Positions 1-64,000 of a DNA stretch of 64,000 bases are shown one piece after another. Source of the DNA: Thermoleophilia bacterium SCSIO 60948. Its GTDB lineage: Bacteria > Actinomycetota > Thermoleophilia > Solirubrobacterales > 70-9. The stretch spans positions 1 through 64,000 of the forward strand of contig CP053031.1 of the NCBI GenBank assembly GCA_021496505.1, in the 5' to 3' direction. A model generated the notes under the pieces. It searched no databases. It was not told the origin of the DNA and saw only the letters and a list, made by a program, of their open reading frames with translations. Made by a program: the position numbers and the translations under genes. Position 1 is the first letter of the stretch. Each line of letters starts with the position of its first letter.

Positions 1-35
1 CACCCTGATCGGAGCTCGGGCGTTTTGGCCGCGAA

Positions 36-1604
36 TTGCGGGGAGGCACCGTCTCCGGGCTGCCGCGCGAGCCTACGATCGCCGGTCCAGTGGGAGGCGC
101 CGCCGACAGTTCGATCGAGGATCTCTGGCGCGCCGTTCGCGCCCGGCTCGGCGACACCCTCCCCGAGCCGACGATCAGACTCTGGATCGATCCGCTGAGC
201 GCGGTGAGCCGCGTCGATCGCACCCTCTACCTGTCCGGGCCCGCGAGCGTCCAGGCGTGGGTCGAACGGCGCTACGGAGAGCGCCTTCGCAACGCGATCG
301 TCGCCGCCGACCCGGAGCTCGAGGACTTCGCGTTCGGGCGCGAGCCCGACGCGAGACGCGAGACGCAGGACCCCGGTGAGGCCGGTCAAGAACCGCAGTC
401 GCTCGAGGACGATCCGACACGCTCGTTCGAGCGCTTCGTCATCGGCCGCGGCAACCGGCTCGCCCACGCGGCGGCGCTCGCCGTCGCCGAGAGCCCGGGC
501 GATGCCTACAACCCGCTCTTCATCCACGGCCCGCCCGGGCTCGGCAAGAGCCACCTGCTGAACGCCATCGCCTCGTACATGCGGCGCCGCCACCCGAGTC
601 TCGCCATCCACCACACGACGGCCGAGCGGTTCACCAGCGAGTTCGTCGCGGCGCTTCGCAAGCACGGTCCGACCCGATTCAAGGCGCGCTATCGCGAACT
701 CGACGCGCTGCTGATCGACGATGTCCAGGTTCTCGAGGGCAAGCCTCGGACCGAAGAGGAGTTCGCCCACACGTTCAACGCCCTCCACAGCGCGGGCAAG
801 CAGATCGTCATGTCGAGCGACCGCCCGCCGAGCGCCCTCGCCGAGGTCGCCGATCGGCTGCGCGACCGCTTCGCATGGGGGCTCTGCGTCGAGATCGGCG
901 AACCCGACGAGCGCACCCGCCTGGCGCTCCTGTGGCGGATCGCCGCCGGCTCCGACGCCGAGATACCGGATCCCGATCTGCTCGGAAGGATCGCCGAGCG
1001 GTCGCCGAGCAACGTCCGCGGTCTCGAGGGCGCCATGACCCGGGTCCTCGCGCAGTCCTCGCTGCTCGGCGAGCCGATCGACGAGTCACTGATCGACCGG
1101 GCGCTGAGCGCGGGCCGTCCGGCCGTGCCGCGGGCGAGCGCGCCACGCGAAGCCGTGAGCGTCGAGCGAATCCAGGACGTCGTCGCCGCGTCGGCCGGCC
1201 TGCGGCGCGAGGACCTGCTCTCGACTGCGCGGACGCGCCGCATCTCCCATGCTCGCCAGCTCGCGATGTACCTCGCTCGTGAGCTGACGGGACAGTCGCT
1301 GGCCCGCATCGCCGCCTGTTTCGGCCGCGACCACTCGACCGTGCTCCACGCCCTGCGGGCCGTCGAGGCGCGGATCGAACCGGGCTCCGAGGTCGAGCGC
1401 TCGATCCACGGGTTACGTGGACAACTCGGTGTGGAAACCGGGGCGGGTGGGCATCCCACGGGCGACCGTCCAGGGGGAGAGCCTCAGTCCACAGAGTCCT
1501 CAACAGGCTCATCACCGCATGGCTCCAAGGGTCGCGCGCCGCGCTCCACAGGAGTCAACACCCCTGATACATCTGATCCTGATAGGAAGATGCAAGGCTC
1601 GTGA
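36..1604 (+). CDS. dnaA: Chromosomal replication initiator protein DnaA
   Basis: AAA+ initiator that binds DnaA boxes and opens the origin. Seen in the 522-residue frame: domain I at about 25-100, Walker A GPPGLGKS at 165-172, Walker B LLIDDVQ at 225-231, sensor I around IVMSSDRPP (257-265), sensor II SNVRGLEG (325-332) and the domain IV signature GRDHSTVLHAL (430-440). The frame opens after a TGA at 6-8; TTG 36 is the first start and GTG 90 is an alternative, neither with a clear Shine-Dalgarno. About 55 residues of low-complexity Gly/Ser/Pro tail follow domain IV, where most DnaA proteins end. That tail DNA holds DnaA-box-like sites. The stop overlaps the dnaN start by GTGA. Identity is secure; the exact start is not. 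Confidence 0.95.
   Translation: MRGGTVSGLPREPTIAGPVGGAADSSIEDLWRAVRARLGDTLPEPTIRLWIDPLSAVSRVDRTLYLSGPASVQAWVERRYGERLRNAIVAADPELEDFAFGREPDARRETQDPGEAGQEPQSLEDDPTRSFERFVIGRGNRLAHAAALAVAESPGDAYNPLFIHGPPGLGKSHLLNAIASYMRRRHPSLAIHHTTAERFTSEFVAALRKHGPTRFKARYRELDALLIDDVQVLEGKPRTEEEFAHTFNALHSAGKQIVMSSDRPPSALAEVADRLRDRFAWGLCVEIGEPDERTRLALLWRIAAGSDAEIPDPDLLGRIAERSPSNVRGLEGAMTRVLAQSSLLGEPIDESLIDRALSAGRPAVPRASAPREAVSVERIQDVVAASAGLRREDLLSTARTRRISHARQLAMYLARELTGQSLARIAACFGRDHSTVLHALRAVEARIEPGSEVERSIHGLRGQLGVETGAGGHPTGDRPGGEPQSTESSTGSSPHGSKGRAPRSTGVNTPDTSDPDRKMQGS
1416..1600. promoter_or_regulatory. Candidate oriC: DnaA-box-like cluster in the 3' end of dnaA
   Basis: Actinobacterial DnaA boxes resemble TTGTCCACA, and origins usually lie between dnaA and dnaN. 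There is no intergenic space here. Instead TTGTCCACG (minus, 1416-1424, 8/9), GTTTCCACA (minus, 1430-1438, 7/9), CAGTCCACA (plus, 1485-1493, 7/9) and CGCTCCACA (plus, 1542-1550, 6/9) fall in the dnaA tail codons. The sequence from about 1561 to 1600 is more AT-rich than its surroundings and repeats CTGAT-like triplets, so it could be the unwinding element. Box positions are seen; origin function is inferred. The region upstream of dnaA is mostly outside the window and could hold the true origin. Confidence 0.5.
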
Positions 1605-2713
1605 TCAACCTCTCCACCTCGCGTGAGTCCCTCGCCTCGGCACTTGCCATGGTCGGTCGTGCCGTTTCGGCTCGAGCCACCCTGCCGTCGCTGAGCGGAA
1701 TCCTCCTGACCAGCGAGGAGGGCCGGCTCACCCTTCGCGCCACCGATATGGAGATGTCGCTGACGGTGAGCCTCGCGGGCCTCGAGGTGAGCGGAACCGG
1801 TTCGGTCCTGATCCCCGGCCGGCTGCTCTCCGACGTCGTCCGCAGCCTGCCGCCGGGTGAGGTCACGATCGCCCAGCGACCGGAGCAGGGCGACGTCGAG
1901 ATCGCATGCGGCCACGCGCGCTTCCACCTGCGGACCCTCGCGGCCGACGACTTTCCCCGGGTTCCCGAGGCCGATGGCGAGTCGGCGACGCTCCCGGCCG
2001 GGCCGCTGGCCGACACCATCGAGCGTGTGGCGCGGGCGGCGTCGCGCGACGAGGTTCGACCGATACTCACCGGCGTCCTCGTCCAGGCCGACGGATCCGA
2101 CCTGACGATGGTCGCCACCGACTCCTATCGCCTGTCGGTCAAGCAGACGCAGCTCGCCGAGCCGATCGCGGAGGCCTTCGAGGCCAACGTCCCGGCCCGT
2201 GCGCTGCGCGAGCTCGCGCGGGTCATCGCCTCCGAGGGTGCCGACAGCGTCGAGCTCGCGATCTCGCGCAACCAGGTCGTCTTCCGCGTCGCCGACGTGA
2301 CTCTGTCATCCCGCCTCATCGAGGGGCAGTTCCCGCCCTGGAAGCAGCTCCTACCAGAGAGTTTCGATCACCAGGTCCGGCTGCCGCGCGCCGAGTTCCT
2401 GGAGGTGGCGCGACGGATCGGTCAGCTCGCGCAGCGAAACGCACCGCTGCGGCTCGCCTTCGAGACGGGCGAGCTGACGATCCGCGCCGAGACGCCCGAC
2501 GTCGGCGACGCGAGCGAGGCGATGCCGGCGCCGTATGAGGGCGAGCCACTCGAGATCGCGTTCAACCCGCAGTACCTGATCGAGGGCATCGAGGTCGTCG
2601 ACGGCGACGAGCTGACCGTCAACCTCAGCTCCCCGCTGCGGCCGGGGCTCCTCAGGCCTGTCGAGGCGGAGGACTTCTCCTACCTCGTCATGCCGATCCG
2701 GCTCAACGCCTAG
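1601..2713 (+). CDS. dnaN: DNA polymerase III beta subunit (sliding clamp)
   Basis: Ring-shaped processivity clamp that tethers DNA polymerase III to DNA. The 370-residue length and three roughly 120-residue repeats fit the family. The start region (MINLSTSRESLASAL) and the C-terminal MPIRLNA ending (MPxR is the conserved last strand) are typical. The GTG start overlaps the dnaA stop (GTGA), so translation is probably coupled. Position in dnaA-dnaN-recF confirms the call. Confidence 0.97.
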   Translation: MINLSTSRESLASALAMVGRAVSARATLPSLSGILLTSEEGRLTLRATDMEMSLTVSLAGLEVSGTGSVLIPGRLLSDVVRSLPPGEVTIAQRPEQGDVEIACGHARFHLRTLAADDFPRVPEADGESATLPAGPLADTIERVARAASRDEVRPILTGVLVQADGSDLTMVATDSYRLSVKQTQLAEPIAEAFEANVPARALRELARVIASEGADSVELAISRNQVVFRVADVTLSSRLIEGQFPPWKQLLPESFDHQVRLPRAEFLEVARRIGQLAQRNAPLRLAFETGELTIRAETPDVGDASEAMPAPYEGEPLEIAFNPQYLIEGIEVVDGDELTVNLSSPLRPGLLRPVEAEDFSYLVMPIRLNA

Positions 2714-2715
2714 TC

Positions 2716-3842
2716 GTGAGCGCCGCGGCCGCGGCGACGCGGCGGGAAGCGCGGGTCGCCGGGCTCGAGCTGCGCCGGTTTCGCAACGTCGCGCGCGGCG
2801 AGTTCACCCCGGCCGACGGGATAACCCTGCTCGCCGGACCCAACGGAGCCGGCAAGACGAACTTCCTCGAGGCGCTCTACATGGCGCTGACCGGCCGCTC
2901 GCCCCGGACCCGGGCCGATCGCGAGACGATCGAGTTCGGCGCCTCGGATTGCCGCACGGACGCGATCGTCGACGTCGCCGGCGAGCAGCACGAGTTTCGG
3001 TGTGTCGTGACGCGCGCCGATGGTCGGGCACACCGCGTCGACGGTCGTCCGGCGGAGCCCGCGGACTCCGAGCAGCGGCCGGCGATCTGCGTCTTCATGC
3101 CCGATCGCCTGACGCTGATCAAGGGACCGCCCGCCGCCCGCCGCTCGCACGTCGACCTGTTCTCGGCCGCGCTATGGCCCGCGCGCGCCGACGTCCGCCG
3201 CCGCTACTCGCGCGTCCTGGCGCAGCGGAACGCACTCCTCGCCCGCGCGGCCGGTCACGGCGCGTCGTCGCTCGATGCCTGGGACCGCGAGCTCGCCGAG
3301 GCCGGGATCGCGCTGCGCGACCTCCGCGCCGAGGTCGTAGCCGAGCTCGCGCCCGGATTCTCGGTGGTCGCCGGAGAGCTCGGACTCGAGCAGACCGCCC
3401 AGATCGCCTACCGGCCGCGCAGCGAGGCCACCGACGCCGAGGGGCTCGCCGCCGAGCTCCGCGAGCGCCGTGATTCAGACGTCGCGCGGGGCTACAGCGG
3501 GCACGGGCCTCACCTCGACGAGCTCTCGATAACGCTGGGCGATCGCGCTGTGCGCCGCTACGGCTCGCAGGGCCAGCAGCGACTGAGCCTGCTCGCGCTC
3601 CTGTTCGCCGAGCGCGAGGTTCTCGCCGCCCGCCGCGGGCGCCCGCCGTTGATGCTGCTCGACGACGTGACCTCCGAGCTCGACCCCGACCGCCGCGGAC
3701 TGCTCGGCGAGCGCCTCTCGCGCTCCGGGCAGACGCTGATCACATCAACCTCCGCCGGCGACCTCCCACCCGGTGTCGAGCGGACCGAGTTCCGGGTCGA
3801 GTCGGGTCGGATAACCGCGGGAGACGCGGCGGGGCGCCCTTC

Positions 3843-3846
<4 letters not shown>
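2716..3846 (+). CDS. recF: DNA replication and repair protein RecF
   Basis: SMC-like ABC ATPase that helps load RecA at gaps on SSB-coated DNA. The 376 residues show Walker A GPNGAGKT at 41-48, the ABC signature YGSQGQQR near 281 and Walker B/D-loop LMLLDDVTSELD near 312. The GTG start lies 2 nt after the dnaN stop, with no visible Shine-Dalgarno of its own, so coupling to dnaN is likely. The last codons overlap the next gene by GTGA. Confidence 0.95.
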
Positions 3847-6771
<2,925 letters not shown>

Positions 6772-6829
6772 GGGCGCGATGCACGGGCGGACCCTGCAAA
6801 CCGGCGCCAGCCACGGTCATCAGTCGCTT

Positions 6830-6844
6830 GTGTGCGGAGCACAC
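6830..6844 (+). other. Perfect hairpin in the gyrB-gyrA spacer
   Basis: GTGTGC, loop GGA, GCACAC forms a 6-bp perfect stem 59 nt after the gyrB stop. There is no following T-run, so it is not a textbook terminator; it could shape the gyrA leader or act as a 3' stabilising hairpin. Confidence 0.4.
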
Positions 6845-6919
6845 GGCGCTCCCTGCTTCCCGCGCCTGGCTTGGTTTTCGGATCCGTTCGGTGGGCGGAA
6901 CGACGACCACCACCACAAC

Positions 6920-6940
6920 AACGGCGTTCTGGCTGCCGTT
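6920..6940 (+). other. Second hairpin in the gyrA leader
   Basis: AACGGC (6920-6925) pairs with GCCGTT (6935-6940) around a 9-nt loop and is followed by CTCTT. It ends 26 nt before the gyrA start and 12 nt before the GAGGTGAG ribosome-binding region. The rest of the 195-nt spacer holds no gene I can support. Confidence 0.35.
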
Positions 6941-6966
6941 CTCTTCGAAAGCAGTGAGGTGAGCTC

Positions 6967-9633
6967 ATGACGGACGGGGGTCTTGAGGCTCTGACGGGGC
7001 ATATCGAGGATCGTGACCTGACGCAGGAGATGCGCTCGTCGTATCTCGACTATGCGATGAGCGTGATCGTCGGGCGAGCGCTGCCCGACGTCCGCGACGG
7101 GTTCAAGCCGGTGCACCGACGCGTGCTCTACGCGATGCACGACCTCGGCCTGCAGCCGAACCGCCCCTACCGCAAGTGCGCGTTCATCGTCGGCGAGGTC
7201 ATGGGCAAGTACCACCCCCACGGCGACTCGGCGATCTACGACACGCTCGTCCGCCTCGCGCAGGACTTCACGATGCGCTACCCGCTCGTCGACGGCCAGG
7301 GCAACTTCGGCTCGATCGACGACGACCCCGCCGCCGCGATGCGCTACACGGAGGCGCGGCTCGACCGGATCGCCACCGAGATGCTCCGCGACATCGACGC
7401 GGACACCGTCGACTTCGGACCCAACTACGACGAATCCCAGCAGGAGCCGCTCGTCCTGCCGGCCCGGTTCCCGAACCTGCTCGTCAACGGCTCGGCCGGC
7501 ATCGCCGTCGGCATGGCGACGAACATCCCCCCGCACAACCTCACCGAGACGATCGGCGCCGTCCGCGCCTATCTCGAGAACCCGGACATCGACCTCCCGG
7601 GTCTGATGGGCCACATCAAGGGCCCGGACTTCCCCGGCGGCGGAACCATCATGGGCACCGACGGCGTCCGCGACGCCTACGCGTCCGGTCGCGGCTCCGT
7701 CCGCGTCCGCGCCAAGGCGCACATCGAGCCGCTGCGCGGCGGGCGCGAGGCGATCATCGTCACCGAGCTTCCCTACCAGGTGAAGAAGGGCGGCGAGGGC
7801 GGCCTGATCACCAAGATCGCCGACCTCGTCCGCGACAAGAAGATCAACGGGATCTCAGACCTGCGCGACGAGTCGGACCGCTCCGGGATGCGACTCGTGA
7901 TCGAGCTCAAGCGCGGCGGCGACCCGCCCATGGTCGTGCTGAACCAGCTCTACAAGCACACGCCGATGCAGAACACCTTCGGCGTGAACATGGTCGCGCT
8001 GGTCGACGGCGTCCCGAAGACGCTGTCGCTCAAGGAGGTCATCCACCACTACGTGCGCCATCAGCGCGAGGTGGTCACGCGGCGCACCCAGTACGAGCTC
8101 CGCCGCGCCGAGGCTCGGGCCCACATCCTCGAGGGCCTGCTCATCGCGCTCGACAACCTCGACGCGGTGATCGCGCTGATCCGCGGTTCGGCCGACACCG
8201 ACAAGGCTCGCGTGGGCCTGATGAGCGAGTTCTCGCTCTCCGAGGAGCAGGCGCAGGCGATCCTCGACATGCGCCTCGCGCGCCTTACGGCGCTCGAGTC
8301 CGACAAGGTCCGCGCCGAGCACGCCGAGCTGATGGAGCGGATCGCCGAGCTGCGGGCGATCCTCGGCGATCCGGCTCGGATCGACGCGCTGATCGTCGAC
8401 GAGCTGAACGCGATCGACGCGCGCTACGGCGACGAGCGCCGGACCGAGATCACCCACGCCGAGGGCGATCTCGACATCGAGGACATCATCGCCGACCAGC
8501 AGATGGTCATCTCGCTGACCAACTCGGGCTACGCCAAGCGCCTACCGCTCGCGACCTACCGCCAGCAGCGCCGCGGTGGCGTCGGCGTGATGGGGATGGA
8601 CCTCAAGGACGAGGACTTCATCGAGCATCTCCACATCTGCTCGACCCACGACTACCTGCTGTTCTTCACGAACCGCGGCAAGGTCTACCGGCTCAAGGTC
8701 TACGAGCTGCCGGAGGGGTCGCGCACTTCGAAGGGCCGCGCACTCGTCAACGTGCTGCCGCTCCGAGACGACGAGCGCGTGATGGCGGTGATCCCGACGC
8801 GCGACTTCACCGAGAACAAGTACCTCGCGTTCGCGACGGCGAAGGGCCTCGTCAAGAAGACCGAGTTCAAGGCCTACAACACGCCGATCAAGGCCGACGG
8901 GATCATCGCGATCAACGTCCGCGACGGCGACGAGCTGGTCCAGGTCCGCCTCACCTCGGGCGAGAACGACCTCCTGCTCGTCTCGCGCTCCGGCCGCGCC
9001 TCGCGCTTCAACGAGGAGAACGTTCGCGCGATGGGCCGCGACACCTCGGGCGTGCGCGGCATGAACGTCGAGGGCACGGTCGGCGGCGAGCCGGACCGCG
9101 TCCTCGCGATGGACGTCGCCCGCGACGACTCGGAGCTCCTCGTCGTGACCGAGAACGGCTACGGCAAGCGAACGCAGGTCTCCGAGTATCCGACGAAGGG
9201 CCGCGGGACGAAGGGCGTGCTGACGATCAAGCTGACCGCGAAGCGCGGCGGTCTCGCCGGTGCCCTGATCGTGCGCAGCCACCAGGACCTCGTCTTCATC
9301 TCCCAGCACGGGATGGTGCAGCGCACCCAGGCCGGCGGCATCTCGCAGATGAGCCGCGCGACCCAGGGTGTCCGGGTGATGAACATCCGTGAGGACGACC
9401 GCGTCAGCGCAGTCGCCCTGGTCGTCGAGAGCTCGACGCCGTCGGGCGCGCCGACGGTCGAGGCCGAGGGCGCCGACCAGGTCGAGATCGACCTCGGCGC
9501 CGGCGCGCCGGCGGACGGTGCGGACGACCCCGGGCCGCCCGAGGTCGACGTCGCCGAGGATCCCCGTGACGCCGCGCTCGACGAGGCCGCGGAGGAGATC
9601 GCATCGGACGGAGCGGACCCCGAGGACGTCTGA
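6967..9633 (+). CDS. gyrA: DNA gyrase subunit A
   Basis: Breakage-reunion subunit of gyrase. The 888 residues contain the active-site tyrosine Tyr127 in MRYTEAR and the quinolone-determining segment [12 protein letters not shown], with the wild-type Ser88 and Asp92 equivalents of E. coli Ser83 and Asp87. The C-terminal beta-pinwheel carries a GyrA box reading QRRGGVG (534-540) where E. coli has QRRGGKG. The last roughly 60 residues are a highly acidic Asp/Glu/Ala tail. ATG 6967 follows GAGGTGAG. It is downstream of gyrB but separated by 195 nt with two hairpins. Confidence 0.97.
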
Positions 9634-9669
9634 TCGGTCGGGGTCCCGGCGACGACGACGAGACTCCGG

Positions 9670-10335
9670 CTAGGCGGCTCTCGCCAGCGGGCGGACCCGG
9701 GCCGCCAGCTCCCTCCCGTGGTCCGCGGCCCGATCGTCCGCGCGGTCCCGGAGCTCGCGAGCGAGGTCGGCGAACCCATCGAGCGCCGGGTTGACGCCGA
9801 CGAGGGTGAAGTCGGCCTCGACGACGAGCAGGTCGAGCTGCCAGACGTCGGCGAGGATCCGGCGCATCCATGGCGTCGCGTGATCCCATCCCTCGCGGGG
9901 AGTCCCCGCCGCGTAGTAGCCGCCGTGGACGGTCGCGAGGACCGCGGGCTTTCCGGCGAGAACGGGCTCGGCATCGGGAGCCATGCGCGGGTCGCTGATC
10001 ACGAGATCGACCCACGTCTTGAAGTGCTGCGATACGCCGAAGTTGTAGAGCGGGACAGCCAGGATCAACGCGTCGGCCTCCACCAGCTCGTCGACCAGCT
10101 CGGCCGCCAGCGACCCGGCACGTCGCTGCCTGCCGGACCGCTCGCCCTCCGGAGTCGCCGCCGCCCCAACGGACGCCGCCCAGGCATCGGCCGGAAGCGG
10201 GTCGATCCCGATCTCGCGGTTGATCGTCGGCGTCCCCGGGTGGGCGCGCTCCCACTCGCGCTGGACGATGTCGGCGAGCTGCCGGCTGTGCGAGCCCTCG
10301 GTTCGGATGCTGGCGTCGAGACGGAATAGGGTCAT
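9670..10335 (-). CDS. FMN-dependent NADH-azoreductase / NAD(P)H quinone reductase
   Basis: Flavodoxin-fold oxidoreductase that reduces quinones or azo compounds with NAD(P)H. The 221 residues start MTLFRLDASIRTEGSHSR, the phosphate-binding loop pattern of AzoR-type enzymes, and carry LAVPLYNFGVSQHFKTW, the FMN-ring contact segment, plus an ATVHGGYY segment near 150. The ATG is preceded by GAGGAG. It is divergent from a TetR regulator 83 nt away, the usual arrangement for a regulator and its target. The natural substrate cannot be told from sequence. Confidence 0.85.
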   Translation of the reverse strand: MTLFRLDASIRTEGSHSRQLADIVQREWERAHPGTPTINREIGIDPLPADAWAASVGAAATPEGERSGRQRRAGSLAAELVDELVEADALILAVPLYNFGVSQHFKTWVDLVISDPRMAPDAEPVLAGKPAVLATVHGGYYAAGTPREGWDHATPWMRRILADVWQLDLLVVEADFTLVGVNPALDGFADLARELRDRADDRAADHGRELAARVRPLARAA

Positions 10336-10402
10336 GAGCGACTCCTCGGGTTCGGCTGACGACGGGCGAAACCGGCGAGCGGAGCCGAGTCTCGATCTTC
10401 TC

Positions 10403-10413
10403 GACCGTCGGTC
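10403..10413. promoter_or_regulatory. Candidate TetR operator between azoreductase and regulator
   Basis: GACCGTCGGTC is a perfect 11-nt palindrome 6 nt before the TetR start and inside the divergent spacer. A minus-strand TTGACC (10411-10416), a possible -35 for the azoreductase gene, overlaps its edge, so repressor binding would block that promoter. A looser CGGTCA...TGAACCG pair extends into the TetR start. Inference from position and symmetry. Confidence 0.4.
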
Positions 10414-10418
10414 AACTT

Positions 10419-11093
10419 ATGGCTGAACCGAAGAGTAGCGCAAGTGGACCGCCGGTCCAGAACGCCGCCGACGATCGCGGGGGCGAGCCGACCCCGCTTC
10501 CGATGCTCGGGCAACGCCGCGAGCGCGCCGATGCCGCCGAGAACCGCCGCCGGATCCTCGAGGCCGCCCGCCGCCTGCTGCGCGACCACGGTGCCGAGGC
10601 GCTGACGATGCAGGCGGTCGCCGAGGCGGCGGGCGTGGGAAAGGGGACCGTCTTCCATCGCTTCGGGAGTCGCGACGGTCTGACCGAAGCGCTGATCGAC
10701 GACTACATGCGCGACTTCCAGGATCGCTTCCTTCGCGGCGCTCCGCCGCTCGGACCGGGCGCTCCGCCACGGCAGCGCCTCGAGGCGTTCGTCTCGGAGC
10801 TGGTCCGCCTCCACCTGAACCACCTCGAGCTCGCGGTCGTCGCCGAGGGCGAGAACACCGACGACTTGAACCCGGCATCGGCGGTCCTCGCGATGCACAT
10901 CGTCGGACTGCTCGAGGAGATCGACCCGACGCTCGACGCCGGGGTCCTCGCCGGGTACCTCCTCAGCGCCACGTCACCGGGGGTTCTCCACAGGCTCCGC
11001 ACCTACGGCGGGGTCCCGGACGAGGCTCTCGAGCGAGCCGCCGTTCACCTACTGCGGGGCCTCACCGGAGCGGCCGCCGGCGCGCCCGGGTAG
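10419..11093 (+). CDS. TetR/AcrR-family transcriptional regulator
   Basis: One-component repressor with an N-terminal helix-turn-helix and a ligand-binding C-terminus. In 224 residues the TetR_N domain spans about 40-90, with the recognition part LTMQAVAEAAGVGKGTVFHRF at 62-82; about 35 extra low-complexity residues precede it. The divergent azoreductase is the likely target, by analogy with quinone- or flavin-responsive TetR/azoreductase pairs. The gene converges on the next with 1 nt between stops. Confidence 0.88.
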   Translation: MAEPKSSASGPPVQNAADDRGGEPTPLPMLGQRRERADAAENRRRILEAARRLLRDHGAEALTMQAVAEAAGVGKGTVFHRFGSRDGLTEALIDDYMRDFQDRFLRGAPPLGPGAPPRQRLEAFVSELVRLHLNHLELAVVAEGENTDDLNPASAVLAMHIVGLLEEIDPTLDAGVLAGYLLSATSPGVLHRLRTYGGVPDEALERAAVHLLRGLTGAAAGAPG

Positions 11094-11094
11094 G

Positions 11095-11433
11095 TCAGTC
11101 CTCCAGGTCCCAGCCGAAGTAGACCTCGATCCGCTCGATCAGCCCGTCGGCGACCGTGTGGATCTCGGTGTTGCGAAAGCGGGTGCCGTCGGCTCGGGTC
11201 GCGACGTAGTTCGTGATCACCCGGTCACCCTCTCGCGTCTGGAGCTCGATCTCGAAGTGCTCGATCCCGCCGGCACCGGGCCAGCAGCGCTCGAAGAACC
11301 CGGCGCGATCGAGCCGCGGATCGGGTGGGCTCGAGAACGCGAGCACGTCGGCGAGCAGCCCCTCGATCGCGGCGCGGTCGGCCTCGGCGAAGGCTCGAAA
11401 GGACTCGCGGACCGTCTCTTCGGGGGTCGCCAT
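11095..11433 (-). CDS. SnoaL-like / NTF2-fold protein
   Basis: A 112-residue protein from ATG 11433 (MATPEETVRESF); AGGAACGGCGGG upstream supports this start over a longer GTG form reaching 11490. The layout of an N-terminal helix, LLADVLAFSSPPDP-like turn and C-terminal strand pair ending in EVYFGWDLED fits SnoaL-like domains of the NTF2 superfamily. Those include polyketide cyclases, limonene-epoxide hydrolases and many proteins of unknown role. No catalytic set can be assigned. It is convergent with the TetR gene. Confidence 0.75.
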   Translation of the reverse strand: MATPEETVRESFRAFAEADRAAIEGLLADVLAFSSPPDPRLDRAGFFERCWPGAGGIEHFEIELQTREGDRVITNYVATRADGTRFRNTEIHTVADGLIERIEVYFGWDLED

Positions 11434-11499
11434 CCCGCCGTTCCTACCCACGTCGCGGGCGGTCGACGCGATTTCTCGGGGACCGACCACCGAGTCTGC

Positions 11500-11774
11500 T
11501 TCAATCGAAGGACCAGAGAAAGGAGGTGGTCCTAATTCATTCGATGCTTAGAGGGACTCTGGAGGTGTTCGGCCGCTAGTTGGCCGTCCCGTCCGAGGAG
11601 CGGGTGACCGCATCCGAGGCGGAACAACGTGCGGGCCGCCTGGCGAATCCAAGCCGGGCACCGGCGAGATGGAGGAGACCGGGACCTCGTCCCACCCGGT
11701 CGCCCAGACCCCTCCGCTCGTCAAGAGGAAAGTACGCACCGAGTATGCGAGAGGCCGCCTTCGGGCGGCCTCTC
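11500..11774 (+). ncRNA. Candidate structured RNA with extended anti-16S sequence and UUCG terminator
   Basis: No convincing gene covers 11434-11833. The plus strand holds AGAAAGGAGGTGGTCC (11517-11532), complementary to the expected 16S rRNA 3' end at 15 of 16 positions with the last as G-U. It is followed by serial stems: CGGCC/GGCCG (11570/11582), CCCG/CGGG (11588/11601), GGCGG/CCGCC (11618/11636), GCCGG/CCGGC (11653/11661) and GACCGGG/CCCGGTC (11677/11695, with nested GGGAC/GTCCC). The series ends in an 11-bp UUCG hairpin. Two short frames (MLRGTLEVFGR from 11544, and one from TTG 11580) could be translated instead. The stems are seen; the RNA identity is unknown to me. Confidence 0.5.
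11749..11774. terminator. Strong bidirectional hairpin (UUCG tetraloop)
   Basis: GAGAGGCCGCC, loop TTCG, GGCGGCCTCTC: an 11-bp perfect stem. It lies at the 3' end of the plus-strand RNA candidate and 60 nt beyond the stop of the minus-strand HNH gene, so it can serve both. No long T-run follows on either side, as is common in GC-rich actinobacteria. Confidence 0.7.
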
Positions 11775-11833
11775 GTCGTCGGGGGGTTGAATGTCGCCGG
11801 GATCCGCGCCCAGGCAGCGCCGGAGGGAGGTCC

Positions 11834-12445
11834 TCAGGCGGCGAGGCGTTCGACGGGGAGGTAGGTCTCCCACGCCGACGGCACCTTCGGGCTGGCGATC
11901 CTGATGAAGACCGTCGGCCCGGGTGGCTTCGGCTTCGTGCGCGGGTGCATCGCGATCTCGCGCGGCAGGCGGTTGCCCTTCTTGCGGTTGCACGGGGCGC
12001 AGGACGCGACGATGTTGTCCCACGCCGACCCACCGCCGCGGCTGCGCGGGATCACGTGGTCGACCGTGAGGCCTCCCCCCTCGACACCGCAGTACTGGCA
12101 GGTGTAGGAGTCGCGCGCGAGGACCGCCTTGCGCGTGATCTTGCGCCTGTGGACGTCACGCGGAATCCGCACGTAGCGGACCAGCCTGATCACGCAGGGA
12201 CGCTCGATCTCCATGCTCTCCGCCCGCAACGCACCCGCGGCGTGCTCGAGCAGCTCGGCGCGTTCCTTGAGCAGCAGCACCGTCGCTCGCCTGACGCTGC
12301 AGACGTTGATCGGCTCGTAACTGGCGTTGAGGACGAGAACGCGGCCGCGCGTTCCGGGGGCGGTCGCGATCGCGGCGGACGCGAGCGAGAGCGACGGGCG
12401 CAACGCGCCGCGGATACCTACCTCAGGCTCGACCTTGAGGCTCAC
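11834..12445 (-). CDS. HNH endonuclease family protein
   Basis: A 203-residue protein of the family starting VLVLNASYEPINVCS, common in actinobacteria and cyanobacteria. It has a zinc-type HNH core: CQYC, then LTVDHVIPRSRGG (the catalytic His in DH), WDNIVASCAPCNRKKG with the Asn and second Cys pair. GTG 12445 has no visible Shine-Dalgarno, and the first 32 residues are poorly conserved in style, so the true start may be internal. The role of this family is not known; it is not linked here to a methylase or intein. It faces the RNA candidate tail-to-tail. Confidence 0.85.
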   Translation of the reverse strand: MSLKVEPEVGIRGALRPSLSLASAAIATAPGTRGRVLVLNASYEPINVCSVRRATVLLLKERAELLEHAAGALRAESMEIERPCVIRLVRYVRIPRDVHRRKITRKAVLARDSYTCQYCGVEGGGLTVDHVIPRSRGGGSAWDNIVASCAPCNRKKGNRLPREIAMHPRTKPKPPGPTVFIRIASPKVPSAWETYLPVERLAA

Positions 12446-12487
12446 CGACGCAGGATGATGGCAGACCGGGTGGCCGCCCTCCGGCGG

Positions 12488-13366
12488 TCAGCCCACGCCG
12501 CCGCCCGGCACGCCGGTCCGCCCGATCGGATAGCTGCCGAGCACGCGGACCGAAGCGGCCTTCGAGCGCAGGGCGGATATCGCCTCGGCGACGCGCGGGT
12601 CGTCGCTGCGCCCGTCGAGGTCGAGGAAGAACATGTAGCGGCCCAGGCCCTCGCGTCTCGGTCGCGACTCGATCCGCGTCATGTTGACCCCGCGGCTCGA
12701 GAGCTCGACCAGCGCCGCGACCAGCGCACCGGGCTCGTCCTCTCCGAGCTCGGCGAAGATCAACGTCGTCCTCCACGTGCCGCCTCCGCGCTGCTCGGCA
12801 AGGTCGGCCCGCGCCACCCAGACGAACCGCGTCACGTTGCCCGGCTCATCCTCGACCGCCTCGGCGAGCACGACACCCCCGTAGAGCTCGGCGGCGCCCG
12901 CCGCGCCGAGCGCGGCACGCCCCGGCGGGCCGCCCGCGAGGCTGCGGATCGCATCCGCGGTCGACGGCGCCGCGACGATCGTCGCCGAGGGGAGCTCGGC
13001 GCGCAGGAAGCGGGCGCACTGCGCGGCCGCCTGCGGGTGTGAGTGGACCTCCGTTATCTCGCTGAACGCGGCGGGTGCGGCTGCGATCAGCGCCTGGCTG
13101 ATCGGGTGGTCGTACTCACCGACGATCTCGAGCTGTGGAACGTCGAAGGCGAGCGCGTCGAGCGTCGGGCGGACCGAGCCCTCGATCGAGTTCTCGATCG
13201 GGACGAAGGCGAGCTCGGCCCGCTCCTCGGCCACGGCACGAAGCGCATCGGCGATCGTCGCGTAGGCCGCGGCGTCGTGGGACTCACCGGCGCTTGCGAC
13301 CCGGAGAGCGTCACCCGAGAAGGTCCCCGGCGGGCCGAGGTAGGAGACTCGCGGCGAGCCGCTCAC
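12488..13366 (-). CDS. pheA: Prephenate dehydratase
   Basis: Converts prephenate to phenylpyruvate in phenylalanine synthesis. The 292 residues have the periplasmic-binding-like catalytic domain starting YLGPPGTFSGDAL, the ENSIEGSV segment, and NVTRFVWV, the TRF catalytic motif, followed by a C-terminal ACT domain with the ESRP motif (IESRPRREG) that binds phenylalanine for feedback control. It is monofunctional (no chorismate mutase). The GTG start overlaps the stop of the upstream minus-strand gene by 4 nt. Confidence 0.95.
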   Translation of the reverse strand: MSGSPRVSYLGPPGTFSGDALRVASAGESHDAAAYATIADALRAVAEERAELAFVPIENSIEGSVRPTLDALAFDVPQLEIVGEYDHPISQALIAAAPAAFSEITEVHSHPQAAAQCARFLRAELPSATIVAAPSTADAIRSLAGGPPGRAALGAAGAAELYGGVVLAEAVEDEPGNVTRFVWVARADLAEQRGGGTWRTTLIFAELGEDEPGALVAALVELSSRGVNMTRIESRPRREGLGRYMFFLDLDGRSDDPRVAEAISALRSKAASVRVLGSYPIGRTGVPGGGVG

Positions 13367-14352
13367 TCGAAGACGATCGGGAACGAGAGCTCGTTGTTGT
13401 CGGCGACCTCCTCGCCGGCGATCGGCTGCGCCGTGACCGTCAACGTGAGCTCTTCGCCGGTCGCCGGCTGCGAGTCGAGGGGGATCTCCGCCTCGCCGGT
13501 CTCGCCCGGCTCGATCGTCTCGATCTCGCCCTCGCCGGTCGAGGTCCCGCTCGCTCCGCTCAGCTCGTAGTCGACGACCACGCCCTCGGCCGGACCGTCT
13601 CCCTGGTTCTGCACCTCGGCGACGATCGTCGAGGCCTCCTCGGTGGACACCGTGTTCAGACCGTCCGCGCTCAGCGCGGTCCCTCCGGGGTCGAGGCTCA
13701 CCCCGAGCAGCGCGACACCGCTCAGCTGGCCCCCCTTCGAGCCCCCGCTCGTGATCGAGCTCAGCAGCGCGGCGAGCCCCGCCGGGTCGAGCAGGTCGTC
13801 GAGCGATTCGGGCGGCAGGAACTCGCTGCGCGGCAGGCTGCCGGCTACCCCCTGCTCCTCGAGTACCGAGAGGATGTCGTTGCGCGCCCGCTCGTAGATG
13901 ACGTCGCTGGCGAGCAGCGTCTTCATGTCGAGGGCGAGCGCATCGAAGGCCTCGTCGCGGTTCTCCGTGCCGAGCGCGTCGTCGATCCGGTCGGCGATGT
14001 CGGCCAGCGCGTCGCGCCGCAGCTCGAAGGCCAGGACGAGCTCGTCCTGGGCCGAGGCGAGCTCGTCGGGGACGTCGAGGTTCTCGACCCGCCCGAGCAG
14101 GGTCTGCGCGGTGCCGCGGTCACCCGCGATGAGCGGTCCGATGCTTACGTCGTCGACGTCCTGCGCCGGGTCGGTGAATCGCTCGAAGAAGGTGCCGGAG
14201 AGCTGGTTCGACTCGTTGACGATCGCGCTCAGGTCCGAGATGTAGTTCTCGAAGCTGCGCTCCTTGCGGGCGTCGAGGCACGAGTTGACGCCGATCGCGA
14301 GCAGGATCACGATCACGATGCCGGCGCCTAGCGCCAGCAGCCGCCGCAGCAT
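13363..14352 (-). CDS. Membrane-anchored protein with C-terminal CARDB-like domain
   Basis: Begins at ATG 14352 (MLRRLLALGAGIVIVILLAIG), giving one N-terminal membrane anchor and about 305 extracytoplasmic residues. Residues 30-200 are helical and Asp/Glu-rich; about 230-329 form a beta-sandwich resembling the CARDB adhesion module (repeated Asn-Asn/Gly pattern, ADNNELSFPIVF ending). The open frame continues upstream through Arg-rich codons with no ATG, GTG or TTG nearby, so a basic cytoplasmic N-terminus from a non-standard start is possible. It overlaps pheA by GTGA and is divergent from a kinase gene. Function unknown. Confidence 0.7.
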   Translation of the reverse strand: MLRRLLALGAGIVIVILLAIGVNSCLDARKERSFENYISDLSAIVNESNQLSGTFFERFTDPAQDVDDVSIGPLIAGDRGTAQTLLGRVENLDVPDELASAQDELVLAFELRRDALADIADRIDDALGTENRDEAFDALALDMKTLLASDVIYERARNDILSVLEEQGVAGSLPRSEFLPPESLDDLLDPAGLAALLSSITSGGSKGGQLSGVALLGVSLDPGGTALSADGLNTVSTEEASTIVAEVQNQGDGPAEGVVVDYELSGASGTSTGEGEIETIEPGETGEAEIPLDSQPATGEELTLTVTAQPIAGEEVADNNELSFPIVFE

Positions 14353-14520
14353 GATCTGGCGCCCGACCTCGCTCGGGGGATCGCCGCCGGGCCCGCGTCC
14401 TCGCGCCGCGCCCCGGCGGCGTGCTCGCGGTCCTGGTGGCTGTTCCGAATAGTTCAGCGCAGAGCTTCCCGCGCACCCCGGGATGGGGAGCGCCGAGCGC
14501 AGATTATTCGGCTCCGGGGG

Positions 14521-16170
14521 GTGACGACGCTCGGACCGCCGGCAGGAAGGAGTCCGCCCCCGGCGAAAGCTGGGGACGTGGCGTCCTCCCAGACCCTGCC
14601 CGCGAGGCTCGAGGCGGACGAGCTGATCCTCGAGCGCTTTCGCATCCTCGACCAGCTCGGCAGCGGCGGGATGGGGACCGTCCACCGCGCCTTCGACGAG
14701 CGCCTGCAGCGCTACGTCGCCGTCAAGCAGGTCCACGGAGACGATCCCGGCCGCGTCCTGCGCGAGGCACAGGCCTCCGCGCGCCTCAACCACCCCGGGA
14801 TCGTGACGCTGTACGAGCTCGGTGAGCACGAGGGCGGTGCGATCCTCGTCTCCGAGCTGGTCGAGGGCGGGACCCTGGCCGAGCTGGCCCGCGCCGGCGG
14901 CCTCGCCGACCGCGACATCGCCGAGCTCGGAGCCGGTCTCTGCGAGGCGCTCGCCCACGCCCACGCGCGCGGCGTCGTCCACCGCGACCTCAAGCCCTCG
15001 AACGTCCTCGTCTGTCGCGACGAGGCGCTCGGCCGCCGCGCGAAGCTGCTCGACTTCGGCATCGCCCGACTCGTCGACGGCGAGGATCTGACCGAGACGG
15101 GGGCCGTGCACGGGACGCTCGCCTACATGTCGCCCGAGCAGGCCGACGGCGAGGAGGCCGGTCCCGAGTCCGACGTCTACTCGCTCGCCCTGACCCTCTA
15201 TGAGTGCTGGGCGGCGCACAACCCCGTCGCCGGGGCGAACGCGGCCGACACCGCGCGGCGGATCGGCGAGCCGGTCGCGCCGCTCGCGGAGACGCGGCCG
15301 GACCTGCCACCCGAGCTGACGACTCTGCTCGCACGCTGTCTCGACGCGGATCCGGGCCGGCGGCCGGGGCCCGACGAGCTGGCGGCCGAGTTCGACCTGC
15401 TCGCCGCGCGGCTTCCCGACGACCGCCCCGTCCCGATGCCCCGCTCGGCGATCAGTGCCGGAACCCTCCGCGGCGAGCGCTCGGCGCCCTCCGGAGGGGC
15501 CGCGTTCGCGCTCGCCCTGCTGACGGTCGCCGCAGCGCTCGCAACCGGCCTCGGTCTCGGGCTGCCCGGCGTCGCCGCGGCGCTCACCGTCCTGGCCGCG
15601 CCCGTCGTCGTGCTGGCGGTCGCATACCCCGCCGTCGCCGTCGCTCCGCTGGGCGTCCTGCTGGGGCCGCTCGGCGCCGCCGTCGCCTTCGCCGCCCCCG
15701 CGGCCGCGCTCGGCCGCGGCCTCGCCGAGCGGGCGCTGCTCGCCGCCACGGGCGCGATCTGGGCCCTGGCGGGCTCGTGGGCACTCGGCGCGGCCGGGTT
15801 CGGGCCGCCCCCCGCGGGCTGGACCGCAGACGCCGGTCTGGCGCTCGAGTCCCTCGCCTCGGCGCTCCTCACACCTGAGGCCGCGGCGCTCGCGCTGCTC
15901 GCCGGTCTGGCCGCGCCCCTCCTGGGCGTGGTGCTGCGCGCGCGGCATCTCGCCCTCGCGTTGCTCGGCGCGATCGTCTGGACGGCGTGCCTCGATGCGG
16001 TCCTCGGCGAGCTCGAGGTCCTGTCGCAGAACGCGCAGCCCCTGGTGCTGGTCGCCGTCGCCGGACTGGCGACGGCGGGCTCGATCGTCATCAGATCTCG
16101 CCGAGGCGGCCCCGATCGCACTCGCTGGTGGTCGCGACGAGGCCACGGATGGTCGGGTCGCCTCGCGTAG
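14521..16170 (+). CDS. Serine/threonine protein kinase with polytopic C-terminus
   Basis: Hanks-type kinase of 549 residues. Gly-rich loop LGSGGMGTV near 49, VAVKQV lysine near 68, HRDLKPSN catalytic loop near 154, DFGIARL near 179 and SPEQADGEE after the activation loop are all intact. From about 325 on there are six or seven hydrophobic Ala/Leu/Val segments, so the C-terminus is a multi-span membrane domain rather than a PASTA sensor. GTG 14521 is used; GTG 14578 after GGGGAC is an alternative. It lies just upstream of the fhaA-pknB cluster and may belong to the same signalling network. Confidence 0.88.
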   Translation: MTTLGPPAGRSPPPAKAGDVASSQTLPARLEADELILERFRILDQLGSGGMGTVHRAFDERLQRYVAVKQVHGDDPGRVLREAQASARLNHPGIVTLYELGEHEGGAILVSELVEGGTLAELARAGGLADRDIAELGAGLCEALAHAHARGVVHRDLKPSNVLVCRDEALGRRAKLLDFGIARLVDGEDLTETGAVHGTLAYMSPEQADGEEAGPESDVYSLALTLYECWAAHNPVAGANAADTARRIGEPVAPLAETRPDLPPELTTLLARCLDADPGRRPGPDELAAEFDLLAARLPDDRPVPMPRSAISAGTLRGERSAPSGGAAFALALLTVAAALATGLGLGLPGVAAALTVLAAPVVVLAVAYPAVAVAPLGVLLGPLGAAVAFAAPAAALGRGLAERALLAATGAIWALAGSWALGAAGFGPPPAGWTADAGLALESLASALLTPEAAALALLAGLAAPLLGVVLRARHLALALLGAIVWTACLDAVLGELEVLSQNAQPLVLVAVAGLATAGSIVIRSRRGGPDRTRWWSRRGHGWSGRLA

Positions 16171-16258
16171 GATTGCGGGTTCACGTCAACCGCCGCTAGG
16201 CCCCGCGCGGGCGGGTCTCCGAGCGGAGCCGTAGCCGCCGGATCGGGAGGGAAGGCAC

Positions 16259-17032
16259 ATCAGCGTCCTGCGCAACCTCGAACAGCGACTGGAAAGCCTC
16301 GTCGAGGGGGTCTTCAGTCGCGCATTCTCCTCGCAGGTTCAGCCCGTGGAGATCGCGCGCAAGCTCGCGAAGGAGATGGACGCCCACCGGTCGGCCTCGG
16401 TGTCGCGCGTCTACGTGCCCAACGAGTACACCGTCTGGCTGTCGGTCGAGGACCGTGGCCGCCTCGAGGGCTACGAGAGCTCGCTCGCCCAGGAACTCTC
16501 CTCGTATCTGCTCGAGCACGCGCGCCGCCACGACTATGCGCTCCTGACCCGGCCCGACGTCCACCTCGAGTCCGACGAGCGCCTGCGGCTCGGCGAGTTC
16601 GGGATCCAGACGCGGCTCGTCAAGCCCCCCGCCAAACGGGGCGAGAGCCCCGAGCAGGGCGAGGAGGGTCACACGATGGTCTACTCGGTCCCGCCGCCCA
16701 AGCAGCAGAAGAAGGAGCGCCGGCGCTCGCCCGGTGCGCACCTCACCGACACGAAGGCGATCGTCTCGATGGACGACCGGCGCTACGTCCTCGACGGCCC
16801 GATAGCGGTCCTCGGACGCTCGCGAGAGGCCGACTGCGTGTTCGCCGACCCCAACGTCTCACGCCGCCACGCCGAGCTTCGCCGCGGACCGACGGGCGAC
16901 TGGCAGATCGTCGACCTCGGATCGACGAACGGCGTCAAGGTCAACGGCAGGCCGGCCGACGGCGCCCGCCTCTCGCCCGGCGACGAGGTGGTCATGGGCA
17001 CGACGCGGTTCACCTTCGACATCGAGCAGTAG
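16259..17032 (+). CDS. fhaA: FhaA-type protein: DUF3662 plus FHA domain
   Basis: Phosphothreonine-binding scaffold of the cell-wall kinase network. The family N-terminus (SVLRNLEQRLESLVEG) is coded just upstream of the first standard start (GTG 16346), so I place the start at ATC 16259, 8 nt after GGGAGG; CTG 16268 is the alternative. No ATG, GTG or TTG exists between the TAG at 16232 and 16346. DUF3662 covers about 1-115 and the FHA domain about 165-255, with GRSREADCVF, SRRHAEL and STNGVKVNG, the phosphopeptide-binding residues. 257 residues. First gene of the cell-wall cluster. Confidence 0.85.
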   Translation: MSVLRNLEQRLESLVEGVFSRAFSSQVQPVEIARKLAKEMDAHRSASVSRVYVPNEYTVWLSVEDRGRLEGYESSLAQELSSYLLEHARRHDYALLTRPDVHLESDERLRLGEFGIQTRLVKPPAKRGESPEQGEEGHTMVYSVPPPKQQKKERRRSPGAHLTDTKAIVSMDDRRYVLDGPIAVLGRSREADCVFADPNVSRRHAELRRGPTGDWQIVDLGSTNGVKVNGRPADGARLSPGDEVVMGTTRFTFDIEQ

Positions 17033-17045
17033 CCGCGAGGACCCG

Positions 17046-17534
17046 TTGGACTCCCAGCCCGTAGCGCTCGCCCTCCAGTTCGGCTTCCTCGCCGTCCTCT
17101 ACCTGTTCCTGCTCTGGGTCTCGCGCAGCGCGCTGCGCGAGTTGCGGCGCACGAGCGCGCCGGCGCCGGAGGCGACCGGGCTGCATCAGGCGGTCGGCTC
17201 GAGCTCGCGCGCGTCCTCGATCCGCGACGCGCACCTCGTGGTGGTCAACGGCGGCGGGCTACAGCCTGGTGAGCGGTTCGATCTGTTCGGCGGCCTGACG
17301 ATCGGGCGCTCGGCGGAGGCCGACGTCCAGATCTCGGATCGCTACGCGTCGGGGCGCCACATGCGGGTCTTCTCGCGCGGCTCCGACTACATCGCCGAGG
17401 ACCTCGACTCGACGAACGGGACGTTCCTCAACGACGGTCCGCTCAACGGCGAGCAGCGGCTCTCGGATCTCGACACGATCCGGATCGGCGACACCGAGCT
17501 GCGCTTCGAGTTCGACATCCCGGAGTACGAGTAG
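17046..17534 (+). CDS. fhaB: FhaB-type membrane-anchored FHA protein
   Basis: A 162-residue protein with one N-terminal membrane segment (about 8-27, LALQFGFLAVLYLFLLWV) and a C-terminal FHA domain (about 70-158) with GRSAEADVQI, SGRHMRV and STNGTFLN. Actinobacterial FhaB/FipA links PknA/PknB phosphorylation to septal growth. TTG 17046 follows GCGAGGA. It sits 13 nt after fhaA and directly abuts the phosphatase gene. Confidence 0.9.
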   Translation: MDSQPVALALQFGFLAVLYLFLLWVSRSALRELRRTSAPAPEATGLHQAVGSSSRASSIRDAHLVVVNGGGLQPGERFDLFGGLTIGRSAEADVQISDRYASGRHMRVFSRGSDYIAEDLDSTNGTFLNDGPLNGEQRLSDLDTIRIGDTELRFEFDIPEYE

Positions 17535-18809
17535 ATGCTCCGGGTCGTCGAGGCGGCACATCGAACCGACACGGGTCGCCAGCGGACCGCGAACGAGGAC
17601 TCGTTCTTCGCCCGCTCGCCGGTGTTCGCGGTCGCCGACGGGATGGGCGGCGCCCAGGCCGGCGAGGTCGCCTCGCGGACCGCCGTCGAGACCTTCGACC
17701 CGGCGCCGCGCGACGAGGGGGTCGCTCCCGAGGCCTACCTGCGCGCGATCGTCGAGGAGGCCAACGGGCGCATCCACCGCCTGGCCGCGTCGGACTCCTC
17801 GCGCGCGGGGATGGGCACGACGCTGACCGCGGTGATGCTCGACGAGAAGGACGAGATCGCGATCGCCCACGTCGGCGACTCGCGCGCCTATCTGTGGCGC
17901 GACGGCGAGCTCAAGCGGCTGACGTCCGACCACTCGCTCGTCGAGGAGCTTCGTCGCGAGGGCAGGCTGACCGAGGAGCAGGCCGAGGAGCATCCGCAGC
18001 GATCGATCATCACCCGCGCGCTCGGGCCCGAGGCCCAGGTCGAGGTCGACACGATGACCTACCGGGCGCGCGACGGCGACGTCTACCTGCTGTGCTCGGA
18101 CGGGCTGACGACGATGATCAAGGAGCCACGGATCGCCGAGGAGCTCGCGAGCGGTGGCGACCTGCGCTCGATCACGCGCGCCCTCGTCCGCGCGGCCAAC
18201 GAGGCCGGCGGGCGCGACAACATCACCGTCGTCGCGTTCCGCGTCGGCGAGGGAACCGGGGCGCTCGAGGAGCAGCAGACCGAGAACGCGACGCTCGTCG
18301 GCGCGACCGCCGCCTCGACCGGCGCCGGCGTCCAGGCCGAGCGCAGTCGCGTCGCCGCATCGCGCCCTGAGCCGCGTTCGAAGCGCCGGCGCAGGATCGC
18401 GATCGGCGCGCTCGTCTCGCTCGTCCTGATCGCCGGCCTGCTCGTCGCCGGGTTCTTCGGAGCGCGGCAGGTGTACTTCCTCGGCGCCGACGACTCCGGA
18501 GACCTCGCCCTCTATCGCGGCCTGCCCTACGACCTCCCGTTCGGGATCGAGCTCTACGACCAGCAGGCCTCGACCGACCTCGCGATCGACGACCTGCCGG
18601 ACTCCCGCCGCGACACCGCGGTCGACCACGAGCTGCGCTCGCGCGAGGACGCCGAGTCGCTGATCGCCGACCTCGAGCAGGCGGCGGCCGAGGCGGCGGT
18701 CGAGACGACCGGGCAGAACGTCGGCGACGCCGGCGAGGCCACCGGCGAGGGTTCGGGCGCGAGCGGTGGCTCAGGGGGAACGAGCGGCGGAGCCGGCGGG
18801 AACCGCTAG
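17535..18809 (+). CDS. pstP: PP2C-type Ser/Thr phosphatase PstP
   Basis: Metal-dependent phosphatase that reverses PknB-type phosphorylation. The 424 residues show the PP2C motifs NEDSFF near 21, ADGMGGAQAGEVAS near 35, HVGDSRAYL near 115, CSDGLT near 182 and GGRDNITV near 225, giving the Asp residues that bind two Mn/Mg ions. A single membrane segment (about 288-312) is followed by about 110 extracytoplasmic residues ending in a Gly/Ser tail. ATG follows the fhaB stop directly (TAGATG). Confidence 0.95.
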   Translation: MLRVVEAAHRTDTGRQRTANEDSFFARSPVFAVADGMGGAQAGEVASRTAVETFDPAPRDEGVAPEAYLRAIVEEANGRIHRLAASDSSRAGMGTTLTAVMLDEKDEIAIAHVGDSRAYLWRDGELKRLTSDHSLVEELRREGRLTEEQAEEHPQRSIITRALGPEAQVEVDTMTYRARDGDVYLLCSDGLTTMIKEPRIAEELASGGDLRSITRALVRAANEAGGRDNITVVAFRVGEGTGALEEQQTENATLVGATAASTGAGVQAERSRVAASRPEPRSKRRRRIAIGALVSLVLIAGLLVAGFFGARQVYFLGADDSGDLALYRGLPYDLPFGIELYDQQASTDLAIDDLPDSRRDTAVDHELRSREDAESLIADLEQAAAEAAVETTGQNVGDAGEATGEGSGASGGSGGTSGGAGGNR

Positions 18810-20222
18810 ATGAGCGCCCGCAACCGCGAGCTCCTCGCGTTGATCCCGGTCGCGCTCCTCGCAGCGGCCGGGTTCGCGTCGGTCCTGATCACCCAGGCCG
18901 ACGAGATCGACAACCTCAGCCTGACCTACGGCGCCTACTTCCTCGGCATCTGCCTGGTCGGGCACCTGTTCCTGCGCTGGCGGCTGCCCTACGCCGATCC
19001 GTACCTGTTCCCGCTCTGCGCGCTGCTCGCCGCGCTCGGGCTGGTGATCATCTACAGCCTCGACGAGGGCTTCGCGCTCAACCAGGCGTCGGTCTTCGCG
19101 CTCGGGATGGTCGTGCTGATCGCGACCGTGATCTTCCTGCGCGACTACCACGTGCTCGAGCGCTACCGCTACGTGATCGCGGCCGCGGCGATCCTGCTCC
19201 TGCTCGCCCCCCGGATCCCCGGGCTCGGCCAGCAGGTCAACGGCGCCTACCTCGGTGTCGGGATCGGGCCGATCAACTTCCAGCCGACCGAGCTGGCGAA
19301 GATCGGGATCGTCGTCTTCCTGGCCTCGTATCTGGCCGAGAACCGCGAGCTGCTGTCGGTCGCCGCGCGGCGCTTCCTCGGCCTGACGATCCCGCCGCTC
19401 AAGCACTTCGGGCCGTTGCTCGTCGTCTGGGGTGCCGCGATGGTGCTGCTCGTCTTCATCCGCGACCTCGGAAGCTCGCTGATGTTCTTCGGCGCCTTCC
19501 TCGTCCTGCTCTACATCGCGACGCAGCGCTTCTCCTACGTGCTGATAGGCGTCGTGATGTTCGCGGTCGGCCTCGCGTTCTTCGCCGAGACGGTCGGACA
19601 CGTCCAGGATCGCTTCGACATCTGGCTCGACCCGTTCGTCCGTGGGGCTCCGGACGGGGCGTACCAGATCCAGCAGTCCCTGTTCGCCCAGGCCGACGGC
19701 GGCCTCTTCGGCCAGGGTCTTGGTGAGGCTTTGATCAAGTTCCCGGGGCCGTTCTTCCCGGCGGAGATCTGCAACGAGGCGAACCTGCAGTTCCCGGAGT
19801 GCGGCTCGATCCTCCCGGCACCGCACACCGACTTCATCTTCGCCGTGATCGTCAACGAGCTCGGCGTCTTCGGCGGCTGCGCGGTGATCCTGACCTACGG
19901 CCTGATCGCGGCCCGCGGGTTCAAGATCGCCGTGATGGCGCCGGACGGGTTCTCGAAGCTGCTCGCCGCCGGGCTCTCGGCCGTGTTCGCGTTGCAGGCG
20001 TTCGTGATCATCGGCGGTGTCGTCAAGGCGATCCCCCTGACCGGCGTCACGTTGCCGTTCATCTCGTTCGGCGGCTCATCGGTGATCGCCAACATGATCC
20101 TCCTCGCGCTGCTGCTGCTGATCTCCGATCGCGCCCGCCGGCCCCAGCGCGAGGGCCGCGGCGGCGTGATCACCGACGAGCCCTCCGGGGTCTTCCCGAC
20201 GCTCGAGGAGGGCCGAGCGTGA
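18810..20222 (+). CDS. rodA: SEDS-family peptidoglycan glycosyltransferase (RodA/FtsW type)
   Basis: Polymerises lipid II into glycan strands together with a class B PBP. The 470 residues contain about ten to twelve membrane segments, the NFQPTELAKI-type loop, a long extracytoplasmic loop with LFGQGLGEALIKFPGP, and the late PFISFGGSS motif of SEDS proteins. ATG directly follows the pstP stop (TAGATG). Placement before pbpA argues for RodA rather than FtsW. Confidence 0.93.
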   Translation: MSARNRELLALIPVALLAAAGFASVLITQADEIDNLSLTYGAYFLGICLVGHLFLRWRLPYADPYLFPLCALLAALGLVIIYSLDEGFALNQASVFALGMVVLIATVIFLRDYHVLERYRYVIAAAAILLLLAPRIPGLGQQVNGAYLGVGIGPINFQPTELAKIGIVVFLASYLAENRELLSVAARRFLGLTIPPLKHFGPLLVVWGAAMVLLVFIRDLGSSLMFFGAFLVLLYIATQRFSYVLIGVVMFAVGLAFFAETVGHVQDRFDIWLDPFVRGAPDGAYQIQQSLFAQADGGLFGQGLGEALIKFPGPFFPAEICNEANLQFPECGSILPAPHTDFIFAVIVNELGVFGGCAVILTYGLIAARGFKIAVMAPDGFSKLLAAGLSAVFALQAFVIIGGVVKAIPLTGVTLPFISFGGSSVIANMILLALLLLISDRARRPQREGRGGVITDEPSGVFPTLEEGRA

Positions 20223-21691
20223 ACACGCCGATCGTCCGCACCTACGTCTTTGTCCTCTTCCTGCTCGCGATCCTCGTCTACTTCACGTCGAAGTGGGCCG
20301 TCTTCGACGCTTCCGAGCTCGAGGCGAAGACCGAGAACCGCCGCGCGCTGATCGAGACGGCACAGGTCCGCCGCGGGACGATCACGACGTCCGACGGCGT
20401 CGTGATCGCCGAGTCGATAACCGAGGGCAAGGGCGAGAACGCCGTGTACGAGCGTCGATATCCGCAGGGAGACCTGTTCGCCCACCCGGTCGGGACGTCG
20501 TTCATCGAGACCGGGCAGACCGGGATCGAGCAGTCCGAGAACGACCTGCTGACCGGCGAGTCGAACGAGTTCCAGGGCCTGATCGACCAGATCGAGAACA
20601 AGCGCCAGGAGGGAGCGGACCTGACGCTGACGATCAACTCGGAGACCCAGCGGGTCGCCACCGAGGCGCTTGCGAACGCGCTCGCCTCGACGCCTGGCAC
20701 GGACGGCGCCGGCTCGGTCGTCGCGCTCGAACCCAGCACGGGCGCGGTGAAGGCCATGGTCTCACTGCCGAGCTACGACCCGAACGCCTACCAGGAGAAC
20801 TCACAGGAGATCAACACCCAGGAGGGCTCGCCGATCGTCAACCGCCCGGTGCAGGGCCAGTACCCGCCGGGTTCGACGTTCAAGGTCGTCACGGCGTCGA
20901 CGGCGCTCGAGAGCGGTGAGTTCACCCCGGAGACGACCCTCAACGCGGATAGTCCGATCGACATCGGCGGGTTCCCGCTCGCGAACTCCGGCAATGAGCC
21001 TTTCGGCACGATCGACATGCGCACGGCGCTGACCAACTCCGTCAACACCTACTGGGCGCAGGTCGGCGAGCAGCTCGGCGCCGAGACGATGTTCGACTCG
21101 ATGCGGCGGTTCGGATTCGAACGCGATCCCGAGCTCGACTACCCGACCTCGCAGATGGAGCCGAGCGGTGTGTTCAGCGAGGAGGGAACGGGCGAGCTGC
21201 TCGACGAGGACTCCGGGGTCGACATCGGTCGCGTCGCGATCGGCCAGTCGTCGCTGCTGGCCACGCCGATGCAGATGGCAGAGGTCGCGGCCACGATCGC
21301 GAACGACGGGACCCTGATGGACCCCACGTTCGTCCAGCAGGCCGTGGATCCCGATGGGCGGACGATCGCCGAGCTCGATCCCGCCGAGCAGGACGAGGCG
21401 GTCTCCGAGGAGACCGCGAACCAGGTCGCGGAGATGATGACCTCGGTCGCCGAGGAGGGCACGGCGTCGAGCCTCAGCGTCCCGGGGTCGACCTTCGCCG
21501 GCAAGACCGGCACCGCGGAGATCGATGTCGAGGCGGGGACGAATCGCCCGTGGTTCATCGGCTTCGCGCCGGTCGAGGATCCCCAGATCGCGGTCGCGGT
21601 GATGCTCGAGCAGTGCACGGGTTGCTTCGGGGGCGACGCTGCGGGCCCGGTCGCGACGCAGGTCATGGAGGCCGTCCTGAATGAGGGCTAG
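20219..21691 (+). CDS. pbpA: Class B penicillin-binding protein (PbpA-type transpeptidase)
   Basis: D,D-transpeptidase partner of RodA. GTG 20219 overlaps the rodA stop (GTGA); the longer open frame reaching back to 19799 lies inside rodA and is rejected. In 490 residues there is one membrane anchor (about 7-25), a short pedestal, and the transpeptidase triad: S219-TFK (SxxK), SVN near 274 and KTGTAE near 428. Seven residues before the end lies QVMEAVL, a usual family ending. Confidence 0.94.
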   Translation: MNTPIVRTYVFVLFLLAILVYFTSKWAVFDASELEAKTENRRALIETAQVRRGTITTSDGVVIAESITEGKGENAVYERRYPQGDLFAHPVGTSFIETGQTGIEQSENDLLTGESNEFQGLIDQIENKRQEGADLTLTINSETQRVATEALANALASTPGTDGAGSVVALEPSTGAVKAMVSLPSYDPNAYQENSQEINTQEGSPIVNRPVQGQYPPGSTFKVVTASTALESGEFTPETTLNADSPIDIGGFPLANSGNEPFGTIDMRTALTNSVNTYWAQVGEQLGAETMFDSMRRFGFERDPELDYPTSQMEPSGVFSEEGTGELLDEDSGVDIGRVAIGQSSLLATPMQMAEVAATIANDGTLMDPTFVQQAVDPDGRTIAELDPAEQDEAVSEETANQVAEMMTSVAEEGTASSLSVPGSTFAGKTGTAEIDVEAGTNRPWFIGFAPVEDPQIAVAVMLEQCTGCFGGDAAGPVATQVMEAVLNEG

Positions 21692-21712
21692 GCCCGGCGC
21701 GCCGAGCGCCCG

Positions 21713-23698
21713 ATGAGGCTCGCCGAGGGCGAGGAGCTCGCCGGGCGCTACCGGCTCGTACGCAGGCTCGGCTCCGGCGGGATGGCCGATGTCTGGCTGG
21801 CCGAGGACACGACCCTCGACCGCAAGGTCGCGCTCAAGTTCCTCCACGAGCGCTTCGCCCGCGACGAGGAGTTCGTCGAGCGGTTCCGCCGCGAGGCGAA
21901 GGCGGCGGCGGCGCTCTCGCACCCCAACGTCGTCGGCGTGTACGACCGCGGGACGGCCGAGGACCGCCAGTACATCGCGATGGAATACGTCGAGGGCGCC
22001 TCGCTTCGCGACCTGATCCTCGGCGGTATGACGACCGCTGAGGCGGTCGAGGTGACGCGCCAGATCCTCGCCGGCGCGGGCTACGCACACGAGCACGGGA
22101 TCGTCCACCGCGACCTCAAGCCCCAGAACGTGATGATCGACCGCGAGGGCCGGGTCCGGGTGACGGACTTCGGGATCGCGCGCGCCGGCCGCTCGGAGAT
22201 CACGCAGACGAACTCGGTCCTCGGCACCGCCCAGTACCTCTCCCCCGAGCAGGCGCAGGGCTTCGAGGTGACGGGCGCCGCGGACCTCTACTCGATCGGC
22301 GTGATGCTGTTCGAGCAGTTGACCGGCGACGTGCCGTTCGACGGCGACAGCCCTGTCGCCGTCGTCCTCAAGCAGATCTCCGACCGCCCGCCGAAGCCGA
22401 GCTCGGTCGAGCCTGACGTCACGCCCGAGCTCGACGCCGTCGTCCTCAAGGCGCTTTCGAAGCAACCCGAGAACCGCTTCGCCGACGCCGCCGAGTTCTC
22501 GGCCGCGCTGCTCGAGGCGTTCGAGGGCAGGATGCCGGCCGAGCGCGCGACGGAGCTCTACGGCGCCGTTCCGGCCGCCGCGCTGGGCGGCGCCGCGCTC
22601 GGAGCGGCCGGGGCAGCCGCCGCCGCCCCGGACGCCGCGGACGCAGCGGGCGGGCCCCCCGGGGCCGCCGACCCGGAGGGCGAGGACGGGGACGGGGAGG
22701 ATCCGCTCACGAAGCCGTTCTGGACCCGGAGGAAGGCGATCGCGGCCGGCGCGGTGGCGGCGCTGCTCGCGGGCGCGGGTCTCGCCTTCGCACTCACGCG
22801 CTCGAGCGAGGTCGAGGTCCCGAACGTGACCGGCTCCCAGCAGGCCGAGGCGGAGAGTCGGCTCGACCGCGCGGGGTTCGAGTCGGCGATCTCCCAGGAG
22901 GCGACCTGCGAGGACGCGGGCGTCGTATTCGAGCAGTCTCCGGCCGGGGGGACCAGCGCCGAGGAGGGCTCGCGCGTGGCCCTCATCGTCAGCACGGGCG
23001 CCGATCTCGTCGTCCCCGACGTCGTCGGCGACCGCGCTGACGACGCGGCGAGCGCACTACGGGCCCGTGACCTGCGCCCGGTCAGCGATCCGCAGCGCTC
23101 ACCGAGCGTCGAGGAGGGACGCGTGATCGAGACCGATCCGGCCGCTGGTGAGGAGGTCGACTGCGGCCAGCGCGTGACCGTCGCCGTATCCACCGGGATC
23201 AAGAAGGTCGAGGTTCCTGACCTCGTCGGCTCCGACCAGGAGTCGGCTGAGTCCGAGCTCGACCGTGTCGGACTCGTCCCCGACGTCGACAGCCAGGACT
23301 CAGATCAACCCGAGGGGACCGTTCTCGAGCAGGATCCCGCCCCCGGCTCCTCGCTTCGCCGCGGCGCGACGGTGACCCTGACCGTGTCGAGCGGTGTCGG
23401 GACGGTCGAGGTCCCGGATGTGATCGGACAGCCCGAGTCGACGGCGGTCTCGATCCTGCAGGGCCGTGGCGCCGTCAACATCCGGATCGTCGACCAGGCG
23501 ACCGACGCGTCCTCGGAGGACGGCCGCGTCCTCGACCAGGCGCCCGGCGCCGGCTCGCGGATCCAGTCCGACGAGACGGTCACGTTGTTCGTCGGGGTCT
23601 ACGAGGAGCCCGAGGAGACGACCACCACCACGACGTCGACCCGCCCGACCACCACCACGACGACGCCGACGACGCCGGAAGAGGAGGATGCCCCCTGA
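21713..23698 (+). CDS. pknB: PASTA-domain Ser/Thr kinase (PknB-type)
   Basis: Receptor-like kinase that senses muropeptides or lipid II. The 661 residues have a kinase domain (about 13-275; GSGGMADVW loop, Lys42, HRDLKPQN near 132, DFGIARAG near 153), an Ala/Gly/Pro linker, a membrane segment near 341-362 and four PASTA repeats (about 370-640) with the usual VPDVVG/VPDLVG starts. It ends in an acidic Thr-rich tail that looks like a wall-spanning or disordered stretch. Only one kinase is present between pbpA and the next gene, where mycobacteria have pknA and pknB. Its stop overlaps ddl (TGATG). Confidence 0.95.
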   Translation: MRLAEGEELAGRYRLVRRLGSGGMADVWLAEDTTLDRKVALKFLHERFARDEEFVERFRREAKAAAALSHPNVVGVYDRGTAEDRQYIAMEYVEGASLRDLILGGMTTAEAVEVTRQILAGAGYAHEHGIVHRDLKPQNVMIDREGRVRVTDFGIARAGRSEITQTNSVLGTAQYLSPEQAQGFEVTGAADLYSIGVMLFEQLTGDVPFDGDSPVAVVLKQISDRPPKPSSVEPDVTPELDAVVLKALSKQPENRFADAAEFSAALLEAFEGRMPAERATELYGAVPAAALGGAALGAAGAAAAAPDAADAAGGPPGAADPEGEDGDGEDPLTKPFWTRRKAIAAGAVAALLAGAGLAFALTRSSEVEVPNVTGSQQAEAESRLDRAGFESAISQEATCEDAGVVFEQSPAGGTSAEEGSRVALIVSTGADLVVPDVVGDRADDAASALRARDLRPVSDPQRSPSVEEGRVIETDPAAGEEVDCGQRVTVAVSTGIKKVEVPDLVGSDQESAESELDRVGLVPDVDSQDSDQPEGTVLEQDPAPGSSLRRGATVTLTVSSGVGTVEVPDVIGQPESTAVSILQGRGAVNIRIVDQATDASSEDGRVLDQAPGAGSRIQSDETVTLFVGVYEEPEETTTTTTSTRPTTTTTTPTTPEEEDAP

Positions 23699-24681
23699 TG
23701 CGGGTCGCGGTCCTACTCGGCGGGCGCTCGAGCGAGCACGATGTCTCGCTGCGATCGGGTGCGTCGGTGGCCGAAGGCCTGCGCGCCGCCGGCCACGAGG
23801 TGGTCGAGGTCCTGATCTCGCGTGACGGGCGCTGGAGCGTCGACGGCGAGGAGATCGATCTGCGGGCCGGCGGAGGACTGCTCGGCGCGGATGCCGCGTT
23901 CCCCGTCCTGCACGGCCCGTTCGGCGAGGACGGCAGCGTCCAGGGAACTCTCGAGACGCTCGACGTGCCCTACGCGGGGCCGGGCGTGCTCTGCGCGGCG
24001 GTTGCGATGGACAAGCTCGTCTTCAAGCGCCTGCTCGCCTACGAGGGACTCCCCCAGGTCGAGTTCTGCGCCGTCGGCGAGGACGGCTGGCGTGAGCGCG
24101 TCGCCGCCATGGGCAGGCCGCTGTGGGTCAAGCCCTCGCGGCTCGGCTCGAGCGTCGGGATCTCGAAGGTCGAGGGCGGCGAGGCGGAGCTCGACGCCGC
24201 GATCGCCGCCGCCGCCGCACACGACCCGCGCGTGATCGTCGAGGCCCACTGCCCGTGGCCCGAGGTCGAGTGCTCGGTCACCGGCAATTCGACGATCGCC
24301 GGTGCGCCCGTCGACACATCGCTCCCCGGCCGGATCGTCTTCGACGCCGACTGGTACGACTACGAGGCCAAGTACTCCGACGGAGGGATGCGGCTCGAGG
24401 TACCGGCCGCGATCGGCGACGCCGGTGTCGCGCAGGTCCGCGAGCTCGCGGAGCGGGTGTTCCGGCTCGTCGATGGCACGGGCCTCGCGCGCTGCGACTT
24501 CTTCGTCTCGCCTGATGGAGAGGTGCTGGTCAACGAGATCAACACGATCCCCGGCTTCACCGCCACGAGCGTCTTCGGCAAGCTCTTCGAGGCGACCGGG
24601 GTGGCTTACCCCGAACTGTGCGACCGGCTGATCCGGCTCGCGGTCGAGCGGCACGCGGCTGAGCGCGCGTTCGAGTTCTAG
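23698..24681 (+). CDS. ddl: D-alanine-D-alanine ligase
   Basis: ATP-grasp enzyme that makes D-Ala-D-Ala for lipid II. The 327 residues start VAVLLGGRSSEHDVSLRSG (the family N-terminus), contain HGPFGEDGSVQGTLE, the ATP-grasp segment KPSRLGSSVGISKV, CDFFV and NEINTIPGFTATS, with the metal and D-Ala contacts. The ATG shares one base with the pknB stop. The last 39 nt (24643-24681) recur at 25359-25397 with 34 of 39 identities, so this 3' end looks like a recombination junction. Confidence 0.95.
   Translation: MRVAVLLGGRSSEHDVSLRSGASVAEGLRAAGHEVVEVLISRDGRWSVDGEEIDLRAGGGLLGADAAFPVLHGPFGEDGSVQGTLETLDVPYAGPGVLCAAVAMDKLVFKRLLAYEGLPQVEFCAVGEDGWRERVAAMGRPLWVKPSRLGSSVGISKVEGGEAELDAAIAAAAAHDPRVIVEAHCPWPEVECSVTGNSTIAGAPVDTSLPGRIVFDADWYDYEAKYSDGGMRLEVPAAIGDAGVAQVRELAERVFRLVDGTGLARCDFFVSPDGEVLVNEINTIPGFTATSVFGKLFEATGVAYPELCDRLIRLAVERHAAERAFEF
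24643..24681 (+). repeat. Direct repeat, copy 1 (3' end of ddl)
   Basis: The 39 nt coding VERHAAERAFEF and stop are matched by copy 2 at 25359-25397, with five substitutions. The two copies bracket the 204-residue secreted-protein gene. Confidence 0.8.
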
Positions 24682-24716
24682 AACTCTCCCGGCTCCGCCG
24701 CTGGTACCTTGCCCGG

Positions 24717-25331
24717 ATGCGCTGGGCCTCTCGAACGATCAGCGTCGTGTTCGCATGGGCGCTTGTTGGCGGCTTGCTCTGGATCGCTGGTCCTGCTCCC
24801 GCCCAGGACACCGAGACGCAGAAGGCCACTCTCGGTAGTGACATAGCGGAGCCACCATCACCGTCGCCCGGCTTCGGTGTGAGTTTCAGTTGCAAACGAA
24901 CACCATCCTGCTCAATCGTGCCAACGCGTCTTGGTTCCGAGAATCTGGTGACGGCCCCGTTCGACGGCACGATCACGCGGTGGCGGGTGCGTCGGCTCAT
25001 GAGCGCGAGTAAAGCTCCGTACCCCGTTCGCCTACGCGTCGTCCGTCGCGTCGACGGCGAGTACACCTTCATCGGCAGGGGTGACCGAGCTACTGTGAGT
25101 AGAGGGCCGGGGCTGAAGCGCTTCGATGCGGATCTGGCGATTCGCCAAGGTGACCACATAGCGATCGACTTCCTGTCTCGCCGCGCCCGCGCAGAGGGGT
25201 CACTAAACAACGACGCTCGCGCGTTGCAGGTCTACCCGGCTTCGCGCAGCGGGGAACCCATCGATCGCTTCCGGAGAAGCCAGGGGTACGAGATGCCGTT
25301 CAACGCGACTCTCACCCAGTCGACACCCTGA
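24717..25331 (+). CDS. Secreted protein of unknown function
   Basis: I do not recognise a named family. The 204 residues start with a signal peptide (about 1-29, cleavage near PAPAQD). The mature part has a Cys pair (SCKRTPSC) and alternating strands with LVTAPFDGTITRWRVR and YPVRLRVV, suggesting a beta-sandwich. Its base composition is visibly less GC-rich than the flanking genes. It lies between ddl and a degenerate copy of the ddl 3' end, so it probably arrived by insertion. The ATG at 24717 lies 35 nt after the ddl stop, with no strong Shine-Dalgarno. Confidence 0.65.
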   Translation: MRWASRTISVVFAWALVGGLLWIAGPAPAQDTETQKATLGSDIAEPPSPSPGFGVSFSCKRTPSCSIVPTRLGSENLVTAPFDGTITRWRVRRLMSASKAPYPVRLRVVRRVDGEYTFIGRGDRATVSRGPGLKRFDADLAIRQGDHIAIDFLSRRARAEGSLNNDARALQVYPASRSGEPIDRFRRSQGYEMPFNATLTQSTP

Positions 25332-25358
25332 AGTACGCCGGACTCGCCCGATTACCTC

Positions 25359-25397
25359 GTCGAGCGGCACCGCGCCGAGCACGCGTTCGAGTTCTAG
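25359..25397 (+). repeat. Direct repeat, copy 2 (displaced ddl 3' end)
   Basis: The sequence coding VERHRAEHAFEF and TAG is 34/39 identical to the true ddl end and still in a compatible frame (preceded by PDYL codons) but has no upstream gene. Its TAG overlaps the stop of a hydrophobic minus-strand frame by a CTAG palindrome, suggesting that this was once the ddl/phosphatase convergent junction. Confidence 0.8.
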
Positions 25398-25498
25398 ATC
25401 AAGACGATCGCGATGATCGTGGCCGTCATGATCGCGAGGCGAGCATTCCAGGGAAGACCTGCGAACCAGACGAGCAGATCGATGAGTGACAGCAACAA
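25394..25498 (-). CDS. Small hydrophobic frame directly after the PP2C stop
   Basis: On the minus strand, in the same frame as the PP2C gene and one codon past its TAG, a TTG opens a 34-residue frame. It contains two hydrophobic stretches (LLLSLIDLLVWFAGLP and LAIMTATIIAIVLI) and then a TAG. It may be a small membrane protein, or a C-terminal membrane anchor cut off from the phosphatase by a nonsense change. No good Shine-Dalgarno. A plus-strand 30-residue frame here (25413-25505) has no such character. Confidence 0.35.
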   Translation of the reverse strand: MLLSLIDLLVWFAGLPWNARLAIMTATIIAIVLI

Positions 25499-25501
25499 GG
25501 G

Positions 25502-26269
25502 CTAGCGCGCCCAGGCGGGCCCACCACCCTCGACCACGTCCGCGATCGCGACCGAGACGTTGTCGTTGCTGCCGTCGGCGAGCGCGCGGTCGATGAGCTC
25601 GCGGCCGGCGTCGGCCGGCGTGCCGCGGATCAGCAGGTCGGTGATCACGTCGACCCCGACGTAGTCGGAGAGCCCGTCGGAGCAGACGAGCAGACGGTCG
25701 CCGAGCCTGGCCGCGAAGCTCTGGAGCGTCGGGTCGCGCTCGGCGCGGCCGTCGAGCGACTTGAGTACGACCGAGCGCTGGGGGTGGACCGTCGCCTCCT
25801 CCGGGGTGATCTGGCCGCTGCGAACGAGCTCGCCGACGAGGCTGTCGTCCGTCGTCAGCTGGTCCAGCATGCCGCCGCGCAACAGGTAGGCGCGCGAGTC
25901 GCCGACGTTCGCGACGACGTAGCAGCCCTCGTTCGAGATCGCCACCGCGCTCAGCGTCGTCGCCATCCCTCGCGTCGCCGGCTCGGCGTCGGCGACCAGC
26001 GCGATCGCGGCGTTACCCCAGTCGATCGCGGCTGCGAGCGCATCCGACAACTCACCCTCGAGCCGTCGCTTGTCGAGCGAGTGGAGCGCGCCGATCGCCT
26101 GATGGGAGGCGACCTCGCCGGCCGCGTGTCCACCGACGCCGTCGGCGACCGCAACCATCCGCGGGCTCGCGTAGGCGGCATCCTCGTTGTTCGGCCGCTG
26201 CCCGGTCTCGCTCAGGGCGATCGCGTCGAGGACGAGTTGGATCGCGCCTTTGGGGTCGGCGATGCTCAA
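25502..26269 (-). CDS. PP2C-type Ser/Thr phosphatase
   Basis: Second PP2C of the window, 255 residues. It has NNEDAAY, ADGVGGHAAGEVAS, VGDSRAYLLRGG, CSDGLSDYVG and SNDNVSVAIAD, so the metal-binding Asp set is complete. It has no membrane segment within the frame, unlike PstP. The TTG start is 21 nt after the stop of the upstream kinase, so kinase and phosphatase form a minus-strand pair. Past its stop the same frame codes hydrophobic residues (25394-25498). Confidence 0.9.
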   Translation of the reverse strand: MSIADPKGAIQLVLDAIALSETGQRPNNEDAAYASPRMVAVADGVGGHAAGEVASHQAIGALHSLDKRRLEGELSDALAAAIDWGNAAIALVADAEPATRGMATTLSAVAISNEGCYVVANVGDSRAYLLRGGMLDQLTTDDSLVGELVRSGQITPEEATVHPQRSVVLKSLDGRAERDPTLQSFAARLGDRLLVCSDGLSDYVGVDVITDLLIRGTPADAGRELIDRALADGSNDNVSVAIADVVEGGGPAWAR

Positions 26270-26290
26270 GCTGCGATTCGCGCCCGGGCC

Positions 26291-27838
26291 TCAGGCCCCG
26301 AGCGTCACCTCGTTGATGTGCGCCACGCCTCCGCCCGAGTCGTCCTCGGCGAGGACCGGGATCCAGATCAGGTAGTAGCGCGCGGCTGTTCCGTCGAGCT
26401 CGATCGACTGGTTCTGCGAGACGTTCTGGCTCTGCCCGATCGGCTGGCCCCAGTCCCCGATCGACTCGGGCGGTCCCTCGGTCGCTCCGAAGATCTGTGC
26501 GGTGAAGCCCGGCGTGTCGGTCTCGATGTCGATCTGCTGGGCCTCGACGTCATCCTCGGCGTCGAGGATGAGTCCGACGCCCGACTTGCCGGTCGCGCTC
26601 AGGTTCGGGCCCGCGGTGTAGGTCTCGGTGAGCCAGTAGGTCGAGGAGTCTCCGTCGATCGGCTCCTCGAGCGCCTCATCGTGCTCGACACCGTCGCCCT
26701 CCGGATCGAAGTCCTGGGTCGCGGCGATCTCGACCGGCGTGAGCTCGGCGGTCGGCTCCGAGGAGGCCCCGGCTCCCGACCCCGTCCCACCGCTCTCCTC
26801 GTCACCACCGCTGAGCGCCGCGATCGCCAGCGCGGCCCCGAGACCGAGCAGCACGAGCAGGACCCCGGCGATCGAGATCCGCCGCGCTGAGACGAACCGC
26901 GACTTCGCACCGGGCACCGATGCGAGGACGCTCGTCGCCTCGCCGCCGGCGTGGCCGGCGCGGGCGACCTCGACCTCGAGCGCGTTCTCGAGCTCGGCCA
27001 GCATCGCGTTCATGTCCGGGTAGCGGCGCTTCGGGTCCTTCGTCGTCGCGCGCTCGACGACCCGTGCGAGGGCGGCCGAGCAGTCCGGCCGTGCCCGCTG
27101 GACGTCGGGCAGCTCCTCGTTGACGTGCTTCATCGCGACGCCGACGAGGGTGTCGGCCTGGAACGGCGGCTCGCCGACGAGCATCTCGAACAGCAGGATC
27201 CCGAGCGAGTAGATGTCCGAGCGCGCGTCGACGTCCTGGCCCATCGCCTGCTCGGGCGAGACGTAGTCGGTCGTACCGAGGACGCGCCCGGTGACGGTCA
27301 TGCCGTCATTCTCGAGCGAGCGCGCGATCCCGAAGTCGGTGACCTTGGCGCGCCCCTCGGGGTCGATCAGGACGTTCTGCGGCTTGACGTCGCGGTGGAC
27401 GAGGCGGCGCTCGTGGGCGGCCTGGAGACCGCGGCCGATCTCGATCCCGTAGGCGCAGGCCTCGTCGAGCGGCAACCGGCGCATCGCGTCGATCCGATCC
27501 TTGAGCGTCTCGCCCTGGATGTACTCGAAGACGATGTAGGGGCGGCCGGAGTCCTCGCCGGCGTCGACGACCGAGACGACGTTGGGGTGCGAGAGCTGGG
27601 CGACCGACCGCGCCTCACGGCGGAAGCGCTCGATCTGGTCGGGCTGGTCGGAGATCTCGCGGTGCAGGACCTTGACCGCGACCCAGCGCTCGAGCGTCTC
27701 GTCGCGGCCCAGATAGACCGTCGACATGCCGCCGCTGCCGAGCTTCGACTCGAGCCGGTAGCGGCCCGAGAGGACCAGGCCGCTCAGGGGGCCGGTGGAG
27801 CGCGTCGCGCCTCCGGTGCCTGTAGCCGCCTCACTCAT
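26291..27838 (-). CDS. Ser/Thr protein kinase with extracellular discoidin-like domain
   Basis: From ATG 27838 (GTG 27844 is an alternative two codons upstream) this gives 515 residues. Kinase domain about 25-285 with LGSGGMSTVYLG, HRDVKPQN (a Val for the usual Leu), DFGIARSLE and SPEQAMGQD. One membrane segment near 325-345 (ISIAGVLLVLLGLGAALAIA). The extracytoplasmic part (about 365-515) looks like a galactose-binding/discoidin (F5/8 type C) beta-sandwich with ATGKSGVGLILD and a terminal INEVTLG strand. Such a domain may sense carbohydrate. It is paired with the PP2C gene. Confidence 0.88.
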   Translation of the reverse strand: MSEAATGTGGATRSTGPLSGLVLSGRYRLESKLGSGGMSTVYLGRDETLERWVAVKVLHREISDQPDQIERFRREARSVAQLSHPNVVSVVDAGEDSGRPYIVFEYIQGETLKDRIDAMRRLPLDEACAYGIEIGRGLQAAHERRLVHRDVKPQNVLIDPEGRAKVTDFGIARSLENDGMTVTGRVLGTTDYVSPEQAMGQDVDARSDIYSLGILLFEMLVGEPPFQADTLVGVAMKHVNEELPDVQRARPDCSAALARVVERATTKDPKRRYPDMNAMLAELENALEVEVARAGHAGGEATSVLASVPGAKSRFVSARRISIAGVLLVLLGLGAALAIAALSGGDEESGGTGSGAGASSEPTAELTPVEIAATQDFDPEGDGVEHDEALEEPIDGDSSTYWLTETYTAGPNLSATGKSGVGLILDAEDDVEAQQIDIETDTPGFTAQIFGATEGPPESIGDWGQPIGQSQNVSQNQSIELDGTAARYYLIWIPVLAEDDSGGGVAHINEVTLGA

Positions 27839-28010
27839 TCGCACAGATACCTGTGACCCTAGCTTCCATCAGGATTGATGGCCCCTGCCGCCCGCCCGAT
27901 TCCGGCGCCGCAGGAGGCCTTGCGCCGCCTCATCTCTCGCCCGGGCGGACGGACCGCAACAACCATACGCGCCAACAACCCGATTCTTCTGCGCGCAGAG
28001 CGGTTTTCCC

Positions 28011-28025
28011 CCACCCGAGGGGTGG
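28011..28025. terminator. Hairpin beside the minus-strand membrane-protein gene
   Basis: CCACCC, loop GAG, GGGTGG: a 6-bp perfect stem a few nt beyond the stop at 28029 (minus). Minus-strand transcription would continue into GGGAAAACC, without a U-run, so it is a modest terminator candidate. The rest of 27845-28010 holds no gene I can support; the kinase promoter is probably there. Confidence 0.4.
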
Positions 28026-28028
28026 TTC

Positions 28029-28421
28029 TCAGCCGCCCGGCACGCCCGGGTCGCCGAACAGGAAGAACCAGACGGTGACGATGATGGCGACGAGGATCGT
28101 CGTGACGATCAGGACGTTCTCGAGAAAGCTCGTGCTCGCGGGGGTGTGGCGCTCGTCGCGCATGCTGCGATTCCACTCGTAGCGGGTCGGTCCGCGGTTG
28201 TCGGGTTCGGAGCGACCCTTCGCCCAGGCCGCGATCAGGCCGACGAGCGAGTAGGTGACGACGAGGCCGGCGATCACGGTCACGATCGCCGTCATGGCCG
28301 GGCTCGTACCGCCCTGGACCTGAGATCCGACCCAAACCCACCCGAGCGGCACCGCGACCGCCAGGAAGATGACCAGCACGGTCCCGGCCAGAAACCGGAA
28401 GGCGGATCGGATCGCGCTCAC
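28029..28421 (-). CDS. Small integral membrane protein of unknown function
   Basis: 130 residues with three hydrophobic segments (about 9-31, 42-66 and 103-123) and a charged middle loop (KGRSEPDNRGPTRYEWNRS). No family recognised. The GTG start overlaps the purM stop by 4 nt (GTGA), so it is co-translated after purM, but nothing ties it to purine synthesis. Confidence 0.7.
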   Translation of the reverse strand: MSAIRSAFRFLAGTVLVIFLAVAVPLGWVWVGSQVQGGTSPAMTAIVTVIAGLVVTYSLVGLIAAWAKGRSEPDNRGPTRYEWNRSMRDERHTPASTSFLENVLIVTTILVAIIVTVWFFLFGDPGVPGG

Positions 28422-29425
28422 GCCGCCCGCCTCACCCGCCCGGCCTCGTCGGTCACCGTCCCGATCCGCCGCGCGCCCGGGTGGTGGCGGTCGAGGATCT
28501 CGGCGGCGCGCGCCTCGTCGTCGGGCGCGACGACGCAGACGAGCCCGCAGCCCATGTTGAAGACCTCGTACATCTCGGCCTCGGAGACGTCGCCGCGCTC
28601 GCGGATCAGGTCGAAGACGGGTGGTACGTCGAGCGGCCGGTCGATCTCGAAGCCGACCGGCGAGCGCAGCCGCAACAGGTTGTTGAGGCCGTCACCGGTG
28701 ATGTGCGCGAGCCCATGGACGCCGATCCCCGCGTCGAGCAACTCGGAGACGGCGCGCACGTAGATCGTCGTCGGCTGGAGCAGAACCTCGCCGAGCGGCC
28801 GGCCGAGGCCGTGTTCCGAAGTCAGGTCGAGCCCGTCAAGGGCGGCGCGTGCCAGCGTGTAGCCGTTCGAGTGCAGTCCGCTCGACGGCACGCCGAGGAC
28901 CGCGTCGCCCGGCCCGGCCGCCGACCCGTCGACGATCTGGTCGAGGTCGACGAGACCGACGGCCGTCCCTGTCAGCTCGTAGCCCGAGACGATGTCACCG
29001 ACCTGCGCGATCTCGCCACCGGGGATCTCGACGCGCGCCTGCTCGGCGCCGGCGCGCAGCCCCTCGCCGATCTGGCCGCACACCTCGGGCTCGGCGCTCG
29101 AGCAGAGGATGAAGTCGAGCATCGCGATCGGATCCGCGCCGACGCAGATCAGGTCGTTGACGTTCATCGCGACGCAGTCGATCCCGATCGTCTCGAAGCG
29201 GCCGAGGCGCTCGGCGATCACCATCTTCGTCCCGACTCCGTCGGTGCCGATCGCCAGCCCACGGCGCTCGTCGAGGCGCAGGACGCTGGCGTAGTGCGCG
29301 CCGAGGTCGACGCTGCGCGACTCGCGCCCCGTGTCGATCCGCGAGAGGTGGCTGACGAGCGCCCCGACGGCGCTGTCGGCATCGGCCTGGGAGACCCCGG
29401 CGCGGGTGTACGCGTCTTGGGACAA
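28418..29425 (-). CDS. purM: Phosphoribosylformylglycinamidine cyclo-ligase (AIR synthase)
   Basis: ATP-dependent ring closure of FGAM to AIR in purine synthesis. The start is set at TTG 29425 because family homology begins at DAYTRAGVSQADAD; the open frame reaching 29593 overlaps uppP and is rejected. 335 residues, close to the E. coli length. Motifs DGVGTKMVIAE, NDLICVGADPIAMLDF (ATP/metal site), GYELTGTAVG and HITGDGLNNLLRL are present. It is downstream of uppP with 16 nt between. Confidence 0.93.
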   Translation of the reverse strand: MSQDAYTRAGVSQADADSAVGALVSHLSRIDTGRESRSVDLGAHYASVLRLDERRGLAIGTDGVGTKMVIAERLGRFETIGIDCVAMNVNDLICVGADPIAMLDFILCSSAEPEVCGQIGEGLRAGAEQARVEIPGGEIAQVGDIVSGYELTGTAVGLVDLDQIVDGSAAGPGDAVLGVPSSGLHSNGYTLARAALDGLDLTSEHGLGRPLGEVLLQPTTIYVRAVSELLDAGIGVHGLAHITGDGLNNLLRLRSPVGFEIDRPLDVPPVFDLIRERGDVSEAEMYEVFNMGCGLVCVVAPDDEARAAEILDRHHPGARRIGTVTDEAGRVRRAA

Positions 29426-29441
29426 AGCGCTGCGTCTGAGC

Positions 29442-30260
29442 CTAGATGCCCGCGATCCGGCGCCCGGAAGCCGCGCGCCGGGACCGAGCGAGGAGCGCCG
29501 CGGCGAGGCCGAGCCGGTAGACGCCGTAGGGCCAGAGCGGGCGGTCGGTGCCGAGCACGTCGAGGAGCCGTCCCGAAGCGAGCGTCGACGCAAAGGCCGC
29601 CGTCGCGCCGGCGGCGAGTGCGCGGGTCGCGCCCGGCGGCGGCGGGCGGCGGACCGTCCGTACCGCCTTGAGCGCCGTCGCGCCCGCGATCACCGGCAGC
29701 GCGACGCTGCGCGAGAGCAGGTGCGCCTCCGAGCGCTCGAATCGCCGCGCCCGGGCGACCGAGAGCGTCGCTCCACCGCGTGATACGCCCGGGACGAGCG
29801 CCGCGGCCTGGGCGACACCGAGCAGCAGGCCATCGAGTGCTCCGGCGGATCCGGGGCCGCGTCGCTGCGGCGCGCGATCGGCGACGATCAACGCCAGCCC
29901 CCCGGCAGCCAGACCGCCGCCGAGCGCGGGCGTCCCGCGCAGGCGGCCCTCGATCTCGTGCTCGAGCGTCAGCCCGACGATCGCAGGCGGCAGGAACGAC
30001 AGCGCGATGACGCACGCCCGCCGCCGATCGAGCGCGGCCAGCTCGCCGGCGATCCGGCGCCGCTGCCCGATCGCGAGCGCGATCCCGGCTCCGGTGTGCA
30101 ACGCGACCTCGACCGTCTTGGCGAGCGCGGGATCGAGCCGGTGCCAGGCGCCACCGTAGAGCTCGCCGGCTATCCGGATGTGGGCCGAGCTCGAGATCGG
30201 CAGCAGCTCAGCCGGTCCCTGGACGAGCCCGAGGAGGACCGCGAGCGAGGTCGCGGGAAC
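29442..30260 (-). CDS. uppP: Undecaprenyl-diphosphatase UppP (BacA family)
   Basis: Recycles undecaprenyl pyrophosphate, the lipid carrier of cell-wall precursors. The first standard start (TTG 30101) would drop the essential N-terminus. Homology continues upstream with LGLVQGPAELLPISSSAH, carrying the catalytic Glu and His, back to about 30260. That frame opens after TAG 30297-30299 and has no ATG, GTG or TTG; GTT 30260 gives 272 residues, the E. coli length. The second catalytic motif PGVSRGGATL is present with Arg. A rare start or a sequence error must be assumed. Confidence 0.8.
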   Translation of the reverse strand, partial: VPATSLAVLLGLVQGPAELLPISSSAHIRIAGELYGGAWHRLDPALAKTVEVALHTGAGIALAIGQRRRIAGELAALDRRRACVIALSFLPPAIVGLTLEHEIEGRLRGTPALGGGLAAGGLALIVADRAPQRRGPGSAGALDGLLLGVAQAAALVPGVSRGGATLSVARARRFERSEAHLLSRSVALPVIAGATALKAVRTVRRPPPPGATRALAAGATAAFASTLASGRLLDVLGTDRPLWPYGVYRLGLAAALLARSRRAASGRRIAGI

Positions 30261-30335
30261 GTGTTCTTCAGGGCCCCTGGAGCGAACTTCCCAACCCTAG
30301 ACGCGGCATCGACGGCGCCCGTCGGCGGACCTAGA

Positions 30336-32231
30336 ATGCCGCTCATGGCGCGAGGACTCGACCCGGCGATCCGCCGCCGAGCGATGCAGATCGCGATCGA
30401 CGCGCTGCTCGCCGCCGCCGCGTTCTTCGTCGCCTTCAACCTGCGTTTCCTCGATGCTCCGGGCGGCATCCCGGCGCATTACGAGGAGTTCCTGTGGAGC
30501 TCGATCGCCGTCGTCGCGGTGGGGCAGGCGCTCGTCTTCGAGCTGCTCGGCCAGCACGGCACGTGGTGGCGCTACTTCCGCCTCCCCGACCTCTGGCCCC
30601 TGGTCAGAGCCGCCGTCGTCGCGGTCGGCCTGACCGTCGTCCTGTTCGCGATCATCAAGCCGTTCCCCGACGACCTGCCGCGATCGGTGGCGATCTTCGA
30701 CCTGCTGTTGCTCGTCGTCTTCTGCGGTGGCGTCCGGCTCGCCCGCCGCACGATCTCCGAGCGCCCGGCTCGCGGGCTGCGCTCGCGCAGCGGCCGCGAG
30801 GTGCTGGTCGTCGGCGCCGGGTCGGGCGGCCAGATGGTCGTCCGCGAGCTTCAGCTGAACCCGGCGCTCGGCCTGCGTCCGATGGGGTTCGTGGACGACG
30901 ACCCGAAGAAGCGCGGGATGCACAACGCCGGCCTGCGCGTCCTCGGCACGACCGAGCAGATCGAGTCGATCCTCGACCGCCACTCGCCCGAGGAGGTCGT
31001 GATCGCGATCCCGTCGGCTCCGGGAACGCTGCGGGCGAAGGTCGTCGCCGCGGCGAGCGAGCGCGGCATCCAGGTCCGCACCCTGCCGACCGTCTTCGAG
31101 CTGCTGCGCGGCGGAGTCCAGCTCACCCGCCAGCTGCGCGAGGTCCAGGTCGAGGACGTGCTCGGGCGCGACCCGGTCGTGATGGAGCTCGACCGCGTCG
31201 GCGCCTACATGCGAGACCGCGTCGTGATGGTGACCGGCGCCGGCGGCTCGATCGGCTCCGAGCTCTGCCGCCAGATCGCGCGCGTCCATCCCTCGCGTCT
31301 CGTGATGGTCGACCGCGCCGAGGACAACCTGTTCGAGATCGACCGCGAACTGCGCGAGGTCTGGCACTTCGCCGACCGTGACGCGGTCCTGGCCGACTGC
31401 CGCCACGGCGAGCGGATGCTCGAGGTGATGCAGCGACACCGCCCCGACGTCGTCTTCCACGCCGCCGCCTACAAGCACGTCCCGCTGATGGAGGCCAATC
31501 CGCTCGAGGCGATCCGCAACAACACGATCGCCACCCAGGTCGTCGCCAAGACCGCGGCGGCGGCGGGAACGGAGCGCTTCGTGCTCGTCTCGACCGACAA
31601 GGCGGTCGAGCCGCACACGGTCATGGGCGCCTCGAAGGCGATGGCGGAGTGGGTCGTCGAGTCGCTCGGCCGCCGCAACCCGCAGACCCGGTTCGCGATC
31701 GTGCGCTTCGGCAACGTCCTCGCCTCGTCGGGGAGCGTCGTGCCGATCTTCCGCGAGCAGATCGAGCGCGGCGGGCCGGTGACCGTCACCCATCCCGAGA
31801 TGACGCGCTACTTCATGACGATCCCCGAGGCGACCCAGCTCGTCATCCAGGCCGGCGACCTCGGCTCCGTCTCGGGTGAGATCTTCGTACTCGAGATGGG
31901 AGAGCCGGTCCGGATCCTCGACCTCGCCCACAACATGATCCGGCTCGCCGGCCAAGAGCCCGAGATCGACATCGCGATCACGTTCACCGGTCCGCGGCCG
32001 GGCGAGAAGCTCCACGAGCAGCTGCTCAATCCCGAGGAGCGTGCGCAGCCGACGAGCGCCGAGCGGATCATCCGGGCGGTCCGCGAACCGCTCGATCCCG
32101 ACTGGGTCGAGACGACGATCGGTCGCATCGAGTCGCTTGCCGCGACCACCGACGAGCCCGATCTCGGCGAGCGGATCGTCCGCCTGATCGCCGCCGAGCG
32201 CGCCTCCCTGGCCGCCGGCGATCGCGGCTGA
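30336..32231 (+). CDS. CapD/WbpM-type nucleoside-diphosphate-sugar 4,6-dehydratase
   Basis: Membrane enzyme of polysaccharide sugar synthesis, probably UDP-GlcNAc 4,6-dehydratase (PglF/WbpM-like). ATG 30336 (or ATG 30345) is chosen; the longer open frame overlaps uppP. 631 residues: four membrane segments in the first 150, a first Rossmann domain with VLVVGAGSGGQMVVREL, then the SDR domain with VMVTGAGGSIGSELCRQ, AAYKHVPLME and STDKAVEPHTVMGASK, holding the family's catalytic Asp/Lys. It opens the envelope polysaccharide locus. Confidence 0.92.
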   Translation: MPLMARGLDPAIRRRAMQIAIDALLAAAAFFVAFNLRFLDAPGGIPAHYEEFLWSSIAVVAVGQALVFELLGQHGTWWRYFRLPDLWPLVRAAVVAVGLTVVLFAIIKPFPDDLPRSVAIFDLLLLVVFCGGVRLARRTISERPARGLRSRSGREVLVVGAGSGGQMVVRELQLNPALGLRPMGFVDDDPKKRGMHNAGLRVLGTTEQIESILDRHSPEEVVIAIPSAPGTLRAKVVAAASERGIQVRTLPTVFELLRGGVQLTRQLREVQVEDVLGRDPVVMELDRVGAYMRDRVVMVTGAGGSIGSELCRQIARVHPSRLVMVDRAEDNLFEIDRELREVWHFADRDAVLADCRHGERMLEVMQRHRPDVVFHAAAYKHVPLMEANPLEAIRNNTIATQVVAKTAAAAGTERFVLVSTDKAVEPHTVMGASKAMAEWVVESLGRRNPQTRFAIVRFGNVLASSGSVVPIFREQIERGGPVTVTHPEMTRYFMTIPEATQLVIQAGDLGSVSGEIFVLEMGEPVRILDLAHNMIRLAGQEPEIDIAITFTGPRPGEKLHEQLLNPEERAQPTSAERIIRAVREPLDPDWVETTIGRIESLAATTDEPDLGERIVRLIAAERASLAAGDRG

Positions 32232-32234
32232 GTC

Positions 32235-32246
32235 GCTTCGCGAAGC
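32235..32246. other. Perfect 12-nt palindrome after the dehydratase gene
   Basis: GCTTCGCGAAGC starts 4 nt past the stop. It may be a protein site or a weak terminator stem. A possible -10 element (TAAGAT) follows about 35 nt later, before the next gene. Confidence 0.3.
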
Positions 32247-32315
32247 CGGGCGGGCGCTCGTCGCCTCCTCTGCGCTCCATAAGATGCGCGCCCATATGTC
32301 CTGGGAACCTCAGAG

Positions 32316-33116
32316 GTGAGCTCGACGCTCGAAGGGCTCGGGCCGATCCTCGGGCTGATCGCGCTGATCGGGCTCGTCGTCATGGCGTTCCTGATCATCG
32401 GCCAGGGGCGCGAGCTGCGGCGGCTTCGCGACTGGGCCGGCAGGGCGCCCGAGCGCGCCGACGAGGCCGCTGAGGCCTCGCTCGCGGCGCAGGAGGCCCG
32501 CAGCGGGTCGGAGGCGGCCGACGCCGGCCGCTCGTCCGAGTCGCGCGGGGCCCGGTTCCGTGGCGCCGTCGGCGAGCGATACGGCGCGCTCGACAGCCGG
32601 CTCCCTTTCGACGGCCGGATCCTGCTCGGGGTCCTCGCGTTGATCGTCGTCGCCCTGATCGCGCTGTTCGCGTTCGGGGTCTTCGGCGGCTCCTCAGAGT
32701 CGCAGGGCGGCGGAGGCGGAGAGGCGTCCAGGCCGGCGCCGACCAAGGTCGCGGTGCTGAATGCCACCCAGAGCGAGGCCTCCGACGGGACGCCGGTCGC
32801 CGCGCGCGAGGGAATCGCGGATGCGGCGGCGCGCCAGCTCGTCAACCCGCCACGCTTCAAGCCCACGGAGAAGACGAACGCGCCGGCCGGCGAGGAAGAC
32901 TCGGTCGTCATGTTCGACGCGCCGGGCGACGAAGCGGCCGCCGAGCGCCTCGCCTCGGACCTCTCCGGCGAGCTCGGCGACGTCGGTGTCGAGTCGATGA
33001 GCCAGGAGGTCCGAGACATCGCCGCGGGCGCGCCGCTCGCGCTGCTGATCGGCCAGGACGACGCCGACGCCGAGTTCGCGGCGGGCCTCGGCGAGGCGAC
33101 CGAAGAGGCGCCCTGA
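32316..33116 (+). CDS. Membrane protein with LytR C-terminal domain (copy 1)
   Basis: 266 residues with two hydrophobic segments (about 10-28 and 100-123) and a C-terminal LytR_C-type domain (about 143-260), starting KVAVLNATQSEASDG and ending LALLIGQDDAD. LytR_C domains occur at the end of LytR-CpsA-Psr wall-glycopolymer transferases, but here the catalytic LCP domain is missing. A paralogue follows 24 nt downstream. GTG start at 32316 after CAGAGGTGAG-like bases. Likely envelope role, mechanism unknown. Confidence 0.7.
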   Translation: MSSTLEGLGPILGLIALIGLVVMAFLIIGQGRELRRLRDWAGRAPERADEAAEASLAAQEARSGSEAADAGRSSESRGARFRGAVGERYGALDSRLPFDGRILLGVLALIVVALIALFAFGVFGGSSESQGGGGGEASRPAPTKVAVLNATQSEASDGTPVAAREGIADAAARQLVNPPRFKPTEKTNAPAGEEDSVVMFDAPGDEAAAERLASDLSGELGDVGVESMSQEVRDIAAGAPLALLIGQDDADAEFAAGLGEATEEAP

Positions 33117-33140
33117 GCGGCGCCCCCGGAGGCTTCTGCG

Positions 33141-33926
33141 ATGGGCGGTGATCTCTCCGGCATCGTCGACCTCGTCGGCGGCGTCATCTCGTTGCTCGCG
33201 GTCGTCTCGCTGCTGCTCGTCATCGGCCTCTACCTGTCCCAGCGCCGTGATCTCCAGCGCTTGCGCGCCTGGATGGAGTCGGACCCGGGACACCCGAGTC
33301 GTGACCTGCTGGCCAGCGAGGCGATCCTCGACCGCGCCGAGGCCGAGCTCAGCGCGCTCGAGGGCCCGTCGACGGAGCCGGGCACGATCTCGCCGACCAC
33401 CGCCCGAATCCCCGGCGATCGGCCGACGCTCAGCCGGATCACGCTCGAGCGCGAGGCGCTCAAGCCCCATCCGCGCTGGCGGCGGTTCGTCGGCCGGGCG
33501 ACGCAGACCCGCGTCCTGATCGCGCTCGGCGTCGTCGCGGTCGTCCTCGGGGTACTCGCGATCCTCGCCTCGGAGAAGCTGCTCGAGTTCGGCGGTGACG
33601 ACGCGCCGGCGACCGGACCGCCGGAGGCCGGTGAGATCACCGTCGCCGTCCTCAACGGGACCCCGACGGCCGGCGCGGCCGGCGCCGTCTCCGATCAGGT
33701 CGCGGGCAAGGGCTTCGACGTCGGCCGGATCGACACCGCACCGCCCGGCGAGTCCGCGGACGAGACGCAGGTGCTCTTCGTCGACGACGCCCGTCCGGAG
33801 GCCCAGCGGGTCGCGCGGGCACTCAAGATCGAGGCGCCTGTCGAGCAGGCGAGCGAGGAGGAGGCCCAGAAGGGCCGCAGGGCGAGCGTCATCGTGCTGG
33901 TCGGCGACGATCGGGCGGGCCTCTGA
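33141..33926 (+). CDS. Membrane protein with LytR C-terminal domain (copy 2)
   Basis: 261 residues with the same plan as the preceding gene: membrane segments at about 10-30 and 118-141, then a LytR_C-type domain (about 160-258) with ITVAVLNGTPTAGAAGAVSDQ and VIVLVGDD. The copies have diverged well beyond recent duplication. The stop is overlapped by the next gene through CTGA. Confidence 0.7.
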   Translation: MGGDLSGIVDLVGGVISLLAVVSLLLVIGLYLSQRRDLQRLRAWMESDPGHPSRDLLASEAILDRAEAELSALEGPSTEPGTISPTTARIPGDRPTLSRITLEREALKPHPRWRRFVGRATQTRVLIALGVVAVVLGVLAILASEKLLEFGGDDAPATGPPEAGEITVAVLNGTPTAGAAGAVSDQVAGKGFDVGRIDTAPPGESADETQVLFVDDARPEAQRVARALKIEAPVEQASEEEAQKGRRASVIVLVGDDRAGL

Positions 33927-34405
33927 GCTCCGGCTCGGGGCGACGGCGCGCCCGGTTCGCCGCCCTCGCCTTTCTCGCGCTCTCGGTGATCGTCGCGGCG
34001 GCGGCGATCGTGACGGTCCGCGCCAGGACACCGGACCTGATGCTCGAGGTGACCGAGCGCACGCCCCTGTTCACCCCCGAGGGCGAGGGGCCCGGACCGC
34101 GTGAGGCGGCGTTCAACTTCTTCCTCCGCGAGGCCGAGCCGATGGCCAGGGTCGAGATCCTCGGCTCGGGGGACCGCGTCATCCGCGTCCTCGAGCCGGC
34201 GATCGATCTCGACGCCGACGAGGAGATCCGTGTCGTCTGGGACGGGCTGACGACCTCGGGCGAGCCGGCGCCCGCGGACATCTACCGGCTCCGGGTCGAG
34301 GCACCGACCCTCGGCCGATCGATGATCTGGCCGCGTCGCGTCGCGCTCATCCGCGGCGATCGGCCGAAGAGCGCGCTCGAGAAGTACGAGGAGCGCGGCG
34401 AGTGA
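33923..34405 (+). CDS. Single-pass membrane protein with FlgD-Ig-like domain
   Basis: The first standard start (GTG 33986) lies inside the membrane segment; extending upstream gives SSGSGRRRARFAALAFLALS, a normal positive N-terminus, from CTG 33923, which overlaps the previous stop as CTGA. This gives 160 residues: membrane segment about 12-33, then a beta-rich domain with RVEILGSGDRVIRVL and the GEPAPADIYRLRV pattern typical of FlgD-type immunoglobulin folds. Role unknown; it overlaps the polymerase gene next by GTGA. Confidence 0.65.
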   Translation: MSSGSGRRRARFAALAFLALSVIVAAAAIVTVRARTPDLMLEVTERTPLFTPEGEGPGPREAAFNFFLREAEPMARVEILGSGDRVIRVLEPAIDLDADEEIRVVWDGLTTSGEPAPADIYRLRVEAPTLGRSMIWPRRVALIRGDRPKSALEKYEERGE

Positions 34406-35895
34406 CCGCCTCGATACCCGCCCTGCTCGGCCTGCTGGCCGCGGCCGCAGCCGCAGCGACCGCGCTGCTCGCGCCGTCCGAGCGCTCGCGCCTGTTCGCG
34501 ATGGCCGCCGCGCTCGTGCTGGCGCCCTTGCTGATCGTCGGCGACATGTGGGACGGGACCCGCCTCGACGGCGTGCGCGCCAACCCGCTGCTCGCCGCCG
34601 CCGCGCTGGCCGTGGTGCTCGCCGCGGTGGTCGGCCTGGGACTGGCGCTGCGGCGGCGCCCGCTGCTCTTCTGCGTCCTTCTCGTCGCGGCGCTGCCGCT
34701 GCGGGTCCCGATCGGCCTCGGCGGCGAGACCTCCAATCTGCTGCTGCCGCTCTACCTCGTCATCGCCGCGCAGCTGGTGGCGACCGCGCTCGACCCGGAG
34801 GGCGCCCGGGCGCGAGCGCTTCGCCGCGACGCGGCCCTCATGCCGGCGGCGGGCCGCTGGTGCTTTCGCGCCCTGGCGCTGTCGCTCGTCGTCTACGCGG
34901 CGCTCGCCGCCTATTCGCTCGACGTCTCGAACGCGATCGAGAACGTCGCCTTCTTCCTCGTCCCGTTCGCGGTTCTGGCCGCGCTCGTCGTCGAGCAGCC
35001 CTGGGGCCGGCGTGAGCTGTCCGCGGGCCTCGTCACGGTCGGGATATCGGCCGTCGTCTTCGCCGCGATCGGCATCGCCGAGTTCGCGGCGGGGGGTCTG
35101 CTGCTCAATCCCGCGCTCGAGCAGTCGAACCAGATCCATCTCTACTTCCGGGTCAACTCGCTGTTCTTCGATCCGAACGTCTTCGGGCGCTATCTCGCGC
35201 TCGCGGTCGTCCTGCTCGGAGCGTTTCTCGCCTACGGGGCCGAGACCTCGAACCGCGAGCGCCTCGCGGCGGGCGCCGCGGCGATCGTCGCCGTCGTGGG
35301 CCTCGTCCTGTCCTATTCGCTGACCAGCTTCCTCGCGGTGGGAGCCGGCCTCGTCGTCGTGTCCGTGCTTCGCTGGCGGCTGCGAGGCGCGCTCGCCGCG
35401 CTCGCGCTGGGCGCCGCGAGCCTGGCGGTGCTGGTCGCGCTCGGCGGTCTCCCGAACAGCTCGATGACCGACCGTGAGCTCGACACGAGCGGGCGTACCT
35501 CGCTCGTCTCCGGTGGGATCGAGCTGGCCGAGGCCCGGCCGCTCGGCGGCTACGGATCCGGGTCGTTCGGCCGCGCGTTCTACGAGAACATCCGCGAGGC
35601 GCGCACGACCGTGTCCCACGCCGAGCCGATCACCGTCGCCGCCGAGCAGGGGGCGGTCGGGCTGATGGTCTACGCCGCCCTCCTCGTCGCGTCGATCGCG
35701 GCGGTCTGGCGAGCGGGGCTGCGGTCGGGCGCCGGCGCCGCGGTTGCCGCCGCCTACGCGGCGATCCTCGTCCACAGCATGGGCTACGCGGGCTTCCTGA
35801 TCGACCCCGTCACCTGGGTCCTGCTCGCGCTCGCGCTCGCGCTGGCGCTGGCGCGCACGCACGGCGAGCGCCCGGCGTCGGACCCGGCGGTCTGA
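34402..35895 (+). CDS. O-antigen ligase / polymerase-like membrane protein
   Basis: 497 residues with about eleven or twelve membrane segments and one large extracytoplasmic loop near 340-420. The FDPNVFGRYLALAVVLL segment and GYGSGSFGRAF are typical of the Wzy_C (O-antigen ligase) family. In this locus it most likely polymerises or transfers exported polysaccharide units. GTG overlaps the previous stop. Confidence 0.8.
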   Translation: MTASIPALLGLLAAAAAAATALLAPSERSRLFAMAAALVLAPLLIVGDMWDGTRLDGVRANPLLAAAALAVVLAAVVGLGLALRRRPLLFCVLLVAALPLRVPIGLGGETSNLLLPLYLVIAAQLVATALDPEGARARALRRDAALMPAAGRWCFRALALSLVVYAALAAYSLDVSNAIENVAFFLVPFAVLAALVVEQPWGRRELSAGLVTVGISAVVFAAIGIAEFAAGGLLLNPALEQSNQIHLYFRVNSLFFDPNVFGRYLALAVVLLGAFLAYGAETSNRERLAAGAAAIVAVVGLVLSYSLTSFLAVGAGLVVVSVLRWRLRGALAALALGAASLAVLVALGGLPNSSMTDRELDTSGRTSLVSGGIELAEARPLGGYGSGSFGRAFYENIREARTTVSHAEPITVAAEQGAVGLMVYAALLVASIAAVWRAGLRSGAGAAVAAAYAAILVHSMGYAGFLIDPVTWVLLALALALALARTHGERPASDPAV

Positions 35896-35899
35896 GGCG

Positions 35900-37495
35900 A
35901 TGCCGGGCCTGCTGAGGCGCCTGGCCACCACCGGTGCCGCCTACACCGCCTCGAGCGTCCTGTCGAAGCTCTTCGCGGTCTTCCTGCTGCCGATCTACAC
36001 GGCCTACGTCTCGCCGGCCGAGTACGGCGCCGCGGAGGTGATGCTCGCCTCGGTCGTCGCGATCTCGATCGTGATCCGCTTCGGGGTGATCGAGGCGGTG
36101 CTGCGGTTCTTCTACCTCGCCGAGCCCGACGAGGACCCGTCCGGCCGCGATCGCAGCTTCGGCGATCGGGTGATCCGCAGCGGCTTCGCCGCGCTCGCCT
36201 GGTCAGCGACGATCAGCGCGCTGATCGCGCTGCCGTTCGCGGGGCCGATCTCCGAGGCGCTGCTCGGCGAGTCCGACGCCTCGCTCGCCCGCGTCGCGAT
36301 CCTCGGCCTCTGGACGCTGACCCTGTGGGAGCTCGTGCTGACGATCCTGCGCCTCGATGAGCGCGCCCGGGCCTACTTCACGGTCACCTCGCTCAACGTC
36401 ATCGCGACGATCCCGGCGACGCTCTACCTGCTGATCGTCGAGGGCCTCGAGGCCGAGGCGATCCTGCTCGGCACGTTCGGCACCGGCGTCCTGTTCCTCG
36501 GCTGGCGGATCTGGCAGGAGCGCCATCGCCTCTCGCTGCGCTTCGAGCCGGCGCTGCTGCGGCGGATGCTGCGCTTCGGGCTCCCGACGATGCCCGCCGA
36601 GCTGTCGCTCTACTCGCTCTCGTTCATCGACCGGATCCTGATCGTCCGGCTCGCCGGTCTCGCCGAGGCCGGCCTCTACGCGCTGGCGATCAAGTTCGCG
36701 CAGGGCATGAACCTGATCGCGCGCGGGTTCCAGCTCGCCTGGCCGCCGCTCGCCTACTCGATCGCCGACGATGACGAGGCCAGGCGCGCCTACAGCCTCG
36801 TCTTCACCTGGTTCGCCGCCGTCTGCGCGTTCTTCGTCGTCGGCCTGTGGCTGCTCGCCCGTTGGATCGTCCGGCTGCTCGCGGCGCCCGAGTTCTTCGA
36901 GAGCTACGAGGCGATCGGGCTGCTCGCGACCGGGATCTCGCTCTACGCGCTCTACCTCGTGCTCGTCGTCGTGCTCGGCCGTACCGGCCGGACCGAGCTC
37001 AGCCTGCCCGCGACGTTCGCCGGCGGCGTGGTCAACATCGGGCTCAACCTGGCGCTGATCCCGGCGCTCGGGATCGTCGGGGCGGGGATCGCGCTCGTCG
37101 CCTCCTACGCGGTGATCGTCGCGCTCACGGTCTTCTTCACCCAGCGGCTGTTTCCGATCGCCTACGAGTGGCTGCGCCTCGGTCTGCTCGTCGGCCTCGC
37201 CGCGGCGACGGTCGCGGCCGGCGAGCTCCTGCTGCCGACCGACGGAGCGCTCGGGCTCGTCGCCCGCACGGTCCTCTGGCTCGCGTTCCCGCTCGTCCTC
37301 TGGTTCGCGCGCTTCCCGCGCCGCGAGGAGCGCGAGCTGATCCGCTCGCTGAGCTCGCCGGCGGCGATCTCCGCCCGGCTCGCCGAGATGCGGCGCCGCG
37401 GCGCCGAGGCCCAGAGTGCCGACGAGGCGCGTGGGGCCCACGCGCCCGAGGTCCTCGAGGCCGAGCGCCGCGACGAGGACGTCGCCGGTTCCTAG
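35900..37495 (+). CDS. Polysaccharide flippase (Wzx/MOP family)
   Basis: 531 residues, about fourteen membrane segments, starting TGAAYTASSVLSKLFAVFLLPIYT in character with Wzx/RfbX and MATE-like exporters (first helix with the SxxSKxF pattern and LPIYT). It would flip lipid-linked oligosaccharide made by the neighbouring transferases to the outside for the Wzy-like protein. It ends in a charged cytoplasmic tail. The ATG is 4 nt after the previous stop. Confidence 0.88.
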   Translation: MPGLLRRLATTGAAYTASSVLSKLFAVFLLPIYTAYVSPAEYGAAEVMLASVVAISIVIRFGVIEAVLRFFYLAEPDEDPSGRDRSFGDRVIRSGFAALAWSATISALIALPFAGPISEALLGESDASLARVAILGLWTLTLWELVLTILRLDERARAYFTVTSLNVIATIPATLYLLIVEGLEAEAILLGTFGTGVLFLGWRIWQERHRLSLRFEPALLRRMLRFGLPTMPAELSLYSLSFIDRILIVRLAGLAEAGLYALAIKFAQGMNLIARGFQLAWPPLAYSIADDDEARRAYSLVFTWFAAVCAFFVVGLWLLARWIVRLLAAPEFFESYEAIGLLATGISLYALYLVLVVVLGRTGRTELSLPATFAGGVVNIGLNLALIPALGIVGAGIALVASYAVIVALTVFFTQRLFPIAYEWLRLGLLVGLAAATVAAGELLLPTDGALGLVARTVLWLAFPLVLWFARFPRREERELIRSLSSPAAISARLAEMRRRGAEAQSADEARGAHAPEVLEAERRDEDVAGS

Positions 37496-37531
37496 CGCTG
37501 TCTCACCGGGCCCGGGTGATGCCTGGACGGG

Positions 37532-38506
37532 CTACTCCTCGGCACGCACCACGGCCCCGCTCGCAAGCCGCGCGTTATAGGCGGCGGCGGCCTCGCGAAT
37601 CCCCTCGCCGCCGCCGTAGGGGCGCAGCGCCCGGCGCGCGTGCAGCGCCATGAGGCCCGGGCTGCGGCCCGGGAGGAAGACGGACGCGAGCGCCCTCGGC
37701 AGGTATGGGATCGCGTTGAGGACCCGGCACACCGCCGCCGCCGCGGCGCCGTGGTGCTTTCGCATGTAGAGGTCGCGGTTGCGGTGGAACTCGATCAGCC
37801 GCCGCTCGCCCGACGAGCGGTCGTTGGCGAGCTGCTCGTGGTGGATCGCGAGCGCTGACGGCACGTAGAGGATCCGCCAGCCGGCGTCTCGCAGTCGCTT
37901 CTCGAAGTCGGTCTCGTCGGAGTAGACGAAGAACGCGGGGTCGAGCCAGCCGACGTCGCGTGCCGCGTCGGCGCGGACGAGCATCGCCGAGGACTGGACC
38001 CAGCCGGCCTCCCGCGTCTCCTCGCCGCCGCTCTGGGTGACGAGCCAGCGGTGCAGGAAGAGCGCCGAAGCCAGCGACGCGAATACGCCCGGCAGCCGCC
38101 AGGCGCAGGCGAGCGGCCGCTCGGCGGCATCGAGCAGCTGCGCTCCCGCCGCTGCGGCGCCGGGATCCGCGTCGAGCGCCGCGACCAGCTCGGCGGTGGC
38201 GCCGGGCTTCAGCTCGGCGTCCTCGTTGAGCAGCAGGCAGAGTCGCCCGCGCGCCTCGCGCATCAGCAGCGTGTCGTTCTCGGCCTTGCCCGCCCGGCGC
38301 TCGCGGTCGATGACGCGCAGCGGGAGCTCGAGGTCCGCACCCGCGGCCCATTCGCGCACCGCGGCCGATGATCCGTCGTCCGAGGCGTTGTCGAGCACCA
38401 GGATCTCGGCGTCGAGACCCGCCGGGTGGGTCCGGCGGATCGCCTCGAGCCCGGTGAGCAGATCGGCCCGGCCGTTCGTGTTGACCACGCAGTAGGAGAG
38501 CTCCAC
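37532..38506 (-). CDS. Glycosyltransferase family 2 protein
   Basis: GT-A fold transferase of 324 residues from GTG 38506; the open frame running on to 39742 lies over the divergent gene and is rejected. It starts SYCVVNTNGRADLLTGLEAI, has VLDNASDDGS (nucleotide-sugar Asp), a LNEDAEL segment in the DxD position, and AGWVQSSAMLVRADAARDVG and DETDFEKRLRDAGW (catalytic base region). The closest pattern is rhamnosyltransferases. Divergent from the next gene with 18 nt between starts. Confidence 0.87.
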   Translation of the reverse strand: MELSYCVVNTNGRADLLTGLEAIRRTHPAGLDAEILVLDNASDDGSSAAVREWAAGADLELPLRVIDRERRAGKAENDTLLMREARGRLCLLLNEDAELKPGATAELVAALDADPGAAAAGAQLLDAAERPLACAWRLPGVFASLASALFLHRWLVTQSGGEETREAGWVQSSAMLVRADAARDVGWLDPAFFVYSDETDFEKRLRDAGWRILYVPSALAIHHEQLANDRSSGERRLIEFHRNRDLYMRKHHGAAAAAVCRVLNAIPYLPRALASVFLPGRSPGLMALHARRALRPYGGGEGIREAAAAYNARLASGAVVRAEE

Positions 38507-38524
38507 AGGCGACAATCGTGGCCG

Positions 38525-39667
38525 ATGCGCGTCTCGATCGTCGACCCGCCGGCCTATACGCCGCCATACGACCGCGCTCTGTGCGCGGCCCTCGCCGCCG
38601 CGGGCGCCGACGTCGAGCTCGTGACGAGCCGGTTCTCGCACGGCGAGGTCCCGCCCGCCGAGGGCTACGAGGTCCGCGAGGCCTTCTACCGCGGCGCCGC
38701 CCGGCTCGATCCCGGCCGCCCCGTCTCCGGCGCGCGCCGCGCAGCCCAGCGTGCGCTCAAGGGCGCCGAGCACGTCCGCGACATGCTCCGCCTGCGCTCG
38801 ATGCTCGACGAGCCCGACGTCGTCCACATGCAGTGGCTGACCTTCCCGCGCTACGACCACGCGCTGCTGCCGTCCGTGCGGCCACGTCTGCTGACACCCC
38901 ACGGCTGGCTTCGCGCCGAGGCCTGGGAGGGCGATCCCGGCCGCGGCCTGCGACGGCTGTTCGACTCGATGGACGCGATCGTGGCGCTGTCGGAGTTCGG
39001 CCGCGAGCGGCTCGTCGGCGGTGCCGGCGTCGACCCCGGCCGCGTCCGGGTCATCCCCCACGGAGCCTTCGAGCACCTGACCCGGGTGCGCGACCCCCGC
39101 CCCCTGCCACCAGAGCTCGCCGCGGTCGAAGGGCCCGTGGCGCTGATGTTCGGACTGCTTCGTCCCTACAAGGCGCCCGATCTCCTGATCGAGGCGTTCT
39201 CGCAGCTGCCCGCCGACACCGCCGAGCTCTGGATCGTCGGGCGGCCGTTCGGGGTCGACATCGGGGAGCTGCGAGAGCTCGCCGCGCGGGCGCCGGGCCG
39301 CGTGCGGTTCGTCGACCGCTTCGTGTCGGACTCCGAGCTGCCGGCCTACTTCGAGCGCGCCGATCTCGTCGTGCTCCCATACCTCGACGCGGAGCAGTCC
39401 GGCGTGCTCTACACGGCGCTCGCCTTCGGCCGTGCGGTGCTGATGAGCGCGGTCGGCGGCTTCCCGGAGGTCGCCGCCGAGGGCGCCGGGCGTCTCGTCC
39501 CGCCCGGCGAGCGCGACGCGCTCGCCGCCGCGCTGGGTGAGCTGCTCGGTGACCCGGCTGCGCGGGCCGCGCTCGAGCTCGGCGCCCGCCGCGCCGCCGA
39601 GGGGCCCTACTCGTGGGCCCGGATCGCCGAGCAGACGCTGGCGCTCTACCGCGAGCTCGGCGCCTAG
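38525..39667 (+). CDS. Glycosyltransferase family 4 (GT-B) protein
   Basis: 380 residues from ATG 38525 (MRVSIVDPPAYTPPYDRAL). N-terminal acceptor domain with a Gly-poor first turn, then GT4 features VIPHGAFEHL, MFGLLRPYKAPDLLIEAF and the late Glu region YLDAEQSGVLYTALAFG, the EX7E-like nucleotide-binding segment. It would add a sugar from a UDP or GDP donor to the growing unit. Its stop overlaps that of a tiny minus-strand gene. Confidence 0.88.
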   Translation: MRVSIVDPPAYTPPYDRALCAALAAAGADVELVTSRFSHGEVPPAEGYEVREAFYRGAARLDPGRPVSGARRAAQRALKGAEHVRDMLRLRSMLDEPDVVHMQWLTFPRYDHALLPSVRPRLLTPHGWLRAEAWEGDPGRGLRRLFDSMDAIVALSEFGRERLVGGAGVDPGRVRVIPHGAFEHLTRVRDPRPLPPELAAVEGPVALMFGLLRPYKAPDLLIEAFSQLPADTAELWIVGRPFGVDIGELRELAARAPGRVRFVDRFVSDSELPAYFERADLVVLPYLDAEQSGVLYTALAFGRAVLMSAVGGFPEVAAEGAGRLVPPGERDALAAALGELLGDPAARAALELGARRAAEGPYSWARIAEQTLALYRELGA

Positions 39668-39798
39668 TAGCGGCGGGTGAGCCCGCCGCCGCCCGTCGGC
39701 CAGAGCCGGCGTTTGCCGCAACCCCGGCAGCGCTCGAGCCACGACACGGGTGTGCCGCAGTGCCTGCAGGTCGCCTGCTGCGGAACTATCGAAGCCAC
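39664..39798 (-). CDS. Small zinc-ribbon protein
   Basis: A 44-residue frame on the minus strand from GTG 39798. It carries two Cys pairs, CRHC at 11-14 and CRGC at 24-27, spaced as in a zinc ribbon, and a basic Arg/Lys tail (GKRRLW, TRRY). It is the only start in the frame after an upstream TGA. It fills the gap between two plus-strand glycosyltransferase genes and its TAG overlaps the TAG of the GT4 gene. The Cys pattern makes chance unlikely, but there is no clear Shine-Dalgarno. Confidence 0.55.
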   Translation of the reverse strand: MASIVPQQATCRHCGTPVSWLERCRGCGKRRLWPTGGGGLTRRY

Positions 39799-39831
39799 GC
39801 CCGGAAGCCTATGCGCCGATAATCAACCGCC

Positions 39832-40989
39832 GTGGCGCTGGCTTCGAAGACGCTCTGGGGATCCGCCGGCCTGCTCGCCTACTCGGTCGCGGGCTATCCG
39901 CTGCTGCTCCGAGCCATGGTCGGGCTCCGGGGAGCCCGCGAGGCTCCCGTGCCGGCGCCGTCCGTTCTCAGCGCCGACGGCTCCGAGGCGCCTCGCGTCG
40001 CGATGCTCGTCGCCGCCCACGACGAAGAGGCGGTGATCGAAGGGTGGGTCGGGATGGCTCGCGGGCTCGAGTGGCCGGCCGAGCGGATCGAGCTGATCGT
40101 CGCCGCTGACGGGTGCTCTGACCGCACCGCCGAGCTCGCTCGCGCCGCCGGCGCGGACCGCGTGATCGAGGTCTCCCACGGCGGCAAGGTCGCCGCCCTC
40201 CACGCGGCGCTCGACGTCGCCGACGCACCGGACGTCCTCGCCTTCTCCGATGCCAACTCGCTCTGGAGGCCCGACGCCCTGCGGCGACTGGTCGGTCGGC
40301 TCGCCGAGCCCGCGATCGGATACGTCTGTGGCCGGCTCGAGCTCACCGACGCCTCCGGGGACAATCAGGAGGGCCTCTACTGGCGCTACGAGATGGCGAT
40401 CCGCCATCTCGAGTCAGAGCTCGGCGGGATCACGGCGGGCAACGGCGCGATCAACGTCGTCCGCGCCGCGGCGTTCAGCCGGCTCGAGCCCGACCGTGGT
40501 CTCGACATCAGCCTTCCCTTCGAGCTCACGAAGCGCGGCTGGAGCGCTCTGTACGAGCCCGAGGCCGTCGCGACCGAGCCGATGGCGACGACGATCTCCG
40601 ACGAGTTCGGCCGCAAGCGCCGGATGCTCACCGGCTCGTGGCGAACCCTGCTCTCGACCGGAATGCTCTCGCCGCGCGGCTACCCGCCGCTCTACTGGCT
40701 CGAGATCCTCTCCCACCGGCTGCTCCGCTACGCCGCGCCGGTGCTCCACGCGAAGTTGCTGGTGGCTTCGATGGCGCTTGCGCCGCGCCGCCCGATCGGG
40801 CGCCTGGCGCTCGGCGTCCAGCTCGGTTTCGCGGCGCTCGCCGCGCTCGGGTCGCGTGCCGGCCGCCCAGGCCTGATCGCCCGCTACTACGCGACCGTGC
40901 AGGCGGCGAGTGCGCTCGGGCTGTGGGACTTTCTGCGCCGCGGCGCGCCGCGTACCTGGAAGCAGGCAGGGGGAACCCGCCCGCGATGA
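39832..40989 (+). CDS. Membrane glycosyltransferase family 2 protein
   Basis: 385 residues, from GTG 39832. One N-terminal hydrophobic segment, then a GT2 catalytic domain: VAMLVAAHDEEAVIEGWV, VAADGCSDRTAE, AFSDANSLW (DxN in the DxD place), GNGAINVVR and a late KRRMLTGSWRT (Q/RxxRW-like) motif of processive or membrane transferases. C-terminal hydrophobic segments follow. Overlaps the next gene by ATGA. Confidence 0.87.
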   Translation: MALASKTLWGSAGLLAYSVAGYPLLLRAMVGLRGAREAPVPAPSVLSADGSEAPRVAMLVAAHDEEAVIEGWVGMARGLEWPAERIELIVAADGCSDRTAELARAAGADRVIEVSHGGKVAALHAALDVADAPDVLAFSDANSLWRPDALRRLVGRLAEPAIGYVCGRLELTDASGDNQEGLYWRYEMAIRHLESELGGITAGNGAINVVRAAAFSRLEPDRGLDISLPFELTKRGWSALYEPEAVATEPMATTISDEFGRKRRMLTGSWRTLLSTGMLSPRGYPPLYWLEILSHRLLRYAAPVLHAKLLVASMALAPRRPIGRLALGVQLGFAALAALGSRAGRPGLIARYYATVQAASALGLWDFLRRGAPRTWKQAGGTRPR

Positions 40990-41615
40990 GCGAGCCCCTG
41001 GGAACGAGAACCCCGGCGCCTCGAACCGCGCCCCCCGGCGGGGCGCGCCCTGGTCTACCGCGCGCGCTCGACCTCGTGATCGCCGTGATCGGCCTCGCCC
41101 TGGCCTCGCCGGTGCTCGCGGCGGCCGCGGTCTGGATCAAGCTCTCCTCACGCGGCCCCGTCCTCTACCGCCAGCGCCGCGCCGGCAGGCGAGGCGAGCC
41201 GTTCGAGATGGTCAAGCTGCGGACGATGCGCCAAGGCTCGGACCCGGTGGGCGTCGGGGTCCCGGTGCTCGAGGGCGACCCGCAGGTGACCGCGGCCGGA
41301 CACTTCCTGCGCCGCTTCTCGCTCGATGAGATCCCGAACCTGCTGAACGTCCTCCGAGGCGAGATGGCGATCGTCGGGCCGCGGCCGACGCTGGAGGCCC
41401 AGGTCGCCGACTACGACTCACGTCAGATGCGCCGGCTCGACGTCCTCCCCGGGATCACCGGATGGGCGCAGGTCAACGGCCGAGCGGGGATCCCGTGGCC
41501 GGAGCGGATCGAGCTCGACGTCTGGTACGTCGAGCACAGGACGCCGTCGCTCGACCTACGGATCCTCGCCAGGACGGCCGCCAAGCTCGTCTCCGGCCAG
41601 GGTCTCTACGGGTAG
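40986..41615 (+). CDS. Initiating bacterial sugar (phospho)transferase
   Basis: Polyprenyl-phosphate hexose-1-phosphate transferase of the short PglC/WcaJ type that starts the lipid-linked unit. ATG 40986 overlaps the previous stop. 209 residues: one N-terminal reentrant/membrane helix (about 27-50), RGPVLYRQRRAGRRGEPFEMVKLRTM (split family motif), the FLRRFSLDEIPNLLNVL segment with the Asp-Glu pair, GEMAIVGPRPT and PGITGWAQVNGR. All hallmark motifs are intact. Confidence 0.93.
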   Translation: MSEPLGTRTPAPRTAPPGGARPGLPRALDLVIAVIGLALASPVLAAAAVWIKLSSRGPVLYRQRRAGRRGEPFEMVKLRTMRQGSDPVGVGVPVLEGDPQVTAAGHFLRRFSLDEIPNLLNVLRGEMAIVGPRPTLEAQVADYDSRQMRRLDVLPGITGWAQVNGRAGIPWPERIELDVWYVEHRTPSLDLRILARTAAKLVSGQGLYG

Positions 41616-41625
41616 TCTCGCGGCG

Positions 41626-42168
41626 ATGGCGGCGAGCGTCGTTCTGCGCGATTTCGAGGTCTCGGACGCCGAGGCGGTGCACGCCTGGTTCAACGATCCT
41701 CGCGTCACGGCCGACCTCGTGGGCAGTCGCGCGAGCTTCAGCCTCGGCGACGCCCGCGGCTGGGTCGAGCGCGCCCGGCAGACCGGCCGCGACCGCAAAT
41801 GGGCGATCGCCCTCGACGGCGACGACGCGGCGGTGGGGTTCGTCGCCCTGTTCGGGGTCGATCGCGACATGGGCCCGGAGCTCGCGGTCCTCGTCGGCGA
41901 TCCGTCGGCCTGGGGCCGCGGCGTCGCGCGCGAGGCCGAGCGCCAGGCCTGCATCCGCGCCTTCGACGAGCTCGGAGCGCACAGGATCCACGCCGAGATC
42001 CCGGCGACGAACGTCGCTGCGCAGAAGGTAGTGACCTTCCTCGGCTTCCGGCGCGAGGGCGTCATGCGCGAGGCGATCCTGCGCGGCGAGGAGCGGATCG
42101 ACAACGAGATCTGGGGACTCCTCCCCGGCGACTTCACCGGCCGCGAGGACGACGGCGGCTCGAGCTGA
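41626..42168 (+). CDS. GNAT-family N-acetyltransferase
   Basis: 180 residues, with the RimJ/RimL-like acetyltransferase_3 pattern: VLRDFEVSDAEAVHAWFND at the start, LAVLVGDPSAWGRGVAREAERQ (acetyl-CoA loop) and HRIHAEIPATNVAAQKVVTFLGFRREGVMRE near the end. Inside the polysaccharide locus it may acetylate an amino sugar, but a protein substrate cannot be excluded. ATG 41626, 11 nt after the sugar transferase gene. Confidence 0.85.
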   Translation: MAASVVLRDFEVSDAEAVHAWFNDPRVTADLVGSRASFSLGDARGWVERARQTGRDRKWAIALDGDDAAVGFVALFGVDRDMGPELAVLVGDPSAWGRGVAREAERQACIRAFDELGAHRIHAEIPATNVAAQKVVTFLGFRREGVMREAILRGEERIDNEIWGLLPGDFTGREDDGGSS

Positions 42169-43115
42169 CCCGCCCGGACGCAATCGCCGAGCTGCGCCCG
42201 GACGAAGGCGCGGCGGCCGTCGATCCCGGTCAATTCTTCCGCTCGCCTGGCCTTCTGCGCGCCGAGGGGACCACACACACCCTCGTGGTCGAGACCTCAC
42301 GCGGCGCGGCGGCGCTGCCGCTCGTCGTCCGCGAGATCCCGGGGACGGATCGCAGCGACGCGATCTCTCCCTACGGCTACCCGGGGGCCCGGCTGAGTGG
42401 CGACTCGGAGATCGACGTCGCCCCGGCCGAGCTCGCGTCGAGCGGCCTCGTCTCGGTCTTCGTCCGGGAGCGCCTCGACCGTGCCGCGCTCGCTGCGGCG
42501 GAACCGCGCTCGACCGTCTGGCTCCACGACCCGGCGCTCCCGCGGCGCCTGCGCCCCCGCCTCGCGTCGCAGATCCGCGCCTCGCGGCGCGCCGGATGGA
42601 ACTGCGAGGTCGAGTCCGGGCCCGCGGTCCCGGGCGAGGAGCGCACCGCCTTCGGCGCCCTCTACCGCGAGACCATGGCGCGCACCGGCGCCTCGGGGCG
42701 CTACTTCTTCGACGACGCCTATCTCGGCGCCGCGCTCGACTTCGAGCGCTCGTGGTTGCTGCTCGCCCGCAGCGGCCCGGGTGAGCCCGCCGGCGCCGGC
42801 GCGATCGCGGCCGTCAGCGACGGGATGCTCCACTACTTCCTCGGCGGCACGGCGGAGGGTGCGATCGCGGAGTCACCCTTCCGAGTCGTGGTCGACGCGA
42901 TGTGCGAGCTCGCCGGTGAGGTCGGCCTGCCGCTCAACCTCGGCGGCGGGGTCTCACCCGGCGACGGGCTCGAGGCGTTCAAGCGCGGCTTCGCCAACGC
43001 GTCGACCGAGTTCAGGACCGCCGGACTCGTCGGCGACCGTCGTGCCTACGACGAACTGAGCGCCGGCCGGGACGCCCCGGCGGGATTCTTCCCTGCCTAC
43101 CGCGCGCCCCTCTGA
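42165..43115 (+). CDS. FemAB/GNAT-like acyltransferase domain protein
   Basis: 316 residues from CTG 42165, which overlaps the previous stop as CTGA; no ATG, GTG or TTG lies close enough to save the N-terminal domain (DAIAELRPDEG, then DPGQFFRSPGLL). The fold pattern is FemAB-like: a second GNAT-type half with ALYRETMARTGASGRYFFDDAYLG, AGAIAAVSDGMLHYFLGGT and a final NLGGGVSPGDGLEAFKRGF. Such proteins transfer aminoacyl or acyl groups to cell-wall precursors or exopolysaccharide lipids. Confidence 0.75.
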   Translation: MTRPDAIAELRPDEGAAAVDPGQFFRSPGLLRAEGTTHTLVVETSRGAAALPLVVREIPGTDRSDAISPYGYPGARLSGDSEIDVAPAELASSGLVSVFVRERLDRAALAAAEPRSTVWLHDPALPRRLRPRLASQIRASRRAGWNCEVESGPAVPGEERTAFGALYRETMARTGASGRYFFDDAYLGAALDFERSWLLLARSGPGEPAGAGAIAAVSDGMLHYFLGGTAEGAIAESPFRVVVDAMCELAGEVGLPLNLGGGVSPGDGLEAFKRGFANASTEFRTAGLVGDRRAYDELSAGRDAPAGFFPAYRAPL

Positions 43116-43136
43116 GGGAGGCACCAGGTTCGCCGC

Positions 43137-44312
43137 TCAGCCGCGCGAGCGCTGGATCTTGCGCTTCGTCAGCTTGGCGATCGCCTCGATCTCGCGGTTC
43201 AGCATGTCGCCGGGGCAGTCGGTGTTCGACAGTCGCCGGTGCTTGGTGATCGTCGTGACGCCGACCCGCTTGCCCTTCGGGTGCGGGTTCGTGCCGCTGT
43301 CGCCGCCGCCCGACTTGAGCTTCGTCCGACCGACCGGGTCGATGTCTTCATGGTCGAGCTTCCAGGCGAGGAAGTCGGCGATGCCGCTCTTCAGGTTCTT
43401 CGAGACCCGCTCGCCGCCGCTGAACGTGCCGAGCGCCGCGACGCCGGTCGTCCCGTCGTTGAACCCGAGCGCGTGGGCTCCGACGACGGCGCGCGCGAGC
43501 CCGCCCTCGCGACCCTCGTAGATCCGTCCAAAGCGGTCGACGAGCGCGTTGTAGCCGACGTCGTCCCAACCGTTGCCGTTCTTGTGGAAGCGGCAGATCC
43601 CGAGGACCAGCCCGGCGGCCTCGGAGCGGCTGTAGTTGTTCGCGCTCACCGTGTGGTGGATGACGGCCGCCTTGACCTTGCCCTTGTCGGGGCGCTTGCG
43701 CGGCTTGCAGCCGCCGCGGCGCGCCTCGGCGCCCCACTCGCGGCGTGAGACGATGTCCGGCTTGGCGGTCTCGGCCATGGCGCTCGGCGCGACGAAGGTC
43801 GTCGCCGAGATCCAGGCCGAGTTGATCGCCGTCCGGGCGCTCGTCAGCGCGCTCTCGCCGTCGCTCGTCGTGCCTGAGACGTTTACGTAGTGGACCCGTC
43901 CGCTCGGGCGGAAGCCGCGGCCGCGCACCTGGAGCTCGTCGGCGCCGCCGAAGTAGACGGGATCGCCCGAGCCCGTCTCGACCCACTCACTCCACTCGCC
44001 GCCCTCGTCGCGGCCGCGGAGGTCGTAGGGGCGCGTCTCCTTCGCGAGTCCGGCGAGGTCGAAGCGCTTCGGCGCGGTGATCGGCGGTGTGACGTACGCC
44101 GTCTCGGTGGCGTCGCGCGCTGAGCGCTTCCCGGCGTTCCCGGCCGACAGCTGAACACGCTCCACGCCCGCGGGAACAGATTGCTCGAAGTCGACCGCGC
44201 CCGGCAGGTAGCGCGCTCCCGATATCGCCGGCGCCGCGACCCAGGCCGCGAGGCCGAGGCAGAGCAGCGCGAGCACGGAGCGGAACGGATGGCGGGGGCG
44301 GAATCTCTTCAT
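43137..44312 (-). CDS. Secreted N-acetylmuramoyl-L-alanine amidase (PGRP/Amidase_2 type)
   Basis: Zinc enzyme that cuts the amide bond between muramic acid and the stem peptide. ATG 44312 (MKRFRPRHPFRSVLALLC) gives 391 residues with a signal peptide or anchor (about 10-33). Residues 40-180 are beta-rich. The amidase domain (about 185-385) has SRREWGA, AAVIHHTVSANNYSR (zinc His), YNALVDRFGRIYEGR, VVGAHALGFN and HRRLSNTDCPGD (distal zinc ligands). The open frame reaches 44375 but those extra residues do not look like a leader. Confidence 0.9.
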   Translation of the reverse strand: MKRFRPRHPFRSVLALLCLGLAAWVAAPAISGARYLPGAVDFEQSVPAGVERVQLSAGNAGKRSARDATETAYVTPPITAPKRFDLAGLAKETRPYDLRGRDEGGEWSEWVETGSGDPVYFGGADELQVRGRGFRPSGRVHYVNVSGTTSDGESALTSARTAINSAWISATTFVAPSAMAETAKPDIVSRREWGAEARRGGCKPRKRPDKGKVKAAVIHHTVSANNYSRSEAAGLVLGICRFHKNGNGWDDVGYNALVDRFGRIYEGREGGLARAVVGAHALGFNDGTTGVAALGTFSGGERVSKNLKSGIADFLAWKLDHEDIDPVGRTKLKSGGGDSGTNPHPKGKRVGVTTITKHRRLSNTDCPGDMLNREIEAIAKLTKRKIQRSRG

Positions 44313-44402
44313 CTGGGGGCTGGCAACACTGAGGTTGACGCTCGGTTGCGGACAACGCGCCGCACCCGGCGGCATTGAAGGCTCGCCTGCAAGCCCGCTC
44401 GC

Positions 44403-45170
44403 CTAGAAGGCGAGCGGGACCGACTCGGGGTTGTAGGCGCCCCGGTACTCGTCGCGGAAGTCGCGCACCGCGTCGATCGTCGCCTGCCCCTCGAAGCTCG
44501 GGCACTGCATCAGGTTGGTCCACCCCGACATTGCCACCGCCCCTGGATCCAGGTCCGAGTTGGGGAACATGACGATTCCGCTCGAGTCCTCCTCGAAGAC
44601 CCCCTTGATGGCGAGCTGATCTTCCTCAGTGAGCTCGGGCGAGTACTCGATGGTGATTCGTCCGTGCTCCATCGAGTGGACGTAGTACTGCGGCTCGACC
44701 TCGTCGAGGTAGGCGCCGTCGGCCTGCTGCTCGGGGTTGTGGTTGCCCGAGTTGGCCGGGACCGTCGCATAGTCCGGCGGGTCCTGGCCGGGGCTCAGAT
44801 GGGTGTTGCCCTCGTCCTTGAGGTCGAGCTCGAGCTCGCAGCCCGCCTCGTCCGCCGCGGTCTCCAGGTCGCCCTGCTCGAGATCGCCGGGAGGCGTGCC
44901 CTCTCGGCCGTCGCCTTCGTAGCCGTGGTCGAACCCGCTCTCCTGGCTGATGAATGCGAGCTCGGGAGCGTCGACGCGGTTGCCCTGCTCGTCGGTCGCC
45001 GGATCGCCGGAGGTCAGCACGATGACGAGTCCGATCAGCACAGCGACCGAGATCACGCCTGCGACCAGGTAGCCGACGATCATCCGCCCGCGACCGCCCG
45101 CGGCGGCACGGCGCTCGGCAGCCAGGCGTTCCTGGCGCAGGCGTTCGCGCTGTTCGGACTTCGAGGCCAT
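44403..45170 (-). CDS. DUF3105 membrane-anchored protein
   Basis: 255 residues: Arg/Lys/Glu-rich cytoplasmic head with a coiled-coil look (SEQRERLRQERLAAERRAA), one membrane segment (about 30-52) and an extracytoplasmic DUF3105 domain with GNTHLSPGQDPPDY, GNHNPEQQADGAY and YYVHSMEHGRITIEYSP. The conserved His residues suggest metal or small-molecule binding, but no function is known. ATG 45170 follows GGGGGAGAG on the minus strand. Confidence 0.85.
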   Translation of the reverse strand: MASKSEQRERLRQERLAAERRAAAGGRGRMIVGYLVAGVISVAVLIGLVIVLTSGDPATDEQGNRVDAPELAFISQESGFDHGYEGDGREGTPPGDLEQGDLETAADEAGCELELDLKDEGNTHLSPGQDPPDYATVPANSGNHNPEQQADGAYLDEVEPQYYVHSMEHGRITIEYSPELTEEDQLAIKGVFEEDSSGIVMFPNSDLDPGAVAMSGWTNLMQCPSFEGQATIDAVRDFRDEYRGAYNPESVPLAF

Positions 45171-45191
45171 GGGGGAGAGCGACGGACGAGA

Positions 45192-46100
45192 CTAGCGAAC
45201 GGCCTTGAGCGTCTCCGAAGCGCCGTTCCTCGATGCTGCGGCGCTCGTCGGCCCGTAGACCTCGTCGAGGAAGCTCGCGAGCTCGGTGTTGAGCCGGGTC
45301 GGCGAGAGGCGCCACTCGGCGAAGGAGGTCGCCTCGACCAGGCGCCCGTTCGGCAGCTCCTCGAAGAGCATGTCCGAGTCCGAGAACGGGTGCAGCGGGT
45401 CGGCCGGGTGGCCGATGATCAGCGTCGGCAGCTCGATGTTGACCCGGTCGTGATGAGGCGGCGCTGTGCGCTCGAACAGGACGCCCTCCATGACCGCGCT
45501 CGACGCCTCGGGCGTCTGGCGCACCCAGTCGAGCGCGATGTCGGCGACGAGCGTGGTCCGCGGGATCCGGCTCGTCAGCGCCGACACCGCGTGGAGCAGC
45601 GGGCGGCCGAACTTGAGGCCGAGCAGCACCGGGCTGAAGACGAGGACCGCCCCGACGAGCGCGTTGTCGAGCACCGGCATCTCGATGAACAGCCCGCGCG
45701 CGATGTCCGGCCGGCGCACGGCGAGGTCGAGCGCGATGTTCGCTCCGAGCGACGTGCCGCCGACCACGGGGCGGTCGATCTCGAGCGCCTCGATCGCGGT
45801 CTCGACCTGATGGGAGAACGCGGGGATGCTGTAGAGGCGCATGTCGTCGGGCCGCTCCGAGCGCCCGTGCCCGAGCATGTCGAGGGCGATGACGCGGTAG
45901 CCCTGTTCGGCGAGCGCCGGCCCGAGGCGGTCGTACATCCGACGGTTCATCAGCAGGCCGTGCGTGAGGACGATCGTCCGCTCGCCCTCGCCCCACTGGG
46001 TGTAGCCCATCTTGCGCCCGCGGTAGTCGATCTCGCCCTCGCGCATCGAGTTCGCACCCGTGCCCCCGGCCCTCGTGGCCGCGTTACCCCTGCTCGCCAT
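45192..46100 (-). CDS. Alpha/beta-hydrolase fold protein
   Basis: 302 residues. HGLLMNRRMYDRL (oxyanion region), DMLGHGRSERP, and nucleophile elbow GTSLGAN with the Ser. The acid is probably in IIGHPADPLHPFSDS; the His expected near the end is not obvious (AEWRLSP). ATG 46100 follows GGGGGA; ATG 46046 (MREGEIDYRGRKM) is a shorter alternative closer to the fold start. It is 18 nt from the metF stop, same strand, but a metabolic link is not evident. Confidence 0.82.
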   Translation of the reverse strand: MASRGNAATRAGGTGANSMREGEIDYRGRKMGYTQWGEGERTIVLTHGLLMNRRMYDRLGPALAEQGYRVIALDMLGHGRSERPDDMRLYSIPAFSHQVETAIEALEIDRPVVGGTSLGANIALDLAVRRPDIARGLFIEMPVLDNALVGAVLVFSPVLLGLKFGRPLLHAVSALTSRIPRTTLVADIALDWVRQTPEASSAVMEGVLFERTAPPHHDRVNIELPTLIIGHPADPLHPFSDSDMLFEELPNGRLVEATSFAEWRLSPTRLNTELASFLDEVYGPTSAAASRNGASETLKAVR

Positions 46101-46118
46101 CGATCGTCCCCCGGTCGC

Positions 46119-47051
46119 CTACCGCGATTCCGCGGCGATCATCTCCTCGACCTCGGCGGCCATGTCCCACGGCCGCGAGGCCCGAATCGCGCTCAGCACG
46201 GCACGCGTGCCCGGCGCGCGGTTGAGCGCATAGAAATGGATGCCGGGAGCGCCGCGCGCGAGCAGCTCGTCGCACTGCCGGGCCGCGTAGGCGATCCCGA
46301 GCATCGCCTCGGCCTCCGCGTCGCCGCCGAGCGCGGCCATCGCGCGCTCGAGCTGCGGCGGGATCGATGCGTCGCAGAGCGTGCAGATGCGCTGCACCTG
46401 ACCGAAGCTCGCGATCGGGATGACGCCGGGGATGATCGGGACGTCGATCCCCATCTCGCGCGCCGCGTCGACGAAGCGGAAGTAGTCGCTGTTGTCGAAA
46501 TAGAGCTGGGTGATCAGGAAGCTCGCGCCGGCGTCGACCTTGCGCTTGAGGTAGCGGAGGTCGCTCTCGAGGTCGGGCGCCTCGGGGTGCACCTCCGGGA
46601 AGCAGGCACCCCCGATCGCGAAGTCGTGCCCCGAAGCGGCGATGAACTCCGTCAGCTCGGCGGCGCTCGAGAGCCCGTCGGCCGGCGGCGTGAAGTCGGT
46701 CTCGCCTCGCGGCGGGTCGCCGCGCAGGGCGAGAACGTTCTCGACGCCCGCGGCCTCGAAGCGGTCGAGGATCCGGCGCAGGCCGGGCTGCGTCTCGCCC
46801 ACGCAGCTCAGGTGCGCCATCGTCTCGATGCCGTAGTCCTTGCCGATCCGCTCGACGAGCTCGATCGTCCCCTCGCGGGTCGAGCCGGCGGCGCCGTAGG
46901 TCACCGAGACGAAGTCCGGCTCGAGCGGCTGCAGCGCCTCGACGGTCTCGAACAGTCGCTTCTCGCCCTCCGCGTCGCGCGGCGGTGAGAACTCGACCGA
47001 GAAGACGGGCTCGGGCTGCTTGAGGCGTTCGTCGATGCGCATCGGTGCCAT
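46119..47051 (-). CDS. metF: 5,10-methylenetetrahydrofolate reductase
   Basis: FAD enzyme making 5-methyl-THF for methionine synthesis. ATG 47051 (MAPMRIDERL) gives 310 residues; the open frame to 47237 is not supported by homology. Family motifs: FSVEFSPPRDAEGEKRLF (catalytic Glu region), FVSVTYGAAGSTRE, LRGDPPRG, IGGACFPEVHPEA, KVDAGASFLITQLYFDN and IIPGVIPI. A TIM-barrel fold of standard length. No Shine-Dalgarno is visible before the ATG. Confidence 0.95.
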   Translation of the reverse strand: MAPMRIDERLKQPEPVFSVEFSPPRDAEGEKRLFETVEALQPLEPDFVSVTYGAAGSTREGTIELVERIGKDYGIETMAHLSCVGETQPGLRRILDRFEAAGVENVLALRGDPPRGETDFTPPADGLSSAAELTEFIAASGHDFAIGGACFPEVHPEAPDLESDLRYLKRKVDAGASFLITQLYFDNSDYFRFVDAAREMGIDVPIIPGVIPIASFGQVQRICTLCDASIPPQLERAMAALGGDAEAEAMLGIAYAARQCDELLARGAPGIHFYALNRAPGTRAVLSAIRASRPWDMAAEVEEMIAAESR

Positions 47052-47094
47052 GAGACTAGAGCCGGGCGGCCGCGCGCTCGCCGCTAGGCCCGGC

Positions 47095-48465
47095 TCAGCC
47101 GGCGGCCATCGCGACGGCAGGCTCGAGCGCGGTCGCGACGGCGAACCGGACTCCACCTCGCTCGCAGTCGAGCGCGGCGGACACATCGTCCGCCTCCCAG
47201 GCCTCGGTGACGGCCACGTCTGGCTCGACCGGCTCACCGTCGACGCGAGCGTCGAGGAAGTCCGTGCTCACGCGGCAGAGCTCCTCGGGCTCGCCGCGCA
47301 GGCTGACGCCGAGCGCGAACTCGCCCGAGTCGCTCTCCCAGAGCTCGAGCCGGCTGCCCTCGAGGCCGCGGAGCGCCGGCTCGGGGTTCGCGACGGCCTG
47401 CTCGGGGTCGCCGCCGGGAGCCGCGAGCAGCCACCCGAGCGGTGCCGCTCCGAGCTCGTCGGCGTAGCGCGAGCGCCATCCCTCGCCCGGGTCCCCGGGC
47501 TGCTTGGCCGGACGCTGTTCGGCGGCGCGGTCGCCGAACATGACCTCGGCCGTCGAGGACGGCGGCCGCCTGTAGGCCTCATCGACGCCGTCCCAGCCTT
47601 CCTCGGTGTAGATGTCGCAGACGTAGGCCAGCCCGGCGGTGTAGGGGTAGAGCAGCTGGCGCTGGAAGAAGTCCGGGATCCGCTCGAGATCGTCCTGGGC
47701 GCCGGCCGCCGCGGGGTCGAACAAGAGCGACAGCTGGGCCTCGGGCCCGATCGCGCCGAGCTGGTAGAAGCTCATCGCCAGCGTCGCGTCGCCCTCGACG
47801 AGCGCCTGTCTCGCGAGCACGGAATCGCTCCTGCCCTCCGGCACCTCCCCGTCGGGCAGCGGTATGCCGAGCGCCTGGTCGGCGAGCGCGTGCTCGAGCT
47901 CGTGGGCCAGCGTCACGAGCTCGACGGTTCCGAACCCGTCGGCCCTGACGAGGAGCTCCTCCGTCTTCGGCACGTAGAGCCCCGCGACCTGCGAGGTCAA
48001 CGCCTGCTCGGTGACCTCGCCGACGTCCGTGCCGGGTTCGATGGCACCCAGGAGCGCGAGCGCCTGGTTGTCGAGCTCGGTCCGCTGCGGATCGGTCTCC
48101 TCTGCCACCAGCTCGGTGATCCGCCGCTCGATCTGGCGCGAGCTCAGGAATTCGGCGTTGACCGGCCGGTCGAAAGTCAGCTGGCGGATGCCCACCATCT
48201 GGCCCGAGACGGCTCGCACGAGCTCGGACAGGTCGCGGACCTCCGGCAGCTCGGGGGCACCGGGAGGGTCATCGGTGAGGCAACGCGTGATCGTCGGGTC
48301 GTTCGCGAGCTCGAAGCCCTCCGACAGCGCGTCTCGCTGAGGTGCGAGACTCGCGCTCGGCTCGGAAGCCGGGTCGTGCGCGAGCGCACCGGCGAGGGCG
48401 AGCACCGTCAGGACGGCGAGCATCAGGACGCGCTCCACGGCGCCAGCCTTGCAGACGCGAGCCAA
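47095..48465 (-). CDS. Secreted HExxH metallopeptidase-like protein
   Basis: 456 residues with an N-terminal signal or anchor (about 10-29, VERVLMLAVLTVLALAGALA). The motif LAHELEHALADQ near 180 is a zinc HExxH, and the segment LVEGDATLAMSFYQ about 38 residues later has the Glu-Gly-Asp-Ala style of gluzincin-like third ligands. No named family is certain. It is the first gene of a minus-strand run and diverges from a lipoprotein gene 56 nt away. Confidence 0.7.
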   Translation of the reverse strand: MARVCKAGAVERVLMLAVLTVLALAGALAHDPASEPSASLAPQRDALSEGFELANDPTITRCLTDDPPGAPELPEVRDLSELVRAVSGQMVGIRQLTFDRPVNAEFLSSRQIERRITELVAEETDPQRTELDNQALALLGAIEPGTDVGEVTEQALTSQVAGLYVPKTEELLVRADGFGTVELVTLAHELEHALADQALGIPLPDGEVPEGRSDSVLARQALVEGDATLAMSFYQLGAIGPEAQLSLLFDPAAAGAQDDLERIPDFFQRQLLYPYTAGLAYVCDIYTEEGWDGVDEAYRRPPSSTAEVMFGDRAAEQRPAKQPGDPGEGWRSRYADELGAAPLGWLLAAPGGDPEQAVANPEPALRGLEGSRLELWESDSGEFALGVSLRGEPEELCRVSTDFLDARVDGEPVEPDVAVTEAWEADDVSAALDCERGGVRFAVATALEPAVAMAAG

Positions 48466-48521
48466 GCGACGTGCCCGCCGTCCGGTGCCGCGGCCGCCCT
48501 GGCTGCGGGTATCGTCGCGGC

Positions 48522-50129
48522 ATGCGGGGCCGCAGAAATTCGCCTCTCGGGGCCCTCGCGTGCGTGCTGATCGCGATCCTTCTCAGCGGTTGCGGCGCCG
48601 CGGGCAGGGCGCCCGCGGGCAGCCTCGCCGAGCTCTCGCCGGCCGGGACCGACATCTATGTCGAAGCCGTCCTCGAGCCGGACTTCGACGCCCGCGAGGC
48701 GATCAACTCCGTCACCGAGCGCTTCCCGCGCGGCCGGATGATCGAGGCGGAGATCGCCGATGAGGTCGACGAGCGACTCGCGGCCGTCGCGGGCCCCAAC
48801 CGGCCGCTCGGCTTCGGACGCGACATCGAGCCATGGCTCGGCGACCGGTTCTCGTTCTCGGCCGATGGCCTCGAGGCGGGGCGACCGCGCTTCAGCCTCG
48901 TCCTCGAGACGAGCGACCCCGAGGCCGCGGCCGCGGCGATCGAGCGGCTCGCGGCCTCGAGCGCCGATCCCGCCGATCAGCGCGAGGGCGAGCTCGGAGC
49001 GGTCTACGAGCTCGACTCGGGACTCGCCCGCGTCGGCCGCGTCCAGGTCGGGGTGGTCGGCGAGCGTGTGGTGATCGCGTCGGATCCGCGCCGTTTCGAC
49101 GCCGTGGCGGCGCTCGAGGAGGCCGAGGAACCGCGCTCGCTCGCCTCGCGCGACGACTTCTCCTATGCGGTCGGCACTGCCGAGGGCTCGAGCGCGATCG
49201 TCTTCTCGTGGCTCGACTCGACCGACGCGCTCGACGCCGCCGCCGAGCGCCTCGGCGAGCCCGATCTCGCCCGGCGCCTGGACGCCTTCGTGCGCCAGTC
49301 GGGCATCGACGGCAAGGAGCCGGCGTCGTTCGCGCTCGGCCTCACCGCGGACGTGGTCCTGTTCGACACCAGCATCGCGCTGCTCGACCGCGCCGAGCCC
49401 GACCCCGAAGCCGACGAGCTGCTGCTCGGCTCGCTGCCGCTGCAGTCGATCTTCGCGGCCGCGTGCTCGTCGTGTCTCGAGACGGCGGTCTCCGGCGACA
49501 CCGCGGACGCTGCGCTCGGCATGCTGATCGATCCGCGCGACCGCGCCGCCGTCGATCAGATCCGCTCCAGGCTGAGCGGACTCGGCCGCGGGTTGGGGCC
49601 CGCGGCCGCATTCGTCTACGCCGAGAGCCCGGTCTCGCTCGCCGGCGGGATCGTGGTCGAGGTCCGGGAGCCGGTCGCCGTCGGTGGGGAGCTCGCCGAG
49701 CTGCGCCGTCGCACGGCGACGCTCGACGGCGCGCGGGTGTCCGGTGTGCGGCTTCCTCGCGACACACGCGCTCAGGGTTTCGAGGTCAGGTTCCGCGGCG
49801 AGGACGAGAGCTACATAGTCGCCGCGAACGACACGCGGCTCGTGCTCGCCCGTGGGCGTGCCGCGGCGGCCCTGGCGCTCGCGCCCCGCGTGACGCTGGG
49901 CGACGTCCGCGCCTTCGCCGACTTCTCCGACCAGCTCGGTGACGAGTTCTCGCCGAGCGCGCTGCTCGACGTCGCCAGGATCCGGGGCCTGCTCGGCCCG
50001 AGCCGGGATCCCGACGTCCAGCGGATGCTGAGGACGATCGACGAGATCAACCGCGTCGGTGTCGGGGTGCGCGTGGCCGAGGGGCGGCTGATCACGCGGC
50101 TGATCGTCGGGCTCGAGGGCTTCGACTGA
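48522..50129 (+). CDS. DUF3352 lipoprotein
   Basis: 535 residues from ATG 48522 (MRGRRNSPLGALAC); the longer frame to 48342 overlaps the divergent gene. Lipobox LLSGCG gives a lipid-anchored Cys near 24. The rest matches the DUF3352 plan: LSPAGTDIYVEAVLEPDFDAR near the start, repeated alpha/beta units and a final RVAEGRLITRLIVGLEG strand. An extracytoplasmic actinobacterial family of unknown role. Confidence 0.82.
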   Translation: MRGRRNSPLGALACVLIAILLSGCGAAGRAPAGSLAELSPAGTDIYVEAVLEPDFDAREAINSVTERFPRGRMIEAEIADEVDERLAAVAGPNRPLGFGRDIEPWLGDRFSFSADGLEAGRPRFSLVLETSDPEAAAAAIERLAASSADPADQREGELGAVYELDSGLARVGRVQVGVVGERVVIASDPRRFDAVAALEEAEEPRSLASRDDFSYAVGTAEGSSAIVFSWLDSTDALDAAAERLGEPDLARRLDAFVRQSGIDGKEPASFALGLTADVVLFDTSIALLDRAEPDPEADELLLGSLPLQSIFAAACSSCLETAVSGDTADAALGMLIDPRDRAAVDQIRSRLSGLGRGLGPAAAFVYAESPVSLAGGIVVEVREPVAVGGELAELRRRTATLDGARVSGVRLPRDTRAQGFEVRFRGEDESYIVAANDTRLVLARGRAAAALALAPRVTLGDVRAFADFSDQLGDEFSPSALLDVARIRGLLGPSRDPDVQRMLRTIDEINRVGVGVRVAEGRLITRLIVGLEGFD

Positions 50130-50159
50130 CCGCGGCGCCCGGGCCCGCCCGGGCGGCGC

Positions 50160-50708
50160 TCATTCGCCTCCGAACCGGCCTTCGCCGAGGCTCCGCACGC
50201 CGCGGTAGTAGATGCTCGCGAGGGCGCGGCAATCGATGCGGTCGAGCGGATTCTCGTTCTCGCAGCTCGCCTCCATGTCCGCCTTGAAGCGCTCGTCGGC
50301 CGCCGCGCGCGCGGCGGCGGTCGCGCCGGTGAGAGCGGCGTTTCGGTAGGCGAAGTCGTGGCGTACGCAAGCGCCGTGGAAGTCGAATGTGGGGGCGCCG
50401 TCGGGGACGTGCGTGCAGCCGTCCTCGCTCCAGTCGAGCCGCTCGTCACGATCGGCCGAGGCCGCGAGCGCGAGGAACTCGGCGAGCGGCAGCTCGAGCG
50501 CGGCGACGTAGGCCTGCGCGGGCGTGGTCGGCTCGAGCGTCCCCGGGTGCCCGTCGCAGAACCCCGCGGCGTCGCAGATCCCGATCGCGAGGCCTCGGAT
50601 CACGCCGGTGGTCGGGAGGGTGATCAGGGCGGCGGCGAGCAGCGCGAGGAGGGCGATCAGGCCGACGTACTCGGCGCTCGCCTGGCCGCGCTCGTCGCTT
50701 CGCCTCAC
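50160..50708 (-). CDS. Prepilin-like N-terminus fused to bacterial phospholipase A2
   Basis: 182 residues. The start RRSDERGQASAEYVGLIAL is a class IV prepilin signal of Flp/TadE type: cleavage after Gly8 would leave Glu at +5 and Tyr at +6, followed by a hydrophobic helix to about 33. From about 95 the sequence matches prokaryotic PLA2 enzymes: DGCTHVPDG, FDFHGACVRHDFAYRN with the catalytic His117-Asp118, and late CRALASIYY. Cys98, Cys114, Cys149 and Cys160 could form the family disulfides. Pilus incorporation is inferred, not shown. Confidence 0.8.
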   Translation of the reverse strand: MRRSDERGQASAEYVGLIALLALLAAALITLPTTGVIRGLAIGICDAAGFCDGHPGTLEPTTPAQAYVAALELPLAEFLALAASADRDERLDWSEDGCTHVPDGAPTFDFHGACVRHDFAYRNAALTGATAAARAAADERFKADMEASCENENPLDRIDCRALASIYYRGVRSLGEGRFGGE

Positions 50709-50814
50709 GTCGGTTCGAAGCCCGGGCCCGACGAGCGCGCGCCTCGCGGCGCGTGGATCGGCACGACCTCGCCGCAGTTTGCGGGATCGTGCGCGTGAGG
50801 CGGCACGGTGACCC

Positions 50815-50844
50815 TTGCGAGGCGCCGGCCGGCTGCCTAGGTTG
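50815..50844 (+). promoter_or_regulatory. Possible plus-strand promoter
   Basis: TTGCGA (50815-50820) and TAGGTT (50839-50844) at 18-nt spacing, with an extended TG in front of the -10. It points toward the hairpin RNA candidate that begins about 60 nt downstream. The similar string TGCCTAGCTTG recurs at 51045-51055 without a good -35. Confidence 0.45.
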
Positions 50845-50850
50845 ACCGCA

Positions 50851-50981
50851 GGCGATCGGGAGAGGGCGGAGCCGCAGAAGCCAGGCGGCGCCCCGCACTC
50901 GAAGGCGGTCGGCCGGAGACCACTTTCACGCGAAGGCTACGCGTGAGGCAGGTGCCCGGCCAGACGCCACCGGTCGCCTTT
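50851..50981 (+). ncRNA. Candidate hairpin RNA with U-run, between PLA2 and moxR genes
   Basis: The 564-nt gene-free stretch 50709-51272 holds a nested helix: GGCCGG (50911-50916) with CCGGCC (50956-50961), CACGCG (50927-50932) with CGCGTG (50940-50945), an equal 10/10-nt internal loop between them, and a lower GGCG(G)TC/GACGCC extension. It is followed by GTCGCCTTTTTC, a T-run ending near 50981. A promoter candidate lies upstream. It resembles an independent small RNA or a leader/riboswitch-type element, but matches no class I can name. moxR starts about 290 nt later. Confidence 0.45.
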
Positions 50982-51063
50982 TTCGTGCTCCCGCACGGAT
51001 CCGGCACTCGAATACGGCGGTCGCCAAGGCACCGTCCGGCGGCGTGCCTAGCTTGCCCTTCGA

Positions 51064-51081
51064 GGACACCCACGGGTGTCC
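51064..51081. promoter_or_regulatory. Long perfect inverted repeat upstream of moxR
   Basis: GGACACCC, AC, GGGTGTCC: two 8-nt perfect arms separated by 2 nt, at 51064-51081, just after a TAGCTT -10-like element. Such a tight dyad is more like a dimeric regulator site than an RNA hairpin. From 51082 to 51272 I see no gene. Confidence 0.45.
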
Positions 51082-51272
51082 GGCTCGAGCATGGTGCCTC
51101 TCGCGACGGCGCCGCCGCCTGTCCGGCCTCGGGTCCCGCGACCGGGCGCGGCTTTCCCGGGAGGAGGACGTCGCGTCGCCCGCCCGGCTCGCGGCCCGAC
51201 TAGCCCGTCCCCTCCCCAACTTCGTCGGTCGGCTTGTGATCCAGCAGTCAGGCGCTGCGTAGAGTTCTCGAC

Positions 51273-52223
51273 GTGTCGGTGACCTCTGAGCTCGATCCGG
51301 CCGCTGTAGCGGAGCTCGCCTCGCGCGTCCGCGCCAACGTCGGCCGCGCGGTCAAGGTCTCCGACACGGTCGTGCGAGACATCCTCGTCGCACTGCTGGC
51401 CGAGGGCCACGTCCTGATCGAGGACTATCCGGGCGTCGGAAAGACCGCGCTCGCACGGGCGCTCGCCCGCTCGATCGCCGCCCGCTACGCGCGTATCCAG
51501 TGCACCGCCGACCTGCTGCCCTCCGACGTGATCGGCACCAACGTCTTCAACCAGCCCGAGGCGAGGTTCGAGTTCCATCCGGGCCCAGTGTTCGCGAACG
51601 TGGTCCTCGTCGACGAGGTCAACAGGACGACGCCGAAGACCCAGTCCGGTCTGCTCGAGTGCATGCAGGAGGGGCGGGTGACGATCGACGGCACGACGCA
51701 CGAGATCGCGCGTCCGTTCGTCGTCCTCGCGACCCAGAACCCGGCCGACCTCGAGGGGACCTATCCGCTCCCCGAGGCACAGCTCGATCGCTTCTGCGTC
51801 CGCGTCTCGCTCGGCTATCCGAGCGCCGGCGAGGAGGCGGAGATGCTCGCCCAGCACTCCGATCACGATCGCGTCCTCGACCTCGAGGCCGTGGCCGACG
51901 TGGCGACCGTGCGCGCCGCCCAGATCGCCGCCTCCGAGGTTCACGCCTCCGAGGCGCTGCGCCGCTACATCGTGGCCCTCGCCGCCGCGACACGCGAGGA
52001 CGAGCGCGTCGCGCTCGGCGCGAGCCCGCGCGCCGGCCTGATGCTGTTCCGCGCGGCGAAGGCGGTCGCGGCGCTCCAGGGCCGCGACCACGCCCTGCCC
52101 GACGACGTCCAGGCGCTCGCCGGCTCCGTGCTGGCCCACCGTCTGCTGATGGCGCCGGGGCGATCGCCGGATGAGGCGCAGACCGTGATCGACGACGTGC
52201 TCTCGCGCGTCCCGGCGCTCTAG
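51273..52223 (+). CDS. MoxR-family AAA+ ATPase
   Basis: 316 residues. Walker A EDYPGVGKTALAR near 50, Walker B VVLVDEVNRTTPKTQ near 110, sensor LATQNPADLEGTYPLPEAQLDRF and the C-terminal lid with SPRAGLMLFRAAKA. MoxR ATPases act as chaperone-like partners of the DUF58 and transglutaminase proteins encoded downstream. GTG start; 7 nt to the next gene. Confidence 0.93.
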   Translation: MSVTSELDPAAVAELASRVRANVGRAVKVSDTVVRDILVALLAEGHVLIEDYPGVGKTALARALARSIAARYARIQCTADLLPSDVIGTNVFNQPEARFEFHPGPVFANVVLVDEVNRTTPKTQSGLLECMQEGRVTIDGTTHEIARPFVVLATQNPADLEGTYPLPEAQLDRFCVRVSLGYPSAGEEAEMLAQHSDHDRVLDLEAVADVATVRAAQIAASEVHASEALRRYIVALAAATREDERVALGASPRAGLMLFRAAKAVAALQGRDHALPDDVQALAGSVLAHRLLMAPGRSPDEAQTVIDDVLSRVPAL

Positions 52224-52230
52224 GACGCCG

Positions 52231-53322
52231 ATGCGTCGCGCGGCCGGATTCGCCCTCGCCGGCGCCGGCCTGTGGATCGTCGGCTCAGGGCTCGGCGAGC
52301 CCTCGCTGCTCGCGCTCGGGGTTGCGCTGGTCCTGTATCCGCTCCTGGCCTCCGGCTGGCTCATGCTCGCCACGCGCGGCGCTCGCCTCGAGCGCTCCGG
52401 CCTCCCAGCCCGCATCGCCGAGGGCGAGTCGTTCGGCTACGAGATCGAGCTGCGCGGGGGAAGCCTGCGCGCGCCCGGCGGACTGTTGAGCGACCCGGCC
52501 TCGGATCTCGTCACCTCGACTGCGCCGGGCTGGCGCTCGCTGCCCGCCGACGCGGCCCTCGAGGGTCGCGGCCGCCGCGAGCTCGAGGCGCCCGTGCTCG
52601 AGCTCACCGATCCTCTAGGGATCGCCTCGCGGTGCGTCACGGGCGAGCGCTCGGAGATCCTCGTGATGCCGCGGATCGAGACCGTCGAGGCGAGCGCCAC
52701 CGGCGCCGAGGCGGGGCTCGCCGCGGCGCTGAGCGCCGCCGCCGCGGCCGGCGGCTCGCTGGAGGCGCGCGGTCTCGAGTTCGAGGTCGACGGCCTGCGC
52801 CCCTACCGCCCCGGCGTCTCCGCCTCGCGGATCCACTGGCCGACTGTCGCCCGCACCGGCGAGATGGTCGAGCGCCGGCTCGCGGCCGGTGAGGGCGCGG
52901 CCGCACTCGTCGTCGCCGACGCGAGCGCTCCCGAGGGCCGCGAGGCGCTCGACGCGATGGTCCGGGCGGCGGCCTCGCTCGTCCACGCGCTCGCACCTCG
53001 CGGCGGCTGCGGTCTCGTCCTCTCCGGGCTCAATCGGACGCTGCGCGTCGGCGAGCGCCACGAGGGATTCGACGACGCCCATGTCCGGCTCGCGCTACTC
53101 GAGCCCGGTCCGATGCCGGCGCTCGCCCGCGACGCGGCGCCCAGGGTCGTCTTCTGGGTCGCGGCTCGGCCGCTCCACCGCTCGCCCGTCGGCGGCCTGC
53201 CGACCGTCCTCGTGACACCGTTCGCCGAGCCGCGCGAGGGCGGGTTCACGGTCGCGGGCTGCACCGGCGTCCCGCTCGAGCGCGGCGCTCGACATCGCGC
53301 GCTCGCCGGGAGCGCGCGATGA
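52231..53322 (+). CDS. DUF58 domain protein
   Basis: 363 residues with two N-terminal hydrophobic segments (about 3-18 and 26-48) and a C-terminal DUF58/VWA-like part beginning GLEFEVDGLRPYRPGVSASRIHWPTVARTGEM, the family hallmark (RxYxxGDxxRxIxWxxxAR pattern). Consistent member of MoxR-DUF58-TGase operons. ATG 52231; the stop overlaps the next gene by ATGA. Confidence 0.9.
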   Translation: MRRAAGFALAGAGLWIVGSGLGEPSLLALGVALVLYPLLASGWLMLATRGARLERSGLPARIAEGESFGYEIELRGGSLRAPGGLLSDPASDLVTSTAPGWRSLPADAALEGRGRRELEAPVLELTDPLGIASRCVTGERSEILVMPRIETVEASATGAEAGLAAALSAAAAAGGSLEARGLEFEVDGLRPYRPGVSASRIHWPTVARTGEMVERRLAAGEGAAALVVADASAPEGREALDAMVRAAASLVHALAPRGGCGLVLSGLNRTLRVGERHEGFDDAHVRLALLEPGPMPALARDAAPRVVFWVAARPLHRSPVGGLPTVLVTPFAEPREGGFTVAGCTGVPLERGARHRALAGSAR

Positions 53323-55667
53323 AGCTCACGCGCGCGGCGGCGCCGCGGCTCGCCGAGGGGCTCGCCGAGCTCGCCGCCTTCGCCGCCCTGGCGGCCTTCG
53401 GCGCGCTGACCTGGTCGCGGATGCTCGCCGACCCGCCACTCGGTCGCATCCTCGGATCCGTCGTCCTCGCCACCGCCCTGCTGGCCGTCCTGCTCATGCT
53501 CGGCCGGGCCGTCGGCGGTCGCGCCCGGCTCGTGCTGGGATCGGTCGCCGTGACCGCGGTCGCGTTCGTCCTCGCATCCCTCGTCGCCGGGATCGAGCCG
53601 CGGCTGCTCGCGCCGGCGCGCTGGGACGAGCTAGGGCCGCTGCTCGCCGACGGTCTCGCGCGGGCCGGCCAGGTCGAGATGCCCTACGGCGGCGACGACG
53701 CGTCGGTGCCGCTCGTCCTGCTCACGGGGCAGGCATTGCTCGTCGTTCTCGCCGCCGCGCTCGCCGGATTCGGCCGTCGCGAGCGACCGCGGGCGCTCGC
53801 CGGACTCGTCGGGCTGCTCGTCGTCTACGGCGTCGGGGTCGCACTCGTCGAGTCGGGCGGCGGTTTCGTCCGCGCGCTGGCGCTCGTCGCCCTGGTCGCG
53901 GTCTGGGTCTGGACGTGCTCGGAGCGGCGGCCTCGCTTTCGTCCCGCGCTCGTCGCCGCCGCGGCGCTCGCGCTCGTCGCCTCGCTGCTCGGCGCCAGGG
54001 CCGCCGCCGGCGACCCCGGCTGGGACTATCGCGACTGGGATCCGTTCGGCGGCGAGCGCTCCGGAGTCAGCTTCGACTGGAACCACAGCTACGGCCCGTT
54101 CGAGTGGCCGCAAGAGGGCACCGAGGTGCTGCGGATCGAGGCCGACGGCCCCGCCTACTGGAAGGCCTCGGTCCTCGATCGATTCGACGGCGTCGAGTGG
54201 GTCCGCGCCGAGGGCGCCGAGCGCGACGGGCTCCAGACCGGCCTGCCCTACGGCTCGGAGCCCAGCCTCGAGCGCGACTCGAATCTCCGCCGGCACTCGG
54301 ACTGGCTGCGGAGCTTCGACGTCCGTGTGCTCTCGCTCGAGTCACCGTTCGCGATCGTCGCCGGGCAGGCGCTGTCGATCTACGGCCTCGACGGCGGGAC
54401 GGTGTCCGCCGACGGGACGGTCGAGCTCGAGCCCGAGCCGCTCGGCCGGGGCGACGAGTACACCGTCGACGCCTACGTCCCCGACCCGACCACGGAGCAG
54501 CTCGAGCGGCAGCCGTCCTCCTACGACCCGGGCCTCGCCGCCTACACGTCGATCGATCTCCCGGCGCCGGAGGGCAGCCTGCCGCAGGTCGCCTCGTTCC
54601 CGCCGCTCGGCAGCGGTCTCGGCGGCGAGCGCCGGGCCCGCCGGGAGGTCGGTGCGACGGGCTACGCCGGGGTCCTCGAGCTGACCGATGAGGTGACGGC
54701 GGGCGCCGAGACCTCGTGGGAGCGCGTCCGCGCCGTGCGCGACTTCCTCGCCGAGCCGCAGTTCACCTACTTCCAGTCGGTGACCGAGTCCGAGCTCCCG
54801 CTCGCCACCTTCCTGCTCGACGATCCGCGCGGCTACTGCCAGCAGTTCTCCGGCGCGATGGCGCTGATGCTGCGGATGTCGGGCGTCCCGACGCGGGTCG
54901 TCTCGGGGTTCGCTCCGGGAGAGCCGACGGGCGAGGGTGAGGAGGCCGGCTTCACGGTCACCGACCGCGAGGCGCACTCCTGGGTCGAGGTCTACTTCGA
55001 GCGGATCGGCTGGGTGGCGTTCGACCCGACGCCGCCGGCCGCCCCGGCGAGCCGCGAAGAGTCCTCGGACTCCGTCGCGATCCCCCCGCTCCCCGGTGGC
55101 GAGGAGGCCGGCGACGGGCTCTCGCAGGGTCGCGACGAGCCGCAGCTCGACGGCGGCTCGCCGCCTCCGGCGCTCGAGCCGACGACCGGGACGCGAGACC
55201 CGTTTCCCGCCTTCGAGCTCGCGGGTGGCGCGGCCCTCCTGGGCCTCCTCGCAGCCACCGGCATCGCCTACGTCCGCCGCCGACGTCTCGACAGGCTCGG
55301 CGCCGACGGGGAGATCCAACTCGCCGAGCTCGCGGACGCCCTGCGGCGCCTCGGCTGGCGGCCGCGGCCGGGCGAGACCCTGGCCGCGCTCGAGCGGCGC
55401 CTACGGCGCGATGGCGCGACGGACGCCGCCGCCTACGTCGACGCGCTCAGCCGCGCCCGTTATTCGCCCGGCGCTTCCGCGCCGCCTTCGGCTTCCGATC
55501 GCCGCCGCCTGAGGCGTTCGCTCGCCGCCCGCCGCGGTCCGCGTGCCCGGCTCGCCGGTCTGCTTGCGATCCCGCCCGGCGGTCCGGCCGCCCGTCACGT
55601 CCCGTCGAGCGCGCGCCGCTCGCCCCGGCCTGTCGCCCGGAGCCCCGCGAGCTCGCCTTCGCGCTGA
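53319..55667 (+). CDS. Membrane transglutaminase-like protein (DUF3488/TgpA type)
   Basis: 782 residues. Five or six membrane segments in the first 235, then a long extracytoplasmic part with a transglutaminase-like core: Cys in DDPRGYCQQFSGAMALML near 510, His in REAHSWVEVYF near 553, Asp in VAFDPTPPAAP near 568. One more membrane segment (near 630-650) leads to a cytoplasmic tail with the DUF4129 style. The last 73 codons overlap, antiparallel, the end of the sortase gene. Likely acts on peptidoglycan or envelope proteins. Confidence 0.9.
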   Translation: MKLTRAAAPRLAEGLAELAAFAALAAFGALTWSRMLADPPLGRILGSVVLATALLAVLLMLGRAVGGRARLVLGSVAVTAVAFVLASLVAGIEPRLLAPARWDELGPLLADGLARAGQVEMPYGGDDASVPLVLLTGQALLVVLAAALAGFGRRERPRALAGLVGLLVVYGVGVALVESGGGFVRALALVALVAVWVWTCSERRPRFRPALVAAAALALVASLLGARAAAGDPGWDYRDWDPFGGERSGVSFDWNHSYGPFEWPQEGTEVLRIEADGPAYWKASVLDRFDGVEWVRAEGAERDGLQTGLPYGSEPSLERDSNLRRHSDWLRSFDVRVLSLESPFAIVAGQALSIYGLDGGTVSADGTVELEPEPLGRGDEYTVDAYVPDPTTEQLERQPSSYDPGLAAYTSIDLPAPEGSLPQVASFPPLGSGLGGERRARREVGATGYAGVLELTDEVTAGAETSWERVRAVRDFLAEPQFTYFQSVTESELPLATFLLDDPRGYCQQFSGAMALMLRMSGVPTRVVSGFAPGEPTGEGEEAGFTVTDREAHSWVEVYFERIGWVAFDPTPPAAPASREESSDSVAIPPLPGGEEAGDGLSQGRDEPQLDGGSPPPALEPTTGTRDPFPAFELAGGAALLGLLAATGIAYVRRRRLDRLGADGEIQLAELADALRRLGWRPRPGETLAALERRLRRDGATDAAAYVDALSRARYSPGASAPPSASDRRRLRRSLAARRGPRARLAGLLAIPPGGPAARHVPSSARRSPRPVARSPASSPSR

Positions 55668-56526
55668 CGCGCCCGCCTCGAGCCTTCGCGTTCGTCGCCT
55701 TCGCGCCTCCGCCGCCCGTCGACTTGGAGACCGTCCTCTGCCGGCGCTCGCCGTCGCCCGAGGCGAGCTTCGCGTAGGCGATCACGTTGTCCTCGTAGCT
55801 CCCGGCCTCGGGATCGAACTCGCCGCCGCAGGTGATCAGCACCATCGTCGACTTCGGCGTCGGCTGGTAGACCGCCTCGGCGGGAAAGGTCTCCTTCGCG
55901 ACCTGGCTCACGCCCGTGATCTCGTACTCGAGCGACTCGCCGTCCGCGTCCGTGACGAAGACCGGATCGCCGGGCTGGGCCTGACCGATCTCGTAGAAGA
56001 TCGCCGGACCCTCGGTGCTGTCGAGATGGCCGACGAACACGCTGCGCCCCGGCTCGCCCGGGCGCGGCCCGGCGCTCAGCCAGCCCGCCTCGTCGGGCGG
56101 CGGGATGACGATCCCCTTCTTGTTGCTATCGGTCGCGACGAGCGGGGTGTCGATGCCGAGCGTGGGTATCGCGAGATTCGCGGGCGGCGCGGGACGCGGC
56201 CCGCCGATCCGTCCCGTCGCCTCGCCTCCGTTCCCGCCATCCCCACCGCCGCGCCGGACGCTTCGCGCGACGGCATCGGCGCCGCCCGTTACCGCAGCGA
56301 CCTGGGCCGCCTCGCTCGGATCGGGCGCCGGGGCCTCCTCGCCGTCGTCCGACCCCGCGAGCACGAGGATCACCGCTGCCGCGACGGCGGCGGGAACGGC
56401 GATCGCGATCGCCGTCGTGAGGCCTTCCCGCGAAGGGAGCGACGGCCGTCGCCGGCCGCCGCTCGTGTGCTCCCCCTCCGACCCGGTCTCAGGTCGGTCG
56501 CCCGGATCTTCTCGCTGCTCAGGCAC
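55447..56526 (-). CDS. Sortase (class E/F-like) with long basic tail
   Basis: Cysteine transpeptidase that attaches surface proteins. 359 residues: membrane anchor about 37-57, Gly-rich linker, then a sortase domain (about 115-260) with IPTLGIDTPLV, VFVGHLDS (catalytic His), TPKSTMVLITCGG (catalytic Cys) and YEDNVIAYAK. I could not assign the catalytic Arg with certainty. From about 262 the protein runs into about 95 residues of Arg/Gly/Ala low complexity; that part is antiparallel to the transglutaminase 3' end. The GTG start overlaps the upstream DUF4397 gene by 8 nt. Confidence 0.87.
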   Translation of the reverse strand: MPEQREDPGDRPETGSEGEHTSGGRRRPSLPSREGLTTAIAIAVPAAVAAAVILVLAGSDDGEEAPAPDPSEAAQVAAVTGGADAVARSVRRGGGDGGNGGEATGRIGGPRPAPPANLAIPTLGIDTPLVATDSNKKGIVIPPPDEAGWLSAGPRPGEPGRSVFVGHLDSTEGPAIFYEIGQAQPGDPVFVTDADGESLEYEITGVSQVAKETFPAEAVYQPTPKSTMVLITCGGEFDPEAGSYEDNVIAYAKLASGDGERRQRTVSKSTGGGGAKATNAKARGGRVSAKASSRGSGRQAGASGARSTGRDGRPDRRAGSQADRRAGHADRGGRRANASGGGDRKPKAARKRRANNGRG

Positions 56527-57343
56527 CCGCCGCCGTATCGGCGCGGTGGCGCCGGCGCATGAGCATCAGGCCGGCGCTGCCGGCGGCTGCACCGATGCCG
56601 GCGGCCAGCAGGGCGGCGATGAGCGGAACCTCGTCGGTCGGCGACCAGCCGAAGCCGGTCTCGGGCGCCGCCGAGGGCAGTGCCGTCGCGTCCTGGGCGA
56701 GGACGATGCGCGGCTCCTCTCCACGGCTGCCGACGACGAACGCCGTCGCCGCGCTGCCCGCCGCCAGCGACACGTCCTGTGGTCCGAGGACCGGCTTGCC
56801 GCTCTTCGGATCGTCGAGCGAGACCGAGTAGGTGCCCGGGTTGACCGTCAGGTAGCCGACCGCCTGCTCGTAGCGCACACCCTCGGCGACGGGCTGGCCG
56901 TCGATGACGATGTCCGGCTCGCCGAACTCGGGTGCGGCGTGGATCATCCGCACCCTGGCCTTGCCGGGCTTGGCGGCCGCGTCCTCGTAGGAGCGCAGCT
57001 CGGCGGAGTCGCCCTTCGCGAGCGCGACGACCGTGTAGCTCTCTCCGGCCTCGAAGCTCTCCTCGCCGGGCAGCTCGAGTCCGTCGGGGCCTTCGAGGAG
57101 GAGGTCCTGATCACCGGCCGGAACGGACGCGAAGTCGGTGTACTTCCCGAAGCCGGCGGAGCCGACCGGGGTCCCGCCGACGTTCAGCTCAGCCTCGCCC
57201 ACGCCCGGAACGGCGTGCACGAAACGGACCTGAGCCTTGCCGGAGCCACCGCCCTGCGCCAAGCTCTGCCCGGCCGAGAGGCCGAAGACGGCGAGGCAAA
57301 GCGCGATGGCGAAGGTCAGGCGCTTGATGAAAGTTGTCTTCAC
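56519..57343 (-). CDS. DUF4397 surface protein with sortase-type C-terminus
   Basis: From GTG 57343 (MKTTFIKRLTFAIALCLA) 274 residues with a signal peptide (cleavage near SLAQ); longer starts at 57358 and 57379 are possible. Two DUF4397 repeats, AQVRFVHAVPGVGEAEL and ARVRMIHAAPEFGEPD. The end reads APETG, a spacer, a hydrophobic helix (PLIAALLAAGIGAAAGSAGL) and RRRHR, the layout of a sortase sorting signal with Ala in place of Leu of LPxTG. The overlapping downstream sortase is the obvious partner. Confidence 0.85.
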   Translation of the reverse strand: MKTTFIKRLTFAIALCLAVFGLSAGQSLAQGGGSGKAQVRFVHAVPGVGEAELNVGGTPVGSAGFGKYTDFASVPAGDQDLLLEGPDGLELPGEESFEAGESYTVVALAKGDSAELRSYEDAAAKPGKARVRMIHAAPEFGEPDIVIDGQPVAEGVRYEQAVGYLTVNPGTYSVSLDDPKSGKPVLGPQDVSLAAGSAATAFVVGSRGEEPRIVLAQDATALPSAAPETGFGWSPTDEVPLIAALLAAGIGAAAGSAGLMLMRRRHRADTAAGA

Positions 57344-57382
57344 AATGAGTAGATCCATGCTTGGGGGGAATTTGGACACGCT

Positions 57383-58642
57383 ATGGGAAGTTCCCGAGTC
57401 GAACAGGCCCTAAACGAACTCGATCCCGGGTCACGCGCCGTCGTCGATCTGTCGCTCGGCACCGATTTCTCGGACGAGAACATCGCGACGCTGATCCGTG
57501 TCGAGCCCGATGAGGTCGCGCGTCGTCGCGACCGCGCGATCGACGCTCTGCAGCAGAAACTGGGCGGCGCGTCGCACGATGACGTCGTCCTCGAGCTCTG
57601 CGCCGCGATGGGTGTCGAGCCGCCGGCGACGATGCTCGAAGGCGGGCCGCGCAACGGTTCGGTCACCGCCCTCGCGAATGGCGACGTGCCGGTCGCGGAT
57701 GGGCCGGTCGCCGCGGCTGAGGCGCCGACCGAGACGGAGGAGAGTGCCGAGGCGCACTCGGAAGCGAAGGATCCGATCGACTCCGCGGCGGTTGGCGAGC
57801 CCTCCCCGGACGCGCCCGCCCCGGAAGACGTGGCCGCCGAGACCGCCGAGCCCGCTGCGGACCCCGTCGGCGACTCCGAGGAATCGACCGACGACGCCGC
57901 GCCGCCCGCCGGCGCCGCCGCGGGCGTCATCGCCGTGCCGTTCGAGCCCGGCGAGACCGACGCCGCATCGGGCGGACCGGCGCTCCCGCCGGAGAGCGAG
58001 TCCGAAGCGGACGCCGATCCGCAGCCCGAGCCCGAGCCCGAGGACCGGGAGTCTCGGTATGAGGATGGCCGCGAGCCCGCCGTGGTCCCCCCACCACCGC
58101 CTTCGTCAGACGCGACCGCGAGCGACTCGGAGCGCTCCGGATCGCGGCGGCGCGTCGGTGTGCTTCTCGCTGCCGCGGTGGCCGGAGTCATCGCCATCGG
58201 CGGCGTGGTCGCGCTGAGCTCGGGCGGGGGATCGGAATCGGAGCCCGTCGAGCCCGACCCCTCGGCCACCGAGGCTCCGTCCGACCCGCCGGGCACCGCG
58301 GAGCAGCCCTCCGAGGAGCCCGAGGTCTCGGCGACGCTCGACGCGCTTCCCGACGCGCCGGCCGATGGGGAGGCGGAGGTGGCCCTAGAGGGCGATCGGC
58401 TCACCGTGACGCTCGACGGCCTTCCGGCGCCGAGCGGGACCTACGAGGCCTGGCTGTTCACGAGCGTGCTCGACTCGCGCCCGCTCGGCTCGACCGGCGA
58501 CGGTTCGGGCGAGATCAGTGCGCGGCTGCCCGAATCGGCCGACCGCTACGAGTACCTGGACGTCTCGCTCCAGCCGTCCGGGAACGCTCAGCACAGCGGC
58601 CAGAGCATCTTCCGCGTCCCCGTCGCTGACCTGCTCGGCTAG
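57383..58642 (+). CDS. Sigma-region-4-like HTH fused through a membrane segment to an RskA-like domain
   Basis: 419 residues. About 5-60 resemble sigma-70 region 4 (LNELDPGSRAVVDLSLG, then NIATLIRVEPDEVARRRDRAIDAL). A long acidic, Pro/Glu/Ala-rich linker follows (about 90-250), then a membrane segment (about 258-279) and an extracytoplasmic domain (about 320-419) with LDGLPAPSGTYEAWLF and VSLQPSG, the pattern of the anti-sigma-K RskA C-terminal domain. A normal RskA has an anti-sigma domain inside, not an HTH. ATG 57383 follows GGGGGGAA. Divergent from the DUF4397 gene. Confidence 0.7.
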   Translation: MGSSRVEQALNELDPGSRAVVDLSLGTDFSDENIATLIRVEPDEVARRRDRAIDALQQKLGGASHDDVVLELCAAMGVEPPATMLEGGPRNGSVTALANGDVPVADGPVAAAEAPTETEESAEAHSEAKDPIDSAAVGEPSPDAPAPEDVAAETAEPAADPVGDSEESTDDAAPPAGAAAGVIAVPFEPGETDAASGGPALPPESESEADADPQPEPEPEDRESRYEDGREPAVVPPPPPSSDATASDSERSGSRRRVGVLLAAAVAGVIAIGGVVALSSGGGSESEPVEPDPSATEAPSDPPGTAEQPSEEPEVSATLDALPDAPADGEAEVALEGDRLTVTLDGLPAPSGTYEAWLFTSVLDSRPLGSTGDGSGEISARLPESADRYEYLDVSLQPSGNAQHSGQSIFRVPVADLLG

Positions 58643-59493
58643 CGGGACGTCTCCGCGAGCCACTCGTCGATCAGGCGCCGAGCGATCGCGAGCCGCGGTG
58701 GTAGGACGAGGTCGCTGAGCTCGTCGCGCGCGAACCAGCGCGCGTCCTCGAGCTCGCCGTCGACCGGCGCGGCCTCGCCGGCGATCCGCAGGCAGCGGAA
58801 ACCGAGCATGAGCTGTCCGGGGAACGGCCAGGGCTGCGACGAGCGATAGACGACCGTCCCCACCTCGACGCCCGACTCCTCCGCGACCTCTCGTATCACC
58901 GCCTCCTCGAGCGACTCGCCCGGCTCGACGAAGCCGGCCAGCGCCGAATAGCGGCCCTCCGGCCAACTCGGCTGGCGCCCGAGCAGGACCCGGTCGCGCT
59001 CGTCGTCGACGACGAGCATGATCACGACCGGATCGAGGCGGGGGTGATGCTGGGCCCCGCAGCCGGGACAGCGGCGGACCCAGCCCGCGTCTCCGGGCTC
59101 GGTGAGCGTGCCGCAGTTCGAGCAGTGGCCGTTTCGCCGGTGCCAGTTGCCCGCCGCGACCGCGGTCGCGGCGATCGCGGCTTCGGCGCCGGGCAGCGCG
59201 GCGGCGAGGTCACGCAGGCCCCGGCGCTCCTCACCGATCGCGTCGTGGTCCTCGGCCGCGAACAGCGCCGCCCCGTCGCGCAGGCCCACGAGGACCTCTA
59301 CGGGGGCGGGATCGGGGCCGAGCTCGCGCAGGTCGAGTGACCCGTCCGACCGCGTCGCGACATCGCCGCGACTCGTGACGAGCAGGCGGGCGTCGGCCGA
59401 TCCGCGCGCGGCGGCGAGAGCCTCGGCGTCGCCTCGCAGCGCGGTCGCGCGGTCGAGATCGGCGCCCGCGAAGGCGTTCGGGTCGAGGCTCAC
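58639..59493 (-). CDS. nudC: NAD(+)/NADH diphosphatase (NudC)
   Basis: Nudix hydrolase that cleaves NAD(H) and can remove NAD caps from RNA. 284 residues: zinc ribbon HCSNCGTLTEPG and RRCPGCGAQHHPRLDP near 122-150, Nudix box GFVEPGESLEEAVIREVAEESGV near 190, and SQPWPFPGQLML (the SQPWPFPxS specificity motif of NudC). GTG start. Its stop overlaps that of the convergent fusion gene (CTAG). Confidence 0.92.
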   Translation of the reverse strand: MSLDPNAFAGADLDRATALRGDAEALAAARGSADARLLVTSRGDVATRSDGSLDLRELGPDPAPVEVLVGLRDGAALFAAEDHDAIGEERRGLRDLAAALPGAEAAIAATAVAAGNWHRRNGHCSNCGTLTEPGDAGWVRRCPGCGAQHHPRLDPVVIMLVVDDERDRVLLGRQPSWPEGRYSALAGFVEPGESLEEAVIREVAEESGVEVGTVVYRSSQPWPFPGQLMLGFRCLRIAGEAAPVDGELEDARWFARDELSDLVLPPRLAIARRLIDEWLAETSR

Positions 59494-59618
59494 ACGCGGA
59501 GCTTGGCAGCCACCACGCGCGAGCCTCGACCGAATCGACGCCTCGGGAGCCTGCCGCTAGGCCGGCTGCGGCTCGAACTGACCGCGGCGCCGGCGAGTCA
59601 GGACGACCGCCATCGTCG

Positions 59619-60476
59619 TCAGCCAGGCGAGGCCGAAGGCGATGAGATCCCGCTGAGGACCGAGTCCGGGACGCCGGCGACGCTGCCGATGTTCTGGATG
59701 TTGGTGACGATGATCAGCGACCCGACGCTCAGACCGAGGATCTGCGGCGAGAGGTGGCGCACGATCCAGGCCGCGAGCGGCGCGGCGATCAGACCGCCGA
59801 CGAGCAGGGCGCCGACCCAGCCCCATTCGATGCCCTGCGAGCCGAGGCCGAACAGGAACCCGAGCGAGGCGCCGATCGCGACGAGGAACTCCGAGGTGTC
59901 GATCGAGCCGACGACCTTCCGCGGCTCCATCTTCGTCGAGGCGAGGAGGGTCGGGGTGCCAATCGGCCCCCAGCCGCCGCCGCCCATCGCGTCCATCGCA
60001 CCCGCGAACAGGCCGAGCGGAGCGAGGAAGATCGACTTGATCTTCGAGCCGGGGGACTGCTCGCCGGCCTCCTCCTTCGCCTCGAGCCGCTCCTCCTGCG
60101 TACGCCGGCCGCGCTTGCCGGTGAAGCGGTAGAGGACGTAGACGCCGAGGCAGAGCAGGATGCCCGAGACCACGGGCGCCGCGGCCTCGGCCGAGAGCGA
60201 AGACAGGACCATCGCGCCGACGAACGCGCCGATGAAGCCCGGCACGGCCATCCGGATCACGACCGACCAGTCGACGTTGCCGAACTTCCAGTGCGCGGTC
60301 CCTGACGCGAGCGTGGTTCCGATCTCGGCCAGGTGGACGCTGGCCGACGCGGCGGCCGGAGCGATGCCGACCGTCAGCAGGAGCGTCGTCGAGGTGACGC
60401 CGTAGGACATGCCCAGGGCGCCGTCGATCAATTGTGCGAAGAGGCCGATCAGGCCGAATGCGAGGAGCTTCAACAC
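59619..60476 (-). CDS. TauE/SafE-family permease with apparent C-terminal frameshift
   Basis: Sulfite/anion exporter-like permease. GTG 60476 after AAAGGATCG is the start; 285 residues in this frame with seven membrane segments, GALGMSYGVTSTTLLL near the start and MDAMGGGGWGPIGTPTLLAS in the second half. The frame ends in SVLSGISSPSASPG, but the -1 frame from about 59646 continues LIAFGLAWLTTMAVVLTRRRRG and stops at 59557, which is the expected last helix and basic tail. So the intact protein would be about 306 residues. Confidence 0.85.
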   Translation of the reverse strand: MLKLLAFGLIGLFAQLIDGALGMSYGVTSTTLLLTVGIAPAAASASVHLAEIGTTLASGTAHWKFGNVDWSVVIRMAVPGFIGAFVGAMVLSSLSAEAAAPVVSGILLCLGVYVLYRFTGKRGRRTQEERLEAKEEAGEQSPGSKIKSIFLAPLGLFAGAMDAMGGGGWGPIGTPTLLASTKMEPRKVVGSIDTSEFLVAIGASLGFLFGLGSQGIEWGWVGALLVGGLIAAPLAAWIVRHLSPQILGLSVGSLIIVTNIQNIGSVAGVPDSVLSGISSPSASPG

Positions 60477-60566
60477 GGGATTCGATCCTTTGGCATCGAG
60501 AAGATCAAGAAAGAGCGACGCGCGATGGTAGCCGCGCTTGAATCGTTTCCGGATATTCCCGATCAA

Positions 60567-60580
60567 GTTTGACGACAAAC
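60567..60580. promoter_or_regulatory. Small inverted repeat in the tauE-OFA divergent spacer
   Basis: GTTTG, ACGA, CAAAC in the relatively AT-rich middle of the 218-nt divergent spacer (60477-60694). It may be a regulator site for one or both transporters. No regulator gene adjoins, so the idea is tentative. Confidence 0.3.
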
Positions 60581-60694
60581 GTTCGGATCGCTCCGGCCCA
60601 TCCGCCCACGCGAGCTCGAGGTGACAGTCCGTCGCATATCGACCCGAGCCCTGGGTAGGCACGACCGGACCGTCCGTTCCATGGGAGGAGCGCA

Positions 60695-62074
60695 GTGGGT
60701 TTCTTGGATCGATCGCGCATCGTCGCGCCACCGGGCTACAGCCGCTGGCTGATTCCGCCGGCTGCGCTCGCCGTCCATCTCTCGATCGGTCAGGTCTACG
60801 CGTTCAGCGTCTTCAAGACACCGTTGCAGGAGCACTTCGGGACGGCCGGGACGCCGATCAGCATCATCTTCTCGATCGCGATCGTGATGCTCGGTCTGTC
60901 CGCCGCGGTCCTGGGCAAGTGGGTCGAGCGCGTCGGCCCGCGAAAGACGATGTTCTTCTCCGGGCTGCTGTGGACGAGTGGGTTCCTGGTGTCGGCGATC
61001 GGGATCGCGCTCGACCAGCTCTGGCTCATGTACCTCGGGTACGGAGTCCTCGGCGGGATCGGGCTCGGGATCGGCTACATCTCGCCGGTCTCGACGCTGA
61101 TCAAGTGGTTCCCCGACCGCCCCGGCCTCGCGACGGGCTTGGCGATCATGGGCTTCGGAGGCGGCGCGCTGATCGCAGCGCCGCTCTCGGAGAGCCTGCT
61201 GAGCGCCTTCTCGGACTCGATCGCTCCCTGCTTCCTCGTCCTCGGCGGGATCTACCTCGTCGCGATGATGCTCGGCGCGCTGACGATCCGCGTCCCCGCC
61301 GACGACTGGAAGCCCGAGGGCTACACGCCACCCGAAGAGGACTCGGACGCGATGCAGACCTCGCACGACGTCAGCGCCTCGAGCGCGCTCAAGACACCCC
61401 AGTTCTGGCTGCTGTGGACGGTCCTGTTCTGCAACGTCACCGCCGGGATCGGGATCATCGAGCAGGCCGAGCCGATGATCAGCGACTTCTTCCCGGAGGT
61501 CGCCGCCGCGGCCGCCGCCGGCTACGTCGGGCTCCTGTCGCTCGCCAACATGGCCGGTCGTTTCGCCTGGTCGGCGACGTCCGACAGGGTCGGGCGCAAG
61601 CCGATCTACATGCTCTATCTCGGTGCCGGAGCGGGCCTCTACCTATTTCTCGCGGCAGCCGGGAGCAGCGCGCTGGCGCTGTTCGTGCTCGCCTCGGCGA
61701 TCATCATCTCCTTCTACGGCGGAGGCTTCGCGACGATCCCCGCCTACCTCAAGGACCTGTTCGGCGGCGCTCAGGTCGGAGCGATCCACGGCCGGCTTCT
61801 CACCGCTTGGTCGGCCGCCGGGGTCGCCGGCCCGCTGATCGTCAACCTCGTCGTCGACTCGCAGGAGGCGGCGGGGGCGAAGGGCGCCGACCTCTACCAA
61901 CTCTCGCTCTACATCATGGTCGGCGTCCTGATCGTCGGTTTCATCGCCAACTTGATGGTTCGACCGGTCAAGGAGCGCTTCTGGATGGAGCGTGCCAAAG
62001 ACGAACGCGGGTCCGAGTCCGAGTCCGACGAGTCGAAGGGCCAGCCGCGCGTCGGCCGCCCGCAGGAGGCGTGA
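60695..62074 (+). CDS. OFA-family MFS transporter (oxalate/formate antiporter type)
   Basis: 459 residues, twelve membrane segments. The start PAALAVHLSIGQVYAFSVFKTPL and the GIGLGIGYISPVSTLIKWFPDRPGLATGLA loop are typical of the oxalate:formate antiporter subgroup of MFS. GTG 60695 follows GGGAGGAG. Substrate is probably a small organic acid. The ATG of a 50-residue partner overlaps the stop by one base. Confidence 0.88.
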   Translation: MGFLDRSRIVAPPGYSRWLIPPAALAVHLSIGQVYAFSVFKTPLQEHFGTAGTPISIIFSIAIVMLGLSAAVLGKWVERVGPRKTMFFSGLLWTSGFLVSAIGIALDQLWLMYLGYGVLGGIGLGIGYISPVSTLIKWFPDRPGLATGLAIMGFGGGALIAAPLSESLLSAFSDSIAPCFLVLGGIYLVAMMLGALTIRVPADDWKPEGYTPPEEDSDAMQTSHDVSASSALKTPQFWLLWTVLFCNVTAGIGIIEQAEPMISDFFPEVAAAAAAGYVGLLSLANMAGRFAWSATSDRVGRKPIYMLYLGAGAGLYLFLAAAGSSALALFVLASAIIISFYGGGFATIPAYLKDLFGGAQVGAIHGRLLTAWSAAGVAGPLIVNLVVDSQEAAGAKGADLYQLSLYIMVGVLIVGFIANLMVRPVKERFWMERAKDERGSESESDESKGQPRVGRPQEA

Positions 62075-62226
62075 TGAGTACGAACGACGAAGCCGCGAGC
62101 GGCTCGCAGAGTCAGCTCCTCACCGGGCCGGGTCCGGCGATCGCGCTCTGGATCATCGTCGTGCTCGCGCTCGGCTACGGCGTGGTGAAGACGGTCGAAA
62201 CCGCTCTGGCGCTGTTCACGGCCTGA
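62074..62226 (+). CDS. Small membrane partner of the OFA transporter
   Basis: 50 residues: polar head (MSTNDEAASGSQSQLL), then one membrane helix (about 20-42, GPAIALWIIVVLALGYGVVKT). Small single-helix proteins of this kind are coded directly after OFA-type MFS genes and are treated as a small subunit. The TGATG overlap with the transporter gene supports co-translation. Confidence 0.8.
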   Translation: MSTNDEAASGSQSQLLTGPGPAIALWIIVVLALGYGVVKTVETALALFTA

Positions 62227-62291
62227 GCGCGGTCCCGCCGACGCTTCCTGCCGGCTCGAACCGAACCCTTTGGTCGACGTGCCGCCGGCGG

Positions 62292-62305
62292 GGAGGGAAA
62301 CCTCC
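62292..62305 (+). terminator. GNRA-capped hairpin after the OFA operon
   Basis: GGAGG, GAAA loop, CCTCC, preceded by the palindrome CCGCCGGCGG (62282-62291 region). Likely 3' end of the transporter transcript; no T-run follows. Confidence 0.4.
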
Positions 62306-62310
62306 GGGGA

Positions 62311-62352
62311 TGGAGCTAGGCGGGCTCGAACCGCCGACCTCCTGATTGCGAA
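62311..62352 (-). pseudogene. 3' half of a tRNA-Ala(CGC) gene; candidate attachment site
   Basis: Read on the minus strand, the sequence from the anticodon loop TTCGCAA (62352-62346) through TCAGG, AGGTC, the T-arm GGCGG-TTCGAGC-CCGCC and acceptor strand TAGCTCC plus discriminator A is a normal tRNA 3' half. Anticodon CGC and U70 point to alanine. The expected 5' stem CCTGA is replaced (CCCGC), and there is no D-arm or 5' acceptor strand beyond. Such halves are left by tyrosine-recombinase integration into tRNA genes. Confidence 0.75.
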
Positions 62353-62365
62353 GCGGGACCGCTTC
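62350..62365. repeat. Inverted repeat at the tRNA breakpoint
   Basis: GAAGCGG, GA, CCGCTTC: 7-nt perfect arms that start inside the anticodon loop of the tRNA remnant and run past the breakpoint. It could be a recombinase core site. The remaining stretch 62366-62526 shows no gene I can support. Confidence 0.45.
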
Positions 62366-62526
62366 TGCGCAAGAGGGAGGCGGCTCGGCTCTAGCAAGCC
62401 GAATCCGGATAGGTAGTTCGCGCGGCGCCCGAAACCGATGGCGGTGGATGCATGCGGATGTTCTCGGATTTGGGCAGCAGAACGGAGCCGGTGCCCAAAG
62501 TTGTTCCGCTAGGAGAACTAGGGGCT

Positions 62527-63468
62527 CTAGGGCTTGCGGCGGTACTTTCGCAGTAGGGCGCGCAGGGTCGAGCCGTTGCGGTAGCCGATGTCCAGCGCGA
62601 TTTGATCGATCGACTGTTCGGTCGTGGCGAGCAAGTGCTCGGCGCGCTCGGCGCGTATTCGTTGGATGAGCTCCAGCGGGGTCATGTTCGCGGTCGCTCG
62701 TACGCGACGCTCGAGCGTCCGGGGAGTGGTGGCGAGCGCGCGAGCGACGGTGGTGATCGGGAGTGGGGCCGCGAGATTGGCGCGGACGTGCCGCTCGAAC
62801 AGGCGCACGAGCTGATCGTCGTGACTCACGTGGTCGAGAGGGACGTACATGCTCTGCGTCGCGCGCTCGTCGATCAGCAGATGACGCGCGACGCGGTCGG
62901 CGAGCTCGACGGATATGCCGCGGACGAGCGTCAGCGCGAGGTCGATGTGGGCGAACGCGGCACCCGCGGTGAGCACCTCCTCGTCCTTCACGACCATGCG
63001 GTCCGGGTCGAGCTCGGTGTCCGGGTAGCGGCGGGCAAATAGGGAGTGCAGCCACCACGAAGTCGTCGCACGACGCCCGCTCAACAGGCCCGCTTCGGCT
63101 AGGACGAACGTCCCGGTGCACGCTGCGGCAACCTGCCCGCCACTGCGGTCGAGATCGGTGAGCGCGCTCGCCATGCGGCTCGTGGTCGGCGCGTCGAGCG
63201 CGTCGACCATGCCGGACTCATCGAGCGCTCCGAGCGCGGGGACCACGACGACATCAGCGCCGGCAAGCTCATCGAGGCGGGCCGTTGTCGGGATCGCCAG
63301 CCCAGACCCGGTGCGGACGAGCGGCTGCTCGGCGACGGTCGCGACGCGGATCTCCGGCACGGCGCGATCATGGGCACGGCGGAGGACCTCGGCGACGTTG
63401 AGCGTGTCGTGAAGCAGCGTGAAACCCGAAGCGAAAACGCCATCTGCGACAAGGATTGCGAACAGCAT
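62527..63468 (-). CDS. GlxA-family transcriptional regulator (DJ-1/PfpI plus AraC HTH)
   Basis: 313 residues. N-terminal DJ-1/PfpI-like amidotransferase fold (about 1-170) with a nucleophile-elbow Cys in AAACTGTFVLAEAGLLSG; C-terminal AraC DNA-binding domain (about 210-310) with TTVARALATTPRTLERRVRA and the second HTH IDQIALDIGYRNGSTLRALLRKY. It is divergent from a small monooxygenase gene, its likely target. It lies on the far side of the tRNA remnant from the transporter operon. Confidence 0.9.
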   Translation of the reverse strand: MLFAILVADGVFASGFTLLHDTLNVAEVLRRAHDRAVPEIRVATVAEQPLVRTGSGLAIPTTARLDELAGADVVVVPALGALDESGMVDALDAPTTSRMASALTDLDRSGGQVAAACTGTFVLAEAGLLSGRRATTSWWLHSLFARRYPDTELDPDRMVVKDEEVLTAGAAFAHIDLALTLVRGISVELADRVARHLLIDERATQSMYVPLDHVSHDDQLVRLFERHVRANLAAPLPITTVARALATTPRTLERRVRATANMTPLELIQRIRAERAEHLLATTEQSIDQIALDIGYRNGSTLRALLRKYRRKP

Positions 63469-63565
63469 GTCGTAATCGGTACCAGATCGGTCGCGGCTGC
63501 GGTAGTCGTCCGGGCCGGCCCTACGTACGGTGAATGAGGCCTAGAGCTATCGAGGAGAACGCACC

Positions 63566-63859
63566 ATGAACACGCCATACGCATTCGTCGCCCGAATCGA
63601 AGCCAAGCCGGACAAGGCCGAGGACGTGGCGGCTCTGCTGGCCGGCGCGCTGCCGCTCGCTGAGGCCGAGACGGGCACCGTCGACTGGTACGCCGCGCGG
63701 ACGTCGCCGACCACGTTCTGGATCTTCGACACGTTCGGCAGTGAGCAGGACCGCACAGCACACGCCGAGGGCGAGATCGTCGCGGCATTGACGGCCAACG
63801 CCGAGTTGCTTGCCGTCGCGCCGGAGATCCTTCCCGCTGACGTACTGGCTGCTAAGTGA
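63566..63859 (+). CDS. Antibiotic biosynthesis monooxygenase (ABM) domain protein
   Basis: 97 residues, a dimeric ferredoxin-like alpha+beta barrel: YAFVARIEAKPDKAEDVAALL at the start, ETGTVDWYAAR and FWIFDTFGSEQDRTAHAEG in the middle. These cofactor-free enzymes oxidise quinols or aromatic compounds, or act as stress proteins. ATG 63566 follows GAGGAGAA at proper distance. Probably controlled by the divergent GlxA-type regulator. Confidence 0.88.
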   Translation: MNTPYAFVARIEAKPDKAEDVAALLAGALPLAEAETGTVDWYAARTSPTTFWIFDTFGSEQDRTAHAEGEIVAALTANAELLAVAPEILPADVLAAK

Positions 63860-64000
63860 CGGCGAGCGACCCTCGCCACATCCGCCGCGAGAGCCGTCGA
63901 CCGCTGCACCGGAGTTCACTCTTCGGAAAGCGCATCGCGATCTTCGAGCACTCCGCCCATTCCCAGGGGACGAGCACATGATGCCTTCGGATGTGGTTCC
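63860..64000. other. Right edge: no complete gene
   Basis: After the ABM stop I see no terminator-like hairpin and no supported gene. An ATG near 63979 could open a plus-strand frame that leaves the window, but too little is present to judge. Confidence 0.3.

Follow-up and report, generated by a model that had tools for sequence, protein, structure and literature searches.

Ms_IGR-5 (Rfam family RF02471) has been published as a trans-encoded small RNA. Among RNA families of Actinobacteria it has one of the wider distributions, with members in Streptomyces and Mycobacterium. Published work documents transcripts of relatives in M. smegmatis, S. lividans and S. avermitilis, and in both M. abscessus and M. 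smegmatis Ms_IGR-5 bears significant ribosome reads or footprints (PMC4974804). Rfam labels RF02471 'Actinobacteria sRNA', non-coding, and our literature search on the family yielded no assigned function and no mention of a reading frame or a pseudoknot.

Other known RNAs share parts of the architecture described below. Peptide-leader attenuators and uORF sensors, such as the trp, erm and whiB7 leaders, likewise have a short SD-led frame whose translation rearranges an overlapping structure, but they precede a regulated gene, whereas the present RNA is without one and its peptide is not conserved. The dual-function small RNAs SgrS and RNAIII are likewise freestanding and carry a small frame that is translated, as ours presumably is, but their peptides are functional, while here amino-acid selection is absent. 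Finally, tmRNA is also a freestanding, structured RNA with a pseudoknot and a short stop-terminated frame; the RNA studied here differs from it in lacking a tRNA-like domain (ARAGORN, Rfam) and in its apparently ordinary SD initiation.

Our window is a stretch of 64,000 nucleotides from Thermoleophilia bacterium SCSIO 60948, and the RNA in question had been described from the sequence as unidentified. This proved not quite right. Although ARAGORN and Rfam found no tRNA, no tmRNA and no above-threshold Rfam family, RF02471 at permissive settings aligned collinearly over its full length (1-184 of 184) with 23.7 bits (E 0.0011), under the gathering cut-off of 45 bits. The covariance model R3, for which only 39 sequences from other-order Actinomycetota were used, matched 11511-11708 at 65.8 bits (E 4e-13), its sole match in the 64 kb. 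Together, the collinear Rfam match and the R3 score indicate that the window RNA is a distant homologue of RF02471 despite missing the Rfam threshold. Both have the same SD, the same tiny frame, the same P2 and P3 elements and a freestanding gene. In contrast to the structure that we propose, the Rfam consensus has no partner for the P2 3' arm, lacks the pseudoknot and includes an unsupported 5' helix. Judged from sequence comparison, what appears new is a 12-14-codon frame with a fixed stop, open but without amino-acid selection in 186 homologues; P2 and a pseudoknot with compensatory changes, absent from the Rfam structure; and, against the Rfam label, homologues in Acidobacteriota, Spirochaetota and deltaproteobacterial genomes.

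Comparison of homologues supports the SD, the frame, its stop position, P2, the pseudoknot and a freestanding gene. The features of the window copy are as follows.

11497-11505, forward strand: probable extended -10 promoter element TGC-TTCAAT; TGCTTCAAT/TTGCTTCAAT is kept just 5' of the RNA in same-family relatives.
11517-11532, forward strand: extended Shine-Dalgarno SD1, AGAAAGGAGGTGGTCC, the 16-nt complement of the 16S 3' tail, with 16 pairs in 160 of 186 homologues.
11535-11579, forward strand: tiny ORF of 14 sense codons, ATT CAT TCG ATG CTT AGA GGG ACT CTG GAG GTG TTC GGC CGC TAG; open in 185 of 186 homologues, stop fixed in all.
11553-11557, forward strand: pseudoknot 5' strand GGGAC, inside the ORF.
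11562-11567, forward strand: second SD-like motif SD2, GAGGTG, as codons GAG GTG; the stop codon invariably lies 9 nt downstream.
11564-11573, forward strand: P2a 5' strand GGTGTTCGGC, in the last sense codons of the ORF.
11574-11579, forward strand: P2b 5' strand CGCTAG, which includes the stop codon; P2b is weaker, with 67% of cells paired.
11580-11639, forward strand: variable insert atop P2 with unconserved hairpins, differing in sequence and length among relatives.
11640-11645, forward strand: P2b 3' strand CTGGCG.
11646-11652, forward strand: one-sided bulge AATCCAA, AATCC-like in nearly all homologues.
11653-11662, forward strand: P2a 3' strand GCCGGGCACC.
11677-11701, forward strand: P3 hairpin GACCGGG..CCCGGTC, whose loop bears the pseudoknot 3' strand.
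11689-11693, forward strand: pseudoknot 3' strand GTCCC, in the P3 loop.
11749-11774, forward strand: 11-bp UUCG hairpin without a U-run, presumed transcript end; the relatives end in comparable hairpins.

Transcription is predicted to start at about 11511-11513; a consensus scan for sigma-70 promoters at the RNA locus returned none. The original prediction that 11517-11532 pairs fully with the 16S 3' end was correct: AGAAAGGAGGTGGTCC forms 15 Watson-Crick pairs and one G-U with the tail GGAUCACCUCCUUUCU, which is the consensus sequence, the host's own tail being assumed equal as no 16S copy emerged from the assembly search. Within the 3.42-Mb assembly AGAAAGGAGGTGGTCC occurs once when up to one mismatch is allowed. 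A search of the same assembly for the 16S 3' tail complement at one mismatch found none; the rRNA operon may be absent, masked or differently tailed. All 16 tail pairs, G-U allowed, are kept in 160 of the 186 distinct homologues, with a minimum of 12 in any, though the homologue search pattern had itself prescribed about 9 of these 16. Complementarity of this extent is far beyond chance.

Downstream of SD1, the 186 distinct homologues share one layout: a start, a variable number of codons, GAG GTG, three free codons and a stop, in all 12-14 codons. The homologues had been gathered by patterns and models that did not require a stop, apart from a reading filter in which eight seeming exceptions were inspected and found to be spurious or alternative matches. 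In every genuine homologue the stop is the sixth codon from GAG, compared with 0 of 20 chance pattern matches. It is TAG in 147, TGA in 27 and TAA in 12, whereas genes at loci flanking the RNA, from which the background was drawn, end in TGA 289, TAG 111 and TAA 50 times, making TAG only 25%. Up to 24 nt upstream of GAGGTG, stops occur in frame in 1 of 186 homologues but in the other two frames in 111 and 82. One homologue alone, L013 (near 1435), has a frame-breaking one-base deletion in an otherwise intact RNA, reflecting either sequencing error or decay.

The starts assigned by alignment are TTG (78), ATG (61), GTG (26), CTG (11) and, together in 9, ATT, ATC, ACG and ATA, mostly 8-10 nt from GGAGGTG. 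In the window the frame probably begins at ATT 11535, as judged from alignment and spacing: this codon lies 6 nt after GGAGGTG and aligns with the TTG starts of relatives, while the alternative, ATG 11544, lies at 15 nt. Near-cognate codons (CTG, ATT, ATC, ACG, ATA) occupy the aligned position in about 20 of 186 copies and recall the AUU start of infC; all of them, including the window ATT, are assigned as putative starts from the alignment. The original prediction listed a start at 11544, a second GGAGGTG (11561-11567), a TTG at 11580 and the 11-bp UUCG hairpin, all of which are present in the sequence. Of its two tiny frames the first is real, albeit probably read from 11535, whereas the second, from TTG 11580, was rejected, as a start codon stands there in only 6 of 186 homologues; codon-style conservation from 11580 was looked for and not found.

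These data bear on the possibility that the RNA acts as a decoy or antisense RNA, tying up 30S subunits by means of its 16-nt tail complement with no need of translation. Such an RNA would explain why complementarity is conserved well past a normal SD and why GAGGUG is present twice; however, it leaves no role for the open frame or the fixed in-frame stop, and the starts lie at normal SD spacing. We regard this explanation as unlikely.

The region folds below its shuffles (minimum free energy z -3.2), but the serial stems drawn originally are not the conserved structure. Instead, comparison of sequences indicates that the conserved structure is the long-range stem P2 together with the pseudoknot. 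P2a pairs GGUGnnnnn, in the last codons of the frame, with the nnnnnCACC that follows the conserved AAUCC bulge. Its variable positions are paired in 85% of cases among 100 unique sequences, compared with 69% (sd 1.5) when the 3' arms were shuffled and 12-47% when they were slid. The pseudoknot joins the frame's NGGACN to NGUCCN in the P3 loop, and a copy's own hexamers pair fully in 50% of cases versus 28% (sd 3) after shuffling, none of 300 shuffles reaching the observed value. Scored jointly in 34 sequences, P2a, P2b and the pseudoknot gave a covariation of 0.289 against 0.117 (sd 0.010) for shuffles (0/500), and for the pseudoknot alone 54 CM-aligned sequences showed double-sided changes in 32 cells as against 11.8 (0/500), shuffle counts that ignore phylogeny and thus represent strong support rather than a probability. 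The A2 alignment had been fitted to P2, not to the pseudoknot. Compensation within the pseudoknot core is seen as UGAC/GUCA in two Spirochaete copies and as UCGAUC/GGUCGA in L036. Compensatory changes, whose absence was to count against the original prediction, thus do exist, albeit in stems that it had not drawn.

Other helices fared less well. The 5' helix of Rfam RF02471 (SD GGUGGU with GCUGCC) shows no covariation, 239 of 500 shuffles reaching the observed score, and on these alignments it fails for the whole family and not just for the window copy. A P1 hairpin around the start codon (GGTCC with GGAC) was rejected for want of a covariation excess; in several Spirochaete copies its GGAC has become TGAC while the upstream GTC has no matching change. 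The 11-bp UUCG hairpin, one part of the earlier drawing that stood, lacks a U-run, and a consensus scan found no terminator-like site at 11749-11774. Among the Spirochaetota copies L201, L204, L205, L206 and L208, most share after the pseudoknot hairpin a GCAGTCGC-like element (GCAGTC.C) that was not seen in Actinomycetota and is possibly a further structural domain.

Could the RNA simply be a minimal mRNA for a functional peptide of 12-14 residues, with the structure merely stabilising the message? Conserved SD, start, open frame and stop, the ribosome footprints on relatives and the E-V common to all predicted peptides would suit such an mRNA. In close homologue pairs, however, no amino-acid-level selection was found in the N-terminal half: the synonymous fraction of codon differences is 0.147 against a random expectation of 0.163, and differences fall 65/86/55 by codon position. 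Even in genomes of 28-38% GC, GAG GTG shows no synonymous change, which points to a constraint at the RNA level, and T-x-E-V is accounted for by the pseudoknot GGAC and the invariant GAGGUG. The final three residues change freely and together with P2. A peptide-coding role is accordingly quite improbable. Because the open frame and fixed stop are kept while amino acids are not conserved, selection appears to act on the frame's being read and not on the peptide sequence. In L225 and L226 (Acidobacteriota, near 1511) the frame contains a third GAGGTG (AGC GAG GTG) in addition to the usual one ahead of the stop.

BLASTN homologues occur in 33 of 50 same-family genomes. The RF02471 model matches 39 of 198 genomes of the phylum, and by an exact pattern 86 of 396 Actinomycetota genomes carry the RNA, a few of these being chance matches; carriers include Streptomyces, Mycobacterium, Nocardia, Frankia, Nonomuraea and Acidimicrobiia. 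Outside this phylum, models matched 6 of 120 Spirochaetota genomes, 20 of 149 Acidobacteriota genomes, the weaker ones unconfirmed, and 4 of 118 in the phylum of a deltaproteobacterial MAG, one of which was rejected on reading. On reading, copies from all these groups have the same frame, P2 and pseudoknot; several of the non-Actinomycetota carrier genomes are MAGs. Nearly all carriers have one copy per genome. Bacillota gave 0 of 249 matches and Pseudomonadota 2 of 249, weak and unrelated on reading, neither result being proof of absence. Nine viral pattern matches, none with the stop or P2, led us to reject phage-borne copies, and L211, L222, L223 and L232 were either discarded or not confirmed when read. 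A conventional base-pairing sRNA, as which Rfam files the family, would fit the freestanding gene and its publication as a trans-encoded sRNA, the frame then being incidental; yet conservation of frame and stop across phyla cannot be incidental, and this explanation has little probability.

The RNA unit of about 260 nt is gene-free, with a SnoaL-like gene diverging from it on one side and an HNH-endonuclease gene converging on it from the other. Neighbours vary by clade: Thermoleophilia-like relatives have gyrA upstream and HNH downstream, Mycobacterium an aminotransferase-like gene upstream, and Spirochaetes other neighbours. The order gyrA, RNA, convergent HNH endonuclease recurs in the Thermoleophilia-like relatives; in the window three genes intervene between gyrA (6967-9633, forward) and the RNA, with HNH at 11834-12445 on the reverse strand. 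Across 57 loci, with approximate ORF calls, the next downstream gene lies on the opposite strand in 33 and on the same strand in 24. Because the neighbours differ in identity and strand, the RNA appears to be freestanding and not a leader. A tiny frame over alternative structures is the classical layout of a peptide-leader attenuator, and here the frame does overlap P2, P2b and the pseudoknot; but the leader alternative in the original prediction is very improbable, given downstream neighbours that are unrelated across clades and mostly not co-directional, and in the window a convergent HNH gene with no gene to be read through into. The other alternative it offered, a small RNA that touches ribosomes, held up well: the gene is freestanding, SD and open frame are conserved, and mycobacterial relatives carry footprints (PMC4974804).

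With slightly better than even confidence, we therefore favour a freestanding small RNA gated by translation, in which a ribosome loading at SD1 opens the fold and ends at a stop behind SD2. Initiation would take place at the extended SD, and the translating ribosome would unwind the pseudoknot and P2. Since the P2 5' arm consists of the last five codons of the frame plus the stop, translation would have to open P2. From the end of GAGGUG it is 6 nt to the last sense codon and 9 nt to the stop, a spacing that would let the anti-SD of a ribosome at the stop pair with this motif in an initiation-like geometry. Such re-pairing with SD2 would hold the ribosome and leave the P2 3' arm (nnnnnCACC) single-stranded. 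In this way the RNA would alternate between a closed fold without a ribosome and an open one with it, and might act in trans as a translation sensor or ribosome holder. Docking at SD2, gating and action in trans are our reading of this arrangement. Against it, the invariance of GAGGUG could stem from P2 alone, with no anti-SD docking at the stop, and the pseudoknot 5' strand precedes the last sense codon by 17-20 nt, which places it at the edge of the terminating ribosome's footprint, so that the pseudoknot might re-form behind the ribosome. Neither a target in trans nor a conserved single-stranded seed emerged for the RNA.

In conclusion, we tentatively suggest, as a possibility somewhat short of an even chance, that RF02471 belongs to a phylum-spanning class of freestanding RNAs, present in many Actinomycetota, Acidobacteriota, Spirochaetota and deltaproteobacterial genomes, whose state is set by a ribosome that crosses a frame of free sequence and is held at its stop by a second SD, and which would serve as a trans-acting reporter of translation or as a ribosome holder. 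The revised structure offers a corrected model for finding relatives of the family. A frame selected just for being read, a stop tied to SD2, a pseudoknot and an occurrence in at least three further phyla turn one of the more widely spread actinobacterial RNAs into a testable hypothesis of ribosome sensing or holding.
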